DNA of 64,000 bases, from NCBI RefSeq assembly GCF_003061025.1, contig NZ_QAIL01000037.1:1-64000 (forward strand). The letters run 5' to 3'. Positions within the stretch are counted from its first letter, which is position 1. Each line of letters opens with the position of its first letter. The stretch is from Pedobacter sp. HMWF019 (lineage in GTDB: Bacteria; Bacteroidota; Bacteroidia; Sphingobacteriales; Sphingobacteriaceae). A model generated the notes under the pieces. The model made no database searches. It was not told where the DNA came from and saw only the letters and a program-made list of their open reading frames with translations. Made by a program: the position numbers and the translations under genes. This document shows, one piece after another, positions 1 through 64,000 of the stretch.

Positions 1-159
1 CATCAATTGTACCTTGAATCTTTCCCCCAACTGGAAAAAGCCGTAAGTATGTATATTAAAGCAGGCTTTATTCACCTGGAGCACGCACTTGGAAATTCAG
101 GGCATCACGCCTGCACCATCTGGATGATCAAAGATCTGGATTCCACTTTTCTATATTAA
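1..159 (+). CDS. GNAT-family N-acetyltransferase, C-terminal part
   Basis: An open frame runs from the first base to a TAA at 157-159 and encodes the last 52 residues of a protein that starts outside the window. The segment reads LEKAVSMYIKAGF, the characteristic end of a GNAT fold (an asparagine- or alanine-led helix followed by a YxxxGF turn that closes the acetyl-CoA site), and is followed by a hydrophobic strand ending in WMIKDL. The acceptor substrate cannot be told from this fragment. It is on the same strand as the M1 peptidase gene 35 bp downstream, so the two could share a transcript. The family call is reasonably safe; anything finer is not possible. Confidence 0.7.
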   Translation, partial: HQLYLESFPQLEKAVSMYIKAGFIHLEHALGNSGHHACTIWMIKDLDSTFLY

Positions 160-194
160 AGTGATTCTGTATTTTAGGAGCTTAATTAACTTAA

Positions 195-2669
195 ATGAAA
201 GATATATTCAGAAGATCAACTTATGCCTGTATGTTATTTGTACTGGCAGCAAGCAGCGTTATGGCGCAAACCGAGTCTCAAACTCCGGCTAAAACCGAGT
301 CTGTTTACCGTGCTTCTGCAACAAAAATCAATGCATTGGTACACACCAAGCTGGATGTTAGATTTGATTATTCCAAACGCTATTTATTCGGCAAAGAATG
401 GCTAACCTTAAAACCTTATGCTTATTCTACAGATTCTTTAACACTGGATGCTAAAGGCATGGATATTAAAACCATTGCCATAGTTAACGGTAAAGAACTA
501 CAAAAATTAAAATATGTCTACGATAATGAACAGCTGAAGATCCAGCTTGGAAAAACTTATCCTGCCGGTCAGAACTACACCATATTCATTGAATATACAG
601 CCAAGCCTGATGAACTTAAAGCCAAAGGCAGCGCCGCGATTACAGATGCAAAAGGACTTTATTTTATCAATCCTGACAGTACCATAAAAGGTAAACCCGT
701 ACAAATCTGGACCCAGGGAGAAACAGAATCTTCATCTGCATGGTTTCCTACCATCGACAAACCGAATCAGAAAACTACTGCAGAAATCAGTATGACTGTA
801 CCAGCCAAATATGTGACCCTGTCTAACGGAAAATTGACAACCCAAATCAAAAACACTAATGGTACACGAACAGATACCTGGAAAATGGATCTTCCACACT
901 CCCCTTACCTGTTTATGATGGCTGTAGGAGATTTCAAAATCTATAAAGACAAATGGAAGGATAAAGAGGTCAACTATTATCTTGAACCTGCCTACGCCCC
1001 TTTCGCCAAACAAATCTTTGGTTTGACGCCTCAAATGATTGATTTTTATTCCAATACATTAGGAATTGATTTCCCATGGAACAAATACAGTCAGATTGTC
1101 GTACGTGATTATGTGAGCGGGGCTATGGAAAATACATCAGCTACGCTCCATGGAGAGTACGTTCAGCGTACACAACGCGAAATCCTGGACGACTATTACG
1201 GACAAGCAGAAAGCACCATTGCACACGAATTGTTCCACCAGTGGTTTGGGGATTATGTGACCGCAGAAAGCTGGAGTAACCTCACCGTTAATGAATCTTT
1301 TGCTAATTATAGCGAAGTCCTGTGGGCGGAACATAAGTATGGTAAAGACGAAGGGGACGCCCACAACTATAAAGACATGGCCAATTACCTGGGCTCTAAG
1401 AATGATGCGCTTAAGAACCTCGTTCGTTTCCACTATGCAGACAAAGAAGAAGTTTTTGACTTGGTTTCCTATCAAAAAGGCGGCCGCATCCTGAACATGA
1501 TGCGTAATTATCTTGGTGACAAGGTATTTTTCAAAGGTTTAAACATCTATTTAAAACAAAATGCCTTTAAAAATGGCGAAGCACACCAGCTCCGTTTGGC
1601 TATGGAAGAGGCTAGCGGACAGGATATGAACTGGTTCTTCAACCAGTGGTATTTTAGTGCTGGCCACCCCTTGTTAACCATAGATTATGCATGGGATGAG
1701 GCTTCTAAAACAGAAAAAGTAACCCTGAAACAAACACAAGGCGGCATACCTTTCATCCTGCCTATGGCGGTTGAGGTCTATTCCGGAGCGGCAAAAAAGC
1801 GCTTTCAAATTACGATGAAAGACGCTGAGCAAACCTTCACCTTCCCTGCAGCTGCTAAACCTGATCTGGTCAACGTAGATGCAGACAAGGTTCTACTCGC
1901 CGTAAAAACAGATCATAAATCTCTGAGTGAATATGCATTTCAATATGCACATGCTCCACTATATGCAGACAGATTAGAAGCCATTATTGCTGCAGACAAA
2001 AACAAGAAAGATCCAAATGCAGCTCAAATTCTACTCGCAGCTTTAAATGACAAGTATTATGGTCTTCGCCTGGAGGCTCTGGAAGCCACTGACCTAACTG
2101 ACCCGGAAACTGTTAAAGCAGCATTACCTCTGATCCAGAAACTAGCTGCTTCAGATCCGAACACATTGGTACAGGCAGCAGCCATAAGCGCCATCGGAAC
2201 AAGTGCCAACCCAGCAGATCTTCCGTTATTCAAAAAGGGCCTGCAAAGTCCATCTTATGCTATTCAAGGTGCGTCTCTTATGGCTTTGTCGCTGCAAAAA
2301 TCTGACGAAGCCCTCGCAGCAGCAAAAAATCTGGAGAAAGACAATAAAAAAGCATTAACCGAAGCCATCGTGAATGTCTATTCAAAATACGGTTCAGAGA
2401 AAGAACTTCCCTTCATTACCGAAAAATTCACAGCGCTTGGTCCGCAGGAACAAGTACAACTGATCCCAGGCTATATGAATATGCTGGGCAAGGTTAATGA
2501 CATTAATGAACTTAAAAAAGGAGTTGACGCCGTAAAAAGCATAGGAATTAAGTATAAATCTTACGGAGCAAACACCTTTGTAAGCAACTTCTTAAACCAG
2601 CTTAAACAGAAAAAACAAGACCAGGCCAGCTTATCTTATATAGATGCTGCATTGGCTGAGCTTAAATAA
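195..2669 (+). CDS. Secreted M1-family zinc aminopeptidase
   Basis: An 824-residue protein that removes N-terminal residues from peptides, probably in the periplasm or outside the cell. A signal peptide covers about residues 1-24 and ends in VMAQ. The exopeptidase motif SGAMEN lies near residue 312. The zinc site is HELFH at 344-348 with the third ligand Glu367 in NLTVNESF, exactly the HExxH-x18-E spacing of the family. The catalytic part ends near residue 520. The C-terminal 250 residues form alpha-helical repeats resembling HEAT repeats, as in other long bacterial M1 enzymes. The ATG at 195 is the first start that gives the signal peptide. It is followed by its own terminator and is probably monocistronic. 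Confidence 0.95.
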   Translation: MKDIFRRSTYACMLFVLAASSVMAQTESQTPAKTESVYRASATKINALVHTKLDVRFDYSKRYLFGKEWLTLKPYAYSTDSLTLDAKGMDIKTIAIVNGKELQKLKYVYDNEQLKIQLGKTYPAGQNYTIFIEYTAKPDELKAKGSAAITDAKGLYFINPDSTIKGKPVQIWTQGETESSSAWFPTIDKPNQKTTAEISMTVPAKYVTLSNGKLTTQIKNTNGTRTDTWKMDLPHSPYLFMMAVGDFKIYKDKWKDKEVNYYLEPAYAPFAKQIFGLTPQMIDFYSNTLGIDFPWNKYSQIVVRDYVSGAMENTSATLHGEYVQRTQREILDDYYGQAESTIAHELFHQWFGDYVTAESWSNLTVNESFANYSEVLWAEHKYGKDEGDAHNYKDMANYLGSKNDALKNLVRFHYADKEEVFDLVSYQKGGRILNMMRNYLGDKVFFKGLNIYLKQNAFKNGEAHQLRLAMEEASGQDMNWFFNQWYFSAGHPLLTIDYAWDEASKTEKVTLKQTQGGIPFILPMAVEVYSGAAKKRFQITMKDAEQTFTFPAAAKPDLVNVDADKVLLAVKTDHKSLSEYAFQYAHAPLYADRLEAIIAADKNKKDPNAAQILLAALNDKYYGLRLEALEATDLTDPETVKAALPLIQKLAASDPNTLVQAAAISAIGTSANPADLPLFKKGLQSPSYAIQGASLMALSLQKSDEALAAAKNLEKDNKKALTEAIVNVYSKYGSEKELPFITEKFTALGPQEQVQLIPGYMNMLGKVNDINELKKGVDAVKSIGIKYKSYGANTFVSNFLNQLKQKKQDQASLSYIDAALAELK

Positions 2670-2696
2670 GCTAAATCTAGAGCTTCAATAAGACAG

Positions 2697-2731
2697 AAAA
2701 AAGGAGGGGTAAATCACCCTTCCTTTTTTTC
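2697..2731 (+). terminator. Rho-independent terminator of the M1 peptidase gene
   Basis: A 10-bp stem (2701-2710 paired with 2716-2725, one mismatch) with a five-base loop is followed by a T run to 2730. It lies 30 bp after the peptidase stop codon. The flanking A run gives partial function on the other strand, but no gene ends there. Confidence 0.85.
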
Positions 2732-2803
2732 ATCCGTATATAATTTGATTTTTAAAGGTTATGAAGCTATCATGTGCTACTAACAATTTATTCATTTCGG
2801 TTT

Positions 2804-2817
2804 GTGTAGTGCTACAC
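2804..2817. repeat. Short palindrome upstream of the OmpA-type gene
   Basis: GTGTAG-TG-CTACAC is a perfect 6-bp inverted repeat with a 2-bp spacer, 39 bp before the chosen ATG. It could be an operator. A sequence resembling the Bacteroidota -7 element (TATCTTTA, one mismatch to TAnnTTTG) lies at 2831-2838, which would put the palindrome between the -33 and -7 regions. No regulator is suggested by the neighbours. Confidence 0.3.
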
Positions 2818-2855
2818 ATGATGGTTTTATTATCTTTACGTTTACCCATTTTAAT

Positions 2856-3386
2856 ATGACGCATAAAACAACCTTCCTTTTAGCCTTGTTGCTTACCGTT
2901 ACGCTCTCTTGTAAAACCAAGAAAAAACTGGTTCAGACACCAGCACAACAGGTAGAAAATACCACCCCAGATCCTGAATTAGATAAGATTAAGAAAGACC
3001 TTCCACAAGATCAGGTAGAACGTACAAATGCTGGTATTAAATTCACCTTCAGTTCTGAAATTTTATTTCCAACCAATTCCTCTTATCTCAGTGAAGATTC
3101 GAAGAAAAGGCTAGCTGATGTTGCAAAAGTGATTCAGGAAAAAGACAAAAGCAGGAAAATCCTTATCGAAGGACATTCCGATAAAACAGGCACAGCAGTA
3201 TACAATCAGTGGCTATCAGAAAAACGTGCTGTTTCGGTAAAAACCTACCTTGTCGGTCTTGGAATCAATGCCGAACGGATCAAAACAGCGGGACTTGGAG
3301 ATACACAACCCATTGCCGACAATAAAACAAAAGAAGGCCGTTTAAAAAACCGCAGAGTAGAAATTACCTTGCTTAAAGGGATTTAA
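2856..3386 (+). CDS. OmpA-family peptidoglycan-associated lipoprotein
   Basis: A 176-residue lipoprotein that anchors the outer membrane to peptidoglycan. The ATG at 2856 is preferred over an upstream TTG at 2802 because it directly starts the lipoprotein signal MTHKTTFLLALLLTVTLSC, with the modified cysteine at residue 19. A short charged linker follows, then an OmpA_C domain from about residue 60. It contains the diaminopimelate-binding segment EGHSDKTGTAVYNQWLSEKR and the closing NRRVEI. The gene overlaps the convergent DinB-like gene by 4 bp at the stop codons. It resembles Pal in size, but no tol genes are nearby, so a specific Pal role is not claimed. Confidence 0.88.
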   Translation: MTHKTTFLLALLLTVTLSCKTKKKLVQTPAQQVENTTPDPELDKIKKDLPQDQVERTNAGIKFTFSSEILFPTNSSYLSEDSKKRLADVAKVIQEKDKSRKILIEGHSDKTGTAVYNQWLSEKRAVSVKTYLVGLGINAERIKTAGLGDTQPIADNKTKEGRLKNRRVEITLLKGI

Positions 3387-3955
3387 TCTTCTTTGGGTTT
3401 TATAAACTCATCGGTAAAATGTGCTTTGCGTTTGGGCTGATTAAACTTTTCCGCATTGTAAATTTGTGAATTTCCCCTTGGTATAGACAAAGATTCCCAT
3501 GCATTGGTGCAAAGCATTTTTGCTAAGAAAACAATCTGGCCAATATGATATGGATAATGCGCCAGTTGCCTGTTAATGGCTTCTGTTACAGTATGCCCCA
3601 TGTTCCTGATGTAGACAGTTTTATCCAGGTCATCCGCTTTCAAAGGGCGGATTGCACTAAACAAACAACGCCAACCATTTTCCCATTGCTCCAGAAGCTC
3701 CGTTTTATCAAAAACCGGAGCTTCAAATTCTTCATCCCTGTTTCGCCAGGGCTTTTCACCATCAGATATCAGGAAATCAGTCCAGCGGGAAAGCATATTC
3801 CCACTCAGATGTTTTATAATTAAAGCTATACTATTGCTGTCTTCATTAAACTGCCAGAATAGTTTATCTTCAGGGACTTGGGCAATGGCCTTATCTCCGA
3901 TCAGTTTGTAATATTCAAATTGTTTAATTACACTATCTAAATAATCTGTCGTCAT
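3383..3955 (-). CDS. DinB-like (DUF1572-type) four-helix protein
   Basis: A 190-residue cytoplasmic protein with no signal peptide. It has the layout of the DinB/YfiT metal-binding four-helix bundle: a first helix with YYKLIGDKAI, a second helix with the histidine of SIALIIKHLSGNM, and a third with paired histidines in HYPYHIGQIVFLAK. These three histidines are the usual divalent-metal ligands. Length and the Bacteroidota-typical opening (DYLDSVIKQFEYYK) fit the DUF1572 branch. Members may be thiol-dependent transferases, but no substrate is known for this branch and none is claimed. It lies 11 bp downstream of the BtuF-like gene on the same strand, so the two may be co-transcribed. Confidence 0.75.
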   Translation of the reverse strand: MTTDYLDSVIKQFEYYKLIGDKAIAQVPEDKLFWQFNEDSNSIALIIKHLSGNMLSRWTDFLISDGEKPWRNRDEEFEAPVFDKTELLEQWENGWRCLFSAIRPLKADDLDKTVYIRNMGHTVTEAINRQLAHYPYHIGQIVFLAKMLCTNAWESLSIPRGNSQIYNAEKFNQPKRKAHFTDEFIKPKED

Positions 3956-3966
3956 ACTTTTAATAA

Positions 3967-4767
3967 TTAAGAATAGAGTTCCTTTTGTAAATAAAAAAAG
4001 TACTCCACCGCTTTAACCAACCTGCTGCCATACCAGGAAAACATTTCTCCATCCACCAGCATCACTCTCGCCCCAGGCACCATCTCCCTCACCTGTCCCA
4101 GATGCTTCTCTTTAAAAGGATAGGGCTCAGAAGAAAGAAAAACAAGATCAGGTTCCAGCTCGGCCAGGTCACTTAGCCCGAGTTCCGGGTAACGGGACAT
4201 CTTCACCACATTCTGCAATCCATTCCTCATTAAAACATCATTGATAAAGGTATCTTGACCAGCAAACATATAAGGGTCTTTCCAAATCAGATAGGCTACT
4301 TTTTTATGAAGGTTGTTTTGCAAGGCCAGGACTTGCAAATCTGCAAAACCAACCTGGATCAAATGGTTCAAATACGCGGCTTCCGGCTCCCTGTTCACCA
4401 GTTCACCAATCTGCAAAATGGTATGCTTTGCACCCTCCAGATCAGCAATATCACTCATCCATACCGGAAATTCCTCCATCAGCAATTCCATCTGACTTTG
4501 TTCATTCTCCTCTTTATTACCAATAATAAGATCCGGTTTCAAGCTTCGGATCAGCTCGATATTCAGTTTTTTAGTTCCTCCAATTTTCACTTTTTCTTTA
4601 AAGCGACTTTCCGGATGAACACAAAATTTAGTAATACCAATCACCTCATTACTCAGCCCAAGGTCAAACAACAACTCTGTTTGAGAAGGCACAATAGAGA
4701 CAATTCTCTTTGGAGGATACTCTATAACGATTTCCCTCCCCAACTGATCGGTAAAAGTTCTTGGCAT
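3967..4767 (-). CDS. BtuF-like helical-backbone metal or cobalamin binding protein, no signal peptide
   Basis: A 266-residue protein of the BtuF/FhuD periplasmic-binding fold: an N-terminal lobe with PPKRIVSIVPSQTELLFDLG and the strand LIRSLKPDLIIGNKEEN, a long connecting helix, and a C-terminal lobe with LAELEPDLVFLSSEP. The family binds vitamin B12, haem or siderophores for ABC import. The start is ATG at 4767, giving MPRTFTDQ; the frame extends upstream only to a TTG at 4773. No signal peptide or lipobox is visible, which is odd for a periplasmic receptor, and no BtuC or BtuD gene is near. A cytoplasmic ligand-binding or regulatory role is possible. The family call is confident; ligand and location are not. 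Confidence 0.8.
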   Translation of the reverse strand: MPRTFTDQLGREIVIEYPPKRIVSIVPSQTELLFDLGLSNEVIGITKFCVHPESRFKEKVKIGGTKKLNIELIRSLKPDLIIGNKEENEQSQMELLMEEFPVWMSDIADLEGAKHTILQIGELVNREPEAAYLNHLIQVGFADLQVLALQNNLHKKVAYLIWKDPYMFAGQDTFINDVLMRNGLQNVVKMSRYPELGLSDLAELEPDLVFLSSEPYPFKEKHLGQVREMVPGARVMLVDGEMFSWYGSRLVKAVEYFFYLQKELYS

Positions 4768-4807
4768 ACACAAAGATAACTAACCATCATTCAGCATTAC
4801 AAAACTA

Positions 4808-7180
4808 TTACTCATATTTCAATGCATCTATCGGATTAGTCCTGGCAGCTTTATACGTTTGCCAGCTTACGGTTAAAACAGCAATAAAAACAGTAATCAA
4901 TGCGGTCAGGATAAAGATCCACCCGCTCAAAGGGGTTTGGATATCAAAGTTCTGCAACCACTTTACCATTATCATATAGGCCACTGGCAAGGAGATAAGG
5001 ATAGAGATCAGCACCAATTTCACAAAATCTGAAGATAGCATTGTCATCAATTCCTTCACAGATGCCCCCAGTACCTTCCGTATTCCAATTTCTTTGGTAC
5101 GTTGTGCTGCACTATAGGCCGAAAGCCCAAATAATCCCATGCAAGAAATAAATATGGATAGAAAACCAAACAAATTGGATAAACTGCTCAAAATAGCCTC
5201 TTCCTTCAATTTCGCTGCATTCAGATTGTCAATAAACCTAATCTCTACCGGAAAGTCAGGATTAAGTTCCTTTAAAAGTGCAGCAATGACCTCTACACTT
5301 TCAGTCAGGCTCTGTTCAGGATTCAAATGCATTGTAATGGCATCACTAATCCCTGTGGCATATGCAATGACCATAGGTGCACCAAATTTACTGCGGTCTC
5401 CCCATACAAAATCTTCAAATACACCAACCACGGTCCTTTTTTGTCCCTGGTAAAGTATTCTCGCCCCAAGCGGCTCTTTGAGGTTCATAACCTGAACCGC
5501 CTTTTTACTTAACAACAACCCCAGGGTATCTGAAGCCATTTTGCTATTAAAATCTCGGCCGGATAACAGCCTGATGCCCATCGTCTTTGTAAAATCCGTT
5601 GTCGTGTAGATTTGGTCAAAATCAATCAGTTTGTCTCCTGCAGACATCCCCTCCCATACCAAGCCACGAATACTGCTTTCACGTTCAGTAATTCCATCTG
5701 AAGATTGAGTAACTGCAGTTACTGCACCACTTGACAACAACCTGTTTTTTAATAAATCATACCGTTCATATAAAAGCCCCTCATGAGGAACCTCGATCAG
5801 GCCGTTTGAATGATAACCCAATGGCCTGTTTTTTATGAATTGAATCTGCTTATAGATTGTTAGGGTTACTGCAATAAGTATAACGGCAAAACTAAATTGG
5901 AATACCACCAGAATTTGCCTCAGATTCAAGGTGTAAATCCCAGGCTGCTGCACCTGTTTTTTTAAGGCTTGGACAGGATTAAAGTTTGCCAGGTAAAAGG
6001 CAGGGTAAAAGCCCGCCAGAAAAGCGGTTAACAATAACACGCCAGTCAAAATGAGCCAGCTTACAGGATCCAGATAGTTTATCCGGATATTAATGTCGAG
6101 TAAATGGTTAAACCAGGGTAAAAAGAGCTCCGCCAGCACGATACTGATCACAACACTGATTACAGTTAAAATGAACGATTCTACAAGAAATTGAAGAACA
6201 AGCGAACGCTTTGATGCACCAACACTTTTCTTAATTCCAACTTCTTTTGCTCTCCTTTGTGCATGTGCTGTACTCAAATTAATAAAATTGATACAGGCCA
6301 GAAGTAGAATTCCGAGTGCGAGTGACACAAAGATCCTCAGCTGTTGTATTTTTCCTCCACTGCTTTCTCCATTTACAAAATGACCATATAGATGCAGTTT
6401 AGTAAGCGGGTAAACAAAGACATCCTCTTTAGCTACAGGAAAATGCTTTTCAACGGTATGTTTTATTTTCAGATTCAATTGCTCTGCTACAGCACCAGGG
6501 TTTAGCTTCAGAATCGTGTTGAAACTATGGTTTCCCCAATTGGGTTTTTCAGGCCATTGGTTTAGAGCCTCAAATATCCGCCAGGGTACTAAGGCCTCAA
6601 AAGCATAAGTTATATTTTCCGGAAGATCCTTAACTACCGCCGTTACTTTCAAATCCGTTTGATTCTCAAATTTCAAAGTCTTGTTTAAAACATCTACAGT
6701 TCCAAATAAACGCCGGGCTGTACTTTCTGTTAAAAGAATAGAATTTGGTTGCGTTAATGCACTTTTCAGATCTCCTCTAACGGACTGGTAATTAAAAATA
6801 TCAAGAAAAGAAGGATCAGCATAGCGGCTCTGTACCTTGATGTTTTTTTGACCATTTGCAAGCAACCTTTTAGAAAGACCTGTCGTTCTCGCAATTTGCG
6901 CAATCTCCGGATACTCTTGCTTCAAAGTTTGGGCAAGCACATTCTGTGTCTGGTCAATGGTCATTACTTTATGGCCATTAAGGTCCTGCACATTGACCAT
7001 CACCTGGTAAATACCTTTTGAATCTTTAAATTGCTTATCGAAGTTCCATTCATAAGAGACATACAAGATCAGGAGCAAACAGGAAGTCAGACCAATAGAG
7101 AGACCTGTAATGTTAATGACAGAAGAAGACCTGTTCTTCCACAAACTTCTTAAAGCAATCTTCAGATTTAACCTAAACAT
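4808..7180 (-). CDS. MacB/FtsX-type ABC permease 1 (last gene of transcript 2)
   Basis: A 790-residue inner-membrane protein with two MacB_PCD-FtsX units in one chain: TM1 near residues 20-45, a large extracytoplasmic domain, three TMs near 285-425, then a second such set closing at 670-780. Each half has the cytosolic coupling motif (RAKEVGIKKSVGAS and RTKEIGIRKVLGAS), so one chain probably acts as a pseudo-dimer on an ATPase dimer. The family drives periplasmic work (mechanotransmission, extrusion or lipoprotein release) rather than ordinary transport. The N-terminal ectodomain opens with YEWNFDKQF, grouping it with the genes at 7206 and 17650. It lies 25 bp after the gene at 7206 and ends in NPIDALKYE. 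Substrate unknown. Confidence 0.88.
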   Translation of the reverse strand: MFRLNLKIALRSLWKNRSSSVINITGLSIGLTSCLLLILYVSYEWNFDKQFKDSKGIYQVMVNVQDLNGHKVMTIDQTQNVLAQTLKQEYPEIAQIARTTGLSKRLLANGQKNIKVQSRYADPSFLDIFNYQSVRGDLKSALTQPNSILLTESTARRLFGTVDVLNKTLKFENQTDLKVTAVVKDLPENITYAFEALVPWRIFEALNQWPEKPNWGNHSFNTILKLNPGAVAEQLNLKIKHTVEKHFPVAKEDVFVYPLTKLHLYGHFVNGESSGGKIQQLRIFVSLALGILLLACINFINLSTAHAQRRAKEVGIKKSVGASKRSLVLQFLVESFILTVISVVISIVLAELFLPWFNHLLDINIRINYLDPVSWLILTGVLLLTAFLAGFYPAFYLANFNPVQALKKQVQQPGIYTLNLRQILVVFQFSFAVILIAVTLTIYKQIQFIKNRPLGYHSNGLIEVPHEGLLYERYDLLKNRLLSSGAVTAVTQSSDGITERESSIRGLVWEGMSAGDKLIDFDQIYTTTDFTKTMGIRLLSGRDFNSKMASDTLGLLLSKKAVQVMNLKEPLGARILYQGQKRTVVGVFEDFVWGDRSKFGAPMVIAYATGISDAITMHLNPEQSLTESVEVIAALLKELNPDFPVEIRFIDNLNAAKLKEEAILSSLSNLFGFLSIFISCMGLFGLSAYSAAQRTKEIGIRKVLGASVKELMTMLSSDFVKLVLISILISLPVAYMIMVKWLQNFDIQTPLSGWIFILTALITVFIAVLTVSWQTYKAARTNPIDALKYE

Positions 7181-7205
7181 ATATGTACAATTGAGGTCTC
7201 AGGTA

Positions 7206-9578
7206 TTATTCATATTTCAAAGCATCCACCGGGTTGGCTCTTGCAGATTTGTAGGCTTGAAAACTAACAGTCAATAGTGCAATAAACAAAGTACCTATTG
7301 CAGCAATACCAATGATCCACCAGCTGATCGTTGTATGGAACTCAAATTTCAACAGCCACTTTCCCATCAAGTAATAGCCCAGAGGGATTGAAATAACAAC
7401 AGAGATAAAGATCATCTTCATAAACGACAAAGAGAGCAATTGCATAAGGTTGAGCATAGAAGCCCCCAATACTTTGCGAACGCCAAATTCCTTCGTTCTT
7501 TGCTCCGCACTATAAGCCGCCAGGCCAAACAATCCCAGACAGGAAACAAAAATGGATAGCCCACCAAAAAGATTCGACAAGACTCCCAAGGTATTTTCCG
7601 CTTGCAATTTATGTGCATAAAGTTCATTCACAAACTTCACTTCTACCGGATAAGCTGGATTAATATTTTTAGTAACGGTCTTTATCAGATCTATATTCTG
7701 ACTTAAACTGTTTGCAGGATTCAAACGCATCGTAACAACACCATTCCAGTTTTTACTATAAGCCACCACCATTGGCCGGTCACTGTAAAACGGCGATCCC
7801 CAAATAAAATCTTTGAATACACCAATAACAACAGCGTCCTGTCCGTGATATTTTACTTTTGCGCCCAGCGGATCCTTTAAGTTCATGATTTTCACAGCAG
7901 AACTGCTCAGCAAAACCCCTGCCGTATCAGAAGCAAAATTCCTGGAAAAATCACGACCCTGAATTAATTTTATTCCATTGGTTTTAATAAAATTATATGT
8001 CGTAGCTATTTGATTAAAGACAATTTGTTTGTCCTGATCTGCCATACCGGGCCATTCAAAATTCCAGAAACTGGACCCCTCATTAGAGATACTCATGGAA
8101 GACTGGCACATAGAAGTTATTGCACCCGACTTCAGCAAATTTGTTCTTAACAATTCATATTTCCCCTGCAAAAGACCATCCTGAGGCATTTCAACCAGCA
8201 AGTTCGTATCATATCCCAGGGGGCGGTTTTTAATAAAAGAAAGCTGCTTATAAATCACAAGAGTAGCAATAATCAGTAACAAGGCAAAACAAAACTGTCC
8301 CACAACCAATACCTGCCGCAAACTCATTGGAACAGCCTTTGCCCTGACTGCTTTCTTCTTCAGGGTCTGAATAGGATCGAATGAAGACAAATAAAGAGCA
8401 GGATAAATTCCAGACAATAATCCCGTAATAAGTACAATAAGTAAAATCCATACCCAATAGCCTCCATTAAGTACAGAGGCACTTAATTGAATATGTAGCA
8501 GGTTGTTAAATGTAGGAAGCAACAATTCCAGCATAGCGATGGCAGCTAATACACCAATCATGGTCAGTAGCATAGCTTCTAAAAAGAACTGAGCGATCAA
8601 TGAACCTCTGCCAGCTCCGATTGTTTTTTTAATTCCTACTTCCTTTGCTCGTTTTTCTGACTTGGCAGTAGCCATATTCATAAAATTGACACAAGCGATC
8701 AATAAAATACCCAATGCCAATCCTGCAAAGAGATAAATACGTTCTACGTCACCGCCAACCCCTTTTCCATTTTCAAATTTTCCGTACAGATGCTTTTCTG
8801 ACAACGGATATAAGAAAGATTCTGCACGGGTATCTTTTTGATGCAATTCCATCATCCCTTTCATCTTTAAATTGACGAGATTCAGATCTACATGCTTGTC
8901 TAATTTAACCAGTGTCTGCCAATTAAAATTTGTCCAGCTCGGATCTTTTACCCAATCAAACAATGTTTCATAAAATGACCAGGGCATTAAAAAATCAAAC
9001 CTATTAGAGGTATTAGAAGGAAGGTCTCTAATCACTCCACTCACCTTCAAATCCGTCTTGTCGTCATAACGAACAGACTGGTTAAGGGCATCACCATCCG
9101 GGAACAGAAGTTTAGCCATTCTTTCTGTCAGAACAACCGATTTGGGGTCATTCAAGGCAGTCCCCGGATTACCGGCAATAAACTCATAATTATAAATCTT
9201 CAAAAGATCAGGATCAGCAAACTTGGCTTCTTTTTTAAAACTGCTGGATCCGTTTGCAATCAATGACTGCCCACCATACCCCAATCTGCTTATGGCTTCT
9301 ACCCCTGGGATTTCCTCTTTGATTGCCCCGGCAATGACATTCCCAGTCACATCTCCGGTACCATTGATCTTTCCGTTAGCATCCTTAAAATTAGTCATCA
9401 CCTGGTAAACCTGCCCTGCCTCTTTAAAATGCTTATCAAAGTTCCATTCATAAGAAACATACAACAGCAACATCAAACAGGAAGCCAGACCTATAGCCAA
9501 ACCGATAACATTAATGAAAGAAGCCGTTTTATTTCTCCAGAGGTTCCGGAAAGCTATTTTTAGGTTAAGTTTAAACAT
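7206..9578 (-). CDS. MacB/FtsX-type ABC permease 2
   Basis: A 790-residue fused double-FtsX permease, 25 bp downstream of the ATPase at 9604 and 25 bp before permease 1, so second of three genes in transcript 2. Coupling motifs are RAKEVGIKKTIGAG in the first half and RTKEFGVRKVLGAS in the second; the chain ends in NPVDALKYE. The segment before the first motif (NFMNMATAKSEK) and the ectodomain opening YEWNFDKHF are nearly the same as in permease 6 (17650), although that gene is in the other transcript. This suggests one was copied from the other after the array had formed. Role inferred as membrane partner of one of the two ATPases here; substrate unknown. Confidence 0.88.
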   Translation of the reverse strand: MFKLNLKIAFRNLWRNKTASFINVIGLAIGLASCLMLLLYVSYEWNFDKHFKEAGQVYQVMTNFKDANGKINGTGDVTGNVIAGAIKEEIPGVEAISRLGYGGQSLIANGSSSFKKEAKFADPDLLKIYNYEFIAGNPGTALNDPKSVVLTERMAKLLFPDGDALNQSVRYDDKTDLKVSGVIRDLPSNTSNRFDFLMPWSFYETLFDWVKDPSWTNFNWQTLVKLDKHVDLNLVNLKMKGMMELHQKDTRAESFLYPLSEKHLYGKFENGKGVGGDVERIYLFAGLALGILLIACVNFMNMATAKSEKRAKEVGIKKTIGAGRGSLIAQFFLEAMLLTMIGVLAAIAMLELLLPTFNNLLHIQLSASVLNGGYWVWILLIVLITGLLSGIYPALYLSSFDPIQTLKKKAVRAKAVPMSLRQVLVVGQFCFALLLIIATLVIYKQLSFIKNRPLGYDTNLLVEMPQDGLLQGKYELLRTNLLKSGAITSMCQSSMSISNEGSSFWNFEWPGMADQDKQIVFNQIATTYNFIKTNGIKLIQGRDFSRNFASDTAGVLLSSSAVKIMNLKDPLGAKVKYHGQDAVVIGVFKDFIWGSPFYSDRPMVVAYSKNWNGVVTMRLNPANSLSQNIDLIKTVTKNINPAYPVEVKFVNELYAHKLQAENTLGVLSNLFGGLSIFVSCLGLFGLAAYSAEQRTKEFGVRKVLGASMLNLMQLLSLSFMKMIFISVVISIPLGYYLMGKWLLKFEFHTTISWWIIGIAAIGTLFIALLTVSFQAYKSARANPVDALKYE

Positions 9579-9603
9579 CGCTTGAAGTTAATCCATATTG
9601 ATC

Positions 9604-10287
9604 CTATACCGTTGTTGCCACATCTTCCTTGATCACCCCATCCAGCAAATGCAAAATGCGCGACCCATAACCGGCATTGATTTCCGAATGCGTTACCTGT
9701 ACAATCGTAATCCCCTCCTCCTCATTTAACTTTTTAAATAAGTCCATAATCTGCAGTGCCTGAGCCGACTGAAGGTTTCCTGTAGGCTCATCTGCCAAGA
9801 TGATAGAAGGTTGAGCCACCAAGGCACGTGCAATACCAACCAATTGCTGCTGGCCGCCCGACAATTGATTTGGAAAAAGATCTTTTTTAGCCACCATATT
9901 AAAACGGTCCAGTACATCGGCTACACGGCTCTTGCGCTCAGAACCACCGATCTTCTTATAAAGCAAAGGCGCCTCAATATTTTCAGCCACAGTCATCTCA
10001 TCAATCAAATGATAGGCCTGGAATACAAAACCAATATGGTTACGGTACAATTCAATCCGCTTACGTTCATTTAAAGAAGTGATATTTTCTCCCATAAACT
10101 CATATTCTCCATAGGTAGGATCTTCCAGCATACCCAGAATATTTAGTAAAGTAGACTTTCCTGCTCCAGAAGGTCCCATAATGCTTACAAACTCCCCTTC
10201 TTTAATTGAAGTGGTTACATGTCGGAGTATATAACTCTTTACCCCTTTGTTTGCATAATACTTTTCTATATTCTTTAATTCTATCAT
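9604..10287 (-). CDS. LolD/MacB-type ABC ATPase with altered signature and D-loop
   Basis: A 227-residue ATPase of the LolD/MacB type that would power the permeases around it. It has Walker A GPSGAGKST, Q-loop in GFVFQAYHL, Walker B IILADEP and the H-loop VTHSE. Two conserved points differ from the usual sequence: the signature reads LSGGQQQLVGIARAL (normally QQQRVAIARAL) and the D-loop reads GNLQS (normally GNLDS). The other ATPase in this cluster has the standard residues. An ATG at 10299 would add four residues, but the predicted sigma-54 start point near 10305 leaves only 6 nt before it, whereas ATG 10287 leaves 18 nt, like the 20 nt at the other promoter. First gene of transcript 2. Confidence 0.88.
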   Translation of the reverse strand: MIELKNIEKYYANKGVKSYILRHVTTSIKEGEFVSIMGPSGAGKSTLLNILGMLEDPTYGEYEFMGENITSLNERKRIELYRNHIGFVFQAYHLIDEMTVAENIEAPLLYKKIGGSERKSRVADVLDRFNMVAKKDLFPNQLSGGQQQLVGIARALVAQPSIILADEPTGNLQSAQALQIMDLFKKLNEEEGITIVQVTHSEINAGYGSRILHLLDGVIKEDVATTV

Positions 10288-10316
10288 TTTCTGTGTCATT
10301 AATTATTCATCCTGTT

Positions 10317-10332
10317 ACCAACGATGTGCCAA
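10317..10332 (-). promoter_or_regulatory. Sigma-54-like promoter of transcript 2
   Basis: Read on the minus strand the segment is TTGGCACATCGTTGGT. The -24 part is a perfect TTGGCAC. The -12 part has the G but carries T instead of C. Spacing between the two is the standard one. It resembles the element before the HlyD gene (TTGGCATACCCTTGGC), including the shared TTGG at -12. Transcription would begin near 10305. No TAnnTTTG element competes in the same gap. Confidence 0.55.
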
Positions 10333-10383
10333 GAGCAAAAAGCGGCCTCTATTCAAAATTAAGACTATTTTATCGAAGAACGC

Positions 10384-10421
10384 TGTTCATTATCGGACAT
10401 AAAAGCGTTCAGTCCCGAACA
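10384..10421. promoter_or_regulatory. Tandem dyads, candidate enhancer sites of transcript 2
   Basis: Two imperfect dyads of the form TGTTC-N6-GAACA lie at 10384-10399 (TGTTC, then GGACA) and 10406-10421 (CGTTC, then GAACA), with centres 22 bp apart. They sit about 79-116 bp upstream of the predicted start, a normal place for a sigma-54 activator. The second dyad also forms the stem of a weak terminator-like hairpin (10401-10426, minus strand) just after permease 3, so it may have two uses or be only a terminator. Confidence 0.5.
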
Positions 10422-10428
10422 GCTTTCT

Positions 10429-12819
10429 TTATTCATACTTCAGTGCATCAACAGGATTCGTTGTTGCTGCCTTATACGATTGCATACTCACTACAGCAAC
10501 AGTTAATAAGAGTGTAATCACTCCGGAAGCAGCAAAAGGAAGAACGGGCATCTCTATTCTAAAAGCAAAGTCATTAAGCCAGTTGTTCAACAAAAAACAG
10601 GCAATTGGCCAAGCCACTATATTTGCCAGTATAACGAGCTTGACAAACCCTATATTAAGAAAAGATAAAATATCATAGATCGAAGCACCAAGCACCTTTC
10701 TAATATTGATCTCCTTACTTCTTCTCTGTGCTGTAAAAGTTGCGATGGCAAATATGCCCATTAAAGCCAGCCCAATGGTTACAACAGAAAGGAAACCGAT
10801 AACAGACCGTAATTGAGTCTGTTTATGTAATAAGCTGTTAAATTTTTTGTCCAATAGCGTGTACTTAACTGGAAAATTTGGTTCCAATTTTTGCCATGCG
10901 GCTTCGATTTTGGCAATCGTTTCCATTGGCTGACCAGATGAGATATTGACCAGTACGTATAGAAAAGGATTTCCATTGGCATACTGGAATACAATTGGCT
11001 GATATTTTTTTTCAGGGCTATAATGATTAAAATCTTTTACCAGCCCAATCACGCGAACGTTCTTACCCCGAAAATTAAGCGTTTTACCTACAGGGTTCTC
11101 CAGATTAAATAATTTGGCAGCAGACTGTGTTAAGATCAGGGAATTCATCGTATCCATTTTATTTTCAACCTGATACGACCTTCCCTCCAGCATCTTAAGC
11201 CCCATTGTTTTAAAATAATCAACGTCTACCGTAATAAAATTGGCGTTATAATTCCTCCCTCCGTTACCATAACTATTTCCGCCCATATCCTCACCAGGAA
11301 GGTGATCAGCCCTAGAAATCATATTTACGCCTTCAATACCTCTCAAAGCATTCTTAATTGCTCTGTAATGCTCATCACCACTATCTTGCATAATCGTTAA
11401 AGCCATTACCTGACCTGGTTTATAACCAAGGTCTTTATTCTGCATAAACTTTAATTGGTTATTGATCACCCAAACGCCAGAAATAAAAAGGATAGCAATA
11501 AAAAATTGAAGAACGATCAGGCCGTTCCGGATCAGTGCCCCCCTATTACTGCTGCTAAAGTTTCCCTTAAGAACTTTAGCTGGTACAATATTACTGATCA
11601 ACAAGGCGGGATATAATCCGACCATTAAAGTAACCACCAATAAGACCATCATCACCTGGGCCAGGATTTCATAATAATCAGACACTTTCTCCAGCAAAAT
11701 AGACCGATCAATTAAAACATTAAATGAAGGCAGAACCAATTCAAGTATAACAAAACCTATCGCTAAACTAACCACGCATTGCACCGCGGTTTCCAATATA
11801 AATTGAACACCAATCTGAAATTTATCTGCACCCAGCACCTTTCTTACCCCGGTTTCCTTCGCCCGTCTGGTTGCTACGGTCACAGAAAGATTAGTAAAAT
11901 TAACTGCTGCGATGATCAGTACCAGTGAAGCCACAATCAGCATGAGATACAAATACAGCCCTACTCCATTACCAGCAAATTCATATTCCACATTACTTTT
12001 ATTCAAATGAATATCTTTAATTGGCTGCAGGTAAAGTTTATTGGTATTTATAAACTCATTAAAATCTGCTTTGTCCTCATTCGGCGTCTTTAATAACTCC
12101 GCGTTTAAGAGTTCTTCCCGATTACGGTTTAATAAAGAAGTAGTCAGCTTAAGATCTGATTGGGATCGTAACTTAATGTACGTGTAGTAATTATTAGTAT
12201 AATAATCATCAGACATACTTTTCTTAAACCTCCTGATCATACTAAAGCGAAAATGTGATGGATACCTTGCCACATCCACTACAGCATCAACAATATATCC
12301 TGAGTTCTGATCAAGTATCACCGTTTCACCTACCGGATTGATCCCTTTTCCAAAAATAGATTCACTTAATTCTTTACTGATAATGACCGATTTTGGCGTA
12401 TTTAATGCTTTACTTGTATTCCCATACAGCAAAGGATAATTGAAAACTTTAAGGAAATTACTGTCTGCCAGCAAGACATCATTTAAATACAGGCTCTTAT
12501 TTTTGGTTTTCAACAAGAGATCTCCCCGCCAGTATTCCTGGATCCTGGTAGAAGCTGCTACTGAAGCAATTTTCTCTTTACTTGTAGTGGCCATATTACC
12601 CGGGCTCAAAGCAACATCTTCATCTGGTGATTTATAATTTACCCGGTAAATATTTTCATAGCCACTGTTCCAGGAATCGTAACCCTTTTCATAATTTGCA
12701 TACAACATTGCGAGCATAAAAATGGCTAAAGCCACCCCTAGTCCGCCAATACTGATAAAAGCAAAGCCTTTATTTTTCCACAAATTCCTTAACGCGATTT
12801 TCAAATTTAGTTTAAACAT
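10429..12819 (-). CDS. MacB/FtsX-type ABC permease 3 (last gene of transcript 1)
   Basis: A 796-residue fused double-FtsX permease and the last of eight in transcript 1. It belongs with permease 5 in a separate branch: the first TM reads GGLGVALAIFMLAMLY instead of GLAIGLASC, and the ectodomain opens YEKGYDSWNSGYENIYRV. Coupling motifs are RAKETGVRKVLGAD and RSKEINIRKVLGAS, the second followed by a Phe/Leu-rich helix. It ends in NPVDALKYE. The gap to permease 4 is 20 bp. A bulged stem of nine pairs with a four-T tail follows the stop codon and may end the transcript before the promoter of the next ATPase. Substrate unknown. Confidence 0.88.
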   Translation of the reverse strand: MFKLNLKIALRNLWKNKGFAFISIGGLGVALAIFMLAMLYANYEKGYDSWNSGYENIYRVNYKSPDEDVALSPGNMATTSKEKIASVAASTRIQEYWRGDLLLKTKNKSLYLNDVLLADSNFLKVFNYPLLYGNTSKALNTPKSVIISKELSESIFGKGINPVGETVILDQNSGYIVDAVVDVARYPSHFRFSMIRRFKKSMSDDYYTNNYYTYIKLRSQSDLKLTTSLLNRNREELLNAELLKTPNEDKADFNEFINTNKLYLQPIKDIHLNKSNVEYEFAGNGVGLYLYLMLIVASLVLIIAAVNFTNLSVTVATRRAKETGVRKVLGADKFQIGVQFILETAVQCVVSLAIGFVILELVLPSFNVLIDRSILLEKVSDYYEILAQVMMVLLVVTLMVGLYPALLISNIVPAKVLKGNFSSSNRGALIRNGLIVLQFFIAILFISGVWVINNQLKFMQNKDLGYKPGQVMALTIMQDSGDEHYRAIKNALRGIEGVNMISRADHLPGEDMGGNSYGNGGRNYNANFITVDVDYFKTMGLKMLEGRSYQVENKMDTMNSLILTQSAAKLFNLENPVGKTLNFRGKNVRVIGLVKDFNHYSPEKKYQPIVFQYANGNPFLYVLVNISSGQPMETIAKIEAAWQKLEPNFPVKYTLLDKKFNSLLHKQTQLRSVIGFLSVVTIGLALMGIFAIATFTAQRRSKEINIRKVLGASIYDILSFLNIGFVKLVILANIVAWPIACFLLNNWLNDFAFRIEMPVLPFAASGVITLLLTVAVVSMQSYKAATTNPVDALKYE

Positions 12820-12839
12820 CTTTAATTCTGATTAATTGT

Positions 12840-15233
12840 TTACTCGTATTTCAAAGCATCAACAGGGTTGGTTCTGGCTGCTTTATAAGACCGTAAACTC
12901 ACCGTAATCAATGTTATACCCATTGAAATCAACATCGCGACAGCAAAAGGCCAAATACTTAGGTCTATTCTATAGGTATACCCTGCAAGCCACCTGCTAA
13001 TAAAGACATAAGCCAGTGGCCATGCCACCAGATTTGCAAAGAAAACCATAAGCAGGAAGGATCCATTCAGCATTTTAATCAATTCCAGTGTAGTGGCCCC
13101 CAATACTTTTCTGATCGCCACCTCCCTGGTCCTTTGTGAAGCAATGAAAGAGATCAAGCCAAACAAGCCAATGAATGAAATAAAAATGATGACCGCAGCA
13201 AATGCCTTGAACAGTATTCCCATCACCTGTTCACTCCTATAATAATTTCCAATCAAATCCTCCATAAAATCAAAGCTGTATACATCTTCAGGAAACGTAC
13301 TGTTCCAAATTTTCTCCAGCTCAGGCATTGCCGACATCATACTTTTGGTTTCCATTTTAACTGCAATAATATTGGCAGTCTTTTTTAAGGAGAAAATTGC
13401 AATCGGGGAGATCCCCTTCTTTAACGTAAGGTTATTAAAATCCTTTGTTACACCTACAATAGGCGCCCTTGTCTTTCCCCCCACCTTAATCACTTTCCCG
13501 AGGGCCTCTTCCGGACTGGAAAAATTCAGCTTCTTCAATAAGGTTTCATTAATCACATACTCTGTTGTTGTATCACTTCTGGACAATCCTCTTCCCGCAA
13601 TCAACTCTAAACCAAATGTTTTAAAATAATCCTGATCCGCCGGTTTGGCGTTAACCTGAAAATCTTCATCCTTGTTGTTGCGATAATTGATCGTCGTTAA
13701 ATTATTGTCGTCTGAAGAAGGAGCAGCCATGCAAAAACTTGCATTCAATACACCAGGCACTTTTAATATCTTTTCTTTAAAACCATCAAATCTCTGCAGG
13801 CTCAGGCTATCAAATGGAACATCAATCAATGCAATAGACTTCGAATTAAAACCAAGTGGCTTTTCCCGCATGTATTTCATTTGTGCCAGCACCACCAACG
13901 TTCCGATAATAAGGATGATGGTAATCGAGAACTGGACCACCACAAGCGCTTTACGAAGCCCTACTCCGCCAGAATTGACCGAACTCACTTTATTTTTAAT
14001 AGCCAATACAGGACTAAAGCCAGACATCACCATTGCCGGATAAAATCCAGCCAGAAAGCTTACCAATACCACCATACCTGTAAGAAAAACAAAGACAACA
14101 GGATGCTCCAGCAAACTAAAAGAAATCCTCTCCTTAAACAAAGAGGCCATCCCCGGCAAGGCGAGTTCGGTAAGTGTACAAGCTAAAACCAGTGCAATAA
14201 GAGTTATGGTGAATGTTTCCGTTAAGAACTGCGTAATCAGCTGACGCCGTAAACTACCCATTACCTTGCGTACCCCAACCTCTTTAGATCTACTAATGGC
14301 CTGGGCAGTTGCCAAGTTGATAAAATTGATACAGGCTGTAATCAGTAAAAATAAACCGATCACAACCAGGCCCAGAATCTGGCTCTTTGGCATCAACTTA
14401 TCTGCAAAATTCCCATAATGGCCATCGTAGTGAATCTCAGAAAGTGGCTGAAAGAAATGTTGTGTCCTTGTCCGGTCTTCTTCATCATAATATTTCTCTA
14501 TAAATTTTTTCATCCCCGCCTTGAGATCTGCAGGGCGTACCCCTTCTTTTAACAGAACATAACATTCAGTGCCTGAAGAAACATTTCCCCAGTGTTTATC
14601 ATCGCGCTTGCTATAGGTCAGATAAGAAACTGCAATTTTTATCGGATTACTGGTATTCTCCAGGATATTTTCAAATACACCGGTTACTTTTAAATCCTTT
14701 TTATTCTGATAATTAATGGTCTGCCCAACAGCCTTATGCCAGTCTCCAAAGTATTTGGCAGCCATTTCCTCAGACAATGCCACCGTATTTGGAGAAGATA
14801 AAGCCTCCTGGGGATTCCCTTGAAGCCATTTATAATCAAATATTTTGAAAAATTGTGGTTCCACATAATACAGCGTAACCGTTTCTTTAATCTTTTCGCG
14901 ACCCAAATCATCTTTAACCCGAATAATTCCACCACCTCTTTGCAACGGAGCGACTTGCTCCATCTGTGCGAAATCATTGCGCACTGCAGACATCAGAGGG
15001 ATAGGTACACCTCTCTGGTATTCTTCTCCATCAGCGTATTTCCAATAAGATACCACCCTGAAGATTCGTTCCTTATGCTTAAATTGCTGATCAAAACTCA
15101 TTTGATACCTGATAAAAATAAAGATCAGGATACAACTGGCCATCCCGATAGATAAGCCAGCGATATTAATCAGGGTATACCCCTTATATTTCCATAGATT
15201 ACGCAGTGCAATCTTTAAGTTCAGTTTAAACAT
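12840..15233 (-). CDS. MacB/FtsX-type ABC permease 4
   Basis: A 797-residue fused double-FtsX permease, the longest of the set and the most isolated in sequence. Its first TM region reads NIAGLSIGMASCILIFIFI and the ectodomain opens YQMSFDQQFKHKERIFRV, unlike any other member. Coupling motifs are RSKEVGVRKVMGSLRR and RTREVAIRKVLGAT. It ends in NPVDALKYE. Gaps are 16 bp to permease 5 upstream and 20 bp to permease 3 downstream, so it is surely co-transcribed. The distinct ectodomain suggests a different periplasmic client from its neighbours, but this is inference only. Confidence 0.88.
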   Translation of the reverse strand: MFKLNLKIALRNLWKYKGYTLINIAGLSIGMASCILIFIFIRYQMSFDQQFKHKERIFRVVSYWKYADGEEYQRGVPIPLMSAVRNDFAQMEQVAPLQRGGGIIRVKDDLGREKIKETVTLYYVEPQFFKIFDYKWLQGNPQEALSSPNTVALSEEMAAKYFGDWHKAVGQTINYQNKKDLKVTGVFENILENTSNPIKIAVSYLTYSKRDDKHWGNVSSGTECYVLLKEGVRPADLKAGMKKFIEKYYDEEDRTRTQHFFQPLSEIHYDGHYGNFADKLMPKSQILGLVVIGLFLLITACINFINLATAQAISRSKEVGVRKVMGSLRRQLITQFLTETFTITLIALVLACTLTELALPGMASLFKERISFSLLEHPVVFVFLTGMVVLVSFLAGFYPAMVMSGFSPVLAIKNKVSSVNSGGVGLRKALVVVQFSITIILIIGTLVVLAQMKYMREKPLGFNSKSIALIDVPFDSLSLQRFDGFKEKILKVPGVLNASFCMAAPSSDDNNLTTINYRNNKDEDFQVNAKPADQDYFKTFGLELIAGRGLSRSDTTTEYVINETLLKKLNFSSPEEALGKVIKVGGKTRAPIVGVTKDFNNLTLKKGISPIAIFSLKKTANIIAVKMETKSMMSAMPELEKIWNSTFPEDVYSFDFMEDLIGNYYRSEQVMGILFKAFAAVIIFISFIGLFGLISFIASQRTREVAIRKVLGATTLELIKMLNGSFLLMVFFANLVAWPLAYVFISRWLAGYTYRIDLSIWPFAVAMLISMGITLITVSLRSYKAARTNPVDALKYE

Positions 15234-15249
15234 ATAGATCAGTTAAGGA

Positions 15250-17628
15250 TTATTCATATTTCAAAGCATCAACCGGACTCATTTTAACTACTTTTCCAGC
15301 CTGTATAGTAACGGTCAACAAAGTCAGCGTGATGGATACAATTCCAGCAATCAGGAATGGAAAAAAAGGCATATCAATCCGGTAAGCGAACATCGCAAGC
15401 CACTGACGGGCCAGCAGATAAACCAATGGCCAGGCGATCAGGTTAGCAATCAATACAATCCAAATAAAAAACACATTCAATAACTTAAACATCTGCAAAT
15501 CAGTAGCACCAAGTATCTTTCTTATCGATATTTCTTTAATCCTGTTGTTCGTTGTAAAAGCAGAAAAAGCAAACAACCCCAGTATAGCAATGAAAATAGT
15601 CAGTATAGCTGCAAAGAAAAAAACGGATTGTAGCTGTTCCTGCTTTTTAAACAACCGTCCATATAATTCGTCCAGGAATTCATACCTGAAATCTTCACCG
15701 TCAAGTTTATTAATATCAGACCACTGAGATTTTAGTGTGGCAAGAACGGCCGCCATTCTATTTTGATCTATATTAACAATAATCTTCGTTTTCCTGTTAT
15801 TACATGGATTCTTTATCGCATATATAGCCGGTTCAACAGCCCTTTCAAATCCCTGTGCCTTAAAATCCTTAATGACGCCAACAATCTTATAATCCATATC
15901 ACAACCACGAATTATTTTACCAACCGGATTGACAAGCCCATATCTGGCCGCCGCAGTTTCATTGATGATAGCAGAATTAACACTATCTGCATAAAAGTCA
16001 CGAGAGAAAAAACGCCCCTCTTTAAGTTTAATGTTAAGCGTTTCAAAGTAATCAAAATCAACATCCAGAAAATCCAGCGATAACGCTTTATTGCTCAATT
16101 TGTATATACTTGTTCCTGGTTTAGATCCATCAGGAATATCAGAGCTAACCGTAACATGATTTACTCCAGGTATTTTTATAATTCTTGCTCTTGCCTGATC
16201 AAAGTCTTTAGGCTTATTATAAAATTGTATGTTTTTGATATATACCACTTGTCCGGTTTTGAATCCGGTATCTTCGGTGCGCATATATTTTAGCTGATCA
16301 TTTATAATGAACAACCCTACGATAAAAATAACCGCTATACTAAATTGTCCGGCCAGGAGTGCATTTCTTAGCCAAAATGTTTTATAACTGGTTTGCAAAT
16401 TACCTTTAAGAACAGATGCAGGTTTATAACCTGAAAGTACAAACGCAGGATAAACGCCAGAGATAGCTGTAATGACAAACAATATCAATGGCAATTGCCA
16501 GAGCAAAGCAGAGTCACCGTTCAATAAGCTAAGCGGCAGATTAAATTGTGTGTTAAAAACTGGCAGCAATACTTCAGTCATAATCAAACCCAGAACCATC
16601 GCCACACAGCATTGAATATAGATTTCCACAATAAACTGAACAATAAGATCAATCCGATAAGCCCCCATTACCTTTTTCATCCCCACTTCTTTAGCCCTTT
16701 TAGTTGCCTGTACAATGGTTAGATTGGTAAAATTGATGCAGGCAATAACCATGATCAATACACTGAGCCAAAAAAGCGCAATGACCATCCTGTTGTTGGT
16801 ATCTGTGCCAGCCATGGGTTTCAAGTGCAAATTCTTCAAAGGGTCAAGAAAGATGACCGACCGACCGGCTATTCTTGGATCTGCGGCCGGAACACCAGAT
16901 TTGATCAGTTCCTTTTTATACAACAGATCTATTTTTTGCTGAAGAGCACCAATATCTGTCCCTTTTCTAACCTGGATATAGGTTTGGAAATTATTGGTAC
17001 CATAATCCTGATCACCAAAGCTAATGTCCTTTCCTAAAGCGAGGATGTCAAATTTAAGATTTGAGTGCTCATCCGACCGATTGATTATCCCCTTGATTTC
17101 TACGGTCTGCCCGGCTTTTTTCGACCCAATGCCAACCAGTCTGGGAAAACTGACCTTTTCATTTGGGAACAATTCCTTTCGAAACAGACTGGGTACATAC
17201 ATTTCGAGCATCATGCTTTTGGTCTCTATTAGCCTCTTATCCGGCCAGATCTCAAACATCTTAGCCGTTTCTAAGTCCAATTGTATTGCCTTGTTCGAAT
17301 ATACCCTTCCCCGCGCGGTATTTAGAGGAAACTCAAACCAGGTATTCCTTGCCCTTCCAACCGCTTCGACTTCCTGAAAACTATCTTTAATCAGTTTAGA
17401 AAGAGGCGCTGGCGTATAATCTGTTTTAGAATCCGGCAAGCTTCTTCCAACCAAATAAATGCGATCATAATTCGGCAGATCTTTATCATAACTGGTCTCA
17501 TAAGTAACATATAAAACCACGACGATAAAAGCTGCCAGCGCAATAGCAAGACCTCCAATATTTATGGTTGTATAAATCCTGTTCTTCCACAGGTTCCGTA
17601 AGGCGATTTTAAGGTTCAGTCTAAACAT
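15250..17628 (-). CDS. MacB/FtsX-type ABC permease 5
   Basis: A 792-residue fused double-FtsX permease, related to permease 3 by the alanine-rich first TM (GGLAIALAAFIVVVLYV), the NFTNL segment before the first coupling motif and the overall ectodomain layout. Coupling motifs are RAKEVGMKKVMGAY and RIKEISIRKILGAT. The C-terminus departs from the others in reading MSPVDALKYE after a GKVVK turn, where most have a KxAxxNP turn. Gaps to its neighbours are 21 bp (upstream) and 16 bp (downstream). Expected to sit in the inner membrane with two large periplasmic domains and to use one of the cluster ATPases. Confidence 0.88.
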   Translation of the reverse strand: MFRLNLKIALRNLWKNRIYTTINIGGLAIALAAFIVVVLYVTYETSYDKDLPNYDRIYLVGRSLPDSKTDYTPAPLSKLIKDSFQEVEAVGRARNTWFEFPLNTARGRVYSNKAIQLDLETAKMFEIWPDKRLIETKSMMLEMYVPSLFRKELFPNEKVSFPRLVGIGSKKAGQTVEIKGIINRSDEHSNLKFDILALGKDISFGDQDYGTNNFQTYIQVRKGTDIGALQQKIDLLYKKELIKSGVPAADPRIAGRSVIFLDPLKNLHLKPMAGTDTNNRMVIALFWLSVLIMVIACINFTNLTIVQATKRAKEVGMKKVMGAYRIDLIVQFIVEIYIQCCVAMVLGLIMTEVLLPVFNTQFNLPLSLLNGDSALLWQLPLILFVITAISGVYPAFVLSGYKPASVLKGNLQTSYKTFWLRNALLAGQFSIAVIFIVGLFIINDQLKYMRTEDTGFKTGQVVYIKNIQFYNKPKDFDQARARIIKIPGVNHVTVSSDIPDGSKPGTSIYKLSNKALSLDFLDVDFDYFETLNIKLKEGRFFSRDFYADSVNSAIINETAAARYGLVNPVGKIIRGCDMDYKIVGVIKDFKAQGFERAVEPAIYAIKNPCNNRKTKIIVNIDQNRMAAVLATLKSQWSDINKLDGEDFRYEFLDELYGRLFKKQEQLQSVFFFAAILTIFIAILGLFAFSAFTTNNRIKEISIRKILGATDLQMFKLLNVFFIWIVLIANLIAWPLVYLLARQWLAMFAYRIDMPFFPFLIAGIVSITLTLLTVTIQAGKVVKMSPVDALKYE

Positions 17629-17649
17629 CTGAGGTTCATTTAAGATTAG

Positions 17650-20016
17650 CTATTCATATTTTAAGGCTTCGACAGGATTACTATTAGCCGCCCTATAGGC
17701 CTGGAAACTTACTGTAAGCAAGGCTATGCTTAGTGTACCTATTGCCGCACCGGCAATAATTAGCCAGCTGATACCGGTATGGAATTCAAAACCTTTTAGC
17801 CAGTACGACATGATATAACTCGCAATCGGCACTGCAATGACCACTGCAGTCATCACCATTTTTAAGAAATTGATAGAAAGCAGCTGCATTAAACTGCCGA
17901 CAGAAGCGCCAAGTACTTTTCTAACTCCAATTTCCTTAGTTCTTTGTTCAGCACTGTAAGCAGCTAAACCAAATAATCCCATGCAGGATATAAAAATCGC
18001 CAGGCCACCGAAAAGATTAGATAGGACACCTAATGTTTTTTGTGTTTGAAGTTTCTCCGCAAAAAGCCGGTCTACATATCTAATATCAGTAGGATAAGCA
18101 GGGTTAAACTCTTTGGTAATTCGCTCAATCATAGCCAGGTTAGCAGAAGCTGGCTTTGCAGTATTCAGTCTCATCGTAATCATGCCGCCATTTTTTTTGT
18201 TAAAACTGATGAGCATTGGCTTACCGGTTTTGAAAGGAGAATCCCAGGTGAAATCACCAAAAACGCCAACGATCGTACATAACTGGCCCTGATATCTCAC
18301 CACTTTTCCAATTGGATCTTGCAAGTTCATCTTTTTGATCGCCAGCTGGCTCAGCATCACTCCTGAGGAATCCGAAGCGAAGCGACGGGAAAAATCCCTT
18401 CCGGCAGTGATCTTTAAACCTGTGGTTTTAGCAAAATCATAGGTCGTTGCCATCTGATAAAATACGATATGCTTTTCTGCATCCGTTGCCCCAGCCCATT
18501 CCAAACCCCAAAAGTCTGAATTCGAATCAGACATTGTTCCTGATGTCTGGCAGACTGCTGTTACCGCGCCCGACTGCAGCAGTTTTTCTTTCAGGGGTTC
18601 AAATCTTGCCTGAAGTTCTCCTTCCTGCGGCATCTCCACAAGCTGGTCCAACTGATAACCGATTGGCCTGTTCTTAATATATTGAATTTGTTTATAGATC
18701 ACAGCAGTTGAGATCATCAAAATAACAGCAAAACAAAACTGCCCAACCACCAGCACCTGCCTCAGTTTAATACTGGACAACCCGCTTGATCCAATCTTTT
18801 TTCTGAGCGCCTGAACGGGGTTGAAAGAAGATAAATAGAATGCAGGATAACTTCCTGAGATCAGGCCTGTAAGCACAACAACGGTAACCAAGCTGGCCCA
18901 TATCATTGGATTTGAATAAGCTATGGTTAATTCTATCCCAAGGATGTTATTAAATACAGGCAGAAAGAACTCAATTAAAGCCGCAGCCATTACCGCACTA
19001 CATAAGGTCAAGACCATAGACTCCATCAAAAACTGACTGATCAGACTACCACGTGTAGCACCAATTGTTTTTTTAACCCCCACCTCTTTGGCCCTTTTTT
19101 CAGATTTTGCAGTCGCCATATTCATAAAATTGATACAAGCAATCAGCAAAACACCTATCGCCAGTCCCATAAATAAAATGACCTGATCTATTTTTCCACC
19201 ACTACTAACCCCATTGTTAAAAGTATCATATAGGTGAAGCTTATTAAAGGAAAAAAGAAAAGGGGAAGATTTTACATTTGAGGCATTCTTTTGGATCAAA
19301 CCTTTGATCATACGGTTGATCCCTACAGGATCAGCTGACGGGCTCAGTTTAACTAAAGTTATCCATTGGTTATTTGTCCAATGCGGTTCTTTAACCCACG
19401 CGTTCATAGCCTCTAACAGGCTCCATGGCATTAAAAAATCAAAGTTTGAAGATACATTGCCTGGCAGGTCTTTAATCACCCCGGTAACTTTCAAATTCAC
19501 CTTATGGTCGAAAAGCAGCGTTTTATTTAGTACATCGGTACGACCAAAAAGCACCCTTGCGGTAGACTCTGAAAGGATAACATTATTGGGGTCGTTCAAG
19601 GCTGTTTTTTGATCACCTGCGATAAAAGTATAATCAAAAATGTTCAGTAAATCAGGATCCGCAAATCGTCCGTTCTTTTTAAAACTCTTTAAGCCATTGG
19701 CAATTAACCAGGGACTGCCATAATCCATTCTACTCATGGCTTCTATACCTGGATAGTTCTGCTTTAATACCGGCCCGATAATACCAGGCGTCTGAACGCC
19801 AGTAGTTATGCCTTCCGGTTTTTCAAAGTTAATCAAGACCTGATAAATCCGGCTGGAATTTTCCCCCTGCTTATCGAAATTCCATTCGTATGAAACATAT
19901 AATAACAACAATAAACAAGAAGCTAAACCAATGGCCAGGCCGGTTATGTTGATCAGACTGGAGGCCCTGTTTTTCCAAAGGTTTCTTAAGGCGATTTTCA
20001 GATTCAGTTTAAACAT
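17650..20016 (-). CDS. MacB/FtsX-type ABC permease 6
   Basis: A 788-residue fused double-FtsX permease. It is in transcript 1 but is closest to permeases 1 and 2 of transcript 2: the ectodomain opens YEWNFDKQGENSSRIYQV, the first coupling region reads NFMNMATAKSEK then RAKEVGVKKTIGAT, and the second reads AYSAEQRTKEIGVRKVLG. It ends in NPVEALKYE, the only member with Glu in this place. It separates the four-gene GYDKQF group (20035-29542) from permeases 3-5. Gaps are 18 bp upstream and 21 bp downstream. The position suggests gene copying between the two transcripts. Confidence 0.88.
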   Translation of the reverse strand: MFKLNLKIALRNLWKNRASSLINITGLAIGLASCLLLLLYVSYEWNFDKQGENSSRIYQVLINFEKPEGITTGVQTPGIIGPVLKQNYPGIEAMSRMDYGSPWLIANGLKSFKKNGRFADPDLLNIFDYTFIAGDQKTALNDPNNVILSESTARVLFGRTDVLNKTLLFDHKVNLKVTGVIKDLPGNVSSNFDFLMPWSLLEAMNAWVKEPHWTNNQWITLVKLSPSADPVGINRMIKGLIQKNASNVKSSPFLFSFNKLHLYDTFNNGVSSGGKIDQVILFMGLAIGVLLIACINFMNMATAKSEKRAKEVGVKKTIGATRGSLISQFLMESMVLTLCSAVMAAALIEFFLPVFNNILGIELTIAYSNPMIWASLVTVVVLTGLISGSYPAFYLSSFNPVQALRKKIGSSGLSSIKLRQVLVVGQFCFAVILMISTAVIYKQIQYIKNRPIGYQLDQLVEMPQEGELQARFEPLKEKLLQSGAVTAVCQTSGTMSDSNSDFWGLEWAGATDAEKHIVFYQMATTYDFAKTTGLKITAGRDFSRRFASDSSGVMLSQLAIKKMNLQDPIGKVVRYQGQLCTIVGVFGDFTWDSPFKTGKPMLISFNKKNGGMITMRLNTAKPASANLAMIERITKEFNPAYPTDIRYVDRLFAEKLQTQKTLGVLSNLFGGLAIFISCMGLFGLAAYSAEQRTKEIGVRKVLGASVGSLMQLLSINFLKMVMTAVVIAVPIASYIMSYWLKGFEFHTGISWLIIAGAAIGTLSIALLTVSFQAYRAANSNPVEALKYE

Positions 20017-20034
20017 ATTACCCCTTATTAAGCA

Positions 20035-22398
20035 TTATTCATATTTCAACGCATCAATTGGATTGGCTTTCGCTACTTTAACAGACTGCATACTGACCGT
20101 AAGCACAGCGATGATCAGAGACAGGCCAATGGCAATAGCGAAAGGCAGAAAGGAAATCTTCACCCTAAACTCGTAGCCAGACAGCCATTTATGAATGATG
20201 ATATAAGCCAATGGAAAGGCTATTAAATTGGCGATAGCCACCAGCTTTATAAAGTCTTTATTTAGCAACGTTAAAATATTCATGGTACTGGCACCTAAAA
20301 CTTTACGGATACTGATCTCTTTTTTCCGCTGCTCAGCCATAAATAATGCCAGGCCAAGTAAACCCAAACAAGAGATAAAAATTGCAAATCCACCAAACCA
20401 ATTGGATAGTGTACCCAGTAATTGTTCATTTTGAAATTTCTTTTCAAAATCATCGCTGATGAAATGACGGTCTACCGGAAAATCAGGGTTTATTGCCTTA
20501 ATAATCCCATCAACCTTAGTCAGAGTGGTACTGAGGTTCTGGTCAGGATTTAGTCTTGCAATCATATAACTGTAAGCAGACTTTGGATGATATATCACCA
20601 TCGGATTAACATTTTGATACGGAGATTCCATGACGAAATCCTTCAACACACCAATAACAGTCACGGGAGTACCGTCCCATTTAATAACTGCGCTTACAGG
20701 CTTTTTTAACCCCATCAATTTTACTGCTGCTTCGTTGAGCATCACATTAGCCGTATCCACAAATTTTGGTGAGAATTCTCTTCCTGCAATAAGCCTGGCG
20801 CCCAAAGTTTCTGTAAAATCGTCCCCGGCACCGCGATAGTTAATCAAAACAAGATCATTTGGATCTTTACCAGGCCAGGAAAAATCATGAGTATTATTAG
20901 CGCCCTGGTTTAAACTCTGGCTGTAGTAAGTTACCGAAACCGCAGCACCTGATTTTAACAGCTGATCTTTAACCAGATCCATCTTTTTTTTCTGAGAGAG
21001 ATTTCCCTGAAGTGGTAGTTCAATCAGGCCATTCCGATTATAACCAATAGGCTTGTTTTTGATGAAGTTAAGCTGCTGATAAATTACACCTGTACAAATA
21101 ATTAAACAAGCCGCAAAAACAAACTGAAATACAACCAGTATTTTTCTAACTGAAAAAGAGGAACTTCCCGTCATACTAAATCCCTTCAATACTTTTACTG
21201 GTTCAAATGAAGAAAGATAGAAAGCAGGATAGCTTCCGGCAATACATCCGGCAAATAAGGTTAAGCCAGCTAAAGCAGTCCAAAATTTCCAGTCACCATA
21301 ATTCAGAACAAGTTCAATATTTAACAAACCATTAAAATACGGCAAACTCAATTCTACTAAAGTAAAAGCGATGATCATACCCATCAAAGAAAGCAACATA
21401 GATTCCAGCATAAACTGCCCGATCAGTGCATTTCTTGAAGAACCTATTGCTTTTCGAACACCCACCTCCCTTGCCCTTTTCTCTGATCTTGCAGTAGAAA
21501 GGTTCATGAAATTAACACAGGCAATTAACAGGATACAAAAGGCCAGAACAATAAATATCTTGAGCTGATCAATTTTTCCGCCTGTTGATTTCCCATTCTC
21601 AAACTGATCATTTAAATGCCACTTAGCAAGGGGGTGCATTAAGCCCTCATTGGGTGAACCTTCACTGTTGCGTACGTAAATACTTTTAATCAGTCTGCTT
21701 GCTTCATCAAAGTACTTAAGATCTTTTAACTGCATAATCGTGAAGCAGAAATTATTTCCCCAGGTAGAGGTCTTTACCCAGGGATTAAGCTTTTCATTCA
21801 AGGACCACGACAATAAGTAATCAAACTGAATCGTATTGTTTTTAGGGATATCGGCTATAACAGCTCCTACAATTAACGGCTCCCTATTTTGGAATTTTAA
21901 GACTTTGTTGATCGGATCTTCATCTCCAAATAAATTTTTCGCCATGGTTTCCGTTAAAATCACGGCATTAATATCCTGAAGCGCACGGTTAGGATTTCCT
22001 TTAATAAACGTATAATCCAAAATTTTCAAAAAGGAAGGATCTGCAAAAACGACAGCTTTTTTTAAATTCTTTTCCTTATAACTGATCAGTTCATCAACCG
22101 GAAAAGAGGCATGGGATGCATAGGCTACACCTGGTATGTTTTCGCTGATCTCTGGCGCCATTAACTTGGGTGTAAAAGGATAACTTTTTATTTCTGTACT
22201 GCTTTTAGAGTTCAGATATACCACAAATGTTTTATCATAATTACTGAACTGTTTATCATAGCCCCATTCATACGCCACATACAACAGCAACAACATACAA
22301 CTGGCCAGCCCAATAGCCAAACCTCCAATATTAATAAACGTAAATCCCTTATGTCTCCATAAGTTGCGCAATGCTATTCTAAAGCTCAGTTTAAACAT
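20035..22398 (-). CDS. MacB/FtsX-type ABC permease 7
   Basis: A 787-residue fused double-FtsX permease, the last of four consecutive genes of identical protein length (permeases 7-10). The group shares the opening YEWGYDKQF, the region NFMNLSTARSEKRAREVGVR, an IGSSR turn, and in the second half AEQRKKEISIRKVLGAST with NILTLLNKDF. The conserved parts are the TM and coupling segments; the differences concentrate in the ectodomains (here VYLNSKSSTEIKSYPF after the opening). This is the pattern expected after tandem duplication with divergence of the periplasmic, client-facing part. It ends in NPIDALKYE; spacing is 17 bp from permease 8. Confidence 0.88.
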   Translation of the reverse strand: MFKLSFRIALRNLWRHKGFTFINIGGLAIGLASCMLLLLYVAYEWGYDKQFSNYDKTFVVYLNSKSSTEIKSYPFTPKLMAPEISENIPGVAYASHASFPVDELISYKEKNLKKAVVFADPSFLKILDYTFIKGNPNRALQDINAVILTETMAKNLFGDEDPINKVLKFQNREPLIVGAVIADIPKNNTIQFDYLLSWSLNEKLNPWVKTSTWGNNFCFTIMQLKDLKYFDEASRLIKSIYVRNSEGSPNEGLMHPLAKWHLNDQFENGKSTGGKIDQLKIFIVLAFCILLIACVNFMNLSTARSEKRAREVGVRKAIGSSRNALIGQFMLESMLLSLMGMIIAFTLVELSLPYFNGLLNIELVLNYGDWKFWTALAGLTLFAGCIAGSYPAFYLSSFEPVKVLKGFSMTGSSSFSVRKILVVFQFVFAACLIICTGVIYQQLNFIKNKPIGYNRNGLIELPLQGNLSQKKKMDLVKDQLLKSGAAVSVTYYSQSLNQGANNTHDFSWPGKDPNDLVLINYRGAGDDFTETLGARLIAGREFSPKFVDTANVMLNEAAVKLMGLKKPVSAVIKWDGTPVTVIGVLKDFVMESPYQNVNPMVIYHPKSAYSYMIARLNPDQNLSTTLTKVDGIIKAINPDFPVDRHFISDDFEKKFQNEQLLGTLSNWFGGFAIFISCLGLLGLALFMAEQRKKEISIRKVLGASTMNILTLLNKDFIKLVAIANLIAFPLAYIIIHKWLSGYEFRVKISFLPFAIAIGLSLIIAVLTVSMQSVKVAKANPIDALKYE

Positions 22399-22415
22399 AT
22401 CTTTTAGGTTAGGTA

Positions 22416-24779
22416 TTATTCATATTTCAAGGTATCTACCGGGTTAGATTTTACAACTTTCACCGATTGCATACCTACAGTAAGTAGCGCGATCATTAGC
22501 GAAAGCCCAATAGCAATGGCAAATGGAAGGATGGAGATCGTAATCCTGAATTCATAACCAGACAACCATTTATTAATCATAACATAGGCCAATGGAAACG
22601 CAACTAAATTGGCGATCACTACGAGTTTAACAAAATCTTTATTTAGTAATACCATAATATTTATGGTGCTGGCTCCCAAAATTTTACGGATACTGATTTC
22701 TTTCTTTCTTTGTTCTGCAATGAATAAGGAAAGGCCCAATAAACCCAAACAAGAGATGAAAACTGAAAAACCGCCAAACCAATTAGACAAAGTACCTAAC
22801 AACTTTTCACTCTGAAACTTATCCTCAAAATCATCGCTCACAAATCGCCGTTCTACAGGAAAATCCGGACTTATCTTTTTAAAAATCTCATCAATCTTCC
22901 CAATAGAACTGCTTATATTGTCACCAGGGTTTAACCGGACAATAATAGAACTTACCCTTCCCATCTGGTAAAATATGGCCATGGGATCAACTCTTTTATA
23001 AGGTGATTCTGTAACAAAATCCTCCATTACCCCAATTATAGTATAAGGTTTATTCACATATCTGATCATTGCCCCTACAGGTTGTTTTAACCCCATCGTT
23101 TTTACCGCAGCTTCATTTACAAGAATAGACGTCGAATCTGCAAACCGGGGCGAAAAATCTCTTCCCGCCAAAATTTTCGTCCCTGTCGTTTTACTAAAAT
23201 CATATCCCGAATACCGATCATTAATCAAGATCATCTCGTTCGGATTTTTACCAGGCCAGCTGAAATCAGTTGTATTATTCGCGAGTTCATTTAATGGCTG
23301 ACTAAAATAGGTTACATCGGTAACGGCTCCGGATTTAAGGAGCTGTTCTCTCACCAGCAACAATTGGGACTGCGTTTGTAAATTTCCCTGGATGGGAATT
23401 TCCATCAGCCCTATCCTATTGTATCCAATAGGCTTATTTTTCACGTAATTTAACTGCAAATAAATCACCGAGGTACAAATAATTAAACAGGAAGCAAATA
23501 CAAATTGAAAAACCACCAATACCTTTCGGATAGAAAATGAGGAATTTCCAGTCTTGTTCAAACCTTTTAATACCTTTACCGCTTCAAATGAAGAAAGATA
23601 AAACGCAGGATAACTTCCAGCAATAAAACCGGTTAACAGAGATAAACCCAACAGCGTGCTCCAAAACCGCCAATCCTTATAGGCAATGGCAAGATGAATA
23701 TGGAGCAGGCCATTAAAATATGGCAGAACCAATTCAATCAGCATAAACGCCACTCCCATACCTATAATGGCAAGAAGTATTGACTCCAGCATAAACTGTC
23801 CGATTAAAGAATTTCTGGAAGAACCTATCGCCTTACGCACGCCCACCTCTCTCGATCTTTTTTCAGATCTGGCTGTAGAAAGGTTCATAAAATTTACACA
23901 GGCAATCAACAAAATACAAAATGCCAAAACCAGAAAAATCCGGAGTTGCTCAATCTTACCACCTATAGGTTTTCCGTTTTCGAATTTATCATATAAATGC
24001 AACTTTGCCAGTGGCTGCAAAAAGGCTTCACTGGTAGAAACTTTTCTGTTTCGCTTATAGATTCCTTTCATTTCCCGGCTTACCTGATCAAAAAAACTGT
24101 TATCCTTTAACTGTATAATAGTCAAACCATTATTGGATTTCCAGTTCAGTTCTTTTAGCCATGGATTTTGCCTTTCTTTCAAAGCCCAGGGCAGTAAATA
24201 GTCAAAACGAAAACTGTTGTTTTGAGGAATGTCTTCAATAATACCTTCTACTTTTAAACCATCCTTATCTCCTAACTTCACCGTTTTATTGATGGGATCT
24301 TCATTACCAAATAAACTCTTTGCCAATGTTTCCGTTAAGATTACCGTATTGACATCCTTTAAAGCACCAGCAGCACTTCCCCTAATAAATTTGTAATCCA
24401 ATATTTTCAAGAAGGAAGGCTCGGCAAACAAAGCCATCTTTTTAAAGTTATTATGTTTATAACCGATCAATATATTTTCCGGGTAAGTGGAATGAGACGA
24501 ATAAGCCACACCAGCTATTTTATCCCTGATTTCCCTTGCCATCGGGACTGGTGTCCATGGCCAGCTTGAAATTTCGCCATTGGCGTCCATATTATGGTAT
24601 ACCACATAAGTTTTTTCATAATTACTGAATTGCTTATCGTAGCCCCACTCATAAGCAACATAGAGCAACAAGACCATACAACTGGCAATACCAATGGCTA
24701 GGCCACCTACATTAATTGCTGTGAACGCCTTGTTTTTCCAAAGGTTCCGCAAAGCGATTTTCAAATTCAGTTTAAACAT
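22416..24779 (-). CDS. MacB/FtsX-type ABC permease 8
   Basis: A 787-residue member of the GYDKQF group. Coupling motifs are RSREVGVRKAIGSSRNS and RKKEISIRKILGAST, followed by NIMVLLNKDF. The chain ends in NPVDTLKYE, the only member with Thr in place of Ala before LKYE. The early ectodomain reads VYHNMDANGEISSWPWTP, aligning with NSKTAVKTFTWAGTP of permease 9 and NQTANGTILSFNATP of permease 10, so homologous ectodomains have drifted while the length is kept. Gaps are 18 bp upstream and 17 bp downstream. Function is inferred from the family only. Confidence 0.88.
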   Translation of the reverse strand: MFKLNLKIALRNLWKNKAFTAINVGGLAIGIASCMVLLLYVAYEWGYDKQFSNYEKTYVVYHNMDANGEISSWPWTPVPMAREIRDKIAGVAYSSHSTYPENILIGYKHNNFKKMALFAEPSFLKILDYKFIRGSAAGALKDVNTVILTETLAKSLFGNEDPINKTVKLGDKDGLKVEGIIEDIPQNNSFRFDYLLPWALKERQNPWLKELNWKSNNGLTIIQLKDNSFFDQVSREMKGIYKRNRKVSTSEAFLQPLAKLHLYDKFENGKPIGGKIEQLRIFLVLAFCILLIACVNFMNLSTARSEKRSREVGVRKAIGSSRNSLIGQFMLESILLAIIGMGVAFMLIELVLPYFNGLLHIHLAIAYKDWRFWSTLLGLSLLTGFIAGSYPAFYLSSFEAVKVLKGLNKTGNSSFSIRKVLVVFQFVFASCLIICTSVIYLQLNYVKNKPIGYNRIGLMEIPIQGNLQTQSQLLLVREQLLKSGAVTDVTYFSQPLNELANNTTDFSWPGKNPNEMILINDRYSGYDFSKTTGTKILAGRDFSPRFADSTSILVNEAAVKTMGLKQPVGAMIRYVNKPYTIIGVMEDFVTESPYKRVDPMAIFYQMGRVSSIIVRLNPGDNISSSIGKIDEIFKKISPDFPVERRFVSDDFEDKFQSEKLLGTLSNWFGGFSVFISCLGLLGLSLFIAEQRKKEISIRKILGASTINIMVLLNKDFVKLVVIANLVAFPLAYVMINKWLSGYEFRITISILPFAIAIGLSLMIALLTVGMQSVKVVKSNPVDTLKYE

Positions 24780-24797
24780 CTTCTTCTTGTTTAAAAA

Positions 24798-27161
24798 CTA
24801 CTCATATTTAAGCGCATCTATAGGATTGGATTTCGCAACTTTTACAGACTGCACACTTACCGTGATTACCGCAATGATCAAAGACAGGCCAATGGCAATG
24901 ACAAAAGGCAGAATGGATATCGCCACCCTAAACTCATAACCAGACAACCATTTGTTAATGATGATATACGCCAATGGAAAAGCAATTAAGTTGGCAATAG
25001 CCACCAATTTAATAAAATCTTTATTCAGCAAAGTCAGGATATTGACTGTACTGGCACCAAGAACCTTACGGATACTGATCTCCTTTTTCCGCTGTTCTGC
25101 CATAAACAAGGCCAGCCCCAGCAATCCCAGACAGGAAATAAAGATGGCAAAACCACCAAACCAATTAGACAAAGTACCCAATAACTGCTCGTTCTGAAAT
25201 TTTTGTTCAAAATCATCATTGATAAAATGCCGGTCTACAGGAAAATCAGGGTTAATTCTTTTTACCACACCATCAATCTCGTCAACAGAAGCAGAAATGT
25301 TCCGCGCCGGGTTTAATCTCATCGTCACATACGCAAGATTATTTATATCATCTCCAATAATCATAGCCGCCGCTCCCTGATACGGTGACTCCATCACAAA
25401 ATCCTTCATCACCCCAATAATGGTCACCTTTCTATCCCACCTGGTAATAACGGTACCCAAAGGCTCTTTCAATCCCATCACCTTTACTGCAGCCTCATTC
25501 ACAATCACTTTTGTAGAATCCCGCTGGTTTTCTAAAAATTCCTTACCAGCCACCATTTGAGAACCCAAAGTTTCCGTCAAATCAGCCCCGGCATCTCTAA
25601 AGTTGAACAACACATTTTCATTTGGATTTTTCCCTGGCCATTCTACCCCAAAAGTATTGTTACCGCCACTATTTAAACTGTTGCTAAAATACGTTACATG
25701 CGTAACGGCACCTGTCTTAAGCAATTGCTCTTTCAGCAATGCTAATTTTTCAGGGCGTTTAAGATTCCCCTGGATCGGTATTTCTATCAATCCATTTTGA
25801 TCGTATCCAACTGGTTTATTCTTTATAAAATTCAGCTGCTGATAAATCACCGATGTGCAAACAATTAAACAAGCTGCAAATACAAATTGAAAAACAACCA
25901 GGACCCTCCTTACGGAAAGCGAGGAATTTCCAGCCATACTGAAACCTTTTAAAACTTTAACCGGTTCAAAAGAAGAAAGGTAAAAAGCAGGATAGCTTCC
26001 TGCAATGCAACCTGTAACAAGTGTTAAGCCCAATAAAGTTGCCCAAAACTTCCATTCCCCATAGTTGACGGTCAGCTGGATATTTAACAGATTATTAAAA
26101 TACGGCAGACACAGTTCTATTAAAACAAAAGCCACAATCATACCTAGTAAGGCAAGTAAAACTGACTCCAGCATAAACTGGCTGATCAGCGATTTCCTGG
26201 AAGAACCGATAGCTTTTCGAACACCTACCTCCCTTGCTCTTTTTTCAGACCTGGCGGTAGAAAGGTTCATAAAATTCACGCAGGCAATGAGCAAAATACA
26301 AAAAGCCAGGATAAAGAAAATTTTGATCTGGTCTATCTTACCCCCAACTGATTTACCATTTTCGAAGGTGCTGTATAAATGGTATCTGGATAAAGGATGC
26401 AAAAAGGAAATATCAGTAGTTGATGGATCATGATTCTGATACATTTTCTCCATCAGGCCATTTGCAGTAGCAAAAGATGCATTGTTTTTTAACTGAATCA
26501 GGGTCGTACAAAAATTATTTCCCCAGTCGGAAGTTTTAACCCAGGGATTTTGCTCTGCAAAAAGATCCCATGGCATCAGGTAATCAAATTGAAAACTGCT
26601 GTTTTTTGGTACATCTGCAATAACGGCTTCTACATTTAATACATACTTGCCATCTAACTTTACAGTCTTATTAAGCGGATCTTCATTTCCAAATAAATTT
26701 CTGGCCATCGTTTCTGTTAAAATAATAGAATTAATGTCCTTCAGTACTTTATCTGGATTTCCCTTAATAAATTTATAGTCTAGGATCTTAAGAAATTCAG
26801 GATCAGCATACACTGCATCTTTTTTAAACCTGTTTTCGTTATAGCTCACCAGCTGCGGGCTTGGGAAAGAAGATCGGGACACATAGGTTATACCCGGAAC
26901 TTTACTTCGGACCTCCTTTGCCATCACTCCAGGCGTACCCGCCCAGGTAAACGTCTTTACTGCTGTTTTAGAATTATGATAAGCAATATAGGTCTTATCG
27001 TAATTTTTAAACTGTTTATCATAGCCCCATTCATAAGCTACATAAAGCAGCAGTACCATGCAACTGGCCAATCCGATAGCCAAACCACCCACATTGATGA
27101 AGGTATAACCTTTATTTTTCCAGAGGTTTCGCAAAGCGATTTTCAAATTCAGTTTAAACAT
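24798..27161 (-). CDS. MacB/FtsX-type ABC permease 9
   Basis: A 787-residue member of the GYDKQF group, very close to permease 7 in the second half (AEQRKKEISIRKVLGAST, NILTLLNKDFIKLVAIANL in both). Its first coupling motif is RAREVGVRKAIGSSRKS. The two genes are separated by permease 8, so the similarity suggests local gene conversion or a duplication of a two-gene unit. It ends in NPIDALKYE. Gaps are 17 bp upstream and 18 bp downstream. Inner-membrane location with eight TMs and two periplasmic domains is predicted. Confidence 0.88.
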   Translation of the reverse strand: MFKLNLKIALRNLWKNKGYTFINVGGLAIGLASCMVLLLYVAYEWGYDKQFKNYDKTYIAYHNSKTAVKTFTWAGTPGVMAKEVRSKVPGITYVSRSSFPSPQLVSYNENRFKKDAVYADPEFLKILDYKFIKGNPDKVLKDINSIILTETMARNLFGNEDPLNKTVKLDGKYVLNVEAVIADVPKNSSFQFDYLMPWDLFAEQNPWVKTSDWGNNFCTTLIQLKNNASFATANGLMEKMYQNHDPSTTDISFLHPLSRYHLYSTFENGKSVGGKIDQIKIFFILAFCILLIACVNFMNLSTARSEKRAREVGVRKAIGSSRKSLISQFMLESVLLALLGMIVAFVLIELCLPYFNNLLNIQLTVNYGEWKFWATLLGLTLVTGCIAGSYPAFYLSSFEPVKVLKGFSMAGNSSLSVRRVLVVFQFVFAACLIVCTSVIYQQLNFIKNKPVGYDQNGLIEIPIQGNLKRPEKLALLKEQLLKTGAVTHVTYFSNSLNSGGNNTFGVEWPGKNPNENVLFNFRDAGADLTETLGSQMVAGKEFLENQRDSTKVIVNEAAVKVMGLKEPLGTVITRWDRKVTIIGVMKDFVMESPYQGAAAMIIGDDINNLAYVTMRLNPARNISASVDEIDGVVKRINPDFPVDRHFINDDFEQKFQNEQLLGTLSNWFGGFAIFISCLGLLGLALFMAEQRKKEISIRKVLGASTVNILTLLNKDFIKLVAIANLIAFPLAYIIINKWLSGYEFRVAISILPFVIAIGLSLIIAVITVSVQSVKVAKSNPIDALKYE

Positions 27162-27178
27162 AGGAGGTTATTTTTGGG

Positions 27179-29542
27179 TTATTCGTATTTAAGTGCATCC
27201 ACCGGATTCGCTTTTGCTACTTTAAACGACTGTATGCTGACCGTAAGCAGCGCAATCAACATGGACAACAGAAAGGCCACTGCAAAAGGAAGAACAGATA
27301 GACCAATCCTGAAGTCGTAACCAGAAAGCCATTTATTCACAATTACATAACCCAGCGGAAAAGCAATCAGGTTTGCAATAAGAACCAGTTTAATGAAATC
27401 AGCATTCAGCAGAATCAGGATATTAAGAGAATCTGCCCCAAGCACTTTCCGGATACTGATCTCTCTTTTCCGCTGTTCAGCCATATACAGAGCCAGGCCC
27501 AATAAACCCAGGCAGGAGATAAATATAGCAAAGCCTCCAAACCAGTTCGATATCGTACCCAGAAGTTTTTCATTCTGGAATTTCATTTCAAAATCCTCAT
27601 TTACAAAATGCCTATCTACAGGATACTCCGGATTCAATGTCTTGATTTTATCTTCAATAAACTGAACGGCTTTACTCAGGTTCTGATCTGGCGACACCCT
27701 GATCAGCATCGCCGATCCAATATATTTAGTGTGAGACATGATCAGTGCACTGGTTTTTTGATAAGGAGATTCAAACACATAATCCTTCACCACACCAATA
27801 ATAGTCACCGGAGTATCGTCCCAGGTAATCTTCGCTCCGACAGGCTCCTTTATGCCCATAATTTTAGCCAATGTTTCATTGATAATTACACTAGTCGAAT
27901 CCGCATGACTTATAGAAAAATCCCGTCCGGCAGTCAATTCCATTCCTGCTGTTTTGATCATATCATAACCTGTATTCCTATAGTTCACCAATATTTTTTC
28001 TTCCGGATTCTTTCCCGGCCATGATACCCCATAACCGTTGTTTCCCCCACCTGTAATCGTTCTGGAAGAATAAGTTACCCCACTCACATACCCGGATTTC
28101 AACAGCTCAGCTTTAAGCACTTGAAATTTACCTGCATCCTTCAGGTTCCCCTGAACCGGAATCTCAATCAGGTTGTTTTTATCGTAGCCAATTGGCTTGT
28201 TCTTAATATAATTGAGTTGCTGATAAATAACTGTAATACAAATGATCAGGCAAGCAGCAAATACAAACTGAAAGACCACCAGCAATTTCCGTATAGATAA
28301 AGAAGAATTTCCAGGTAAAGTAAAACCCTTTAAAACCTTTATCGGATCAAAAGAAGATAGATAAAAAGCCGGATAACTGCCCGCTATAACCCCGGTAAAC
28401 AAGGCCAGCAAAAGCAGAACCGTCCAGAACTGCCAGGAACTGTATTCAATCACAAGAGTTATTCCAAGCAGGCCGTTAAAATAAGGCAATGCAATTTCCA
28501 GCAAGATAAAGGCGAATACCATGCTAATCAAAGAAAGTAATACAGACTCCATCAAAAACTGTCGGATCAGATCTTTCCGTGAAGAACCAATGGCTTTACG
28601 TACCCCAACTTCCTTAGACCTCTTTTCAGACCTGGCCGTAGACAAGTTCATAAAATTCACACAGGCAATAAGTAATATACAGAAAGCCAGCATAAAAAAG
28701 ATCTGCAGCTGCTGTATTTTTCCACCCACAGATTTTCCGCCTTCAAAAGTACTGTACAAATGCCACCTGGATAAGGGATGGAGAAAAGGCTCTCCATTAC
28801 TACCTTTTTCTTTAGCCTTGATCATCCCATGGATCTGTGTATTGGCTTTGTCAAAAAAGCTATTGTCTTTTAGCTGAACAAAGGTCGTACAAAAGTTACT
28901 GCCCCATATATTTCCCTTTGCCCAGGGATTGATTTTTTCAAACATGGTCCAGCTGAGCAAATAATCAAAACTGATACTGCAGTTTTTTGGAGCATCAGCC
29001 ACCACACCTTCCACCTTTAAAACCTCTGTATTGTCCAGTTTAATAATTTTATTAACCGGGTCTTCATTTCCAAACAATGCCTTAGCCATAGACTGAGAAA
29101 GCACCACCCCATCCGGATTTTTTAACAGCGCAGCAGGATTTCCTTTCAGTACCTTGAAGTCAAATATTTTAAAAAAATCTGGCCCGGTAAACAAAGCCGT
29201 CTTTTTAAAACTATTCCGGTTATAGGTGAGCAATCTTTCATCAGGATAAGACACATGTACCGCATGCTCTACCCCCGGAATCTCTGCTTTAACCGCCTCG
29301 GCCAATACGCCCGGGGTGGCATTAAAGCTAAGAATCGTTCCATTTGCAGTTTGGTTATTGTAGGTCACATAAGTAGTTTTGTAATTGGAAAACTGCTTGT
29401 CATAGCCCCATTCATAAGCTACATAAAGCAACAACAACATACAGCTGGCCAATCCAATGGCCAGGCCGCCCACATTGATCAGGGTATATCCTTTATGCTT
29501 CCATAAGCTTCGAAGGGCTATGCTCAAATTCAGTTTAAACAT
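27179..29542 (-). CDS. MacB/FtsX-type ABC permease 10 (first permease of transcript 1)
   Basis: A 787-residue member of the GYDKQF group and the permease nearest to the standard ATPase, whose stop codon is 1 bp away. It is the most diverged of its four-gene group: coupling motifs are RSKEVGVRKAIGSSRKD and RKREISIRKVLGADS, and the final TM region reads VLPFAVAFLLSMLIALL. It ends in NPVDALKYE. Its place directly after adaptor and ATPase makes adaptor-ATPase-permease 10 the minimal MacAB-like set; the next seven permeases look like later additions. Substrate unknown. Confidence 0.88.
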   Translation of the reverse strand: MFKLNLSIALRSLWKHKGYTLINVGGLAIGLASCMLLLLYVAYEWGYDKQFSNYKTTYVTYNNQTANGTILSFNATPGVLAEAVKAEIPGVEHAVHVSYPDERLLTYNRNSFKKTALFTGPDFFKIFDFKVLKGNPAALLKNPDGVVLSQSMAKALFGNEDPVNKIIKLDNTEVLKVEGVVADAPKNCSISFDYLLSWTMFEKINPWAKGNIWGSNFCTTFVQLKDNSFFDKANTQIHGMIKAKEKGSNGEPFLHPLSRWHLYSTFEGGKSVGGKIQQLQIFFMLAFCILLIACVNFMNLSTARSEKRSKEVGVRKAIGSSRKDLIRQFLMESVLLSLISMVFAFILLEIALPYFNGLLGITLVIEYSSWQFWTVLLLLALFTGVIAGSYPAFYLSSFDPIKVLKGFTLPGNSSLSIRKLLVVFQFVFAACLIICITVIYQQLNYIKNKPIGYDKNNLIEIPVQGNLKDAGKFQVLKAELLKSGYVSGVTYSSRTITGGGNNGYGVSWPGKNPEEKILVNYRNTGYDMIKTAGMELTAGRDFSISHADSTSVIINETLAKIMGIKEPVGAKITWDDTPVTIIGVVKDYVFESPYQKTSALIMSHTKYIGSAMLIRVSPDQNLSKAVQFIEDKIKTLNPEYPVDRHFVNEDFEMKFQNEKLLGTISNWFGGFAIFISCLGLLGLALYMAEQRKREISIRKVLGADSLNILILLNADFIKLVLIANLIAFPLGYVIVNKWLSGYDFRIGLSVLPFAVAFLLSMLIALLTVSIQSFKVAKANPVDALKYE

Positions 29543-29543
29543 C

Positions 29544-30242
29544 TTATATCAATTCTTCAGTACGTCCTTTATTGATTTTTTCAGAGATCACATGGCCATC
29601 TTTCAGGTTGATGATCCGGTTGGAAAAACTCGCATCATGCGAAGAGTGGGTCACCATCACAATCGTAGTTCCCGTTTCGTTCAACTCACATAAAAGCTCC
29701 ATCACCTCGTTACCATGAGAACTGTCCAGGTTACCCGTAGGCTCATCCGCCAGTACCAGTTTTGGTTTGGTGACCAGGGCCCTGGCCACCGCTACACGTT
29801 GCTGCTGTCCCCCGGAAAGCTGCTGTGGAAAGTGACCGCTCCGGTTCACAATATTCATTCGTTCAATGATCTCATTAACCAGTTTTTTACGCTCTGCAGC
29901 TGGAATTTTATTATAAATAAGCGGCAACTCAATATTTTCAAAAACCGTAAGTTCATCGATCAGGTTGAAATTCTGAAAAACAAACCCCATATGTTTCTTC
30001 CTGAAGTTAGAACGTTCCCGATCATTCAGCTTCAGTAATTCTGTTTCCATAAACTTGTAACTTCCGCTTTCTGGTTTATCTAGTAACCCCATTACATTTA
30101 ACAAAGTAGATTTACCGCAGCCCGATGGTCCCATGATAGAAACGAATTCCCCCTCTTTAACATGCAGGTTGATTCCGTTTAATGCAGTCGTTTCAATTTC
30201 TTCAGTTTTATAAACTTTTTCGAGGTTTTCAATTCTTATCAT
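29544..30242 (-). CDS. LolD/MacB-type ABC ATPase (standard motifs)
   Basis: A 232-residue cytoplasmic ATPase that should energise the permeases of transcript 1 and perhaps all ten. Walker A is GPSGCGKST, the Q-loop is in GFVFQNFNL, the signature is LSGGQQQRVAVARAL, Walker B with D-loop is LVLADEPTGNLDS and the H-loop is MVTHSS. All catalytic positions are standard, in contrast to the ATPase at 9604. It starts 51 bp after the adaptor stop and ends 1 bp before permease 10. A LolCDE role is unlikely given the HlyD-type partner and the regulator pair; a MacAB-like export or envelope-stress role fits better, as inference. Confidence 0.92.
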   Translation of the reverse strand: MIRIENLEKVYKTEEIETTALNGINLHVKEGEFVSIMGPSGCGKSTLLNVMGLLDKPESGSYKFMETELLKLNDRERSNFRKKHMGFVFQNFNLIDELTVFENIELPLIYNKIPAAERKKLVNEIIERMNIVNRSGHFPQQLSGGQQQRVAVARALVTKPKLVLADEPTGNLDSSHGNEVMELLCELNETGTTIVMVTHSSHDASFSNRIINLKDGHVISEKINKGRTEELI

Positions 30243-30293
30243 AGCTTTCGTTTAATAGCGTTTTGAGATAAAGCAGTGTTCAGCACTGTATTT

Positions 30294-31538
30294 TTATTTA
30301 TTAATTTGAATAATATCGTATTGATTATATTGATCGTAAGAAGAAGTAATCACCTCCTCGTCTTTCTGCAAGCCTTCCATAACTTCATAATATTTAAAAT
30401 TCTTACGGCCCACTTTTATATTTCTTTTGGTCGCCTGTCCATCTTTGACCACAAACACCCAACTGCCCCCTGTACTCTGAAAGAACTGTCCTTGTGCCAG
30501 CAACAAAGATTTACTGTTGTCAGATAAGGTGAGCTTTACCTGTAAAGATAAGCCTCTTCTCAATTCATCCGGCGATTTACCTTCAAATACCAATTCTATC
30601 TGGAATTGTCCGGCAGTTACTTCAGGAATCACTTTCCTTACCGAAAGCTGATAGGTCTTTCCATCAAATTCACAAGTCGCCTTCTGGCCTTCTTTTACCC
30701 GGTTAATGTAGTACTCGTCTACCCCAGCCTGCAGCTTATAGCCCTGCATCACATCAATCTTTCCTAACATTTCATTGGAGTTATAGGATTTTCCAATCAC
30801 AGGATCATAAGAAGACAACCTTCCAGCCACAGGTGCTTTTATAGTCATGTTTTCAATATTCTGACGAATGGTTTCCAAACTCTCGTTCATTCTTGTCACT
30901 GAAACATCAATTTGCTTCAACTGCATCACCCGACTTTGATTTTCCTGTTTTATAGCCTGTTTCAGGATATCTTTACGTCCCATATAATATTCATAGTCCT
31001 GGCTGGAAGCACTGAATTCTTCTCTGGTGATGATCTTTTTAGCATACAAAATACTATCTGTTTTATATTTTCTTGTCGCCGATCTTAAACTGTTTTCAAT
31101 GACCATCATATCCTGGCTCATCACCCGCTGGTTCTGTTCCAGATCCAGTCTTACCTTCCGCAATTGATTGATCTGTTCCGTAATACTGGTTTCACTGCTG
31201 GTGTAATTGGAAAGCGCATTAGGATTTGCTATCCTTAACAAGGGTGTTCCTTTTGCCACAGAAGCACCATTTTCGGTAAAAATCTCTGCTACCGTTCCGC
31301 CTTCAGAAGAACTTACGATCACCGAAGTCAGAGGTACCACACTCGCATTTAATAAGGCCACATCTTCAAAATCTCCGTAAATAACCTTACTGATTGTAAT
31401 TTTATCTGCATCTGCTTTATATACTTTATGAAGCGACAAACTGTATCCATAAGCCACCAGGCCTAAAAATACAAGGCCGCCAACCATCATCAGTATCGTT
31501 TTTTTATTGAATCTCTTTTTCTCTATTTTCTTGTCCAT
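30294..31538 (-). CDS. HlyD/MacA-type periplasmic adaptor protein
   Basis: A 414-residue membrane-fusion protein. Lysines and arginines at residues 3-13 precede one TM (about 15-34, MMVGGLVFLGLVAYGYSL), so it is anchored in the inner membrane with the rest in the periplasm. A barrel-sandwich (lipoyl-like) half follows near 60-105 (GGTVAEIFTENGASVAKG), then a long coiled-coil hairpin about 115-230 and the second lipoyl half (IKAPVAGRLSSYDPVIGKSY), ending with a beta-barrel domain. It would link permeases to an outer-membrane channel, but no TolC-type gene is in the window. It is the first gene of transcript 1, 20 nt from the predicted sigma-54 start point. Confidence 0.92.
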   Translation of the reverse strand: MDKKIEKKRFNKKTILMMVGGLVFLGLVAYGYSLSLHKVYKADADKITISKVIYGDFEDVALLNASVVPLTSVIVSSSEGGTVAEIFTENGASVAKGTPLLRIANPNALSNYTSSETSITEQINQLRKVRLDLEQNQRVMSQDMMVIENSLRSATRKYKTDSILYAKKIITREEFSASSQDYEYYMGRKDILKQAIKQENQSRVMQLKQIDVSVTRMNESLETIRQNIENMTIKAPVAGRLSSYDPVIGKSYNSNEMLGKIDVMQGYKLQAGVDEYYINRVKEGQKATCEFDGKTYQLSVRKVIPEVTAGQFQIELVFEGKSPDELRRGLSLQVKLTLSDNSKSLLLAQGQFFQSTGGSWVFVVKDGQATKRNIKVGRKNFKYYEVMEGLQKDEEVITSSYDQYNQYDIIQINK

Positions 31539-31568
31539 GTTGATCTATCACCTTATTGTCCGGAGATT

Positions 31569-31584
31569 AGCCAAGGGTATGCCA
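31569..31584 (-). promoter_or_regulatory. Sigma-54-like promoter of the adaptor-ATPase-permease transcript
   Basis: Read on the minus strand the segment is TGGCATACCCTTGGCT, preceded by TT. It fits the -24/-12 consensus TGGCAC-N5-TTGCW with GG and GC at the required 10-base separation; deviations are T for C at the end of the -24 box and G for T just before GC. Transcription would start near 31558, giving a 20-nt leader to the adaptor ATG at 31538. The match to a second element at 10317-10332 supports it. Confidence 0.65.
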
Positions 31585-31642
31585 AAGCAAAAAACAATAA
31601 TTATATCACTAATTATCAACAAGTTAAAATCAATACCACCTT

Positions 31643-31684
31643 ATAACTGTTCATAAGCGAACAGTTATTGTACATCATCGAACA
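31643..31684. promoter_or_regulatory. Tandem dyads, candidate enhancer sites for the response regulator
   Basis: The first site is a perfect inverted repeat with 10-bp arms (ATAACTGTTC and GAACAGTTAT) and a 6-bp spacer, 31643-31668. The second, 31669-31684, is TGTAC-N6-GAACA, one mismatch from the core TGTTC-N6-GAACA. Core centres are 21 bp apart, two helical turns. They lie about 90-126 bp upstream of the predicted adaptor start. The perfect dyad is between divergent genes, so it cannot be a terminator. Confidence 0.65.
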
Positions 31685-31699
31685 CTTTATGTATTTTTG
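31668..31699 (+). promoter_or_regulatory. Bacteroidota housekeeping-type promoter of the response regulator gene
   Basis: A perfect -7 element TATTTTTG (TAnnTTTG) at 31692-31699 with TTG at 31668-31670, 21 bp upstream, where the -33 element belongs. Transcription would start near 31706, upstream of the ATG at 31742 but downstream of the TTG codon at 31697, which rules that codon out as a start. The -33 element overlaps the second dyad. Confidence 0.7.
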
Positions 31700-31741
31700 A
31701 TCACATTAAACCAAAATATAACCATAATTAATTTCCTGAAA

Positions 31742-33112
31742 ATGATAGATGCCAACGTTTTAGTGATAGATGATGATGACGACATCCTGCTCAGTGCCAA
31801 ACTTTTCCTGAAGCAGCATTTTAAACAAGTGATCATCTGTAAATCACCCAAAGAAATTAATGTATTGCTGAGCCGGAACGAAATTGACATCATTCTGCTC
31901 GACATGAATTACCAGAAAGGGGCAAGTGATGGCCGTGAAGGTTTATACTGGCTAGAACATATTCTCTCTATAGACAAAGATTATGTGGTCATCTTAATGA
32001 CCGCCTATGGTAATGTCGAACTGGCGGTTCAGGCCATAAAAAAAGGAGCCACAGATTTTATCCTCAAACCCTGGGAAAACGACAAGCTTTTCGCAACCTT
32101 ATCTTCGGCCTCCAGGTTAAGACAATCTACCAAAAAAGTAAAAAAACTGGAGAAAATCCACAGTTCCATGCAGAAAGACATGGCGCGGGCTTTTGAACAT
32201 ATCGTTGGCAACTCTGAGCCCGTTAAACGCCTGCAGGGTACGCTGGTTAAAGTAGCCCCAACGGACGCCAATGTGCTGATCCTTGGAGAAAACGGAACTG
32301 GAAAACAAGTCTTTGCCTATGAGCTGCATAAACACTCATTGCGTAAAAACAATATCTTTATGCACGTAGATCTGGGCTCTTTGAATGAGAACCTTTTTGA
32401 GAGCGAACTTTTTGGTTATGCAAAGGGTGCTTTTACAGATGCCAAAGAAGACAAACCCGGCCGTTTCGAGCTGGCTGAAGGTGGCACCATTTTTCTCGAT
32501 GAAATTGGAAACCTAACCTTGCCCCTGCAAGCCAAACTCCTCAGTGTAATTCAAAACAGAACGGTAAACCGATTAGGAGAAAGCAAGGAAAGAAAAATTA
32601 ATGTACGTTTAATTACCGCGACCAATATGCCTTTAAATGAAATGGTCGGTAAAGGTACTTTCCGACAGGATCTCTTATTCAGAATTAATACTGTAGAACT
32701 GGTCTTGCCACCACTTTCTCATCGCGGAGATGATATTTTGCTGCTCGCCGAACATTTTCTGCAGAGTTTCAATGTAAAATACCACAAGAACCTTCAAAAA
32801 TTTGACACCAAAGCAGAACAGATGCTGTTAAGTTACCAGTGGCCAGGAAATGTACGCGAACTGCAACACGTCATTGAAAGGGCAGTGATCATGTCCGACG
32901 GTCTGCACATCAGCACAGACGATCTGCAGCTCAGTCCGCAGAAATTTGGAGGTACCCCCGTCATGCAAACGGACATGGCCCTGGAAGACATGGAAAAACT
33001 CATGGTCCAGAAAGCCATAGATAAACACAAAGGCAATATCTCCAGAGCGGCATCAGAACTCGGACTAACCCGTGCAGCTTTATATAGACGCATAGAAAAA
33101 TTTGACCTGTAA
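31742..33112 (+). CDS. Sigma-54-interacting response regulator (NtrC family)
   Basis: A 456-residue regulator. The receiver domain (residues 4-120) has an acidic cluster at 10-14, phosphoacceptor Asp54 in IILLDMNY and the closing KPW. The AAA+ domain (about 145-385) has Walker A GENGTGK, the sigma-54 contact loop as GAFTDA (GAFTGA is standard; the essential Thr is kept), Walker B GGTIFLDEIG and a sensor region with RQDLLFRIN. The C-terminus is a Fis-type helix-turn-helix (NISRAASELGLTRAALYRRI). It would oligomerise on phosphorylation and open sigma-54 promoters; two lie in this window. Its TAA shares a base with the ATG of the kinase gene, so the pair is translationally coupled. Confidence 0.95.
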   Translation: MIDANVLVIDDDDDILLSAKLFLKQHFKQVIICKSPKEINVLLSRNEIDIILLDMNYQKGASDGREGLYWLEHILSIDKDYVVILMTAYGNVELAVQAIKKGATDFILKPWENDKLFATLSSASRLRQSTKKVKKLEKIHSSMQKDMARAFEHIVGNSEPVKRLQGTLVKVAPTDANVLILGENGTGKQVFAYELHKHSLRKNNIFMHVDLGSLNENLFESELFGYAKGAFTDAKEDKPGRFELAEGGTIFLDEIGNLTLPLQAKLLSVIQNRTVNRLGESKERKINVRLITATNMPLNEMVGKGTFRQDLLFRINTVELVLPPLSHRGDDILLLAEHFLQSFNVKYHKNLQKFDTKAEQMLLSYQWPGNVRELQHVIERAVIMSDGLHISTDDLQLSPQKFGGTPVMQTDMALEDMEKLMVQKAIDKHKGNISRAASELGLTRAALYRRIEKFDL

Positions 33113-34467
33113 TGTTTAAAAGCTTCACCTTCCAGCTGCTCATCCGGCTATTGTTTATCAATATGCTGGCCATACTCCTGGTTTATCTCATCAAAAATAC
33201 AGAACTCTGGTTCACCATTTCAGGTATTGGCCTTATTCTTCTAACCAGCATCATTTCCCTTTACTATTATATTAACCAAATGAGGGAAGACATAAAACGC
33301 TTCATTCTGGCGGTTAAGATGCAGGACAATACCATTAACTTTAAAAACAAAGTGACCCGGGGCAGTTTTCCTGAACTGTATGAATCATTCAACGATATCA
33401 TTAAAATCCACAAAGACATCCACCTGGAAAAGGATTCCATGTTCCAGCTGATTAAAACCATCCTGGAGCAAGTTCCAGTCGGTGTTATTGTAGTTAAAGA
33501 TAAAGAAATAGATACAATGCAATCGGAAATTGTTTTCTTCAACATGGCCGCAACAAACCTTTTACAGGTGCCCGCCTATAAGTACTGGCACCGCTTAAAG
33601 AAACACCTCCCCTTTTTCACTACAGAAATCAACAATATAAAGGAAGGTGGAAAAAAGTTTATAGAGCTGAAGATACAGGATAAACTGACACAACTGTCAA
33701 CAGAGGTGATTCCATTGAACTTGTACCACACAGATTATATCATTATCTGCTTCCAGAACATTAAAGATGAAATAGAGCAGAAAGAAGCCGAAGCCTGGAA
33801 CCGGCTTATTGGCGTAATTTCCCACGAAATCTTAAATTCCATAACCCCCATCAGTTCCTTATCAGATACGGTTCACCGTATGGTAGCTAATAAAGAAACC
33901 CTGGATGCTGAAGATCTGGAAGATCTGAAACCTGCATTACAAACCATAAAAAGAAGGTCCGAAGGACTCCTTGACTTCGTTAAAGACTACCGCTTAATTG
34001 CAGAATTACCCACTCCTGACCTGCAGAGCCATACCATTGGCGAGATTCTTCAACACATTAAAGTTCTGATGCAGCCTTTTGCTTCCGGCAAGAATATCCA
34101 GCTAAAAATTGAACAAACCTCTTCAAAAATAACCATCAAACTAGACCTTAAACTTATAGAACAAGCCTTAATTAACCTGGTGACCAATAGTATTCATGCT
34201 GTTGAAGGCTGTGAACATCCGGTGATTGAAATCAATTACCGTTTAGAACAGAATCGACTTTTCCTGGATGTATCGGACAACGGTAAAGGTGTAGATCCCG
34301 AACTGATCGATAAAATATTTGTACCCTTCTTTACCACGAGGAAAAATGGTTCGGGTATTGGATTAACCATTACCCGAAACATTATGAAAATGCACCAGGG
34401 AAGTTTGGAAGTCAATTCCATTCCTTTCGAAAAGACTGTTTTCTCGCTGGTGTTTAAATATCAATAA
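33112..34467 (+). CDS. NtrY-like membrane sensor histidine kinase
   Basis: A 451-residue kinase, the partner of the preceding regulator. Two TMs near residues 8-27 and 33-53 leave only a few residues outside, so there is no real periplasmic sensor; signals are probably taken within the membrane, from a partner such as a permease, or by the cytosolic PAS-like domain (about 110-220). The phosphoacceptor is His238 in GVISHEILNSITPISSL. The ATP-binding domain has the N box LINLVTNSIHAVEG, G1 DNGKGVD, an F box PFFTTRKNGS and G2 SGIGL. The stop is directly next to the convergent glgC stop, with no space for a terminator between them. Confidence 0.92.
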   Translation: MFKSFTFQLLIRLLFINMLAILLVYLIKNTELWFTISGIGLILLTSIISLYYYINQMREDIKRFILAVKMQDNTINFKNKVTRGSFPELYESFNDIIKIHKDIHLEKDSMFQLIKTILEQVPVGVIVVKDKEIDTMQSEIVFFNMAATNLLQVPAYKYWHRLKKHLPFFTTEINNIKEGGKKFIELKIQDKLTQLSTEVIPLNLYHTDYIIICFQNIKDEIEQKEAEAWNRLIGVISHEILNSITPISSLSDTVHRMVANKETLDAEDLEDLKPALQTIKRRSEGLLDFVKDYRLIAELPTPDLQSHTIGEILQHIKVLMQPFASGKNIQLKIEQTSSKITIKLDLKLIEQALINLVTNSIHAVEGCEHPVIEINYRLEQNRLFLDVSDNGKGVDPELIDKIFVPFFTTRKNGSGIGLTITRNIMKMHQGSLEVNSIPFEKTVFSLVFKYQ

Positions 34468-35739
34468 TTAAATTTTAGTGCCATTTGGAATAATTGCGCC
34501 CTTTTTTATAACGACGATACCATCCTTAACAGCATAAGTACCAAAATCACCGTTTGCAAGGTGCACACCGCCTATAATCTGGACATCATTACCGATCTTG
34601 CAGTTTTTATCCAGGATCGCATTGGAAATTACACATCTTTCTCCAATACCAATCAATGGATGACCACGATCGGTTTCCTCCTGGATCTCTTCCAGGGTCT
34701 GGTACCGGTCACTGCCCATAATATAGGCATGTTCTACTTTAGTTCCCTTTCCTATCCTTGAACGGATGCCAATTACAGTATGCTTAATATCGTCTGCCTG
34801 CAGGATACATCCCTCGGCAATCACTGCCTTATCCAATGTTGTTCCTAAAATTTTAGATGGTGGAAGCATCCGCGGACGGGTAAAAATACTGTGCTGACTG
34901 TCAAACAAATTAAACTTGGGAATATCGTCTGTCAGACCAAGATTAGCCTCAAAGAAAGAGGAAATATTACCAATATCCGTCCAGTATCCCTCATACTGAA
35001 AGCTCAGCACCCGATGTTCTTCGATTACACGCGGAATAATCTCCTTCCCAAAATCTTTCTCATCCGGATTCTCCGCAAAAATCTTGATCAGCAGGTCCTT
35101 ATTAAAAATATAAATACCCATAGAAGCCAGGAAGTCCCTTCCTTCTGCATGCATCGCCTCACCGGTATCTGATGACCAGTCTTTCAATAATTCCGCAGCT
35201 GGTTTTTCTATAAAAGAGGTGATAATATTCTCTTCATTGGCTTTCAATATCCCAAAATCTGTTGCATCCTTTGCATTTACCGGAATTGTTGCAAGCGAAA
35301 TCTCTGCCTCACTTTTAATGTGTGCCTCCAGCATTTCATTAAAGTCCATCTGGTACAACTGGTCTCCCGAAAGGATCAGTACATATTCAAATTCATGGTT
35401 CAGCAAATGGTGCATGGTTTGCCTTACCGCATCTGCCGTACCCTGGAACCAGGTTGGGTTCTCTGGTGTTTGCTCTGCAGCCAGAATATCTACAAAAGCA
35501 TCACTGAAATGACTGAAGTGATAGGTATTCTTTATATGCTTGTTTAAAGATGCCGAATTAAATTGTGTCAGTACAAACATGCGGTGTATGCCCGAATTTA
35601 AACAATTTGATATAGGAATATCAACTAAACGGTACTTACCTGCAATAGGCACCGCTGGTTTGGAGCGGGTTTGGGTAAGCGGAGACAAGCGGGAGCCCTG
35701 GCCACCGCCAAGGATAACACCCAAAACTTTTTCGGTCAT
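34468..35739 (-). CDS. glgC: Glucose-1-phosphate adenylyltransferase
   Basis: A 423-residue enzyme making ADP-glucose from ATP and glucose-1-phosphate, the first committed step of glycogen synthesis. The N-terminal nucleotidyltransferase has GGGQGSRLSPLTQTRSKPA followed by KYRLVDIPISNCLNSG; the substrate loop SGDQLYQMDF and the FIEKP motif follow. The C-terminal 130 residues form a left-handed beta-helix with hexapeptide repeats (CVISNAILDKNCKIGNDV). Length is typical of bacterial GlgC. It lies 11 bp after glgA on the same strand, an unusual synthase-first order. Allosteric effectors cannot be told from sequence here. Confidence 0.96.
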   Translation of the reverse strand: MTEKVLGVILGGGQGSRLSPLTQTRSKPAVPIAGKYRLVDIPISNCLNSGIHRMFVLTQFNSASLNKHIKNTYHFSHFSDAFVDILAAEQTPENPTWFQGTADAVRQTMHHLLNHEFEYVLILSGDQLYQMDFNEMLEAHIKSEAEISLATIPVNAKDATDFGILKANEENIITSFIEKPAAELLKDWSSDTGEAMHAEGRDFLASMGIYIFNKDLLIKIFAENPDEKDFGKEIIPRVIEEHRVLSFQYEGYWTDIGNISSFFEANLGLTDDIPKFNLFDSQHSIFTRPRMLPPSKILGTTLDKAVIAEGCILQADDIKHTVIGIRSRIGKGTKVEHAYIMGSDRYQTLEEIQEETDRGHPLIGIGERCVISNAILDKNCKIGNDVQIIGGVHLANGDFGTYAVKDGIVVIKKGAIIPNGTKI

Positions 35740-35750
35740 AACTCTTAATT

Positions 35751-37157
35751 TTACATTTGGTATAAATCTATATATTGTTGTGCAGCCCTATCCCAGGAGT
35801 GATCCAGCTGCATCATGTATTTTCGGATCTCTTTCATCCTTGTTTTCTCTTTATAAAGCTCATAAGCCCTTCCTATAGCATGGCCTACATCCCAGATACT
35901 GGTCTGGTCGTGACATATGCCAAAGCCACCATCCCCAATATCAATAACAGTATCCTTTAATCCTCCAATTCTTCTCACCACAGGCACAGTACCGTACCGC
36001 AGGGCATACATTTGGTTTAACCCGCAAGGTTCTACTCTGGAAGGCATTAACAGAAAATCTGCCCCCGCATAGATCTGATGAGACAATTGCTCATTATAAC
36101 CTATATAGGCATTATAATTCTTTGGAAATAAATTTTTCAAATGCATTAATCTTCCTTCTACCTGCGGATCGCCAGAACCCAAAACCAATATATTAACCTC
36201 TCCTTCAAAATGATTTAAAGCATTGTAAAAAATATCGGGCAACAAATCTGCGCCCTTTTCCCCAACCAGCCTGCCAATAAAAGTAAACAGGGGTTTTGTA
36301 GGATTCAAGCCAAAAACATCGCAAAGCGCTTCTTTGTTTGCTGCTTTTCCATTTTCCGCTGTTTTTATAGTAAAGTTCTTATGCAACATGGGATCTTTTG
36401 CCGGATCCCAAACTTCATTATCAATTCCGTTGAGGATACCTACTGATTTTCCACGCTCCTGAGCAAGCAATTCTTCAAGGCCATTGGCATTGTAACGGAT
36501 CTCCTCCAAATAGCTTGGTGATACAGTAGTTACCCTCCAGGCACATTTAATTGCAGCCGCAAGTGGATTGATTGCACCTTTCCAGTCCAGCTGACCAGAT
36601 TTCCAGGTATCAAATGCGGGTATATAATGGAGCTTGTCCCATCCGAATTGGCCCTGGTATTGCGCATTGTGAATAGTCAATACACTGGGTACCCTGCTGA
36701 GTTTCCTGTAGCGCACGCAGTGTGACATCATAAAAGGAATTAGACCCGTATGATGGTCATGGCAGTGCAAAACATCCGGCTGATGCTCCCATTGTTCTAT
36801 CCAGTCTAAAATGGCTATCTGAAAGGCAAGGAAACGTTCCGTATCATCTTCGTAACCATACACCTGAGGACGGTCTGTCAGCCCGGCAATATGGACAAGA
36901 AAAAGATCAAATCCGAGTTTATTGGTCTTTTCCCTGAATATTCGTACCGTAAAATCACGAAAGCCCAGTTTACCCCAGCCATCATACACCACTTCAAATT
37001 CATTTTCCTGCATAAACCGGGTTTCGTAGGCCGGCATCACTACTTTTGCAAAATGCCCAAGCTTATTCTGATATTTGGGTAAAGCACCAACCACATCTCC
37101 TAATCCCCCTACCTTTGCAACGGGATAACACTCGGCGCTTACATGTATAATCTCCAT
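35751..37157 (-). CDS. glgA: Glycogen synthase (ADP-glucose type, GT5)
   Basis: A 468-residue glucosyltransferase that extends alpha-1,4-glucan chains from ADP-glucose. The N-terminal KVGGLGDVVGALPK is the ADP-glucose binding signature; the C-terminal half has the GT-B retaining motif with FTFIGRLVGEKGADLL and the acceptor/nucleotide loop PSRVEPCGLNQMYALRYGT. No signal peptide. First gene of a two-gene glg operon with glgC; branching enzyme and phosphorylase are not in the window. About 350 bp upstream is non-coding and should hold the promoter, though I could find no perfect TAnnTTTG element. Confidence 0.95.
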   Translation of the reverse strand: MEIIHVSAECYPVAKVGGLGDVVGALPKYQNKLGHFAKVVMPAYETRFMQENEFEVVYDGWGKLGFRDFTVRIFREKTNKLGFDLFLVHIAGLTDRPQVYGYEDDTERFLAFQIAILDWIEQWEHQPDVLHCHDHHTGLIPFMMSHCVRYRKLSRVPSVLTIHNAQYQGQFGWDKLHYIPAFDTWKSGQLDWKGAINPLAAAIKCAWRVTTVSPSYLEEIRYNANGLEELLAQERGKSVGILNGIDNEVWDPAKDPMLHKNFTIKTAENGKAANKEALCDVFGLNPTKPLFTFIGRLVGEKGADLLPDIFYNALNHFEGEVNILVLGSGDPQVEGRLMHLKNLFPKNYNAYIGYNEQLSHQIYAGADFLLMPSRVEPCGLNQMYALRYGTVPVVRRIGGLKDTVIDIGDGGFGICHDQTSIWDVGHAIGRAYELYKEKTRMKEIRKYMMQLDHSWDRAAQQYIDLYQM

Positions 37158-37353
37158 AATTTAACAGTTTCAAAAACCCTCTCAAATTAGGGATTAGAAT
37201 ACGTAAAGCAAATATTTAGCCCAAAATAATTTTGTTTAGCCCGATTTGATCTAATTTCGAAAAATAGACCATCTGAAAGTATGTTGGGTTTTACGAAGAA
37301 GTAAAGTTCAGATCGTCAGAAAAAAATAAAAAATTATAGTCGTTTAGAAAAAA
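37158..37353. other. Non-coding spacer upstream of glgA
   Basis: AT-rich sequence between the glgA start and the first structured repeat. It contains several runs of A and T and near-matches to the Bacteroidota -7 element on the minus strand (AATATTTG near 37209-37216), but none perfect. I see no gene, RNA or strong hairpin in it. Confidence 0.5.
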
Positions 37354-37503
37354 GAAAGGAAGTGAATTATGTTGGAAAATTCTGTACAGCTACTTCAAGA
37401 CTAACGATATCAGGCGGCTGCAGAAGCCGCAGATCTCTGAGGTCTTTTCGCAGCGTACGAGAATTTTCCGTAGCAAATTGCAGAAGAAGGAGGTGACCGG
37501 GTA
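37354..37503. repeat. Structured repeat, copy 1
   Basis: About 150 bp that recur in the same direction at 38630-38782. The central part folds as nested stems: an outer pairing of GAAAATTCT-GTAC with GTAC-GAGAATTTTC, a middle pairing AAGAC with GTCTT, and a tip hairpin of GCGGCT (37414-37419) with AGCCGC (37425-37430) around five bases. The outer arms are imperfect. It lies immediately after the stop of the gene at 37510. I do not recognise it as a named repeat family. Confidence 0.75.
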
Positions 37504-37509
37504 CTTTGC

Positions 37510-38580
37510 TTATTGAAGTTCTACAGGGTATGTGTTTTTTCCATTACTCCAGGTCCCGGTCATCTTTCCATTAGAAGGCAGAGAAATCAGAAAAATGGCA
37601 GGTGTATTTTCCTTACCATCCATACTGTCTTCTTTCATTTTTAACTGTCCTTTCTCCATACTACACCTTAGGTTGATCTCCTTTCCAACCTTGTCATAGT
37701 AATAGGAGGCATAAATCCGGTCTTTATAAATCCGGTCAATCACTAAAGTAATCGCATATTGATGATTGATCTTTCCAGTATAAAGCCCTTCATGAAAGCC
37801 TTTTGCAATAGCTGGACTGCAGTTCGCATTTTTGGTCAGTAAAAGGCATTTAACATAAGCGTTCAGATATGGTTCCAGAGATTTTACAGTTAAGCGGTTA
37901 TTATAAACATCTGCTTTGTCTTCCAGTGCCTGGAAATAATGTTGCCCCGAACAAGACCTCCTGATGAGCAGTAAGCCCTCCTTTTGGAATTTCAGGTCAT
38001 CGTCGTTGAGCTCATCCCCATCCATATCCCGGAGACATTCTGAATAGGTCGTATAAACAGCTTTATGCTCCCCGGTAACATCTTTCATGGTTTTGAGATA
38101 AGCACTCAACCGTTTCTTGCGATTGGAAATCACCATCTTATTTATGGCTTCATACCCAGCATCCGTAAGCAAGTCCCTGAATTTAATCAGTTTTCCGGTA
38201 GAAGCATCAAAATTATAGACATGTCCATATTCATTGAGAGAAGCCGAACTGTATTCTCCGTTCACCTCCACCGAAAAGATCTGGCTGGTATTATTCAGCA
38301 CAGTATACCTCAATCCGGTTACCCCCTGATTGGAGCCAGCAGCCGGCCTTATAGATTCAAAAGGACTTTGCTTATACTTACCAGGCAGACTGTGCAGCTC
38401 AGCACCATGCAAAAAAGTATTGATTTGCTTTTCAGCAGACGTTTTCCCGGTTAAAAGGAAAAAATCAAGGTCTTCCTCACTAAATTTTTTAAGCTTGAAA
38501 TGTTGCGCCTGAACGGACACAGAAAGCGTCAGAAACGCCAATACAATCCCCACTCTTTGTAGATAGATGTTCAAATTCAT
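37510..38580 (-). CDS. Secreted protein of unknown function, possibly DUF3298-related
   Basis: A 356-residue exported protein: residues 1-25 form a signal peptide ending in VSVQAQ. The middle contains GEYSSASLNEYGHVYNFDAS and GKLIKFRDLL, which resemble the DUF3298/RsiV-like extracellular fold, where a strand-rich domain follows a phrase of the type NFDxxTGKxLxLxDLF. The match is by eye and weak. The C-terminus (about 260-356) is a small beta domain ending in MTGTWSNGKNTYPVELQ, like a lipocalin-like or META-like module. It is alone on its strand between two copies of a structured repeat. No enzymatic motif is seen and no function is proposed. Confidence 0.6.
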   Translation of the reverse strand: MNLNIYLQRVGIVLAFLTLSVSVQAQHFKLKKFSEEDLDFFLLTGKTSAEKQINTFLHGAELHSLPGKYKQSPFESIRPAAGSNQGVTGLRYTVLNNTSQIFSVEVNGEYSSASLNEYGHVYNFDASTGKLIKFRDLLTDAGYEAINKMVISNRKKRLSAYLKTMKDVTGEHKAVYTTYSECLRDMDGDELNDDDLKFQKEGLLLIRRSCSGQHYFQALEDKADVYNNRLTVKSLEPYLNAYVKCLLLTKNANCSPAIAKGFHEGLYTGKINHQYAITLVIDRIYKDRIYASYYYDKVGKEINLRCSMEKGQLKMKEDSMDGKENTPAIFLISLPSNGKMTGTWSNGKNTYPVELQ

Positions 38581-38629
38581 ATTGTTTTCTTAGGTAAACA
38601 AAGATTAGAAATTTCTTTGGCTTAGCGAG

Positions 38630-38782
38630 GAAGGGAAGAGAATTATGTCAGAAAATTCTGTACAGCTGCTTCAAGACTAACGATATCAGATCCGCTGAAG
38701 GAGCGGACAGATCTCTGAGGTCTTTCCGCAGCGTACGAAAATTTTCCGCAGCAAATTGCAGAGAAGGGTGGTGACCGGGTAA
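38630..38782. repeat. Structured repeat, copy 2
   Basis: Second copy of the repeat, about 50 bp upstream of the gene at 37510. Conserved blocks include ATTCTGTACAGCTGCTTCAA, ACTAACGATATCAG, AGATCTCTGAGGTCTT, GCAAATTGCAGA and GGTGACCGGGTA. The tip hairpin is TCCGCT (38691-38696) with AGCGGA (38702-38707): two base pairs differ from copy 1 but pairing is kept, again around five bases. This argues for selection on the folded form rather than on the sequence. Confidence 0.75.
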
Positions 38783-38837
38783 GACGTATCAACTCCTATA
38801 CGCCCAGCCCGGACTCTCCCCCCAGCTAAGCGCCCAG
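38783..38837. other. Spacer between repeat copy 2 and the cysN terminator
   Basis: A C-rich stretch (several CCC runs) with no ORF of useful length, no promoter element and no clear stem. Together with 38581-38629 it makes up the unexplained part of this gap. Confidence 0.4.
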
Positions 38838-38934
38838 AAAAAATCGATATTACTCAGAGGAGACCTCAGCTTTCGAAGCAGGCCGCAAAGCGGCGCGCAG
38901 AAAGCGTAGTATCCGAAGAGTATATCGATTTTTT
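38838..38934 (-). terminator. Large branched hairpin ending the sulfate operon
   Basis: Arms AAAAAATCGATATTACTC (38838-38855) and GAGTATATCGATTTTTT (38918-38934) are complementary apart from one bulged base. Inside are a second stem (GCTTTC 38869-38874 with GAAAGC 38900-38905), a tip of GCCGC-AAA-GCGGC (38882-38894) and a side hairpin GAGG-AGA-CCTC (38857-38867). It lies 3 bp after the cysN stop and, on the minus strand, ends in six T, so it can end the operon. It is far larger than a usual terminator. Confidence 0.6.
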
Positions 38935-38936
38935 AC

Positions 38937-40187
38937 TTAATAGCTTACATTTCTAAACATCAATGCAGCTACGGTCAGATTTGTCCTGCTGTCCACCAAT
39001 ATCGCCGCACCATTTGCCTTATTCTCGGTATATAAGTCAAAAGGCAACTCATCAGCCGTTTTCAAAACCACACGTCCAATATCGTTCAGCTTAAAATCAT
39101 GCGCATCCTGTTTTGCAAGCGTATTGATATCTACTTTATATACAATCTCCCTAATCTTACATTTAGTGATCTTACTATTGTGCTGCAGCAAATACGTAAT
39201 ACTGTCATCCAGCGGACGCGCATCCATCCAGCACAAATCTGCCTCAATCACCTGCGAACTTTGCGGTAAATGATCAGAATTCACCAATACATCACCCCTG
39301 CTGATGTCAATATTATCTTTCAGGTGAATCGTAACCGACTGCCCTGCAAAAGCCTCTACAGGTCTTTGATCAAAGATCTCTATCCGGTCAATCACAGAAC
39401 TGTGCCCGGAAGGCAACACCGTTACCTTATCATCAACATTAAAAGAACCACTCAAAATACGGCCAGCGTAACCACGATAATCATGTAATTCATCCGTCTG
39501 TGGGCGGATCACCCATTGCACAGGCATCCTGGCCAGGTTATAAGGCAATGCATCTTCCACATCCACACTCTCCAGAAAATGCAATAAACTTCTACCCTGA
39601 TACCATTGCATATGCTCAGACTCATTGACTACGTTATCCCCTTTCAAAGCACTCACCGGAATGAAGGTCACCTCCTTAAGGTTAAGTTCTGCCGCCAAAG
39701 CCTTATATTTCTCCGTAATCGCATTAAATACCGTCTCACTGTAGCCTACCATGTCCATTTTGTTTAGGCACACCACTACATGTTCTATACCCAGCAAAGA
39801 AACCAGGTAAGAATGCCGGATGGTTTGTTCCACAACGCCATTACGGGCATCAATCAGGATGATCGCCAGTTTCGCTGTGGAAGCACCGGTAACCATATTT
39901 CTCGTATACTGAATATGACCAGGGGTATCGGCGATAATAAATTTACGCTTTTCCGTCTGGAAATATTTATAAGCAACATCTATAGTGATACCCTGTTCCC
40001 GCTCCGCCCTTAAACCATCTGTTAAAATCGCCAGGTCAATAGTACCGTCATCATTTTTACGGTTACTGGCCTGCAGCGCTTCCAGCTGATCGGCCAAGAT
40101 AGAATCTGTATCATATAACAAGCGGCCAATCAGCGTACTTTTACCATCATCAACACTACCTGCTGTAAAAAATTTTAATATGTTCAT
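38937..40187 (-). CDS. cysN: Sulfate adenylyltransferase, GTPase subunit
   Basis: A 416-residue EF-Tu-like GTPase whose GTP hydrolysis drives APS formation by CysD. The P-loop is AGSVDDGKST, switch II is DTPGH and the guanine motif is NKMD, followed by SALKG. Two beta-barrel domains (about 220-416) follow, including WVIRPQTDELHDYRGYAGR. Length matches a stand-alone CysN; there is no fused APS kinase (CysC) domain, in keeping with an APS reductase in the same operon. The ATG shares a base with the cysD stop codon, so translation is coupled. Last gene of the operon. Confidence 0.95.
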   Translation of the reverse strand: MNILKFFTAGSVDDGKSTLIGRLLYDTDSILADQLEALQASNRKNDDGTIDLAILTDGLRAEREQGITIDVAYKYFQTEKRKFIIADTPGHIQYTRNMVTGASTAKLAIILIDARNGVVEQTIRHSYLVSLLGIEHVVVCLNKMDMVGYSETVFNAITEKYKALAAELNLKEVTFIPVSALKGDNVVNESEHMQWYQGRSLLHFLESVDVEDALPYNLARMPVQWVIRPQTDELHDYRGYAGRILSGSFNVDDKVTVLPSGHSSVIDRIEIFDQRPVEAFAGQSVTIHLKDNIDISRGDVLVNSDHLPQSSQVIEADLCWMDARPLDDSITYLLQHNSKITKCKIREIVYKVDINTLAKQDAHDFKLNDIGRVVLKTADELPFDLYTENKANGAAILVDSRTNLTVAALMFRNVSY

Positions 40188-41092
40188 TAAAAATACCCTC
40201 CTTTCTTACGGTCTTCCATAGCGGCTTCCGATACTTTATCATCCATTCTGGCACCACGTTCACTAATTTTAGATGCACTGATTTCAGCGATAATATCATC
40301 CAGCTCAGTCGCATCTGAACTGACCGCAGCAGTACAACTCATGTCACCCACTGTACGGAAACGTACTTTTTTACGTTCAACGATATCTTCCTCATCCATA
40401 TTTAAAAAAGGAGAGGCAGCCATTAGCTGGCCATTTCTGGTAATACAATCCCTTTCGTGTGCGAAATAAATAGAAGGCAATTCCATTTTCTCTCTTTTAA
40501 TGTAATTCCATACATCAAGCTCTGTCCAGTTGCTGATTGGAAAAACCCTTACATTCTCTCCTTTATGAATCCTTCCGTTGTAAATGTTCCAAAGTTCCGG
40601 GCGCTGACGTTTTGGATCCCACTGCCCAAACTCATCCCTAACTGAAAAAATACGTTCTTTCGCTCTTGCTTTTTCTTCATCTCTCCTGGCTCCGCCAATA
40701 CAGGCATCAAAACCGTATTTAGCGATGGTATCCAGTAAAGTCACGGTTTGCAAAGCATTTCTGCTGGCATTTTTACCGGTCTGTTCAATCACTTTCCCTT
40801 CATCAATGGATTCCTGTACATAACCCACAATCAGTTTCTCACCAATTCTATCAATCATCTGATCACGAAAAGTGATGGTTTCTTCAAAATTGTGGCCTGT
40901 ATCTATATGAACCAGTGGAAAAGGAAATTTTCCAGGCCGGAATGCCTTTTCAGCAAGACGAACCAGCGTAATAGAATCCTTACCTCCGGAAAATAATAAA
41001 GCTGGTTTTTCAAACTGACCCGCTACCTCACGTAAGATGTGAATGGCCTCCGCTTCCAGCTCATCTAAATAATCTAAATTAACCTTACTCAT
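40187..41092 (-). CDS. cysD: Sulfate adenylyltransferase, catalytic subunit
   Basis: A 301-residue ATP-pyrophosphatase-fold enzyme that joins sulfate to AMP from ATP, giving APS. The PP-loop is LLFSGGKDSITLVRLA near residue 35; other typical segments are FPLVHIDTGHNFEET, CIGGARRDEEKARAKERIFS and FPISNWTELDVWNYI. The C-terminus SERGARMDDKVSEAAMEDRKKGGYF is that of CysD. The gene lies 10 bp after cysH and shares one base with cysN. Confidence 0.96.
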   Translation of the reverse strand: MSKVNLDYLDELEAEAIHILREVAGQFEKPALLFSGGKDSITLVRLAEKAFRPGKFPFPLVHIDTGHNFEETITFRDQMIDRIGEKLIVGYVQESIDEGKVIEQTGKNASRNALQTVTLLDTIAKYGFDACIGGARRDEEKARAKERIFSVRDEFGQWDPKRQRPELWNIYNGRIHKGENVRVFPISNWTELDVWNYIKREKMELPSIYFAHERDCITRNGQLMAASPFLNMDEEDIVERKKVRFRTVGDMSCTAAVSSDATELDDIIAEISASKISERGARMDDKVSEAAMEDRKKGGYF

Positions 41093-41102
41093 ATCTTATT
41101 TC

Positions 41103-41810
41103 TTATTGTTGAGTGGCATGTAAACCACATTCTTTTTTTGACTGATCTTCCCACCACCATCTTCCGGCACGAAAATCTTCTCCTTCTCTTACTGCACGGG
41201 TACAAGGTGCACAGCCAATGCTGGGAAAACCTTTATCGTGCAAGGTATTGTATACCACGTTGTTTTCTTTAATATAAGCCTTTACTTCTTCCAATGTCCA
41301 GTTGAACAAAGGATGAAACTTCAACAACTGATTGCCTTCATCCCATTCTATATTACTCATATCATGACGGTTCAAAGATTGCTCTCCCCTAATCCCGGTT
41401 ACCCAGATTTTTTTACCGTTTAAGGCCCGCTTTAAGGGTTCTATCTTGCGGATATGACAGCATTCTTTCCGGTTTTCTACAGATTCATAAAAGCTGTTTG
41501 GCCCTTTCTGATCAACCATAGCTTGCAAAGGCGCCGCTTGTGGAAAGTAGGCATGAATTTTCTTTTTATAAATCTCCAGGGTACGGTTCCAAACATAATA
41601 AGTTTCCGGAAACAATCTCCCGGTTTCCAGTGTAAACACCTCTATTGGAACATCATTTCTGAAAATTAAATCGGTAATCACCTGGTCTTCCCAGCCAAAG
41701 CTGGTTGAAAAGGTAATTTCTCCGGGATATTTTTGTGCAAAATACTGAAGTGACGCCACCGGGTCCAGGCCCTGTATGTCTTTCGCGATATCTGCTAAAT
41801 AGGTATTCAT
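41103..41810 (-). CDS. cysH: APS reductase, [4Fe-4S] type
   Basis: A 235-residue enzyme reducing adenylyl sulfate to sulfite with thioredoxin. The adenylyl-sulfate fold starts with ITFSTSFGWEDQVITDLI. Cluster-binding cysteine pairs are present in KECCHIRKIEPL and in GCAPCTRAVREGEDFRAGRW, which marks the APS-using, iron-sulfur branch rather than the PAPS-using E. coli type. The catalytic cysteine is in the C-terminal ECGLH. The absence of an APS kinase gene in this operon agrees. It lies 4 bp after the siroheme-synthase/TauE gene. Confidence 0.93.
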   Translation of the reverse strand: MNTYLADIAKDIQGLDPVASLQYFAQKYPGEITFSTSFGWEDQVITDLIFRNDVPIEVFTLETGRLFPETYYVWNRTLEIYKKKIHAYFPQAAPLQAMVDQKGPNSFYESVENRKECCHIRKIEPLKRALNGKKIWVTGIRGEQSLNRHDMSNIEWDEGNQLLKFHPLFNWTLEEVKAYIKENNVVYNTLHDKGFPSIGCAPCTRAVREGEDFRAGRWWWEDQSKKECGLHATQQ

Positions 41811-41814
41811 TGTC

Positions 41815-43278
41815 TTAAAACAATTTTAAAATAAAACCAAAGATGCTGCGCAGGCTCACCAGAATCACAATAATCCCTACGGCTACCATAATGGTTTTCA
41901 CAGAGATCTTATTGGACACCCTCGCTGCAATAGGTGCCGCCAAAGCGCTGCCGATAACCAAGCCTGCAACCGCTTCCCAGTGGGCACCGTTCAACATCGT
42001 TAAAAAAGTTAAAGAACTCATCGAAGCTATAAAAAAACGGGTAATTTTTACCGTTCCTAAAGAAAATCTTGGATTTCTACCTCCGGCAATTAAGCTGGAC
42101 AAAACAATAGAGCCCCAGCCTCCTCCGCCTACCGCATCAATAAAGCCACCAAGCAGCCCCAGCAAAGAAATTTTCTTGATCTTTCCTTTTGCAGTTGGCT
42201 TACCGGTTTTATAGGCTTTAGATAGGATCACCCCGCCCAGAATCAAGGTATAAATAGAAACCAGCGGTTTGGTGTACTGGCTGTAGTGCTCCAGTGAGGA
42301 CAACAAATAAGCTCCCGCTACTGCACCCAGGATACCAGGAATGATCAGTAAACGGAACAGTTTCCAATTCACATTACCCATACGATAATGCATCCAGCCC
42401 GCAATTCCATTGCTCAGAATCTCTGATAAATGGACCGCCATACTGGCTGATGCAGGTGGGATACCCATTGCAAGAGAGAAAGAAGTAGAGGTTACCCCAT
42501 ACGACATACCTATTGCACCATCAATCATCGCAAAAACAAATCCACCCAGCAAGAACCAATAGAATACAGGATTCAGGTTGAGCAGGAAAGTTTGAAACTC
42601 TGGTTCTTTATGCCAAAAAACAGCAATGACTACAGAGATGGACAGCACAATAGTGATCCAGACCAGCCATTTAAAGTTCAGTTTCATCGCTTTGCTTTTC
42701 TGGTCTTCGACCAGTAAGGAAGTAACTTTGTTGAGCTTCTTAACCTTATCTGTAAAATCACCTTCTAGTTTATTTCTGAGTTCCTGCATCTGTTGAAGAG
42801 TTATATTTAATTCGTCGGGTAAACCATCATTTAAAGTTTCTTTCAGTCTTTTGGCAATCGTTGGCGATTTTCCGTTGGTGGATATCGCAATTTTCAAGTC
42901 TCCTTTTTTAACAATGGAGCCAAGATAAAAATCACACAGCTCGGGTTTATCTGCAAAATTGGCGAGAATCTTCCGTTCCTTGGCTGCCGCACGGATTTTC
43001 TCGTTTAAATCTGCATTATTGGTTGCAGCAATGACCAGTTCCGCCGTGTCCAGATCTCCAAGTTCAAAGGCTCGCTGCGTAAGGCTTATATTTGGAAATT
43101 TTGCTGCCAGTTCTTTCAATTGGGGCAAAATTTCCAAAGCAACCAAGGTGATCTTTGCTGAAGGGCTGTTGTTCAGTAGTGCAGATAATTTTTCTAATCC
43201 AACAGGCCCTCCGCCCACTACCAGTGTATGTAAAGTATCTAGCTTAATAAAAACGGGAAATAACTGGTTGCCTTCCAA
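41815..43278 (-). CDS. Fusion of siroheme synthase (Met8/CysG-N type) and TauE/SafE permease
   Basis: A 487-residue protein with two parts. Residues 1 to about 190 are a precorrin-2 dehydrogenase/ferrochelatase: NAD-binding VVGGGPVGLEKLSALL, then ANFADKPELCDFYLGSIV with the catalytic aspartate and KIAISTNGKSPTIAKRLKE. After a charged linker, residues 200-487 are a TauE/SafE (TSUP) permease with about eight TMs, including GAIGMSYGVTSTSFSLAMGI and the repeated half GGFIDAVGGGGWGSIVLSSL. The first part makes the sirohaem needed by the sulfite reductase of this operon; the second could carry sulfate in or sulfite out. No other sulfate transporter is in the operon, so import is my guess. Confidence 0.9.
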   Translation of the reverse strand: MEGNQLFPVFIKLDTLHTLVVGGGPVGLEKLSALLNNSPSAKITLVALEILPQLKELAAKFPNISLTQRAFELGDLDTAELVIAATNNADLNEKIRAAAKERKILANFADKPELCDFYLGSIVKKGDLKIAISTNGKSPTIAKRLKETLNDGLPDELNITLQQMQELRNKLEGDFTDKVKKLNKVTSLLVEDQKSKAMKLNFKWLVWITIVLSISVVIAVFWHKEPEFQTFLLNLNPVFYWFLLGGFVFAMIDGAIGMSYGVTSTSFSLAMGIPPASASMAVHLSEILSNGIAGWMHYRMGNVNWKLFRLLIIPGILGAVAGAYLLSSLEHYSQYTKPLVSIYTLILGGVILSKAYKTGKPTAKGKIKKISLLGLLGGFIDAVGGGGWGSIVLSSLIAGGRNPRFSLGTVKITRFFIASMSSLTFLTMLNGAHWEAVAGLVIGSALAAPIAARVSNKISVKTIMVAVGIIVILVSLRSIFGFILKLF

Positions 43279-43290
43279 ATTGTCTGTTGC

Positions 43291-44079
43291 TTAGAGTTCT
43301 TCTTTTAATGCTTTGTAAAAATCCTTGATGGGCTGGAAAGAAGGATGTAAAGAAACCACCTCTCCAAAAACGAGCAAGGCTGGTGCTTTGATTCCTTTTT
43401 CCAAAACAATTTCTTCAATGGTATCTACAATTCCGATCGCCAGTTTTTCCTCTTCGGTTGAACCACTCTGAATGGCAGCTACAGGAAGTTTATTTTTTCC
43501 TTCATTCTGAAAAAGTTTTACAATTTCTTTCAGTTTACCCAATCCCATCAGCACCACTACTGTCGCTTTCGTTCTTGCAGCTTCATAAAGGTCGTTAGAA
43601 ATGGCACCAGATGCTGTTGTACCAGTAACCACCCAAAAGCTTTCACTTAAGCCCCTGTGGGTTACCGGGATTTGCTGAAGCCCTGGAACAGAAATGGAGC
43701 TGGAAAGACCCGGAATAACCTGTACCGGAATACTGTATCCGGCAGCATAGTCCAGTTCTTCATAACCTCTTCCAAAAACAAAGGGATCTCCGCCTTTCAA
43801 ACGCACCACATGTCCGTAATTCAAGGCATAATCAACCATCAGTTTATTGATCTTATCCTGGGATAAGGAGTGTTCTCCTGATCTTTTACCCACATAAATC
43901 CGTATCGCATCTGCATGTCCGTAGTCCAGGATGGCCTCGTCTACCAAAGCATCATAAAGGATTACATCTGCTGATTTCAAGGCATTAGCCCCTTTCATCG
44001 TGATTAGTTCAGGATCTCCCGGACCTGCCCCAACTAAAGTGATTCTGGGTTCTTTGAACCCTGTTTTTTGTGTAATCAT
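43291..44079 (-). CDS. cobA: Uroporphyrinogen-III C-methyltransferase (SUMT)
   Basis: A 262-residue SAM-dependent methylase converting uroporphyrinogen III to precorrin-2, the precursor used by the siroheme-synthase domain encoded next. Motifs: VGAGPGDPELITMKGANAL, DVILYDALVDEAIL, GKRSGEHSLSQDKIN, VRLKGGDPFVFGRGYEE and VIPGLSSSISVPGLQQIPVT. Length and motifs are those of a single-domain SUMT. It overlaps the sulfite reductase gene by 4 bp and is 12 bp before the fusion gene, so it is clearly for sirohaem rather than cobalamin. Confidence 0.95.
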   Translation of the reverse strand: MITQKTGFKEPRITLVGAGPGDPELITMKGANALKSADVILYDALVDEAILDYGHADAIRIYVGKRSGEHSLSQDKINKLMVDYALNYGHVVRLKGGDPFVFGRGYEELDYAAGYSIPVQVIPGLSSSISVPGLQQIPVTHRGLSESFWVVTGTTASGAISNDLYEAARTKATVVVLMGLGKLKEIVKLFQNEGKNKLPVAAIQSGSTEEEKLAIGIVDTIEEIVLEKGIKAPALLVFGEVVSLHPSFQPIKDFYKALKEEL

Positions 44080-46169
44080 TGTTGAAACGCCCCCTCTCTT
44101 TTTGCTTTCATTTCCAGATAGAATCTTTCTGCAGCCTCCAGGTAAGTGGTTGCAAATTGTTCAGTCGGTTCATTCTTATTGATTTGCAATACCAGATCAC
44201 TGAAACTGCCATTTAGCTGTACCTCTCCGCTATCTACATAATTAGCATCAAACTCACGGATTACTCCGGCTTGTGTACTGCTATTGACACTTTTATCCAG
44301 TAACAAAGCTTTTGCTGTATTGACTAAAACACTGTAGGTATGATAGATGGCATCTGCCCAGGCACCTGCCTCATAAGATCTTCTTGCCCATCCCAGTTTT
44401 TCTTCTCCTTCCAATAAAAGGGTCGCAACCAGGTCAATCACTACACCTGCACATTCGCCCACGCCAATAGCAGTTTCAAAAGTTTCTTCATGGCCCCAGT
44501 CTACATATTCCTCATCCTTCAGATTGGTCAGATCAGCCAATGGCTTCAACAACTGATAAAAATGATCTTTGGTTAGACGATCATAATACTGGTGAAAAGT
44601 TTCTCCTTCTTCCGCTTTACCGTGGTAATCGTCCAGCACAACTCTTAAAACGGAGGTGGCTCTTTTTGAAGGGACTTTAATTACGCGCTCAGATACCCGG
44701 CCTTCACCGTCCCCTACTGTTCCACCACCCAACATCACCTGAACGGCAGGTACTACTTTGCCATTGGCTTTGACCGAACTGCCATGAAAACCAATATGTG
44801 CCAGACCGTGCTGACCGCAAGAATTCATACAGCCACTAATTTTCACTTTGATATCTTTATCATAGATTAAATGAGGATATTCTTCATAAACCAATTCTTC
44901 GAGCGTCGCCGCAAGTGACATACTGTTGGAAATTCCCAGGTTACAAGTATCTGTTCCAGGGCAGGTGGTAATGTCTGCAATACTGTCAAAGCCCGGGGCA
45001 GCAAAGCCCAGCGCGTTTAACTTTTCAAACAAAACCGGCAAGGCCGATTTACGTACAAATTTCAACAGCAAGCCTTGGTTCTGCGTAATGCGAATCTCGT
45101 CGGCAACATAAGGTTGTATTGCTGCAACGAGTTCCCGGGCCATAAATGTGCGGATATCCCCTATTCTTACTTTAATATAGACGCCGTAAAAACCTGTTTG
45201 TTTTTGTTCAAACACGTTAGTAGCCAGCCAACGCTGATAGGCCGGTGTATCTTCTGCTTCTGTCGCTTCAGCAGGTAAAGCTGGCGGCGGTTCGGGCAGA
45301 GGAACGGTATTTAGGTCGATTTTAAAACTTTTAGATTTATTGGCCGTACGTTCTTCATCTACCAGTCTTAACACTTCATCCAATCCAAGCTTTTGAACCA
45401 GATATTTTAAACGTGCTTTATTCCGGTTGTTTCGCTCTCCATAACGATCAAAAACACGCAATACAGATTCTGTATAAGGAATGATCTGATCTTCCGGAAG
45501 AAACTCATGTACCGGATGGGCTAAAAATGGTTGTGCCCCTAAACCTCCTGCAAACAAGACCTTAAACCCGCGTTCTCCTTTTTCATTAATCTTTGGAATA
45601 AAACCCAGATCATGAATATAGCTGAATGCAGTATCTTTCTCTGTTGAAGAGAAGGAAATCTTAATCTTCCGGCCCATTTCCTGGCAAATCGGATTCCTCA
45701 GGAAATAAGAAAATACAGCATGTGCATAAGGCGAAACATCAAAAGGTTCTTCCGGATTAATACCAGAATCAGGTGATGAAGTTACATTTCTAACGGTATT
45801 TCCGCAGGCTTCACGCAAGGTGATGTCATCTCTTTCCAGCTGATCCCAGAGCTCGGGTGTTCTGTCCAGGCTTACATAGTGCATTTGGATATCCTGTCTT
45901 GTGGTCAAATGCAGATTACCACTGCCATATTCATCGGCAACATCGGCTATTTTCAGCAGTTGCCTGAAAGTAACTTTACCAAAGGGCAGCTTAATGCGGA
46001 TCATTTGCACCCCAGGTTGTCTCTGACCATAAATCCCTCTGGCCAGACGCAGGCTCCTGAATTTTTCATCATGAATAAGACCTTCCCTAAAGAGACGGAT
46101 CTTTTTTTCAAGATCAATGATATCCTGCTCTACGACAGGATTTTCAAGTTCTGTTCTAAAACTTTGCAT
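44076..46169 (-). CDS. Ferredoxin-type sulfite (or nitrite) reductase with extra helical C-terminal domain
   Basis: A 697-residue sirohaem and [4Fe-4S] enzyme that should reduce sulfite to sulfide. The two ferredoxin-like/SIR repeats start near residues 55 (GVQMIRIKLPFGKVTFRQLL) and 330. Cluster and sirohaem ligands are in TCPGTDTCNLGISNS and ISGCMNSCGQHGLAHIG. Residues beyond about 550 are not part of the usual fold: a helical region with GWARRSYEAGAWADAIYHTY and SVLVNTAKALLL resembles a HEPN domain. No flavoprotein partner (CysJ) is present, so electrons probably come from ferredoxin. Context (APS reductase, CysDN) favours sulfite over nitrite. First structural gene of the operon. Confidence 0.9.
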   Translation of the reverse strand: MQSFRTELENPVVEQDIIDLEKKIRLFREGLIHDEKFRSLRLARGIYGQRQPGVQMIRIKLPFGKVTFRQLLKIADVADEYGSGNLHLTTRQDIQMHYVSLDRTPELWDQLERDDITLREACGNTVRNVTSSPDSGINPEEPFDVSPYAHAVFSYFLRNPICQEMGRKIKISFSSTEKDTAFSYIHDLGFIPKINEKGERGFKVLFAGGLGAQPFLAHPVHEFLPEDQIIPYTESVLRVFDRYGERNNRNKARLKYLVQKLGLDEVLRLVDEERTANKSKSFKIDLNTVPLPEPPPALPAEATEAEDTPAYQRWLATNVFEQKQTGFYGVYIKVRIGDIRTFMARELVAAIQPYVADEIRITQNQGLLLKFVRKSALPVLFEKLNALGFAAPGFDSIADITTCPGTDTCNLGISNSMSLAATLEELVYEEYPHLIYDKDIKVKISGCMNSCGQHGLAHIGFHGSSVKANGKVVPAVQVMLGGGTVGDGEGRVSERVIKVPSKRATSVLRVVLDDYHGKAEEGETFHQYYDRLTKDHFYQLLKPLADLTNLKDEEYVDWGHEETFETAIGVGECAGVVIDLVATLLLEGEEKLGWARRSYEAGAWADAIYHTYSVLVNTAKALLLDKSVNSSTQAGVIREFDANYVDSGEVQLNGSFSDLVLQINKNEPTEQFATTYLEAAERFYLEMKAKREGAFQQ

Positions 46170-46197
46170 GTTTATTCTAAGTTTTTGATTAAAAAAA

Positions 46198-46228
46198 AAC
46201 TTCCCCGTTGGTTAGACCGAAGAAGTTT
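46198..46228 (-). terminator. Attenuator-type terminator in the sulfate operon leader
   Basis: On the minus strand AACTTCTTCG (46227-46218) pairs with CGGGGAAGTT (46207-46198) in ten pairs, two of them G-U, around a ten-base loop. Nine T follow (46199-46191). It is complete as an intrinsic terminator, yet it lies inside the leader, 29 bp before the sulfite reductase ATG and after a short ORF, so it must be read through for the operon to be expressed. Confidence 0.8.
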
Positions 46229-46253
46229 CTATATATTTTACCCCATAACAGTC

Positions 46254-46301
46254 TTAAGCGCTGCGCCTACAACACAGGAACATCATATTATTTTTAATCA
46301 T
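46254..46301 (-). CDS. Candidate cysteine leader peptide MIKNNMMFLCCRRSA
   Basis: A 15-codon ORF, ATG at 46301 to TAA at 46254, in the 5' leader of the sulfate assimilation operon. It contains two adjacent Cys codons (TGT TGT, 46274-46269) and three Met codons in all. A promoter element lies just upstream and an intrinsic terminator lies 27 bp after its stop codon. This is the layout of an amino-acid attenuator: slow decoding of Cys codons would favour readthrough. A short alternative pairing exists between 46257-46249 and 46219-46212, but it is weak. Translation of the ORF is inferred, not shown. Confidence 0.6.
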   Translation of the reverse strand: MIKNNMMFLCCRRSA

Positions 46302-46320
46302 GGTTGTTTTGTTCATATCA

Positions 46321-46328
46321 CAAATATA
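46321..46328 (-). promoter_or_regulatory. -7 element of the sulfate operon promoter
   Basis: On the minus strand the bases read TATATTTG, a perfect TAnnTTTG. Transcription would start near 46314, about a dozen bases before the leader ORF. I see no good -33 TTTG at 19-21 bp upstream, which may mean activation is needed. The rest of the gap up to the esterase gene is AT-rich with no other feature. Confidence 0.6.
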
Positions 46329-46464
46329 TAAAGTATATAGGATATATAGTCTTTATGGATGAAATTATTTTATATATTTTTAAGAAAGGGCTATAAACCT
46401 ATAATACAAGCTACTGTAACTAGAGAAAGCTTATGAATTTTACAATAGAAAAACCGATTATAGC

Positions 46465-47274
46465 CTAGCTTTGGAAAAACTTATGGAAATAAAGTAGTTG
46501 ATAAGTGATGGCATTAGACCAGTAATCCCAGTTGTGGCTGCCAGGGCGAATAATAAAATCATGAGGAATATTATTATAGAGCAGTTTCTCATGAAATTTC
46601 AGGTTAACCTGGTAAAAGAAATCGTCTTTTCCACAATCAATAATCAGAGAAAGTTGATGTTTACTGAGCAGGGGCAACATCTCGGTTACGCTGTTTGCGG
46701 TCCATCTCTCCGGGTATTGAGCATAGGTTCCCAAACGTTTAGAGATGTTCCAGTTGTCAGGGAAAGGTCGCAGGTCAAGCCCACCACTCATGCTTCCGGC
46801 AGCGCCAAAAACATCCTGATGTTTAATCGCCAGGGAAAGCGCGCCATGTCCACCCATACTCAGCCCGGTAATGGCCCGGCCTTTTCTGGAGGCTATTGTT
46901 TTATAATGTTGATCGATCCAGCTCACCAATTCTGAGCTAACATAAGTTTCATATTTCCAGCCGGAGTCTTCCGGGCTGTCCAGATACCAGCTGGATACAT
47001 TTCCATCGGCGCAAACCAGTATCATATGAAATTGGTCGGCAACATCTTTAATGGCCGGAATATTCTTGATGTAATCGTTATAGCTTCCTCCATGACCGTG
47101 CAAAAGATACACTACAGGAAAATGAGACTGACCTTCATATCCATCTGGCAAAACAACCACGGCCTTGATATTTTTCTTCATGGAGGGACTATAGGTAAGA
47201 GCGGTATCTACTTTTGCGGCCCATAATGATGTTGTTAAAAAAATCAGCAATAGTGTTCCAAAGAGTTTGTTCAT
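46465..47274 (-). CDS. Exported esterase D-fold hydrolase
   Basis: A 269-residue alpha/beta hydrolase of the esterase D (PF00756) group. The ATG at 47274 is preferred to one at 47337 because it starts a clean signal peptide (MNKLFGTLLLIFLTTSLWA, cleaved before AKVD). The oxyanion region is VVYLLHGHGGSYNDY; the nucleophile is in RAITGLSMGGHGALSLA; the acid is in LSLIIDCGKDDFFYQVN and the base in RPGSHNWDYW. Such enzymes cleave acyl or feruloyl esters, or S-formylglutathione in cytosolic relatives; export makes a carbohydrate-ester or lipid-ester substrate more likely. Alone on its strand. Confidence 0.85.
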   Translation of the reverse strand: MNKLFGTLLLIFLTTSLWAAKVDTALTYSPSMKKNIKAVVVLPDGYEGQSHFPVVYLLHGHGGSYNDYIKNIPAIKDVADQFHMILVCADGNVSSWYLDSPEDSGWKYETYVSSELVSWIDQHYKTIASRKGRAITGLSMGGHGALSLAIKHQDVFGAAGSMSGGLDLRPFPDNWNISKRLGTYAQYPERWTANSVTEMLPLLSKHQLSLIIDCGKDDFFYQVNLKFHEKLLYNNIPHDFIIRPGSHNWDYWSNAITYQLLYFHKFFQS

Positions 47275-47457
47275 AGCAAGGGTTCGGTTTATTTTGGTTA
47301 AGATATAAAATAGGTTCAAATTTTTAAAAAAAAGCATTGACCATCTGCATTAAACGACATTCACTACCTATTTTAGAAATTACATTCTTTTTTAGGTTAT
47401 TAATTTTTTTTTCGTAAAAATAAAGAACACATTTGAAAGGAACCAATTCTTTTCATC

Positions 47458-48258
47458 ATGAATTTTGTAGTAAAAACCACTGTATTCGCCTTAACGGTAA
47501 TCATTTTTTGGGAAACCGGTTGCAGAAAAATTACGCCTTCGGAAGAAAAACCAATCGTCGTTCCTACGGTAAACAACAATCAGTTATTTATTCCTGTTAA
47601 GCTGGAATCTCCCAAACAGCAGATACAGTTGAAATACCTTGAAAACTCTAATATGCTCCTTTCTGCAGAAGATAATACGGGCAGAAAAGAGCTGATCAAA
47701 TACAACAAAAACAAATTGGCTTCCGGCTTTGAAATCTACGAAAACAACCAGATTGTTTATTCATCTGATTATTTTCGGGATGCCGGTGGCAGGGTAAATA
47801 CCATTAACCAATTTAAAATAAGCGGCCCTGCATTTACGCCTATTGGTCATCTATCGATCGGATATGATTCTGGTAACCGAATATCAGAAGTCAGCACCTT
47901 TGACTTGCATGATCGGCTATTGGAGCATAAAATTTATACTTATGACCAGCAGGATAATCTGATCCGTACCGAAATTGAAAAGCCTTCTTTAAAATCAGAG
48001 ACCTGCATTTGCACTTATGATCAAAAAAAGGGACTGTGCAACGCTGTCCCAAATGCGCTCCTGTTTAATCTAGAAAGCCAGTACAAATTCCTTTTCTATT
48101 CGGTTACAGGCAACTTATTAAGCAAAACCGCTATATCCACTGACAAAGGTTATACCTGCAGTTACGCATACAATTCGCAAAATTATCCTTCAAAACAGAC
48201 CTTAATGGAAGGCGGCCTGACGACCACCTTCACCCTGACCTACAAAACCCTTCCCTGA
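47458..48258 (+). CDS. Lipoprotein with YD-like repeats, unknown function
   Basis: A 266-residue lipoprotein: signal MNFVVKTTVFALTVIIFWETGC with the lipidated cysteine at residue 22. The mature part has repeated strand pairs of the kind YDSGNRISEVSTFDLHDRLL and YTYDQQDNLIRTEIEK, resembling YD repeats or the DUF4595-type lipoproteins of Bacteroidota, which fold as beta-sheets of xYDxxGNL units. Role unknown. It is convergent with the GH2 gene, whose stop lies 2 bp away. Confidence 0.65.
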   Translation: MNFVVKTTVFALTVIIFWETGCRKITPSEEKPIVVPTVNNNQLFIPVKLESPKQQIQLKYLENSNMLLSAEDNTGRKELIKYNKNKLASGFEIYENNQIVYSSDYFRDAGGRVNTINQFKISGPAFTPIGHLSIGYDSGNRISEVSTFDLHDRLLEHKIYTYDQQDNLIRTEIEKPSLKSETCICTYDQKKGLCNAVPNALLFNLESQYKFLFYSVTGNLLSKTAISTDKGYTCSYAYNSQNYPSKQTLMEGGLTTTFTLTYKTLP

Positions 48259-48259
48259 T

Positions 48260-50716
48260 TTATAAGTTTACAAAGGCTGTTGGAAGACCGGCTGATTTGA
48301 CGCTTGCTACACTTTTTCCTCCATTTGTCTTTACCCGGATAATGGCGCGGCCATTATAGAGCTGAACTTTTCTGGAACCGGTTGATGTTCCCTGGTCCTG
48401 GATCAGGCTGCCATCACCGGTCAAAGAGAATTCCACCAGGTTCATCGCATCCAGACAAAGGACACCTTTTGAATCAAAAGCTTTAACTTCCAGTGTGGCT
48501 ATTCCGTCCTGTTCTCCCGCTTTCTGGAGCACAAATTTAGTTGGCTTAGACCATTTATCACTTTGGTATTCCTGTTCTATCTGATCGGTCACTGTTGTTT
48601 TTCCTTTTTTGGCAACCACCTTAAAGGTATATTTTCCTTTTACCATGGGCACCTGCCAACGCAAACCTGCAGCTGGGAAATTCTGACTATTGCGCTTTTT
48701 CACACCGTAACTTTTGCCATTCACAAATAACTCCGCCTCATCACAGTTGGAATACACCTTAACCATTTTTTCTTCTCCTTCCTCACCCCACCGCACTGGC
48801 CAGCTGTGACCGTAAATGTGTGCCATAGGCTGGGTTGTCCAGTAAGACTGAAAAACATAGAAAGCTTCTTTCTTTGTGAAGTCCCTTTCTATAACACCCT
48901 TCTGATTTACATAGGGAACCGGGTTTTCCGGCCTCACAGGGGTAGAGAAATCTTTAAATGGCCAGTAAGCTGCCCCGCTTAACCAAGGCATTTTTTCCTG
49001 CTCCTTCAAGTGCCAATCGATCAGATTACTAATATAGCTTTCACTCCAATCACCATCTTTAGATACCCTTGCTGCACCACCATAAAGTGAGGCATCTCCG
49101 GCACGTTCATCTGCTCCGCCACCAATTTTAATTTTGCTTAAGGCATTGTCCGGGTTCTCCGAATGTCTTCTTGCATGACTGTCGCCACCCCATTCTACGT
49201 GTAAAAAATGATCTACTTTATTAAATTCCTCTTCACTTACTGCTTTATATTCTGTGTAATTTCCGCGGTACCAGCCTGCCCAGATGGAGGGAGAATACAC
49301 ATCGACTATGTCTTTACAGAAGTCACACCTTCGGATGGCGGTTTTTCTGGAAGGATCCAGCTGATGGGAAAGGTCGTTAAGTTCCTTCATAAATGTCCTG
49401 ATTTTCTGCTGATCAAACTCCGGGAAATCACCCGGCCAGTCGTTCTCATTTCCCATTCCCCAAATAATGATGGATGGGTGATTGTAATGCTGTTCTACCA
49501 TATGGGTCAGCATCCTTTTGGCCTGATCCTGATAGATCTGTCCACCCAAACCACCTCTGCACCATGGAATTTCTTCCCAGACCAGAATGCCCAGACTATC
49601 GCACAAGTTGAGCACAATTCTGGATTGCTGATAATGACCAAGGCGAATAAAATTTACGCCCATTTCTTTCATCATCCTGATTTCCGTCCGAATCATATCT
49701 TCGGTCATCGCGGCCGCAACATCAGCATGATCTTCATGACGGTGCGTTCCGCGCAGTAGCAATCTTTTGCCATTCAGCATGAACGGCCCCTTTTTTACAA
49801 ACTCAAAATTCCGGAAGCCTATCTTTTCTTCCTTTTTCACCGTTTCTCCGTTGGCTGTTATACTTAAGTTTACCGTATACAACTGAGGAACGTCGGGCGA
49901 CCAAAGCTTTGGCGACTTGACCTGGATATTGCTCAACAAGGAGTCGCTTTTAAACGTATTCAATTGCTTATTAAAATTATAAACCACTTTCCCAGAGGGA
50001 TTCTTCACACTAATCTTGACCATTGCTGAAGCAATCTGATCAGGATTGTATAATCTGGCTTTAATATCCAATTTACCATTTTCTCCTTTTGCATCCACCT
50101 CCGCATGGGCAAACAGCTTATCAACCGACAAAGCTGGGGTATAAACCAGATTTACATATCTATAAAGACCTCCGTACACATTAAAATCCGATAAGTTAGA
50201 AGGAATCATTTCCAAGTCTCTGGAATTGTCGCACCGAATGACCAGGGGAACTTTACCTTTAAACTGGGTCTGAAATTCAGGCCTTTTTTTAAAGGCTTCG
50301 ACAGCCTCGGTCAGATCGGCGGTCCATTCATCATAGCCACCCGTATGTTCGACTACTTTAGTGGTATAGAGATATACTTTTGTTTTCTGGCCGGCACCTT
50401 CAAAGTGAAGCAGGGTCCGTCCTTTTGCATAAGGATTATTCACATCCAGCAAAATGCGGTACCAGCCTGGGCCCTGATAGTAATTTACATCGGGATCTAC
50501 GGCATCATGTGCATTAAAACAATGTGGCAGATTTACTTTTTCCCAAATTGGCAGGCTTTCCGGATTCCCCTCTTTAACGGGCCTTACAGCTTCCCAGATT
50601 CCCCCCAGGTCTCCTTTAAGATATTCCCAGTTTTGGATGAGTCGTTTGGAGGATTGTGCATGAAGTAACGGACTGCACAGGATCAATAAGATCAAAAGTA
50701 AATTTCTCTTCAACAT
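48260..50716 (-). CDS. GH2-family glycoside hydrolase (beta-galactosidase-like)
   Basis: An 818-residue exported glycosidase; signal peptide 1-20 (LLLILLILCSPLLHAQ). Order: sugar-binding jelly roll about 25-200 (GWYRILLD, HFEGAGQKTKVYLY), immunoglobulin-like domain to about 305, TIM barrel about 305-600, then C-terminal beta domains with AELFVNGKSYGVKKRN. The acid/base is Glu424 in GMGNENDW and the likely nucleophile is Glu508 in FLHVEWGGD. The family holds beta-galactosidases, glucuronidases and mannosidases; the substrate cannot be fixed here. No susCD pair adjoins it, so it is not in an evident polysaccharide locus. Confidence 0.88.
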   Translation of the reverse strand: MLKRNLLLILLILCSPLLHAQSSKRLIQNWEYLKGDLGGIWEAVRPVKEGNPESLPIWEKVNLPHCFNAHDAVDPDVNYYQGPGWYRILLDVNNPYAKGRTLLHFEGAGQKTKVYLYTTKVVEHTGGYDEWTADLTEAVEAFKKRPEFQTQFKGKVPLVIRCDNSRDLEMIPSNLSDFNVYGGLYRYVNLVYTPALSVDKLFAHAEVDAKGENGKLDIKARLYNPDQIASAMVKISVKNPSGKVVYNFNKQLNTFKSDSLLSNIQVKSPKLWSPDVPQLYTVNLSITANGETVKKEEKIGFRNFEFVKKGPFMLNGKRLLLRGTHRHEDHADVAAAMTEDMIRTEIRMMKEMGVNFIRLGHYQQSRIVLNLCDSLGILVWEEIPWCRGGLGGQIYQDQAKRMLTHMVEQHYNHPSIIIWGMGNENDWPGDFPEFDQQKIRTFMKELNDLSHQLDPSRKTAIRRCDFCKDIVDVYSPSIWAGWYRGNYTEYKAVSEEEFNKVDHFLHVEWGGDSHARRHSENPDNALSKIKIGGGADERAGDASLYGGAARVSKDGDWSESYISNLIDWHLKEQEKMPWLSGAAYWPFKDFSTPVRPENPVPYVNQKGVIERDFTKKEAFYVFQSYWTTQPMAHIYGHSWPVRWGEEGEEKMVKVYSNCDEAELFVNGKSYGVKKRNSQNFPAAGLRWQVPMVKGKYTFKVVAKKGKTTVTDQIEQEYQSDKWSKPTKFVLQKAGEQDGIATLEVKAFDSKGVLCLDAMNLVEFSLTGDGSLIQDQGTSTGSRKVQLYNGRAIIRVKTNGGKSVASVKSAGLPTAFVNL

Positions 50717-50739
50717 AAAGGTTATTTGGCTACTATTAA

Positions 50740-50766
50740 ATGCCTAATTTCAGGAATTAGGGGCAT
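50740..50766. repeat. Inverted repeat upstream of the GH2 gene
   Basis: CCTAATT-TCAGG-AATTAGG (50743-50761) is a perfect 7-bp dyad; outside it ATGCC and GGCAT also pair with a two-base offset. It lies 24 bp before the GH2 start codon, in the gap to the divergent UbiA-like gene. An operator or a leader hairpin is possible. The rest of the 50717-50949 gap shows nothing clear. Confidence 0.4.
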
Positions 50767-50949
50767 AAATCTCAAAGTTAACCAAAGTGTTACCACAACA
50801 CTCTGTTAAATTGGCAAAAGATTCAGTTTTTACAACCTATTTTAGGGGCCACAAAATATTTTATAGATTCCATTCCAATATAATGCCTCTTTGTTCCTAA
50901 ATTACAAAGGTTATTTGCAAAAGGATAGTTATGTACAGCTGCCAATGAA

Positions 50950-51858
50950 ATGGGATTAAAAATTGTAAAATTTATATTTTTTGGAAACTACTTTGTTGGC
51001 CTGCTTGCTCTCGCCTTAACCATTGAATCCACCCTCCAGCTAAAACTGCCTTTCAATTCTTTATGGTACTATATCCTGATTTCCCTGGTCCCGGTGGTGT
51101 ACTACACCTATGCTTATATGGGGGTCAATAAATTTGCTTCTGACCTCAATCCAAGATCAAAATGGTATTCAGAACATCAGCCTACTGTAAAGTTGAGTCA
51201 GTTAATTCTGGGCTCAGCCAGTATATTGATCTTCCTCTACCTGTTCTTTCATAATTTTTACGCAATTTTTCATCTTCCGATCATTTACTGGATCATTGTA
51301 TTTGTCCTGCTGCTGGCCGCAGTATTATATTATGGTCTGCTCCCTTCCTATTTTTTCAACCTCAACTTAAGAAACACGGGCTGGTTAAAGCCTTTTGTGA
51401 TTGGTTTTGTTTGGGCTTGTACAGCCAATATCGTACCGCTGGTGGTGCTTAGAATCGAAACAGGCATCAATGGAGCAGAAGGCGTTTTCTGGATATGGCT
51501 CTTCATGAAGAACTGGATGTTCTGTACCGTTAATGCCATCATGTTTGACATGAAAGATTATGCGATTGACGCCAACAGGGAGCTGAAAACCTTCACCGTT
51601 AGAATGGGCTTGAGGAAAACCATTTTTAATGTATTGATTCCTTTGCTGCTGGTTGGGATGCTTTCTCTATGCATTTTTGCTTACCTCAAACATTTCTTGC
51701 TGATGAGTGTCGTCTTAAACCTTATTCCCTTTGTACTGACCACAATTGTAGCCTATTCAATGAACAAGCGAAAAAATATCCTCTTCTACCTGATCGTCAT
51801 TGATGGATTGATCTTGGTGAAAGCATGTTGCGGAATAGCGGGGGTATTGATCCAGTAA
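50950..51858 (+). CDS. UbiA-like prenyltransferase-fold membrane protein, first Asp motif not seen
   Basis: A 302-residue protein with about eight to nine TMs. The segment NAIMFDMKDYAIDANRELKT followed by FTVRMG closely matches the second aspartate-rich motif of the UbiA superfamily (DxxD...D, then a TL/TVxxG turn). The first motif (NDxxDxxxD) is not visible where expected; the region after TM2 reads MGVNKFASDLNPRSKWYSEH, keeping only part of it. UbiA members attach prenyl chains to aromatic acceptors or haem. Loss of the first motif could mean a different substrate or no activity. No quinone or carotenoid genes adjoin it. Confidence 0.6.
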   Translation: MGLKIVKFIFFGNYFVGLLALALTIESTLQLKLPFNSLWYYILISLVPVVYYTYAYMGVNKFASDLNPRSKWYSEHQPTVKLSQLILGSASILIFLYLFFHNFYAIFHLPIIYWIIVFVLLLAAVLYYGLLPSYFFNLNLRNTGWLKPFVIGFVWACTANIVPLVVLRIETGINGAEGVFWIWLFMKNWMFCTVNAIMFDMKDYAIDANRELKTFTVRMGLRKTIFNVLIPLLLVGMLSLCIFAYLKHFLLMSVVLNLIPFVLTTIVAYSMNKRKNILFYLIVIDGLILVKACCGIAGVLIQ

Positions 51859-51892
51859 AACCATTTTTGCACAGTATTGTTATGTAAAAACT

Positions 51893-52129
51893 ATGGAACC
51901 ATTTGACATCCAGATCAACATTTCAGGAAATATAACCACATTGCTGGTTTTTCCAGATCCTTATGAGCCGATCTATGAGGTTTATGAAGACAAAAACCGC
52001 CTTGGTGTGGTTTATAAAGACACCGATAACAACAACTGCTGGTGTTCTGATGAACCCATACCAATGGAAATCATTAATCTCATCGGCAAACAGATCGACG
52101 CCTATGAAGCCCCCGCAGAAGGTATTTAG
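51893..52129 (+). CDS. Small conserved-looking protein, 78 residues
   Basis: A 78-residue acidic soluble protein starting MEPFDIQINISGN with alternating hydrophobic residues (strands), a CWC pair at about residue 50 and a short helix IPMEIINLIGKQIDAYE at the end. It lies 35 bp after the UbiA-like gene on the same strand and overlaps the ligD stop by 4 bp. Codon use is like that of neighbours, so I take it as a real gene. No function is recognised. Confidence 0.6.
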   Translation: MEPFDIQINISGNITTLLVFPDPYEPIYEVYEDKNRLGVVYKDTDNNNCWCSDEPIPMEIINLIGKQIDAYEAPAEGI

Positions 52130-54759
52130 CCGAAGACAGATTTCGCTTTCCGAATGGCTTTCTCCAGGTCAATCCCCTTACCAAGTACACCTTTAAACAA
52201 GTCTCCTTTTACTTTCAACCGGTCTATGGCATTGAAAATCGTAAAATCCTGCATTTTTAAACCAGGTTTTACTTCGTCCCAGTGCAGCGGCATAGACACT
52301 GTGGCTCCAGGTTTAGGGCGAAGAGAATAAGGGCCGGCGATAGTTGCTCCCGGCCGGTTTTGTAAAAAATCCAGATACATTTTTCCTTTTCTGTTGGCCA
52401 CCATTCTTTCCAGACTGGTATATTCCGGAATTTGTTTATGGACCAGATTCACAATGATCCGGGCAAACATCTGGCTTTGGTCGTAGGTGTATTTTGCGCC
52501 CAAAGGAATATAAATATGCATACCGGTTGATCCAGATGTTTTACAGAAGGAAGGTAGGTCGATAGCATCCAACACCTCTTTCACCTCAAGCGCTGCAGCA
52601 ACGACCTGATCAAAGGTATTCTTATCCGGATCCAGATCTATGACACAATAGTCGGGTTGATCGGGAGATTCTACCCGACTGAACCAGGGATTCATTTCGA
52701 TACAACCCAGTGAGGCCATCCACAGTAATGTTGCCTCATCGGCACCAACCAGATACTCCTTTTCCTCTCCTTCACTGGTGGTATAAGGAAAGGTCTTCGC
52801 CCAGTCTGGTGCCGTATTGGTCACATCTTTCTGGTAAAATCCTTTTCCATGAATGCCTCCGGGAAAGCGGTTCAGTGACATTGGACGGTCTTTCAGGTAA
52901 GGTAAAATATATTCAGCAACCTGGTAATAATAATTAAACAGGTCTCGTTTACTTACTTTATCTTCAGGCCAATAGAGTTTACTCAAATGTGTAAACTTCA
53001 ATTCATGCCCGCAGATCTTTCGAACCTGCGTTTCATCTTTAGGGTTCAACAGGGTTTTTCTTTGTTTGTTTTTTGGAGGTGTTATGGCTTCCTGATGCCT
53101 ATCTGTAGCTTCTTCTTTCACAATCTTTTCTGTTTTTTCCAAAATATCTTCTTTCGGCGCTGCGGTTTCCCGCAGCACCTCTCTCGCTTTCTTGTCTATA
53201 CGCATCCCTTTAAAAGAAGGATGCCGGAATACCCCATCAGAAGTCACTTCTGAAAAAGCAACCTCACAAACCAGTTCCGGCTTTAGCCAAGTGGCTTTGG
53301 CATTTGGAGGGTTCGGCCTGAACCTTGAAGGTTTATTGACATCAGGGAGTTCTTCAAAAGGGCTTTTATCTGTAATTAAAGGTTTAAATTGAGCCATCAT
53401 TTCCTTTTGCAACTGATCGTTGAACCCAGTACCCACCTTCCCAACGTACTGGAGTTTACCATTTTCATAAACACCCAACAACAGGGAACTGAAGGCTTTA
53501 GGGGTATTGGCATTCTTTGTGTAACCTGCAATCACTACTTCCTGCCTTTTATGGACCTTAATTTTGACCCACTCCTTTGAACGGTAGTTGTAAGAATAAG
53601 TACTGTCTTTTTTCTTTGCAATAATTCCTTCAAGCCCCATTCGCTCTGCAGCCGCATAGAAATCTATACCTCTGGCATTAAACACTTTGCTCAAACGTAC
53701 CCGGTCGTCCTGTTGCGGTAAAATGGTCTTCAAAATATCCTGACGCTGGCACAAGGGCAATTCTCTCAGGTCTTTACCATCATACCACAGCAGATCAAAT
53801 ACGTAATAAACCAGTTCTCCGTCAGCTTCACTTCTCCAGTTCTGAAGATCTCCAAAATTAGAAACCCCTTTATCATTTAAGACCAAAACCTCACCATCCA
53901 GTACTGCATTCATCTTCCAGCCCTCCAGCAAGTCACGAATCGGGTAAAATTTATCGTTAAAACTTTTCTTATTTCTAGATAGGAGTTCCACTTTTCCGTT
54001 ATTCAGGTAAGCCAAAGCACGGTATCCATCCCATTTTACTTCATATTGCCAATCAGGATCATCAAAAGGTCCATCGACCAGGGTAGCCAGCATAGGTTTC
54101 TGGGCTGTTGGAAATTTCATTTTTGCCGTACTTTTTAGCTGGGCTTTTACATCCTTTTGATTGCTGTGCCAGATCTGGTCACTGCTCTTCTCCGCCTGGG
54201 CAATGGTTTTATTGGAAATCACAGATTTATCTTCTTTAGTGATGTCCTTCACCGATGCATAATCATCATTATGCTTGATCAGCAACCAGCTGTTCTCCGC
54301 CATTCCATGGGTTTTCACCAGGGCAAATTCACCTTGTAACTTTTCACCATGAAGTTTAAACTTCAATGAACCTGCTTCCAGCTGTTTGAGCAGAAATCTT
54401 TCCTGGGCCTTTTTTCCTTTAATTTTTTCTATAGGTTCGTAGGTACCCTGGTCCCATACAATTACAGTTCCTCCTCCATACTCCCCTTTTGGGATCAGTC
54501 CTTCAAAATTCCGGTAATCAAAGGGATGATCTTCTACCATCATGGCCAGACGTTTGGTCTTAGGGTCTGTAGAAGGACCTTTAGGCACCGCCCAGCTTTT
54601 CAGTACACCATCCATTTCCAGCCTGAAATCATAGTGAAGCCGGCTGGCATCATGTTTCTGAATAACAAATGAAAGTTTTTCCCGATCCTTACTTTTTCCT
54701 GATTCAGGCTCTTTCGTTTTACTAAAATCGCGCTTGGCACTGTATTTTTCCAGACTCAT
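52126..54759 (-). CDS. ligD: ATP-dependent DNA ligase D (NHEJ ligase-polymerase)
   Basis: An 877-residue multidomain repair enzyme for non-homologous end joining. Order: 3'-phosphoesterase about 1-165 (FVIQKHDASRLHYDFRLEMD, HPFDYRNFEGLIPKGEYGGG), ligase about 215-535 with nucleotidyl lysine K242 in YEVKWDGYRALAY, and AEP-type polymerase about 590-877 with the metal pair in CVIDLDPDKN and KTSGSTGMHIYIPL. This is the Pseudomonas-type order. Ku, its usual partner, is not in the window. A hairpin (54762-54783) sits directly before the start codon. Confidence 0.95.
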   Translation of the reverse strand: MSLEKYSAKRDFSKTKEPESGKSKDREKLSFVIQKHDASRLHYDFRLEMDGVLKSWAVPKGPSTDPKTKRLAMMVEDHPFDYRNFEGLIPKGEYGGGTVIVWDQGTYEPIEKIKGKKAQERFLLKQLEAGSLKFKLHGEKLQGEFALVKTHGMAENSWLLIKHNDDYASVKDITKEDKSVISNKTIAQAEKSSDQIWHSNQKDVKAQLKSTAKMKFPTAQKPMLATLVDGPFDDPDWQYEVKWDGYRALAYLNNGKVELLSRNKKSFNDKFYPIRDLLEGWKMNAVLDGEVLVLNDKGVSNFGDLQNWRSEADGELVYYVFDLLWYDGKDLRELPLCQRQDILKTILPQQDDRVRLSKVFNARGIDFYAAAERMGLEGIIAKKKDSTYSYNYRSKEWVKIKVHKRQEVVIAGYTKNANTPKAFSSLLLGVYENGKLQYVGKVGTGFNDQLQKEMMAQFKPLITDKSPFEELPDVNKPSRFRPNPPNAKATWLKPELVCEVAFSEVTSDGVFRHPSFKGMRIDKKAREVLRETAAPKEDILEKTEKIVKEEATDRHQEAITPPKNKQRKTLLNPKDETQVRKICGHELKFTHLSKLYWPEDKVSKRDLFNYYYQVAEYILPYLKDRPMSLNRFPGGIHGKGFYQKDVTNTAPDWAKTFPYTTSEGEEKEYLVGADEATLLWMASLGCIEMNPWFSRVESPDQPDYCVIDLDPDKNTFDQVVAAALEVKEVLDAIDLPSFCKTSGSTGMHIYIPLGAKYTYDQSQMFARIIVNLVHKQIPEYTSLERMVANRKGKMYLDFLQNRPGATIAGPYSLRPKPGATVSMPLHWDEVKPGLKMQDFTIFNAIDRLKVKGDLFKGVLGKGIDLEKAIRKAKSVFG

Positions 54760-54761
54760 AT

Positions 54762-54783
54762 CCCTGTAGGTTTGACTGCAGGG
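54762..54783. repeat. Stem-loop directly before the ligD start
   Basis: CCCTGTAG and CTGCAGGG form an 8-pair stem (one non-Watson-Crick position, a G-U pair on the plus strand) around a six-base loop, ending 3 bp before the ligD ATG. It could mask the ribosome site or be a weak end signal for the AraC transcript. There is no T tract. Confidence 0.35.
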
Positions 54784-54841
54784 TTAACAATCTAAAAAAT
54801 GATATGGTTTAGAATTTAATAAAAACCAGGTTATTAAACCT

Positions 54842-55828
54842 TTAGACCATCACTTCACTGGGTAAAATTCCGAAGTAACGTTTAAAAGCTTCCGTTAAAT
54901 GACTCTGATGGTTAAATCCAACGGCCGCAGCCACCTGGCCTATACTTTTCCGTTCCTCCAGAATCAGCCTCCTCGCTTCTTCCATTCTTAAACGAGTCAC
55001 ATAACCATAAATGGTCGTTCCGTAATACTCTTTAAAGCCCTTTTTCAACTTAAATTCATTTAGAGTTACCTGTTTAGACAACTCAATAATGGTTGGCGGA
55101 TATTGGTAGGTGGCATCCAGGATATCCCTGGCATGTTCAATTTTTTTGAGGTCATCCTGCTTGATCAGGTACTTGTCTACTTCCGTCCCTGAATGCATCT
55201 GTTCAAGTTGTAGCATCAGCAGTTCCAATATTTTGGCCTCTGTATGCAGTCTTTTCAGTTCACCTGTTCTTTTACACTCACAGATATCATTGATCACCCT
55301 CTTCATTTCCGATGTAACGGAGAGATCTTTGGCTGCAAACGAGCTATACTTTCCTTTAAGGATTTCCTTTACAAACTCAGAATGCAACAGGGAGTGCTGA
55401 TCTATCAAATGAAAATAATATTGTTTGGACATCACCAGCAAAAAATATTTATACTCCAGCTCCGGCATCATTGGATACTTTCCCTTTAAGGAAGGAATAT
55501 AACGGATATTGTGCCGGCTGCCTGTTCTTCTGTTGTTTTTGGGCGCATTCTTTTCCATGGAGGAAGAAGATCCGTAGAAAATAAACTGGGAGGTAATCGC
55601 TTCACCTTCTACTTCAGAAATGACCTTAACGTGCTCATTAAATTGCATGGTAGAGTGCACAAGGAATAAACCACCGGCACTGAGCTGATAGTTAACCAGC
55701 TTTTCTGCCGGCAGGCTTTTAATATTAACCTGTTTCTCGGACAAAGGCGTATGAGCCACGTAGAGTTCGGGAATTTCTTCTATAAAAAGCCATTCATCTG
55801 ATCCCTCTATTTTCGATTTGATCTTCAT
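54842..55828 (-). CDS. AraC-family transcription regulator of the haem locus
   Basis: A 328-residue regulator. The C-terminal 100 residues hold two helix-turn-helix units: YPPTIIELSKQVTLNEFKLK followed by GFKEYYGTTIYGYVTRLRME, and SIGQVAAAVGFNHQSHLTEA followed by FKRYFGILPSEV. This is the siderophore/haem-type branch common in Bacteroidota (PchR-like). The N-terminal 200 residues are a ligand domain without recognisable motif. It is the last gene of the haem cluster, 9 bp after the small CxxC gene, so it probably controls the cluster in response to iron, haem or biliverdin. The target site is unknown. Confidence 0.88.
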   Translation of the reverse strand: MKIKSKIEGSDEWLFIEEIPELYVAHTPLSEKQVNIKSLPAEKLVNYQLSAGGLFLVHSTMQFNEHVKVISEVEGEAITSQFIFYGSSSSMEKNAPKNNRRTGSRHNIRYIPSLKGKYPMMPELEYKYFLLVMSKQYYFHLIDQHSLLHSEFVKEILKGKYSSFAAKDLSVTSEMKRVINDICECKRTGELKRLHTEAKILELLMLQLEQMHSGTEVDKYLIKQDDLKKIEHARDILDATYQYPPTIIELSKQVTLNEFKLKKGFKEYYGTTIYGYVTRLRMEEARRLILEERKSIGQVAAAVGFNHQSHLTEAFKRYFGILPSEVMV

Positions 55829-55837
55829 CTTTAATTC

Positions 55838-56158
55838 TTATTTACGCATCAGCTGATAAACCTCATTCATATAAATAGCTTCATCTATCGCCATTTTAAA
55901 CTCCTCAAATTCCTCTTCTGCAAAAGCGAAGCAGATGTCATGATTGGGCGTATTCAACACAATACGTTTCTCACCATTAGGAAATGGCAAGCTATTATCT
56001 TCAAAAGGCAAACTGTTCACAACTTCTCTAAATAAGAGAAAAGCCTCTTCTGTAAAATTCAGCAGTAAATTATTATGCCATAAGTAATATACTCCGCAGC
56101 CTGCACAACTGCTCAATACCGTGTTTCCCCTGGTGCTTAATACCCTTGTCTTACACAT
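55838..56158 (-). CDS. Small CxxC protein of the haem locus (DUF6686-like)
   Basis: A 106-residue soluble protein. A SSCAGCGVYYLWHNNLLLNF segment carries a CxxC pair that could bind metal or haem; the middle is NGEKRIVLNTPNHDICFAF and the end is an acidic helix (EEEFEEFKMAIDEAIYMNEV). Similar short proteins are found in many Bacteroidota iron loci and I believe they form a DUF6686-type family, but I could not check this. It lies 1 bp after the S41 protease stop and 9 bp before the AraC gene. A role in haem or iron handling is inferred from position only. Confidence 0.6.
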   Translation of the reverse strand: MCKTRVLSTRGNTVLSSCAGCGVYYLWHNNLLLNFTEEAFLLFREVVNSLPFEDNSLPFPNGEKRIVLNTPNHDICFAFAEEEFEEFKMAIDEAIYMNEVYQLMRK

Positions 56159-56159
56159 A

Positions 56160-57692
56160 TCATTCTGTTTTTATAAGTTTCATTTCCTGTTTGATCATGC
56201 CGGAAAAAAACGGGCCATTACCAGACAGCCTTTGTACGCTGGGCCTTAACCCATATTTTTGTTTAACAACACTGCTTTGCTGGCTATTCGGCCCCGATTC
56301 CGTTTGTCCGATATCCTGTAAGGCGGCCTGCAGGCTGGATTCCTGAGGGTCTCCGAAGTTATGTGTTACGTCATCATCTGCAGCAATGTCAGGAATAAAG
56401 CCATCAAAATAATCGCTGTTTCCTTGTGCATTTTTGATCAGAAAGCCTGCTGTATACAGGTTGTACTGATCTATTTTAATGCCGAAAAAACCAACAGGTT
56501 TTCCATAGGTCTGGCTACCGATCAGTTTGACTTTAAAATAAGGTTTTAAAATATTGATCAGCATTTCACTGGCGGAGGCCGTTTCATTGCTAATTAAAAA
56601 ATAGATATTCTGAAGGGTCTGCAAACTTCCAGCCTTACTAAAGCGATAAGTATTCCCTGTTGTAGAAAAGTCCACATCCGCATAAGTTGCCCTTCGCCCA
56701 TTTAAATAGACCGCTTGTCCGTTTCCATCAAAATAGAGCTGATTTTTCAGGAGGGTAGCTTTTCCCTGTTGCATCAAACTGTTGTATTGTTCGCTGCACA
56801 TCACCTTATTATTTAGTGCACTTGTTGCCAGCAAATTGGCCAGATACCTGGCTGTTTCCACATAGCCTCCATGGTTGTAACGAAGATCTATGACCATCGT
56901 TTCTATATGACCACCGACAGCAAAATCAGCAAAGTTTTTATTTAACCCCTCTTTTGAGCTACTGAGCGGCGCAAAATGCCCATAGGCAAGATAAGCAACA
57001 GGTTTGTTTGCTACGCGAAGTAATTGTGCATCTAAAACCGGATCACTACGGTAGGAAGCCTTTTGAAGCTCGACAGCTACCGGTAGTCCTTCTTGCCTGA
57101 GCAGGTCCAGTGTCAGAGAGGCTCCATCCAAGCCAGCCAGTAAACTTGCAGAAGAAGCCGCTGTTCCGTTCACAAATCTGACCTCATCTCCCCGTTTTAT
57201 ACCCGCCATGGCGGCCGGAGAATTAGGATATACCAGTTTCACGTAGAATTCCTCTCCAAATGAAGCGAACTCCAGCCCAAAACCATAACCATTTCCCTCT
57301 GTATCCAGGCTTGCGACAACGCCTTTATTCCCTGTATACAGATCAATAAAAGAGTATTTTGGTACACCGGGCAATGCACCTTTTTCAAACGGGAAACCTG
57401 ATGCAGTATTGATCTTGTATTGGCTGAAGGCATATAATGCCGCTTTAAAATTTTGAAGATCTGTTGCGCCGCTGGTAAATCTTCGTGGATTGAATACGGA
57501 ATAATCGGGCAAGGCATCATTCCATAAATAAGTTTGCCTGGCATACAGGTAAATGGAGTCGAGCGTAAAGGCCGTTCTGCTGCCTGTTGTTGGGGAAACG
57601 GGAAGTTCAGTTTCTATAACAGAAGTCTTCTTACAGGCAAAGAACCCTGTAAGAAGTAACAAAAAGAGCCCTTTATACCTCGGCTTCACCAT
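56160..57692 (-). CDS. S41-family (C-terminal processing type) peptidase lipoprotein
   Basis: A 510-residue lipoprotein; signal sequence GLFLLLLTGFFAC with the lipid cysteine at about residue 20. It has an N-terminal helical part, a PDZ-like domain about 150-215 (VYPNSPAAMAGIKRGDEVRFV) and the S41 catalytic domain with the nucleophile in NETASASEMLINIL and the general-base lysine in SQTYGKPVGFFG. It may sit in the outer membrane and cut proteins or peptides. In this operon it could trim or release haem carriers, or degrade haemoproteins to free haem; this is inference. It lies 6 bp after the haem oxygenase gene. Confidence 0.85.
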   Translation of the reverse strand: MVKPRYKGLFLLLLTGFFACKKTSVIETELPVSPTTGSRTAFTLDSIYLYARQTYLWNDALPDYSVFNPRRFTSGATDLQNFKAALYAFSQYKINTASGFPFEKGALPGVPKYSFIDLYTGNKGVVASLDTEGNGYGFGLEFASFGEEFYVKLVYPNSPAAMAGIKRGDEVRFVNGTAASSASLLAGLDGASLTLDLLRQEGLPVAVELQKASYRSDPVLDAQLLRVANKPVAYLAYGHFAPLSSSKEGLNKNFADFAVGGHIETMVIDLRYNHGGYVETARYLANLLATSALNNKVMCSEQYNSLMQQGKATLLKNQLYFDGNGQAVYLNGRRATYADVDFSTTGNTYRFSKAGSLQTLQNIYFLISNETASASEMLINILKPYFKVKLIGSQTYGKPVGFFGIKIDQYNLYTAGFLIKNAQGNSDYFDGFIPDIAADDDVTHNFGDPQESSLQAALQDIGQTESGPNSQQSSVVKQKYGLRPSVQRLSGNGPFFSGMIKQEMKLIKTE

Positions 57693-57698
57693 CCTTTT

Positions 57699-58256
57699 TT
57701 AAATCTTCACCTCCTCAAAAACTTCTGCAAAGCGGCTAAAAGTTTCATTGGCTGCATGAACGGCTAATTTTTCCTGTTCTGCATTTGTGGCTTGCTGATT
57801 TAAAACGGCTACAAAACTCCCCCATTTTTGACCAGTTGCTTCTCCGTAACCAGAGAAAAAAGAAACACCTTTAGTAATTCCACCTTTTTCCAGCATTTTT
57901 ACAATGATACTTCCCCCCATGATAGAGCCTTCCATCACATATAATGCGCCAAGAGCCTGTAAATGATTGGTGATTTCCGGAAGGTTTATCGTTGCAGGCT
58001 CATTGATCTGACCACCAAGTTCTTCTATATCCCTTTTAAGGTAAGAAGAATTTCGCCTGTCTTTGTAGTCCGGCAGCAATTCTTCAGTAATATAAGGTGC
58101 AATGGCTTGCTCTACCTGGCTAAAATACGTGTAAAAATGATTCAGGAAATCAGCGTAATCTTCATTACTCCTGATGGCCTTCAATTTTTGTACGACTTGT
58201 TTTTCTAAACTTAAATGCGATTCTTTTGTCGCTTCTTTGATGGTTGTACTTAACAT
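57699..58256 (-). CDS. Biliverdin-producing haem oxygenase
   Basis: A 185-residue all-helical haem oxygenase that opens the ring to biliverdin, CO and iron. The proximal haem ligand is His14 in EATKESHLSLEK; the distal helix carries the glycines ALYVMEGSIMGGSIIVKML. Length is normal for the bacterial HmuO/HemO type. No signal peptide, so it acts in the cytoplasm on imported haem. The cluster lacks visible inner-membrane haem ABC genes, which may lie outside the window. It is 48 bp after the lipoprotein gene at 58305. Confidence 0.9.
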   Translation of the reverse strand: MLSTTIKEATKESHLSLEKQVVQKLKAIRSNEDYADFLNHFYTYFSQVEQAIAPYITEELLPDYKDRRNSSYLKRDIEELGGQINEPATINLPEITNHLQALGALYVMEGSIMGGSIIVKMLEKGGITKGVSFFSGYGEATGQKWGSFVAVLNQQATNAEQEKLAVHAANETFSRFAEVFEEVKI

Positions 58257-58304
58257 ATCTTTTTATTTATTGTTTATAGTCTAAACTGGGATTTATATAA
58301 AATA

Positions 58305-59273
58305 TTATTCTGTAATGATAATAGGAGAAATTGATCTTGGAGAAACGAGACTTCCGCTGATCTTAGTTGCCTCATGGTCATAATACACTGTAGGAAGATA
58401 AAATTCACCCGTAGAATGCTCTGTTGGTATATCAACCACGAGTCCCTTACCATCGGCAGCAACACTTACAATGTCCAATATATTAAAACCATCCAAAGAA
58501 ATTAAGGTAATCGTATTACCGGAAAGATTACGAAACGGTAAAGTAACCCTTGTCCCTCTTTTGACCTTTATTGGTTGGGCACTGGGATTAAAGATATATG
58601 GAGGTGCAAAATCTGCTTTATTAATCGTAATAAAATCTGTTTTACTCCTAACAGACTTATCACCGGTCACAATTTTTAATTTGTATTTGCCTGGTGCAGG
58701 AAGATTGGTTTGATCGTAGGTATCTACAAAAAGATTTAACGCTGTTCTCCCGAGATCAACAATCATCAGCCTTATTTCCTGACCACTTCCATCCACCAGA
58801 TAAGCCTTTGTTTTTTCCAGATCCGGAATAAGGTAGTTGACTCTCCCATTTAAGTTGATCTGGTCGTATTGTTTAGTCGCTAAGGGGCTTTCATCGTTCA
58901 GTTGAGGAGGAGCCTGATTGTTGACCACCTTAAGTTTATAGCTTGCTGAAGTTCCATTTTGAGCAGTTACCGTATAGGTCAGACCATCCTTCAAAGCGAC
59001 TTTCTTTCCAGAAGCGGGAGATATTTTAGCCCGTTCTGCCACCACAATTACCGGGGCAATAGAATCTGGTATATTGGTATATCCCGGCCAGTAAAGCGTA
59101 AGTGTATTCTGATCGATAGCTATACTGAGCTCACCACCATTTACCGCGGGTACAGTAAATGATTTGATCTCAGTAAATGGGTAGTCTATTTCATTTATTG
59201 TTTTTTTACAGGAGGAAAGGCCTAGTAAGACCATCGATGCAGCTGTAAATAATAGGCATTTTATAATATTCAT
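58305..59273 (-). CDS. Lipoprotein with Ig-like (DUF5018-type) domain, haem locus
   Basis: A 322-residue lipoprotein: signal ending LLGLSSCKKT with cysteine at about residue 22. The first 120 residues form a beta-sandwich ending TYTVTAQNGTSASYKLKVVN, the pattern of DUF5018-type Ig-like domains (ISPASG ... YTVTAxDGTxxxYxLxV). Two further beta domains follow. It shares this module with the gene at 59290 (SPASGTLVENILDLF, YTVTGKDGTKSTYKL), so the two are paralogues in part. It might help bind haem or haemoproteins at the surface; no ligand motif is visible. Confidence 0.65.
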   Translation of the reverse strand: MNIIKCLLFTAASMVLLGLSSCKKTINEIDYPFTEIKSFTVPAVNGGELSIAIDQNTLTLYWPGYTNIPDSIAPVIVVAERAKISPASGKKVALKDGLTYTVTAQNGTSASYKLKVVNNQAPPQLNDESPLATKQYDQINLNGRVNYLIPDLEKTKAYLVDGSGQEIRLMIVDLGRTALNLFVDTYDQTNLPAPGKYKLKIVTGDKSVRSKTDFITINKADFAPPYIFNPSAQPIKVKRGTRVTLPFRNLSGNTITLISLDGFNILDIVSVAADGKGLVVDIPTEHSTGEFYLPTVYYDHEATKISGSLVSPRSISPIIITE

Positions 59274-59289
59274 TTGACTGAAATTTGGG

Positions 59290-60027
59290 TTATTTTACCG
59301 TTATTTTAACAGGGTATTTAAGCGTAACAGTCTTACTGTAAAAACGCACTTTTATCTTGTAAACACCGGATTTAAAATCCGTAAATGTATTCGTCTGTAA
59401 ATTGTATGTTAAGGCTGAGCTTGTCGCAAAAAGCTTATAACCACTATTGTTATTAATTACAAATTCTTTTTGGGCTTCATCAATTAATGTGATTTTGATG
59501 AGAGATCGATCCAGCTCAATATTTCCTGAAGGAATATCACCCGACCAGGGTATGTATAATGCGGGATTGTCAAATCGGCTAACCACCAATTCTGTAGTTT
59601 CTGTAGCAGTACTGATCTCTTCCAGTTTAAAATCTCCCTGCTGTACTTCGATGAGCAATTTATAGGTAGATTTAGTCCCGTCTTTACCCGTTACGGTATA
59701 CGATATATTTTTATTCTGATCAAATAGATCAAGAATATTTTCGACAAGAGTTCCACTTGCCGGACTGACAGCAGCTCCCTCAGAAACCTTAATATCCGGC
59801 TGTAGAACAGTCAGGTACAAATAATAAGGCAAGTACAGTTTAATGGTTTTCTCCGTTTCATTCACTACGCCTACTAGCGGATCTCCAGATACATTCGTAA
59901 CCTGGTAAGACAGGATCCTGTTTTGCGCCTGAGCTGGTGGTTCAACCGTCTCCGTTTTTTTACAGGAAATTAGAAGAATACCTATAACCAGGCTGGATAT
60001 GACTTTTAGTAATTGTTTAAATTTCAT
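59290..60027 (-). CDS. Lipoprotein with Ig-like (DUF5018-type) domain, shorter paralogue
   Basis: A 245-residue lipoprotein: signal MKFKQLLKVISSLVIGILLI then SCKKTE. It has one Ig-like module (about 35-130) like that of the 58305 protein and a C-terminal beta domain ending in KSGVYKIKVRFYSKTVTLKY. It is 16 bp before the larger paralogue and about 94 bp after the HmuY-like gene, from which it is separated by a stable hairpin. Function unknown; surface exposure is likely for a Bacteroidota lipoprotein in a TonB receptor operon. Confidence 0.62.
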   Translation of the reverse strand: MKFKQLLKVISSLVIGILLISCKKTETVEPPAQAQNRILSYQVTNVSGDPLVGVVNETEKTIKLYLPYYLYLTVLQPDIKVSEGAAVSPASGTLVENILDLFDQNKNISYTVTGKDGTKSTYKLLIEVQQGDFKLEEISTATETTELVVSRFDNPALYIPWSGDIPSGNIELDRSLIKITLIDEAQKEFVINNNSGYKLFATSSALTYNLQTNTFTDFKSGVYKIKVRFYSKTVTLKYPVKITVK

Positions 60028-60054
60028 TTATATTGACATTTATAGTATTAATAA

Positions 60055-60080
60055 CTGCCGGAAATCTTAATTCCCGGCAG
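60055..60080 (-). repeat. Intercistronic hairpin in the haem operon
   Basis: On the minus strand CTGCCGGGAA and TTTCCGGCAG form ten pairs (one G-U) around a six-base loop, between the HmuY-like gene at 60122 and the lipoprotein at 59290. No T run follows, so it is not an intrinsic terminator. It may protect the upstream mRNA or lower expression of the downstream genes. Confidence 0.5.
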
Positions 60081-60121
60081 CTGACTCTGTTCAATCAAAT
60101 ATTTATGTGTTTATAGAATGC

Positions 60122-60808
60122 TTACAACAATCTTTGGTAGTCAAGACTGTAGAAAGGATAATTGGTAGCATACGGTGTGCCTGCTGGCGTGGCATTATAA
60201 TAAATGCTGTTGATCCTTACTTTATAATTTGCACCACCCGCTATTTTTGAAATCAATATAATCGTACGGTTAGCCACAGCAGTAACTTGATGATTACTGA
60301 TCACGTAATTGTACCATCCAATTGTAGTTCCGGTGTTATATCCGATCACTCCGCCGGTCAATGCTGTTCTTGACGTAGATCCACTAACCGATCCAAAGGC
60401 CACATCAGTATAATAAAGATCAAACTTGTCACTGTTTACTACAAAATCACCAGTTGCTGAACCCTGGAATTTAAAATCATAAGTAGTTGAATTTCCTCCA
60501 TCGCTGTTCACTATGCTATAATAATAAGTACTGGCTTTTGAAGCCCATTTCGTCGTATCCGTTAAATCAGCAACGGTTCCCTGGTGGAAATTACGCACAT
60601 TATATACGCCCGATACCAGAGCAATGGTTCCTTTTGTAGTAGCCTCTGTAAAAGCAGTTGGTGTACTGGTTACAGGTGAAACGGCAAGACCATTAGCTGT
60701 GCTAAGCTTTGCATCAGCTGGTACAGTAGAATTTTCTTTTTTGCATGAAGCAAGGACACTTAATGTTACAACGGCAATTGCCAGGGTTTTGATGTTGAAA
60801 TTTTTCAT
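60122..60808 (-). CDS. HmuY-like haem-binding lipoprotein (third, more distant)
   Basis: A 228-residue lipoprotein from the ATG at 60808 (signal KTLAIAVVTLSVLASCKKE); the frame extends to a TTG at 60847 but that would put 13 charged residues before the signal. The end of the protein, NRTIILISKIAGGANYKVRI followed by a tyrosine-rich strand pair, fits the HmuY C-terminal pattern, and YYYSIVNSDGG followed by YDFKFQG fits its central strands. It is less similar to the two upstream HmuY-like proteins than they are to each other. Expected to take haem from host or environmental proteins and pass it to the TonB receptor. Confidence 0.65.
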   Translation of the reverse strand: MKNFNIKTLAIAVVTLSVLASCKKENSTVPADAKLSTANGLAVSPVTSTPTAFTEATTKGTIALVSGVYNVRNFHQGTVADLTDTTKWASKASTYYYSIVNSDGGNSTTYDFKFQGSATGDFVVNSDKFDLYYTDVAFGSVSGSTSRTALTGGVIGYNTGTTIGWYNYVISNHQVTAVANRTIILISKIAGGANYKVRINSIYYNATPAGTPYATNYPFYSLDYQRLL

Positions 60809-60892
60809 TTTTAATGGATTTTCGCCACCTTTGCTCTTTGTCAGCAAATTGGCTGGTAAATAAAATTTGTTTAGTGCAGGAAATAGATAAGT

Positions 60893-60949
60893 CTATGCCA
60901 CCGTTGATTTGCGATTGAGGTGAGCCGTAGTATTATTTATTTTCTGCAT
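60893..60949 (-). CDS. Possible 18-codon ORF upstream of the HmuY-like gene
   Basis: ATG at 60949 to TAG at 60893 encodes MQKINNTTAHLNRKSTVA in the 196-bp gap between two HmuY-like genes. It may be chance. I list it because the gap is the largest in the locus and no hairpin or perfect promoter element explains it. It lacks the terminator that would make it a leader peptide. Confidence 0.2.
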   Translation of the reverse strand: MQKINNTTAHLNRKSTVA

Positions 60950-61004
60950 TTGTTGTTTGTAGGATGATATAATTATTTAATTGAACACGATTTTATGGGA
61001 ATCT

Positions 61005-61799
61005 TTACTTGATGTTAAGATCCTTTGAACCATTCTTCTGAATGGCGAATTTAAAATTGATGAAACCGGGCTTATTACTCCTTGTCGGATTTTCCGGAGC
61101 ATCTTTGTACAAGCTATAAATGACTACTTTCGCATAATTTCCTTTTGCGGTTCGCACCAGTATTGTACGAGGCAAAGCATAAGCAACGTGTTGTTTAGTG
61201 TCTCCAGGTGCATCAGGAAACAGTTCGCCGTAGAAATCATACCAGGCCCAACCGTCTTCACTTCCCTGGAAATGATCCAGTTGTACAAAACCATTGGTTA
61301 AATACTGGTCATCGCTCACGGCTGTAGTCACAGCATTGAAAGCCTGATCAAAAAGGCTTCTTGACGGAATGCTTTTGATTTTCTTATTGACCTTGTCATA
61401 ATATTGTGCATCTATAGCTTCATTCTGAACCAGATACAATCCACCCTTACCAGGTCCACCGTAACCAACAGAATACTGCGCAGAACCATTATTTGCAGAT
61501 AAACTACTGTTATAAGTGCCCAGAAAAGCAATATCCCAGTTCGCCGTTTGCCGCTCAGCCTCAGGAACAATTCTGTTGGTCTCCAGGCTATAATAGAATG
61601 TCTTTGCTGTACTGTTTCCATTGGTAGCCGTGTCCAGGCTAATATTAACAACCGTATAAATGCCCGTAGTCACTTCTTTAGCGGGTTCTCCTTTTCTCGG
61701 TATTTCTTCCGGCGTCGCCTCACTCCCTTTTGAGCAGCTCAAGACCAGTAAAGGGAGCCCAAGTGCCAGGTATAATAATTTGTTTGTTTTCAATTTCAT
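61005..61799 (-). CDS. HmuY-family haem-binding lipoprotein
   Basis: A 264-residue lipoprotein: signal KLLYLALGLPLLVLSCSKGS with cysteine at about residue 22. The family core is clear: NWDIAFLGTYNSSLSANNG, then VGYGGPGKGGLYLVQN, then a strand WAWYDFYGEL and ILVRTAKGNYAKVVIYSLYK near the end. HmuY proteins strip haem from carriers and feed the outer-membrane receptor. It is 11 bp after the HmuY-like gene at 61811 and in frame with the same transcript. The two share the WDIxFxGxYNS and GYGGPGxG motifs, so they are tandem paralogues. Confidence 0.85.
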   Translation of the reverse strand: MKLKTNKLLYLALGLPLLVLSCSKGSEATPEEIPRKGEPAKEVTTGIYTVVNISLDTATNGNSTAKTFYYSLETNRIVPEAERQTANWDIAFLGTYNSSLSANNGSAQYSVGYGGPGKGGLYLVQNEAIDAQYYDKVNKKIKSIPSRSLFDQAFNAVTTAVSDDQYLTNGFVQLDHFQGSEDGWAWYDFYGELFPDAPGDTKQHVAYALPRTILVRTAKGNYAKVVIYSLYKDAPENPTRSNKPGFINFKFAIQKNGSKDLNIK

Positions 61800-61810
61800 A
61801 TATGATCAGA

Positions 61811-62500
61811 TTATTCGTTCGTTTTTAAATTTCTGCTGCCATCTTCCTGTACAAAATACCGGAAGGTAAAATAGGGTGCTGGCCAGTGCAGATCAGAGAC
61901 TACTGCTGGATTTCCCTTGTAAATATTCAGCAATTCCAGTTTAGCATATTTACCTTCTGCAGTGAGCAATATGAATGTTCTGTTTTTTACCGGAATGGAA
62001 ATATGCGTCTTCAGATCGTAGAAGTACCAGCCCGAATTGTAAGGCTGGGGATATTTATCCCAACCCACAAAACTGAGGTTGTTTTTTTTCATCTCTTCTG
62101 CAGAAGGGGCTTCCTCCACCAATTTATAAGGTAAGTTTACAGAGATGATCAATCCTTGTCCAGGCCCCCCGTAACCAGGGCTTTTCCTGTCCGTTCCATT
62201 ATTGATCACCACCATAGAGTTATATACCCCCGTAAAACCAATGTCCCAGCTCAGTGTTCTGGCATTTCCCACTGTATCGGTTATTTTCTCCTTCCTTTTA
62301 AAATTAAAATACCAGTCTTTAAAGGGGCGTTTCACCTTTCCATCAATTCCGTCTGCCATAGAAGCACCGATATCACCTTCCAAATCATTAATTACAGTAC
62401 TCTTTCCATCCTCCAGATCTGGCCGGTCTTCTTTTTTAGTGCATGCAGTAAAAATGCTACCCATCACCATTATTGCAGCTATCAGCGTTGTATTTCTCAT
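61811..62500 (-). CDS. HmuY-family haem-binding lipoprotein, next to the receptor
   Basis: A 229-residue lipoprotein: signal TTLIAAIMVMGSIFTACTKK with cysteine at about residue 20. Core motifs are LSWDIGFTGVYNSMVVINNG, SPGYGGPGQGLIISV and a C-terminal FILLTAEGKYAKLELLNIYK. Its ATG overlaps the receptor stop codon by 4 bp, so the two products are probably made together, as for hmuY-hmuR pairs. Likely the main haem carrier for this receptor. Confidence 0.88.
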   Translation of the reverse strand: MRNTTLIAAIMVMGSIFTACTKKEDRPDLEDGKSTVINDLEGDIGASMADGIDGKVKRPFKDWYFNFKRKEKITDTVGNARTLSWDIGFTGVYNSMVVINNGTDRKSPGYGGPGQGLIISVNLPYKLVEEAPSAEEMKKNNLSFVGWDKYPQPYNSGWYFYDLKTHISIPVKNRTFILLTAEGKYAKLELLNIYKGNPAVVSDLHWPAPYFTFRYFVQEDGSRNLKTNE

Positions 62501-64000
62501 GACCTGTCTATTGGTTTATCTGTTATATTTTTAAAAAACCTCCAGCTCAGCCCCAGTACAATTGCCCTGCCTTGTTGCGCTGGCATCAGCTGTTCTCTGT
62601 AATCCATGATATTATCTACCGAGAACTGCAACTGAAGATGTTTTTGATTAAGCGTTTTCTGTACAGCCCCGCTCAGCAGGAAAAAAGCGCGAACGAAAGT
62701 ATCATAAGGGTCCAGAAAATTATTTGCCCTGTTGGCTTCCATAAATCCGTATTTACTCCTGTAATTCACCCTGAAAGATCCTGACCATCCCGTTTTCTCT
62801 TCGGCATAAGTAAATTTAATATTGGCCATATGCCTGGATCTGTTGTTCATTCCTACGTAATCCTTCCGGGTAGATCTTCTCATATCATACAATGCTGGAT
62901 CATAGACCAGGGCATAAGGTCCGGTACCCGCTTTAATGGAGTCAACCACTCCTTTATCTACAGCATACAACAGCTGATAGCCAGCAGATATGTTCAAAGA
63001 TTTACTGAGGCTCCAGTTTAATCCGATCTCCGTACCCGCCATGTAGGCACGGGCTATATTCATGTAGGAATACACCTGCTGACCATTTGTTTTCAGCGCC
63101 ACCTGTTCAGAGTTAATAAAATTCCTGAGGTCATTATAAAATACATTCACATCCAGTTTAACTGAACCCAAAGGTGAATAAGTAAAACCTCCGCTATAAG
63201 AAACCGAACGCTCCGGCTTCAGGTTTCCGATCTGCCTGGCAATAGGGAAAACATTTGTAATCTGTCCTGCATCTTTAAGGATCTGAATCTCCCGCCAGAA
63301 TTCTTCAGCACCAAGCACGGTATAACCCGTCTGCACATTGGTGAATACCAGATAAAGCTGTTGGAAATTAGGTGTCTTAAAGCCAGTACCTACTGCGGCT
63401 TTCAGCACCAGGTTCTTCATCGCCTGGTAACGCAATCCTGCACTTGGATTTAACTTTGCCCCATACTTATCATGATCATCATAACGAGCTCCTCCGATAA
63501 ACGAAAGCCGGTTAGACAGTTGCCAGTCTATCTGACCATAAGTAAAGTAATTGGTCATACTCTTCGAAGCCCGGTACGCATTATTGTCTAACAATTCATA
63601 AGCACCGCCGGCACCTGCAGTCAGTTCTATACCAGGCGATAATACCCGGGCACCCTGCACTTCAAAACGGTGCAGATATTGTTCAAACTGATTACCAGGA
63701 ATCAAACTTCCACTGTTCAAGTCTGTAATGCTCTGATTGGTCTGATAACGGGTAAGATAATATTGAGTTTTTAGTTTTGTACCATCATTAAAGTTCGTAT
63801 TGAGCGCAACTGAACCATTCAAATCATACTCGTCGAGTACATCCTTGCTTGGCATTACACCATAGGAAACTTCATTTACCGAATGTCTGGCAACATAACG
63901 TCCGTTAAAATTTAAACTACTTTTATCCGTCATCAGATACCGGCCGCGGCCCTGTAAAGCATAACTATCAAAAGGAGGTGCAGTTTTACCTTCTTTCAGA
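62497..64000 (-). CDS. TonB-dependent outer-membrane receptor (haem type), C-terminal part
   Basis: The frame is open from the window end (64000) to the stop at 62497; an internal Met at 63933 is not the start, since upstream codons continue without a stop (reading LKEGKTAPPFDSYALQGRGR). About 500 residues of beta-barrel are present: ISFIGGARYDDHDKYGAKLN-like strands, LNPSAGLRYQAMKNLVLKAA, then GTGFKTPNFQQLY, the conserved barrel motif of these receptors, and NIMDYREQLMPAQQGR near the end. The last strand ends LGLSWRF and is followed by 13 extra residues. Plug domain and TonB box lie outside. Context makes it an HmuR-like haem receptor. Confidence 0.88.
   Translation of the reverse strand, partial: LKEGKTAPPFDSYALQGRGRYLMTDKSSLNFNGRYVARHSVNEVSYGVMPSKDVLDEYDLNGSVALNTNFNDGTKLKTQYYLTRYQTNQSITDLNSGSLIPGNQFEQYLHRFEVQGARVLSPGIELTAGAGGAYELLDNNAYRASKSMTNYFTYGQIDWQLSNRLSFIGGARYDDHDKYGAKLNPSAGLRYQAMKNLVLKAAVGTGFKTPNFQQLYLVFTNVQTGYTVLGAEEFWREIQILKDAGQITNVFPIARQIGNLKPERSVSYSGGFTYSPLGSVKLDVNVFYNDLRNFINSEQVALKTNGQQVYSYMNIARAYMAGTEIGLNWSLSKSLNISAGYQLLYAVDKGVVDSIKAGTGPYALVYDPALYDMRRSTRKDYVGMNNRSRHMANIKFTYAEEKTGWSGSFRVNYRSKYGFMEANRANNFLDPYDTFVRAFFLLSGAVQKTLNQKHLQLQFSVDNIMDYREQLMPAQQGRAIVLGLSWRFFKNITDKPIDRS

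Follow-up and report, generated by a model that had tools for sequence, protein, structure and literature searches.

The window, the whole stretch of 64,000 nucleotides of a Pedobacter contig that was analysed, carries on its minus strand a set of sulfate assimilation genes headed by a sulfite reductase (SiR) gene, and the closest named relatives of this SiR are found in Pedobacter, followed by Mucilaginibacter. Between the SiR start codon and an esterase gene lie a putative promoter box, a short open reading frame (ORF) with tandem Cys codons and a hairpin with a T run. The features of the locus are as follows, in 5' to 3' order on that strand.

46465-47337 (-): upstream esterase gene, in the same direction as SiR (window ORF)
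46321..46328 (-): putative Bacteroidota-type -7 promoter box TATATTTG (direct reading)
46254..46316 (-): leader ORF MNKTTMIKNNMMFLCCRRSA, 20 codons plus stop, probably leaderless (direct reading and relatives sharing the start)
46281..46286 (-): tandem Met codons directly 5' of the Cys codons (direct reading)
46269..46274 (-): tandem Cys codons TGT TGT, the putative control codons (direct reading)
46249..46254 (-): region 2 (AGACTG), the proposed 5' strand of the antiterminator, overlapping the stop codon (duplex prediction)
46240..46244 (-): second part of region 2 (GGGGT), predicted to pair with the terminator 5' arm (duplex prediction)
46222..46226 (-): region 3b (ACTTC) within the terminator 5' arm, predicted partner of GGGGT (duplex prediction)
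46214..46219 (-): region 3 (CGGTCT), inner end of the terminator 5' arm plus loop, predicted partner of AGACTG (duplex prediction)
46196..46229 (-): intrinsic terminator hairpin (RNAfold, -12.7 kcal/mol, 12 pairs)
46191..46199 (-): nine-T run of the terminator (direct reading)
44076..46169 (-): SiR (NIR_SIR domains), first gene of the operon, ATG at 46169 (Pfam PF01077, PF03460)
43291..44079 (-): tetrapyrrole methylase for siroheme synthesis (Pfam PF00590)
41815..43278 (-): siroheme dehydrogenase domain fused to a TauE/SafE transporter (Pfam PF13241, PF14824, PF01925)
41103..41810 (-): cysH-like (P)APS reductase (Pfam PF01507)
40187..41092 (-): cysD-like sulfate adenylyltransferase small subunit (Pfam PF01507)
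38937..40187 (-): cysN-like sulfate adenylyltransferase GTPase subunit (Pfam PF00009, PF22594)

The TAnnTTTG form of the box is a Bacteroidota promoter motif, and the PF01507 gene at 40187..41092 is presumably cysD, given its place beside the GTPase gene and the features of the family. The gene at 41815-43278 (-) joins a siroheme-synthesis NAD-binding domain and a TauE/SafE membrane transporter in a single ORF.

An earlier sequence-only reading of the window had given the minus-strand order of box, ORF, hairpin, nine T and SiR ATG with coordinates 46191-46328, and both order and coordinates are exact by direct reading. The same reading described a 15-codon ORF with tandem Cys codons and a ten-pair hairpin; the Cys pair is present, and the ORF probably has 20 codons, the 15-codon version beginning at an internal Met five codons 3' of an in-frame ATG at 46316. 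The longer form is shared by relatives, such as the Pedobacter locus L002 (genome G028), where the ORF MNKTTTIKNMMMPLCCKSIA has the same start as in the window, and other Pedobacter loci likewise. In most Pedobacter leaders the distance from the box start to the ATG is exactly 12 nt, and in many Mucilaginibacter leaders it is 15-22 nt; because of the 12-nt distance the ORFs of the window and of most Pedobacter leaders are probably leaderless. The hairpin and its nine T stand as described at 46229-46196, with RNAfold giving 12 rather than ten stem pairs, four of which involve bases of the T run.

At the gathering score, Rfam gave no match in the whole window or in 20 SiR-leader loci, and the five matches of a permissive scan of 46150-46480 were all far under that score; a SAM riboswitch (RF00162) was not found in the window, the SiR leader included. 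A detector that looks for Cys-cluster ORFs with a terminator behind them returned four matches in the 64 kb (both strands), the SiR leader among them. A generic terminator scan of 38000-50000 showed no excess (10 found vs 10.5 expected) and does not list the window hairpin because its 10-nt loop is larger than the limit of 8. Taken by itself, the single sequence is weak evidence, near chance level, and it is from conservation among related sequences that the significance comes.

Conservation was assessed in 110 SiR loci from Sphingobacteriaceae and a few near kin, which reduce to 101 distinct upstreams. The TAnnTTTG box stands 135-200 nt 5' of SiR in 80 of these; 71 have a leader that contains Cys and is accompanied by a hairpin, and the remaining 30 have no leader by the criteria used. 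Three loci with run-on or odd ORFs (L010, L061, L078) were scored as having no leader in this count and were excluded from the peptide, duplex and pair-count sets, and two others, L086 (GTG start) and L098 (box unmatched), were entered into the leader set by hand. A loose criterion of two Cys in four residues has a high background, matching 69/101 forward and 23/101 reverse SiR upstreams. That the ORF and its Cys codons should be conserved, which the sequence-only reading had named beforehand as a point on which it could fail, was borne out: 69 of the 70 distinct leader peptides contain Cys, 51 contain CC, and the pattern extends to 16 of the 25 families sampled across the class. The Cys codons in the 70 peptides are 107 TGT and 72 TGC. 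Excluding the start, the leader frame is composed of 13.0% Cys and 8.8% Met, against 7.7% Cys and 0.3% Met in the +1 frame and 0.9% Cys and 0.3% Met in the +2 frame; the Cys content of the +1 frame probably arises from ATG codons with T or C after them, which in that frame read as TGT or TGC.

Three alignments, with near copies and misfits left out, held 15/16 (A1), 21/27 (A2) and 23/29 (A3) of their group members. The terminator stem is kept in relatives, for example with 98.9% of cells paired in A3. RNA model R1, built from A1 and run on 37 genomes, gave four strong matches (E 1e-11 or better), all of them SiR leaders of group A, the window's group; its weaker matches, at E 0.04-1, fell on further SiR leaders or on sites where no convincing Cys leader was seen. 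Explaining the distribution of the leader over a tree of the 101 SiR proteins takes 12 or more gains or losses, eight of which are forced by well-supported branches according to a quick method. One Pedobacter-related clade (L003, L005-L008, L014, L036, L069) has no leader ORF and has its box about 66-68 nt from SiR, and it forms a natural control. Additionally, the SiR upstream of L053 has ATA at the leader start where close relatives have ATG, which looks like recent decay of the ORF.

For the wider class, 295 genomes were sampled, 68 of which had a SiR at E 1e-100 or better. The resulting set of 69 upstreams comprised those of 60 of the 68, five others, and those of the window genome and four further genomes of the same genus; G171 and G251 (missing N-termini) and L120 (a second SiR-like gene of G002) were left out. 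A Cys-cluster ORF with terminator was detected before SiR in 29/69 upstreams on the forward strand, in 0/69 on the reverse strand and in 2/1380 shuffles. A strict criterion applied to the same set, with four Cys in 10 residues, an ORF of at most 70 codons and a distance within 420 nt, matched 18/69 forward, 3/69 reverse and 5/690 shuffled sequences. The 40 upstreams with no detector match include all SiR loci of families f4 (2), f6 (4), f12 (8), f15 (2) and f54 (4), and also L204, which has a Met/Cys-rich ORF that the detector missed. Seven of the 69 SiR loci (L116, L168, L171, L174, L177, L185, L195) carry two successive leaders, each followed by a terminator of its own, and these fall in 3/3 loci of f10, 2/3 of f16, the single locus of f25 and 1/2 of f44. 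Such recurrence bears on the possibility that the hairpin is a constitutive terminator of the esterase gene and the ORF a product of chance, with no regulation involved. Near-chance statistics in the single sequence and the shared direction of the esterase gene would suit that explanation, but the promoter box sits between the esterase gene and the leader ORF, and a Cys-bearing ORF with hairpin would not be expected to return in 71 of 101 relatives and, as a Cys-cluster ORF with terminator, in 16 families; we regard it as extremely improbable.

Classical transcription attenuation needs a segment 2, just past the stalled ribosome, that can pair with the 5' side of the terminator (segment 3). 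The size of the ribosome footprint places the start of free RNA past a Cys codon held in the A site. Duplex formation was predicted for 30 class-wide leaders from 23 of the 24 matching loci outside f1 (L169, a near copy of L166, was left out), with ORF starts chosen by the analyst. Compared with shuffled segments, the 2:3 duplex had a mean z of -2.84, with all 30 values negative and 21 below -2, and the paired segment starts 8-20 nt past the last Cys codon in 28/30 leaders, matching the expected edge of a ribosome whose A site holds a Cys codon. Sphingobacteriaceae and near kin, represented by 66 distinct leaders (L012 also left out), show a smaller signal, with a mean z of -1.07, 59/66 values negative and a median segment start of 13 nt (IQR 11-17) vs 16 nt (7-27) in shuffles. 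By group the mean duplex z was -0.89 in A, -0.66 in B and -1.56 in C and D; 13/14 values were negative and none below -2 in group A, and 14/24 were below 0 in the Pedobacter group B. The window leader itself has a duplex z of -1.4, with region 2 beginning 14 nt past the last Cys codon.

The alignments give a mixed picture of the same pairing. In A1, 92.6% of the 2:3 cells are paired against 36-56% when slid, and in A3 80.5% against 20-63%, a test that favours the A1-A3 structures because they were drawn from member sequences; the covariation score of each of these two was reached by 6/500 shuffles. In A2 (Pedobacter group B) 74.9% of cells are paired against 37-67% slid, and fixed-column pair counting shows no covariation. 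Pairs changed on both sides are not above shuffles in A1 (1, with 268/500 as high) or A3 (3, 380/500), the paired cells of A1 show no excess over a shuffled mean of 91.1%, and having at least four 2:3 pairs before arm 4 does not discriminate real leaders (65/66) from shuffled ones (556/660). The predicted pairing takes the form GACUG:CAGUC plus GAGA:UCUC in clade A and, in Mucilaginibacter, GGCUG:CAGCC, often overlapping the leader stop, or GAGGCUU:AAGCCUC. For the antiterminator that a leader-peptide attenuator should possess, what was found is predicted complementarity only, weak in group B and moderate in the window. In the window, the predicted full-length fold favours the terminator, at -13.8 kcal/mol, even when region 2 is available for pairing, and the 2:3 duplex formed ahead of arm 4 reaches -8.7 kcal/mol; the terminator is the more stable, and therefore the switch would have to be kinetic.

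Met codons also cluster in front of the Cys codons. In the four residues that precede the Cys cluster (-4 to -1), Met accounts for 67/276 residues in Sphingobacteriaceae and near kin, vs 6/403 at -12 to -6, and for 34/120 vs 5/172 in the 30 class-wide leaders. Because of this clustering the leaders may read both sulfur amino acids, and alternative starts or effects of the peptide may be another source of the Met enrichment.

Combined, these comparisons argue for the SiR leader being a ribosome-mediated transcription attenuator that senses charged tRNA-Cys and probably tRNA-Met as well, a reading to which we give a probability of roughly 0.85. Attenuation by cysteine, as put forward in the sequence-only reading, is largely supported by conservation and by the predicted placement of the antiterminator, and is amended in that Met is enriched too and 30 of the 101 near-relative upstreams have no leader. 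The ORF, the Cys codons, the terminator, the complementarity and its placement come from comparing sequences, and from these we infer the transcription start, translation, stalling, the ligand, the kinetics and the expression of the six genes as one transcript. RNA polymerase would start at or next to the leader AUG, and a ribosome would load on the 5' end. With ample cysteine the ribosome would reach the stop codon and cover region 2 with its footprint, so that the terminator (3:4) would fold and RNA polymerase would stop short of the SiR operon. With scarce cysteine it would stall on the tandem Cys codons, and region 2, beginning just past the stalled footprint, would be free to pair with region 3, in the terminator's 5' arm or loop, ahead of the synthesis of arm 4. 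Formation of the terminator would then be pre-empted and the SiR, siroheme-synthesis, transporter, cysH, cysD and cysN genes would be transcribed.

The same RNA switch could be driven by the nascent Cys-rich peptide in or near the exit tunnel, through metal binding, oxidation or persulfidation and the resulting arrest of the ribosome, instead of by charged tRNA-Cys. Clusters such as CCCC, MCMCMCMCCC and CCCCC could indeed bind metal or react with sulfur species, but the leaders differ in how many Cys they have, in what order and how far apart (C, CC, CxC, as many as seven Cys), and the flanks differ between clades. Arrest peptides are not known to vary in this way. The co-enrichment of Met codons fits a response to the supply of sulfur amino acids, and we consider a peptide sensor quite unlikely.

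To follow Cys-rich leaders to other sulfur genes, the strict criterion was applied to 39 cysD loci from 161 matching genomes, 36 cysH loci from 78 (L366, with 104 bases, was dropped), 30 O-acetylhomoserine sulfhydrylase (OAHS) loci from 56 matching genomes, 19 of 30 cysteine synthase (cysKM) loci and 21 of 23 sulfate permease loci. OAHS gave 20/30 forward, 0/30 reverse and 2/300 shuffled matches. Among the genes that the sequence-only reading had proposed to search, cysH gave 9/36 forward, 0/36 reverse and 3/360 shuffled matches, joining the 29/69 SiR upstreams that have leader and terminator, and cysD gave 0/39, 0/39 and 2/390; we count the cysD result as pointing to target specificity of the Cys leaders. 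No convincing Cys leader was seen at sulfate permease (1/21 forward, 0/21 reverse, 4/210 shuffled) or at the cysteine synthase family (1/19, 1/19, 3/190).

The OAHS gene of the window's own genome (L324, G000:C140) is preceded by a SAM riboswitch (RF00162, 65.6 bits) and then by an ORF ending ICCYVMPAICMCCCIY. When 20 further OAHS loci were scanned, the riboswitch was present in 16/20 and the riboswitch together with a strong Cys cluster in 11/20. The order SAM riboswitch, then Cys-rich leader ORF, is often seen 5' of OAHS (L323, L324, L325, L326 and most of L369-L397), and the cysH genes of f36, f49 and f2 (L231, L234, L255) likewise carry a riboswitch and a poly-Cys ORF. The cysH upstream of L236 has two Cys/Met leader-terminator units in series, and the cysH upstreams of family f4 (L268, L269, L353, L354, L356) have leader ORFs with six or seven Cys codons.

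These genes also raise the question of translational control or coupling, in which the leader would govern how accessible the downstream gene's start is and the hairpin would be secondary. A terminator hairpin was detected after only 1/22 OAHS leaders, and the Cys-ORF-plus-terminator detector matched only 1/60 cysH and cysD upstreams (L236), so that the Cys-rich ORFs at cysH and OAHS mostly occur without a detected terminator. In L268 and L269 the poly-Cys codons are predicted to fold onto the cysH start region, with z from -1.9 to 0.4 across the five f4 loci against shuffled start regions; this suggests translational rather than transcriptional attenuation for the f4 cysH leaders, with a weak signal over shuffles. 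Mycobacterial cases are likewise termed translation attenuation in PMC13236596. Against this, a T-run hairpin follows the leader at SiR and is the predicted target of region 2 in most leaders, and sequestration of the start codon was not supported as a general mechanism of OAHS leaders (mean z -0.44, 22 leaders). For the SiR leader we judge translational control unlikely, and transcription attenuation is preferred. Whether the Bacteroidota class controls sulfur genes broadly by mixed Met/Cys ribosome-read leaders, single or two in series before SiR or cysH and stacked behind a SAM riboswitch at OAHS as a gate with two inputs, SAM and Cys, that involves no protein regulator, we would put at even odds.

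Classical transcription attenuators include the trp, his, leu, ilv and phe leaders. The SiR leader resembles them in that its peptide abounds in the end product, its predicted 2:3 and 3:4 hairpins compete and a terminator stands before the first gene, and differs in that its control codons are Cys and Met and that the Pedobacter leader appears leaderless. Closer in kind are mycobacterial leaderless poly-Cys short ORFs, which, according to Canestrari et al. in 2020, reportedly attenuate downstream genes in response to cysteine. Poly-Cys short ORFs of mycobacteria are also treated in PMC9031893, PMC9094748 and PMC13236596. The likeness would lie in a short ORF with contiguous Cys codons, leaderless (probably so here), and in cysteine-responsive attenuation of downstream genes; the mycobacterial ORFs belong to another phylum, are called translation attenuation in PMC13236596, and are likened here by description, without sequence comparison. 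The Bacteroidota leaders combine an intrinsic terminator and a complementary segment proposed as antiterminator, have Met codons next to the Cys codons and also occur in tandem; at another gene they are stacked with a SAM riboswitch, which lies 5' of the Cys-rich leader at many OAHS and some cysH genes and is absent from the window. By analogy, the Bacteroidota leader may work like the mycobacterial poly-Cys family, and no membership in it is claimed.

In Bacteroidota, a full-text literature search, with most subscription papers outside its scope, found no description of a Cys leader, in agreement with the sequence-only reading that knew of no such case in the phylum. Leader-peptide attenuation as such has been proposed there, for amino-acid operons of Flavobacterium psychrophilum with structured elements 5' of pheA, hisG and others (PMC9723704); phylum and general mechanism are the same as for the SiR leader, but its section on these elements names no cysteine or sulfate-assimilation operon. 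Short ORFs reminiscent of leader peptides have also been described in 5' UTRs of B. thetaiotaomicron (PMC7366714), and uORFs in other bacteria (PMC6429828). The kind is therefore already known, from amino-acid attenuation and the mycobacterial poly-Cys leaders, and a Cys-codon attenuator in Bacteroidota would be a new variant. Also new are the clustering of Met before Cys, the tandem attenuators, the Cys-cluster ORFs before cysH and OAHS, and their combination with the SAM riboswitch.

The leader would offer a reporter for cysteine limitation, and the tandem attenuators and the SAM riboswitch joined to a Cys leader would be natural multi-input RNA gates. To our knowledge, the regulation of cysteine and sulfate assimilation in Bacteroidota has been little described. 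A conserved attenuator shared by 16 or more of the families sampled would answer directly how that regulation works and would place poly-Cys leaders in a second phylum besides that of the mycobacteria, with others that may exist.
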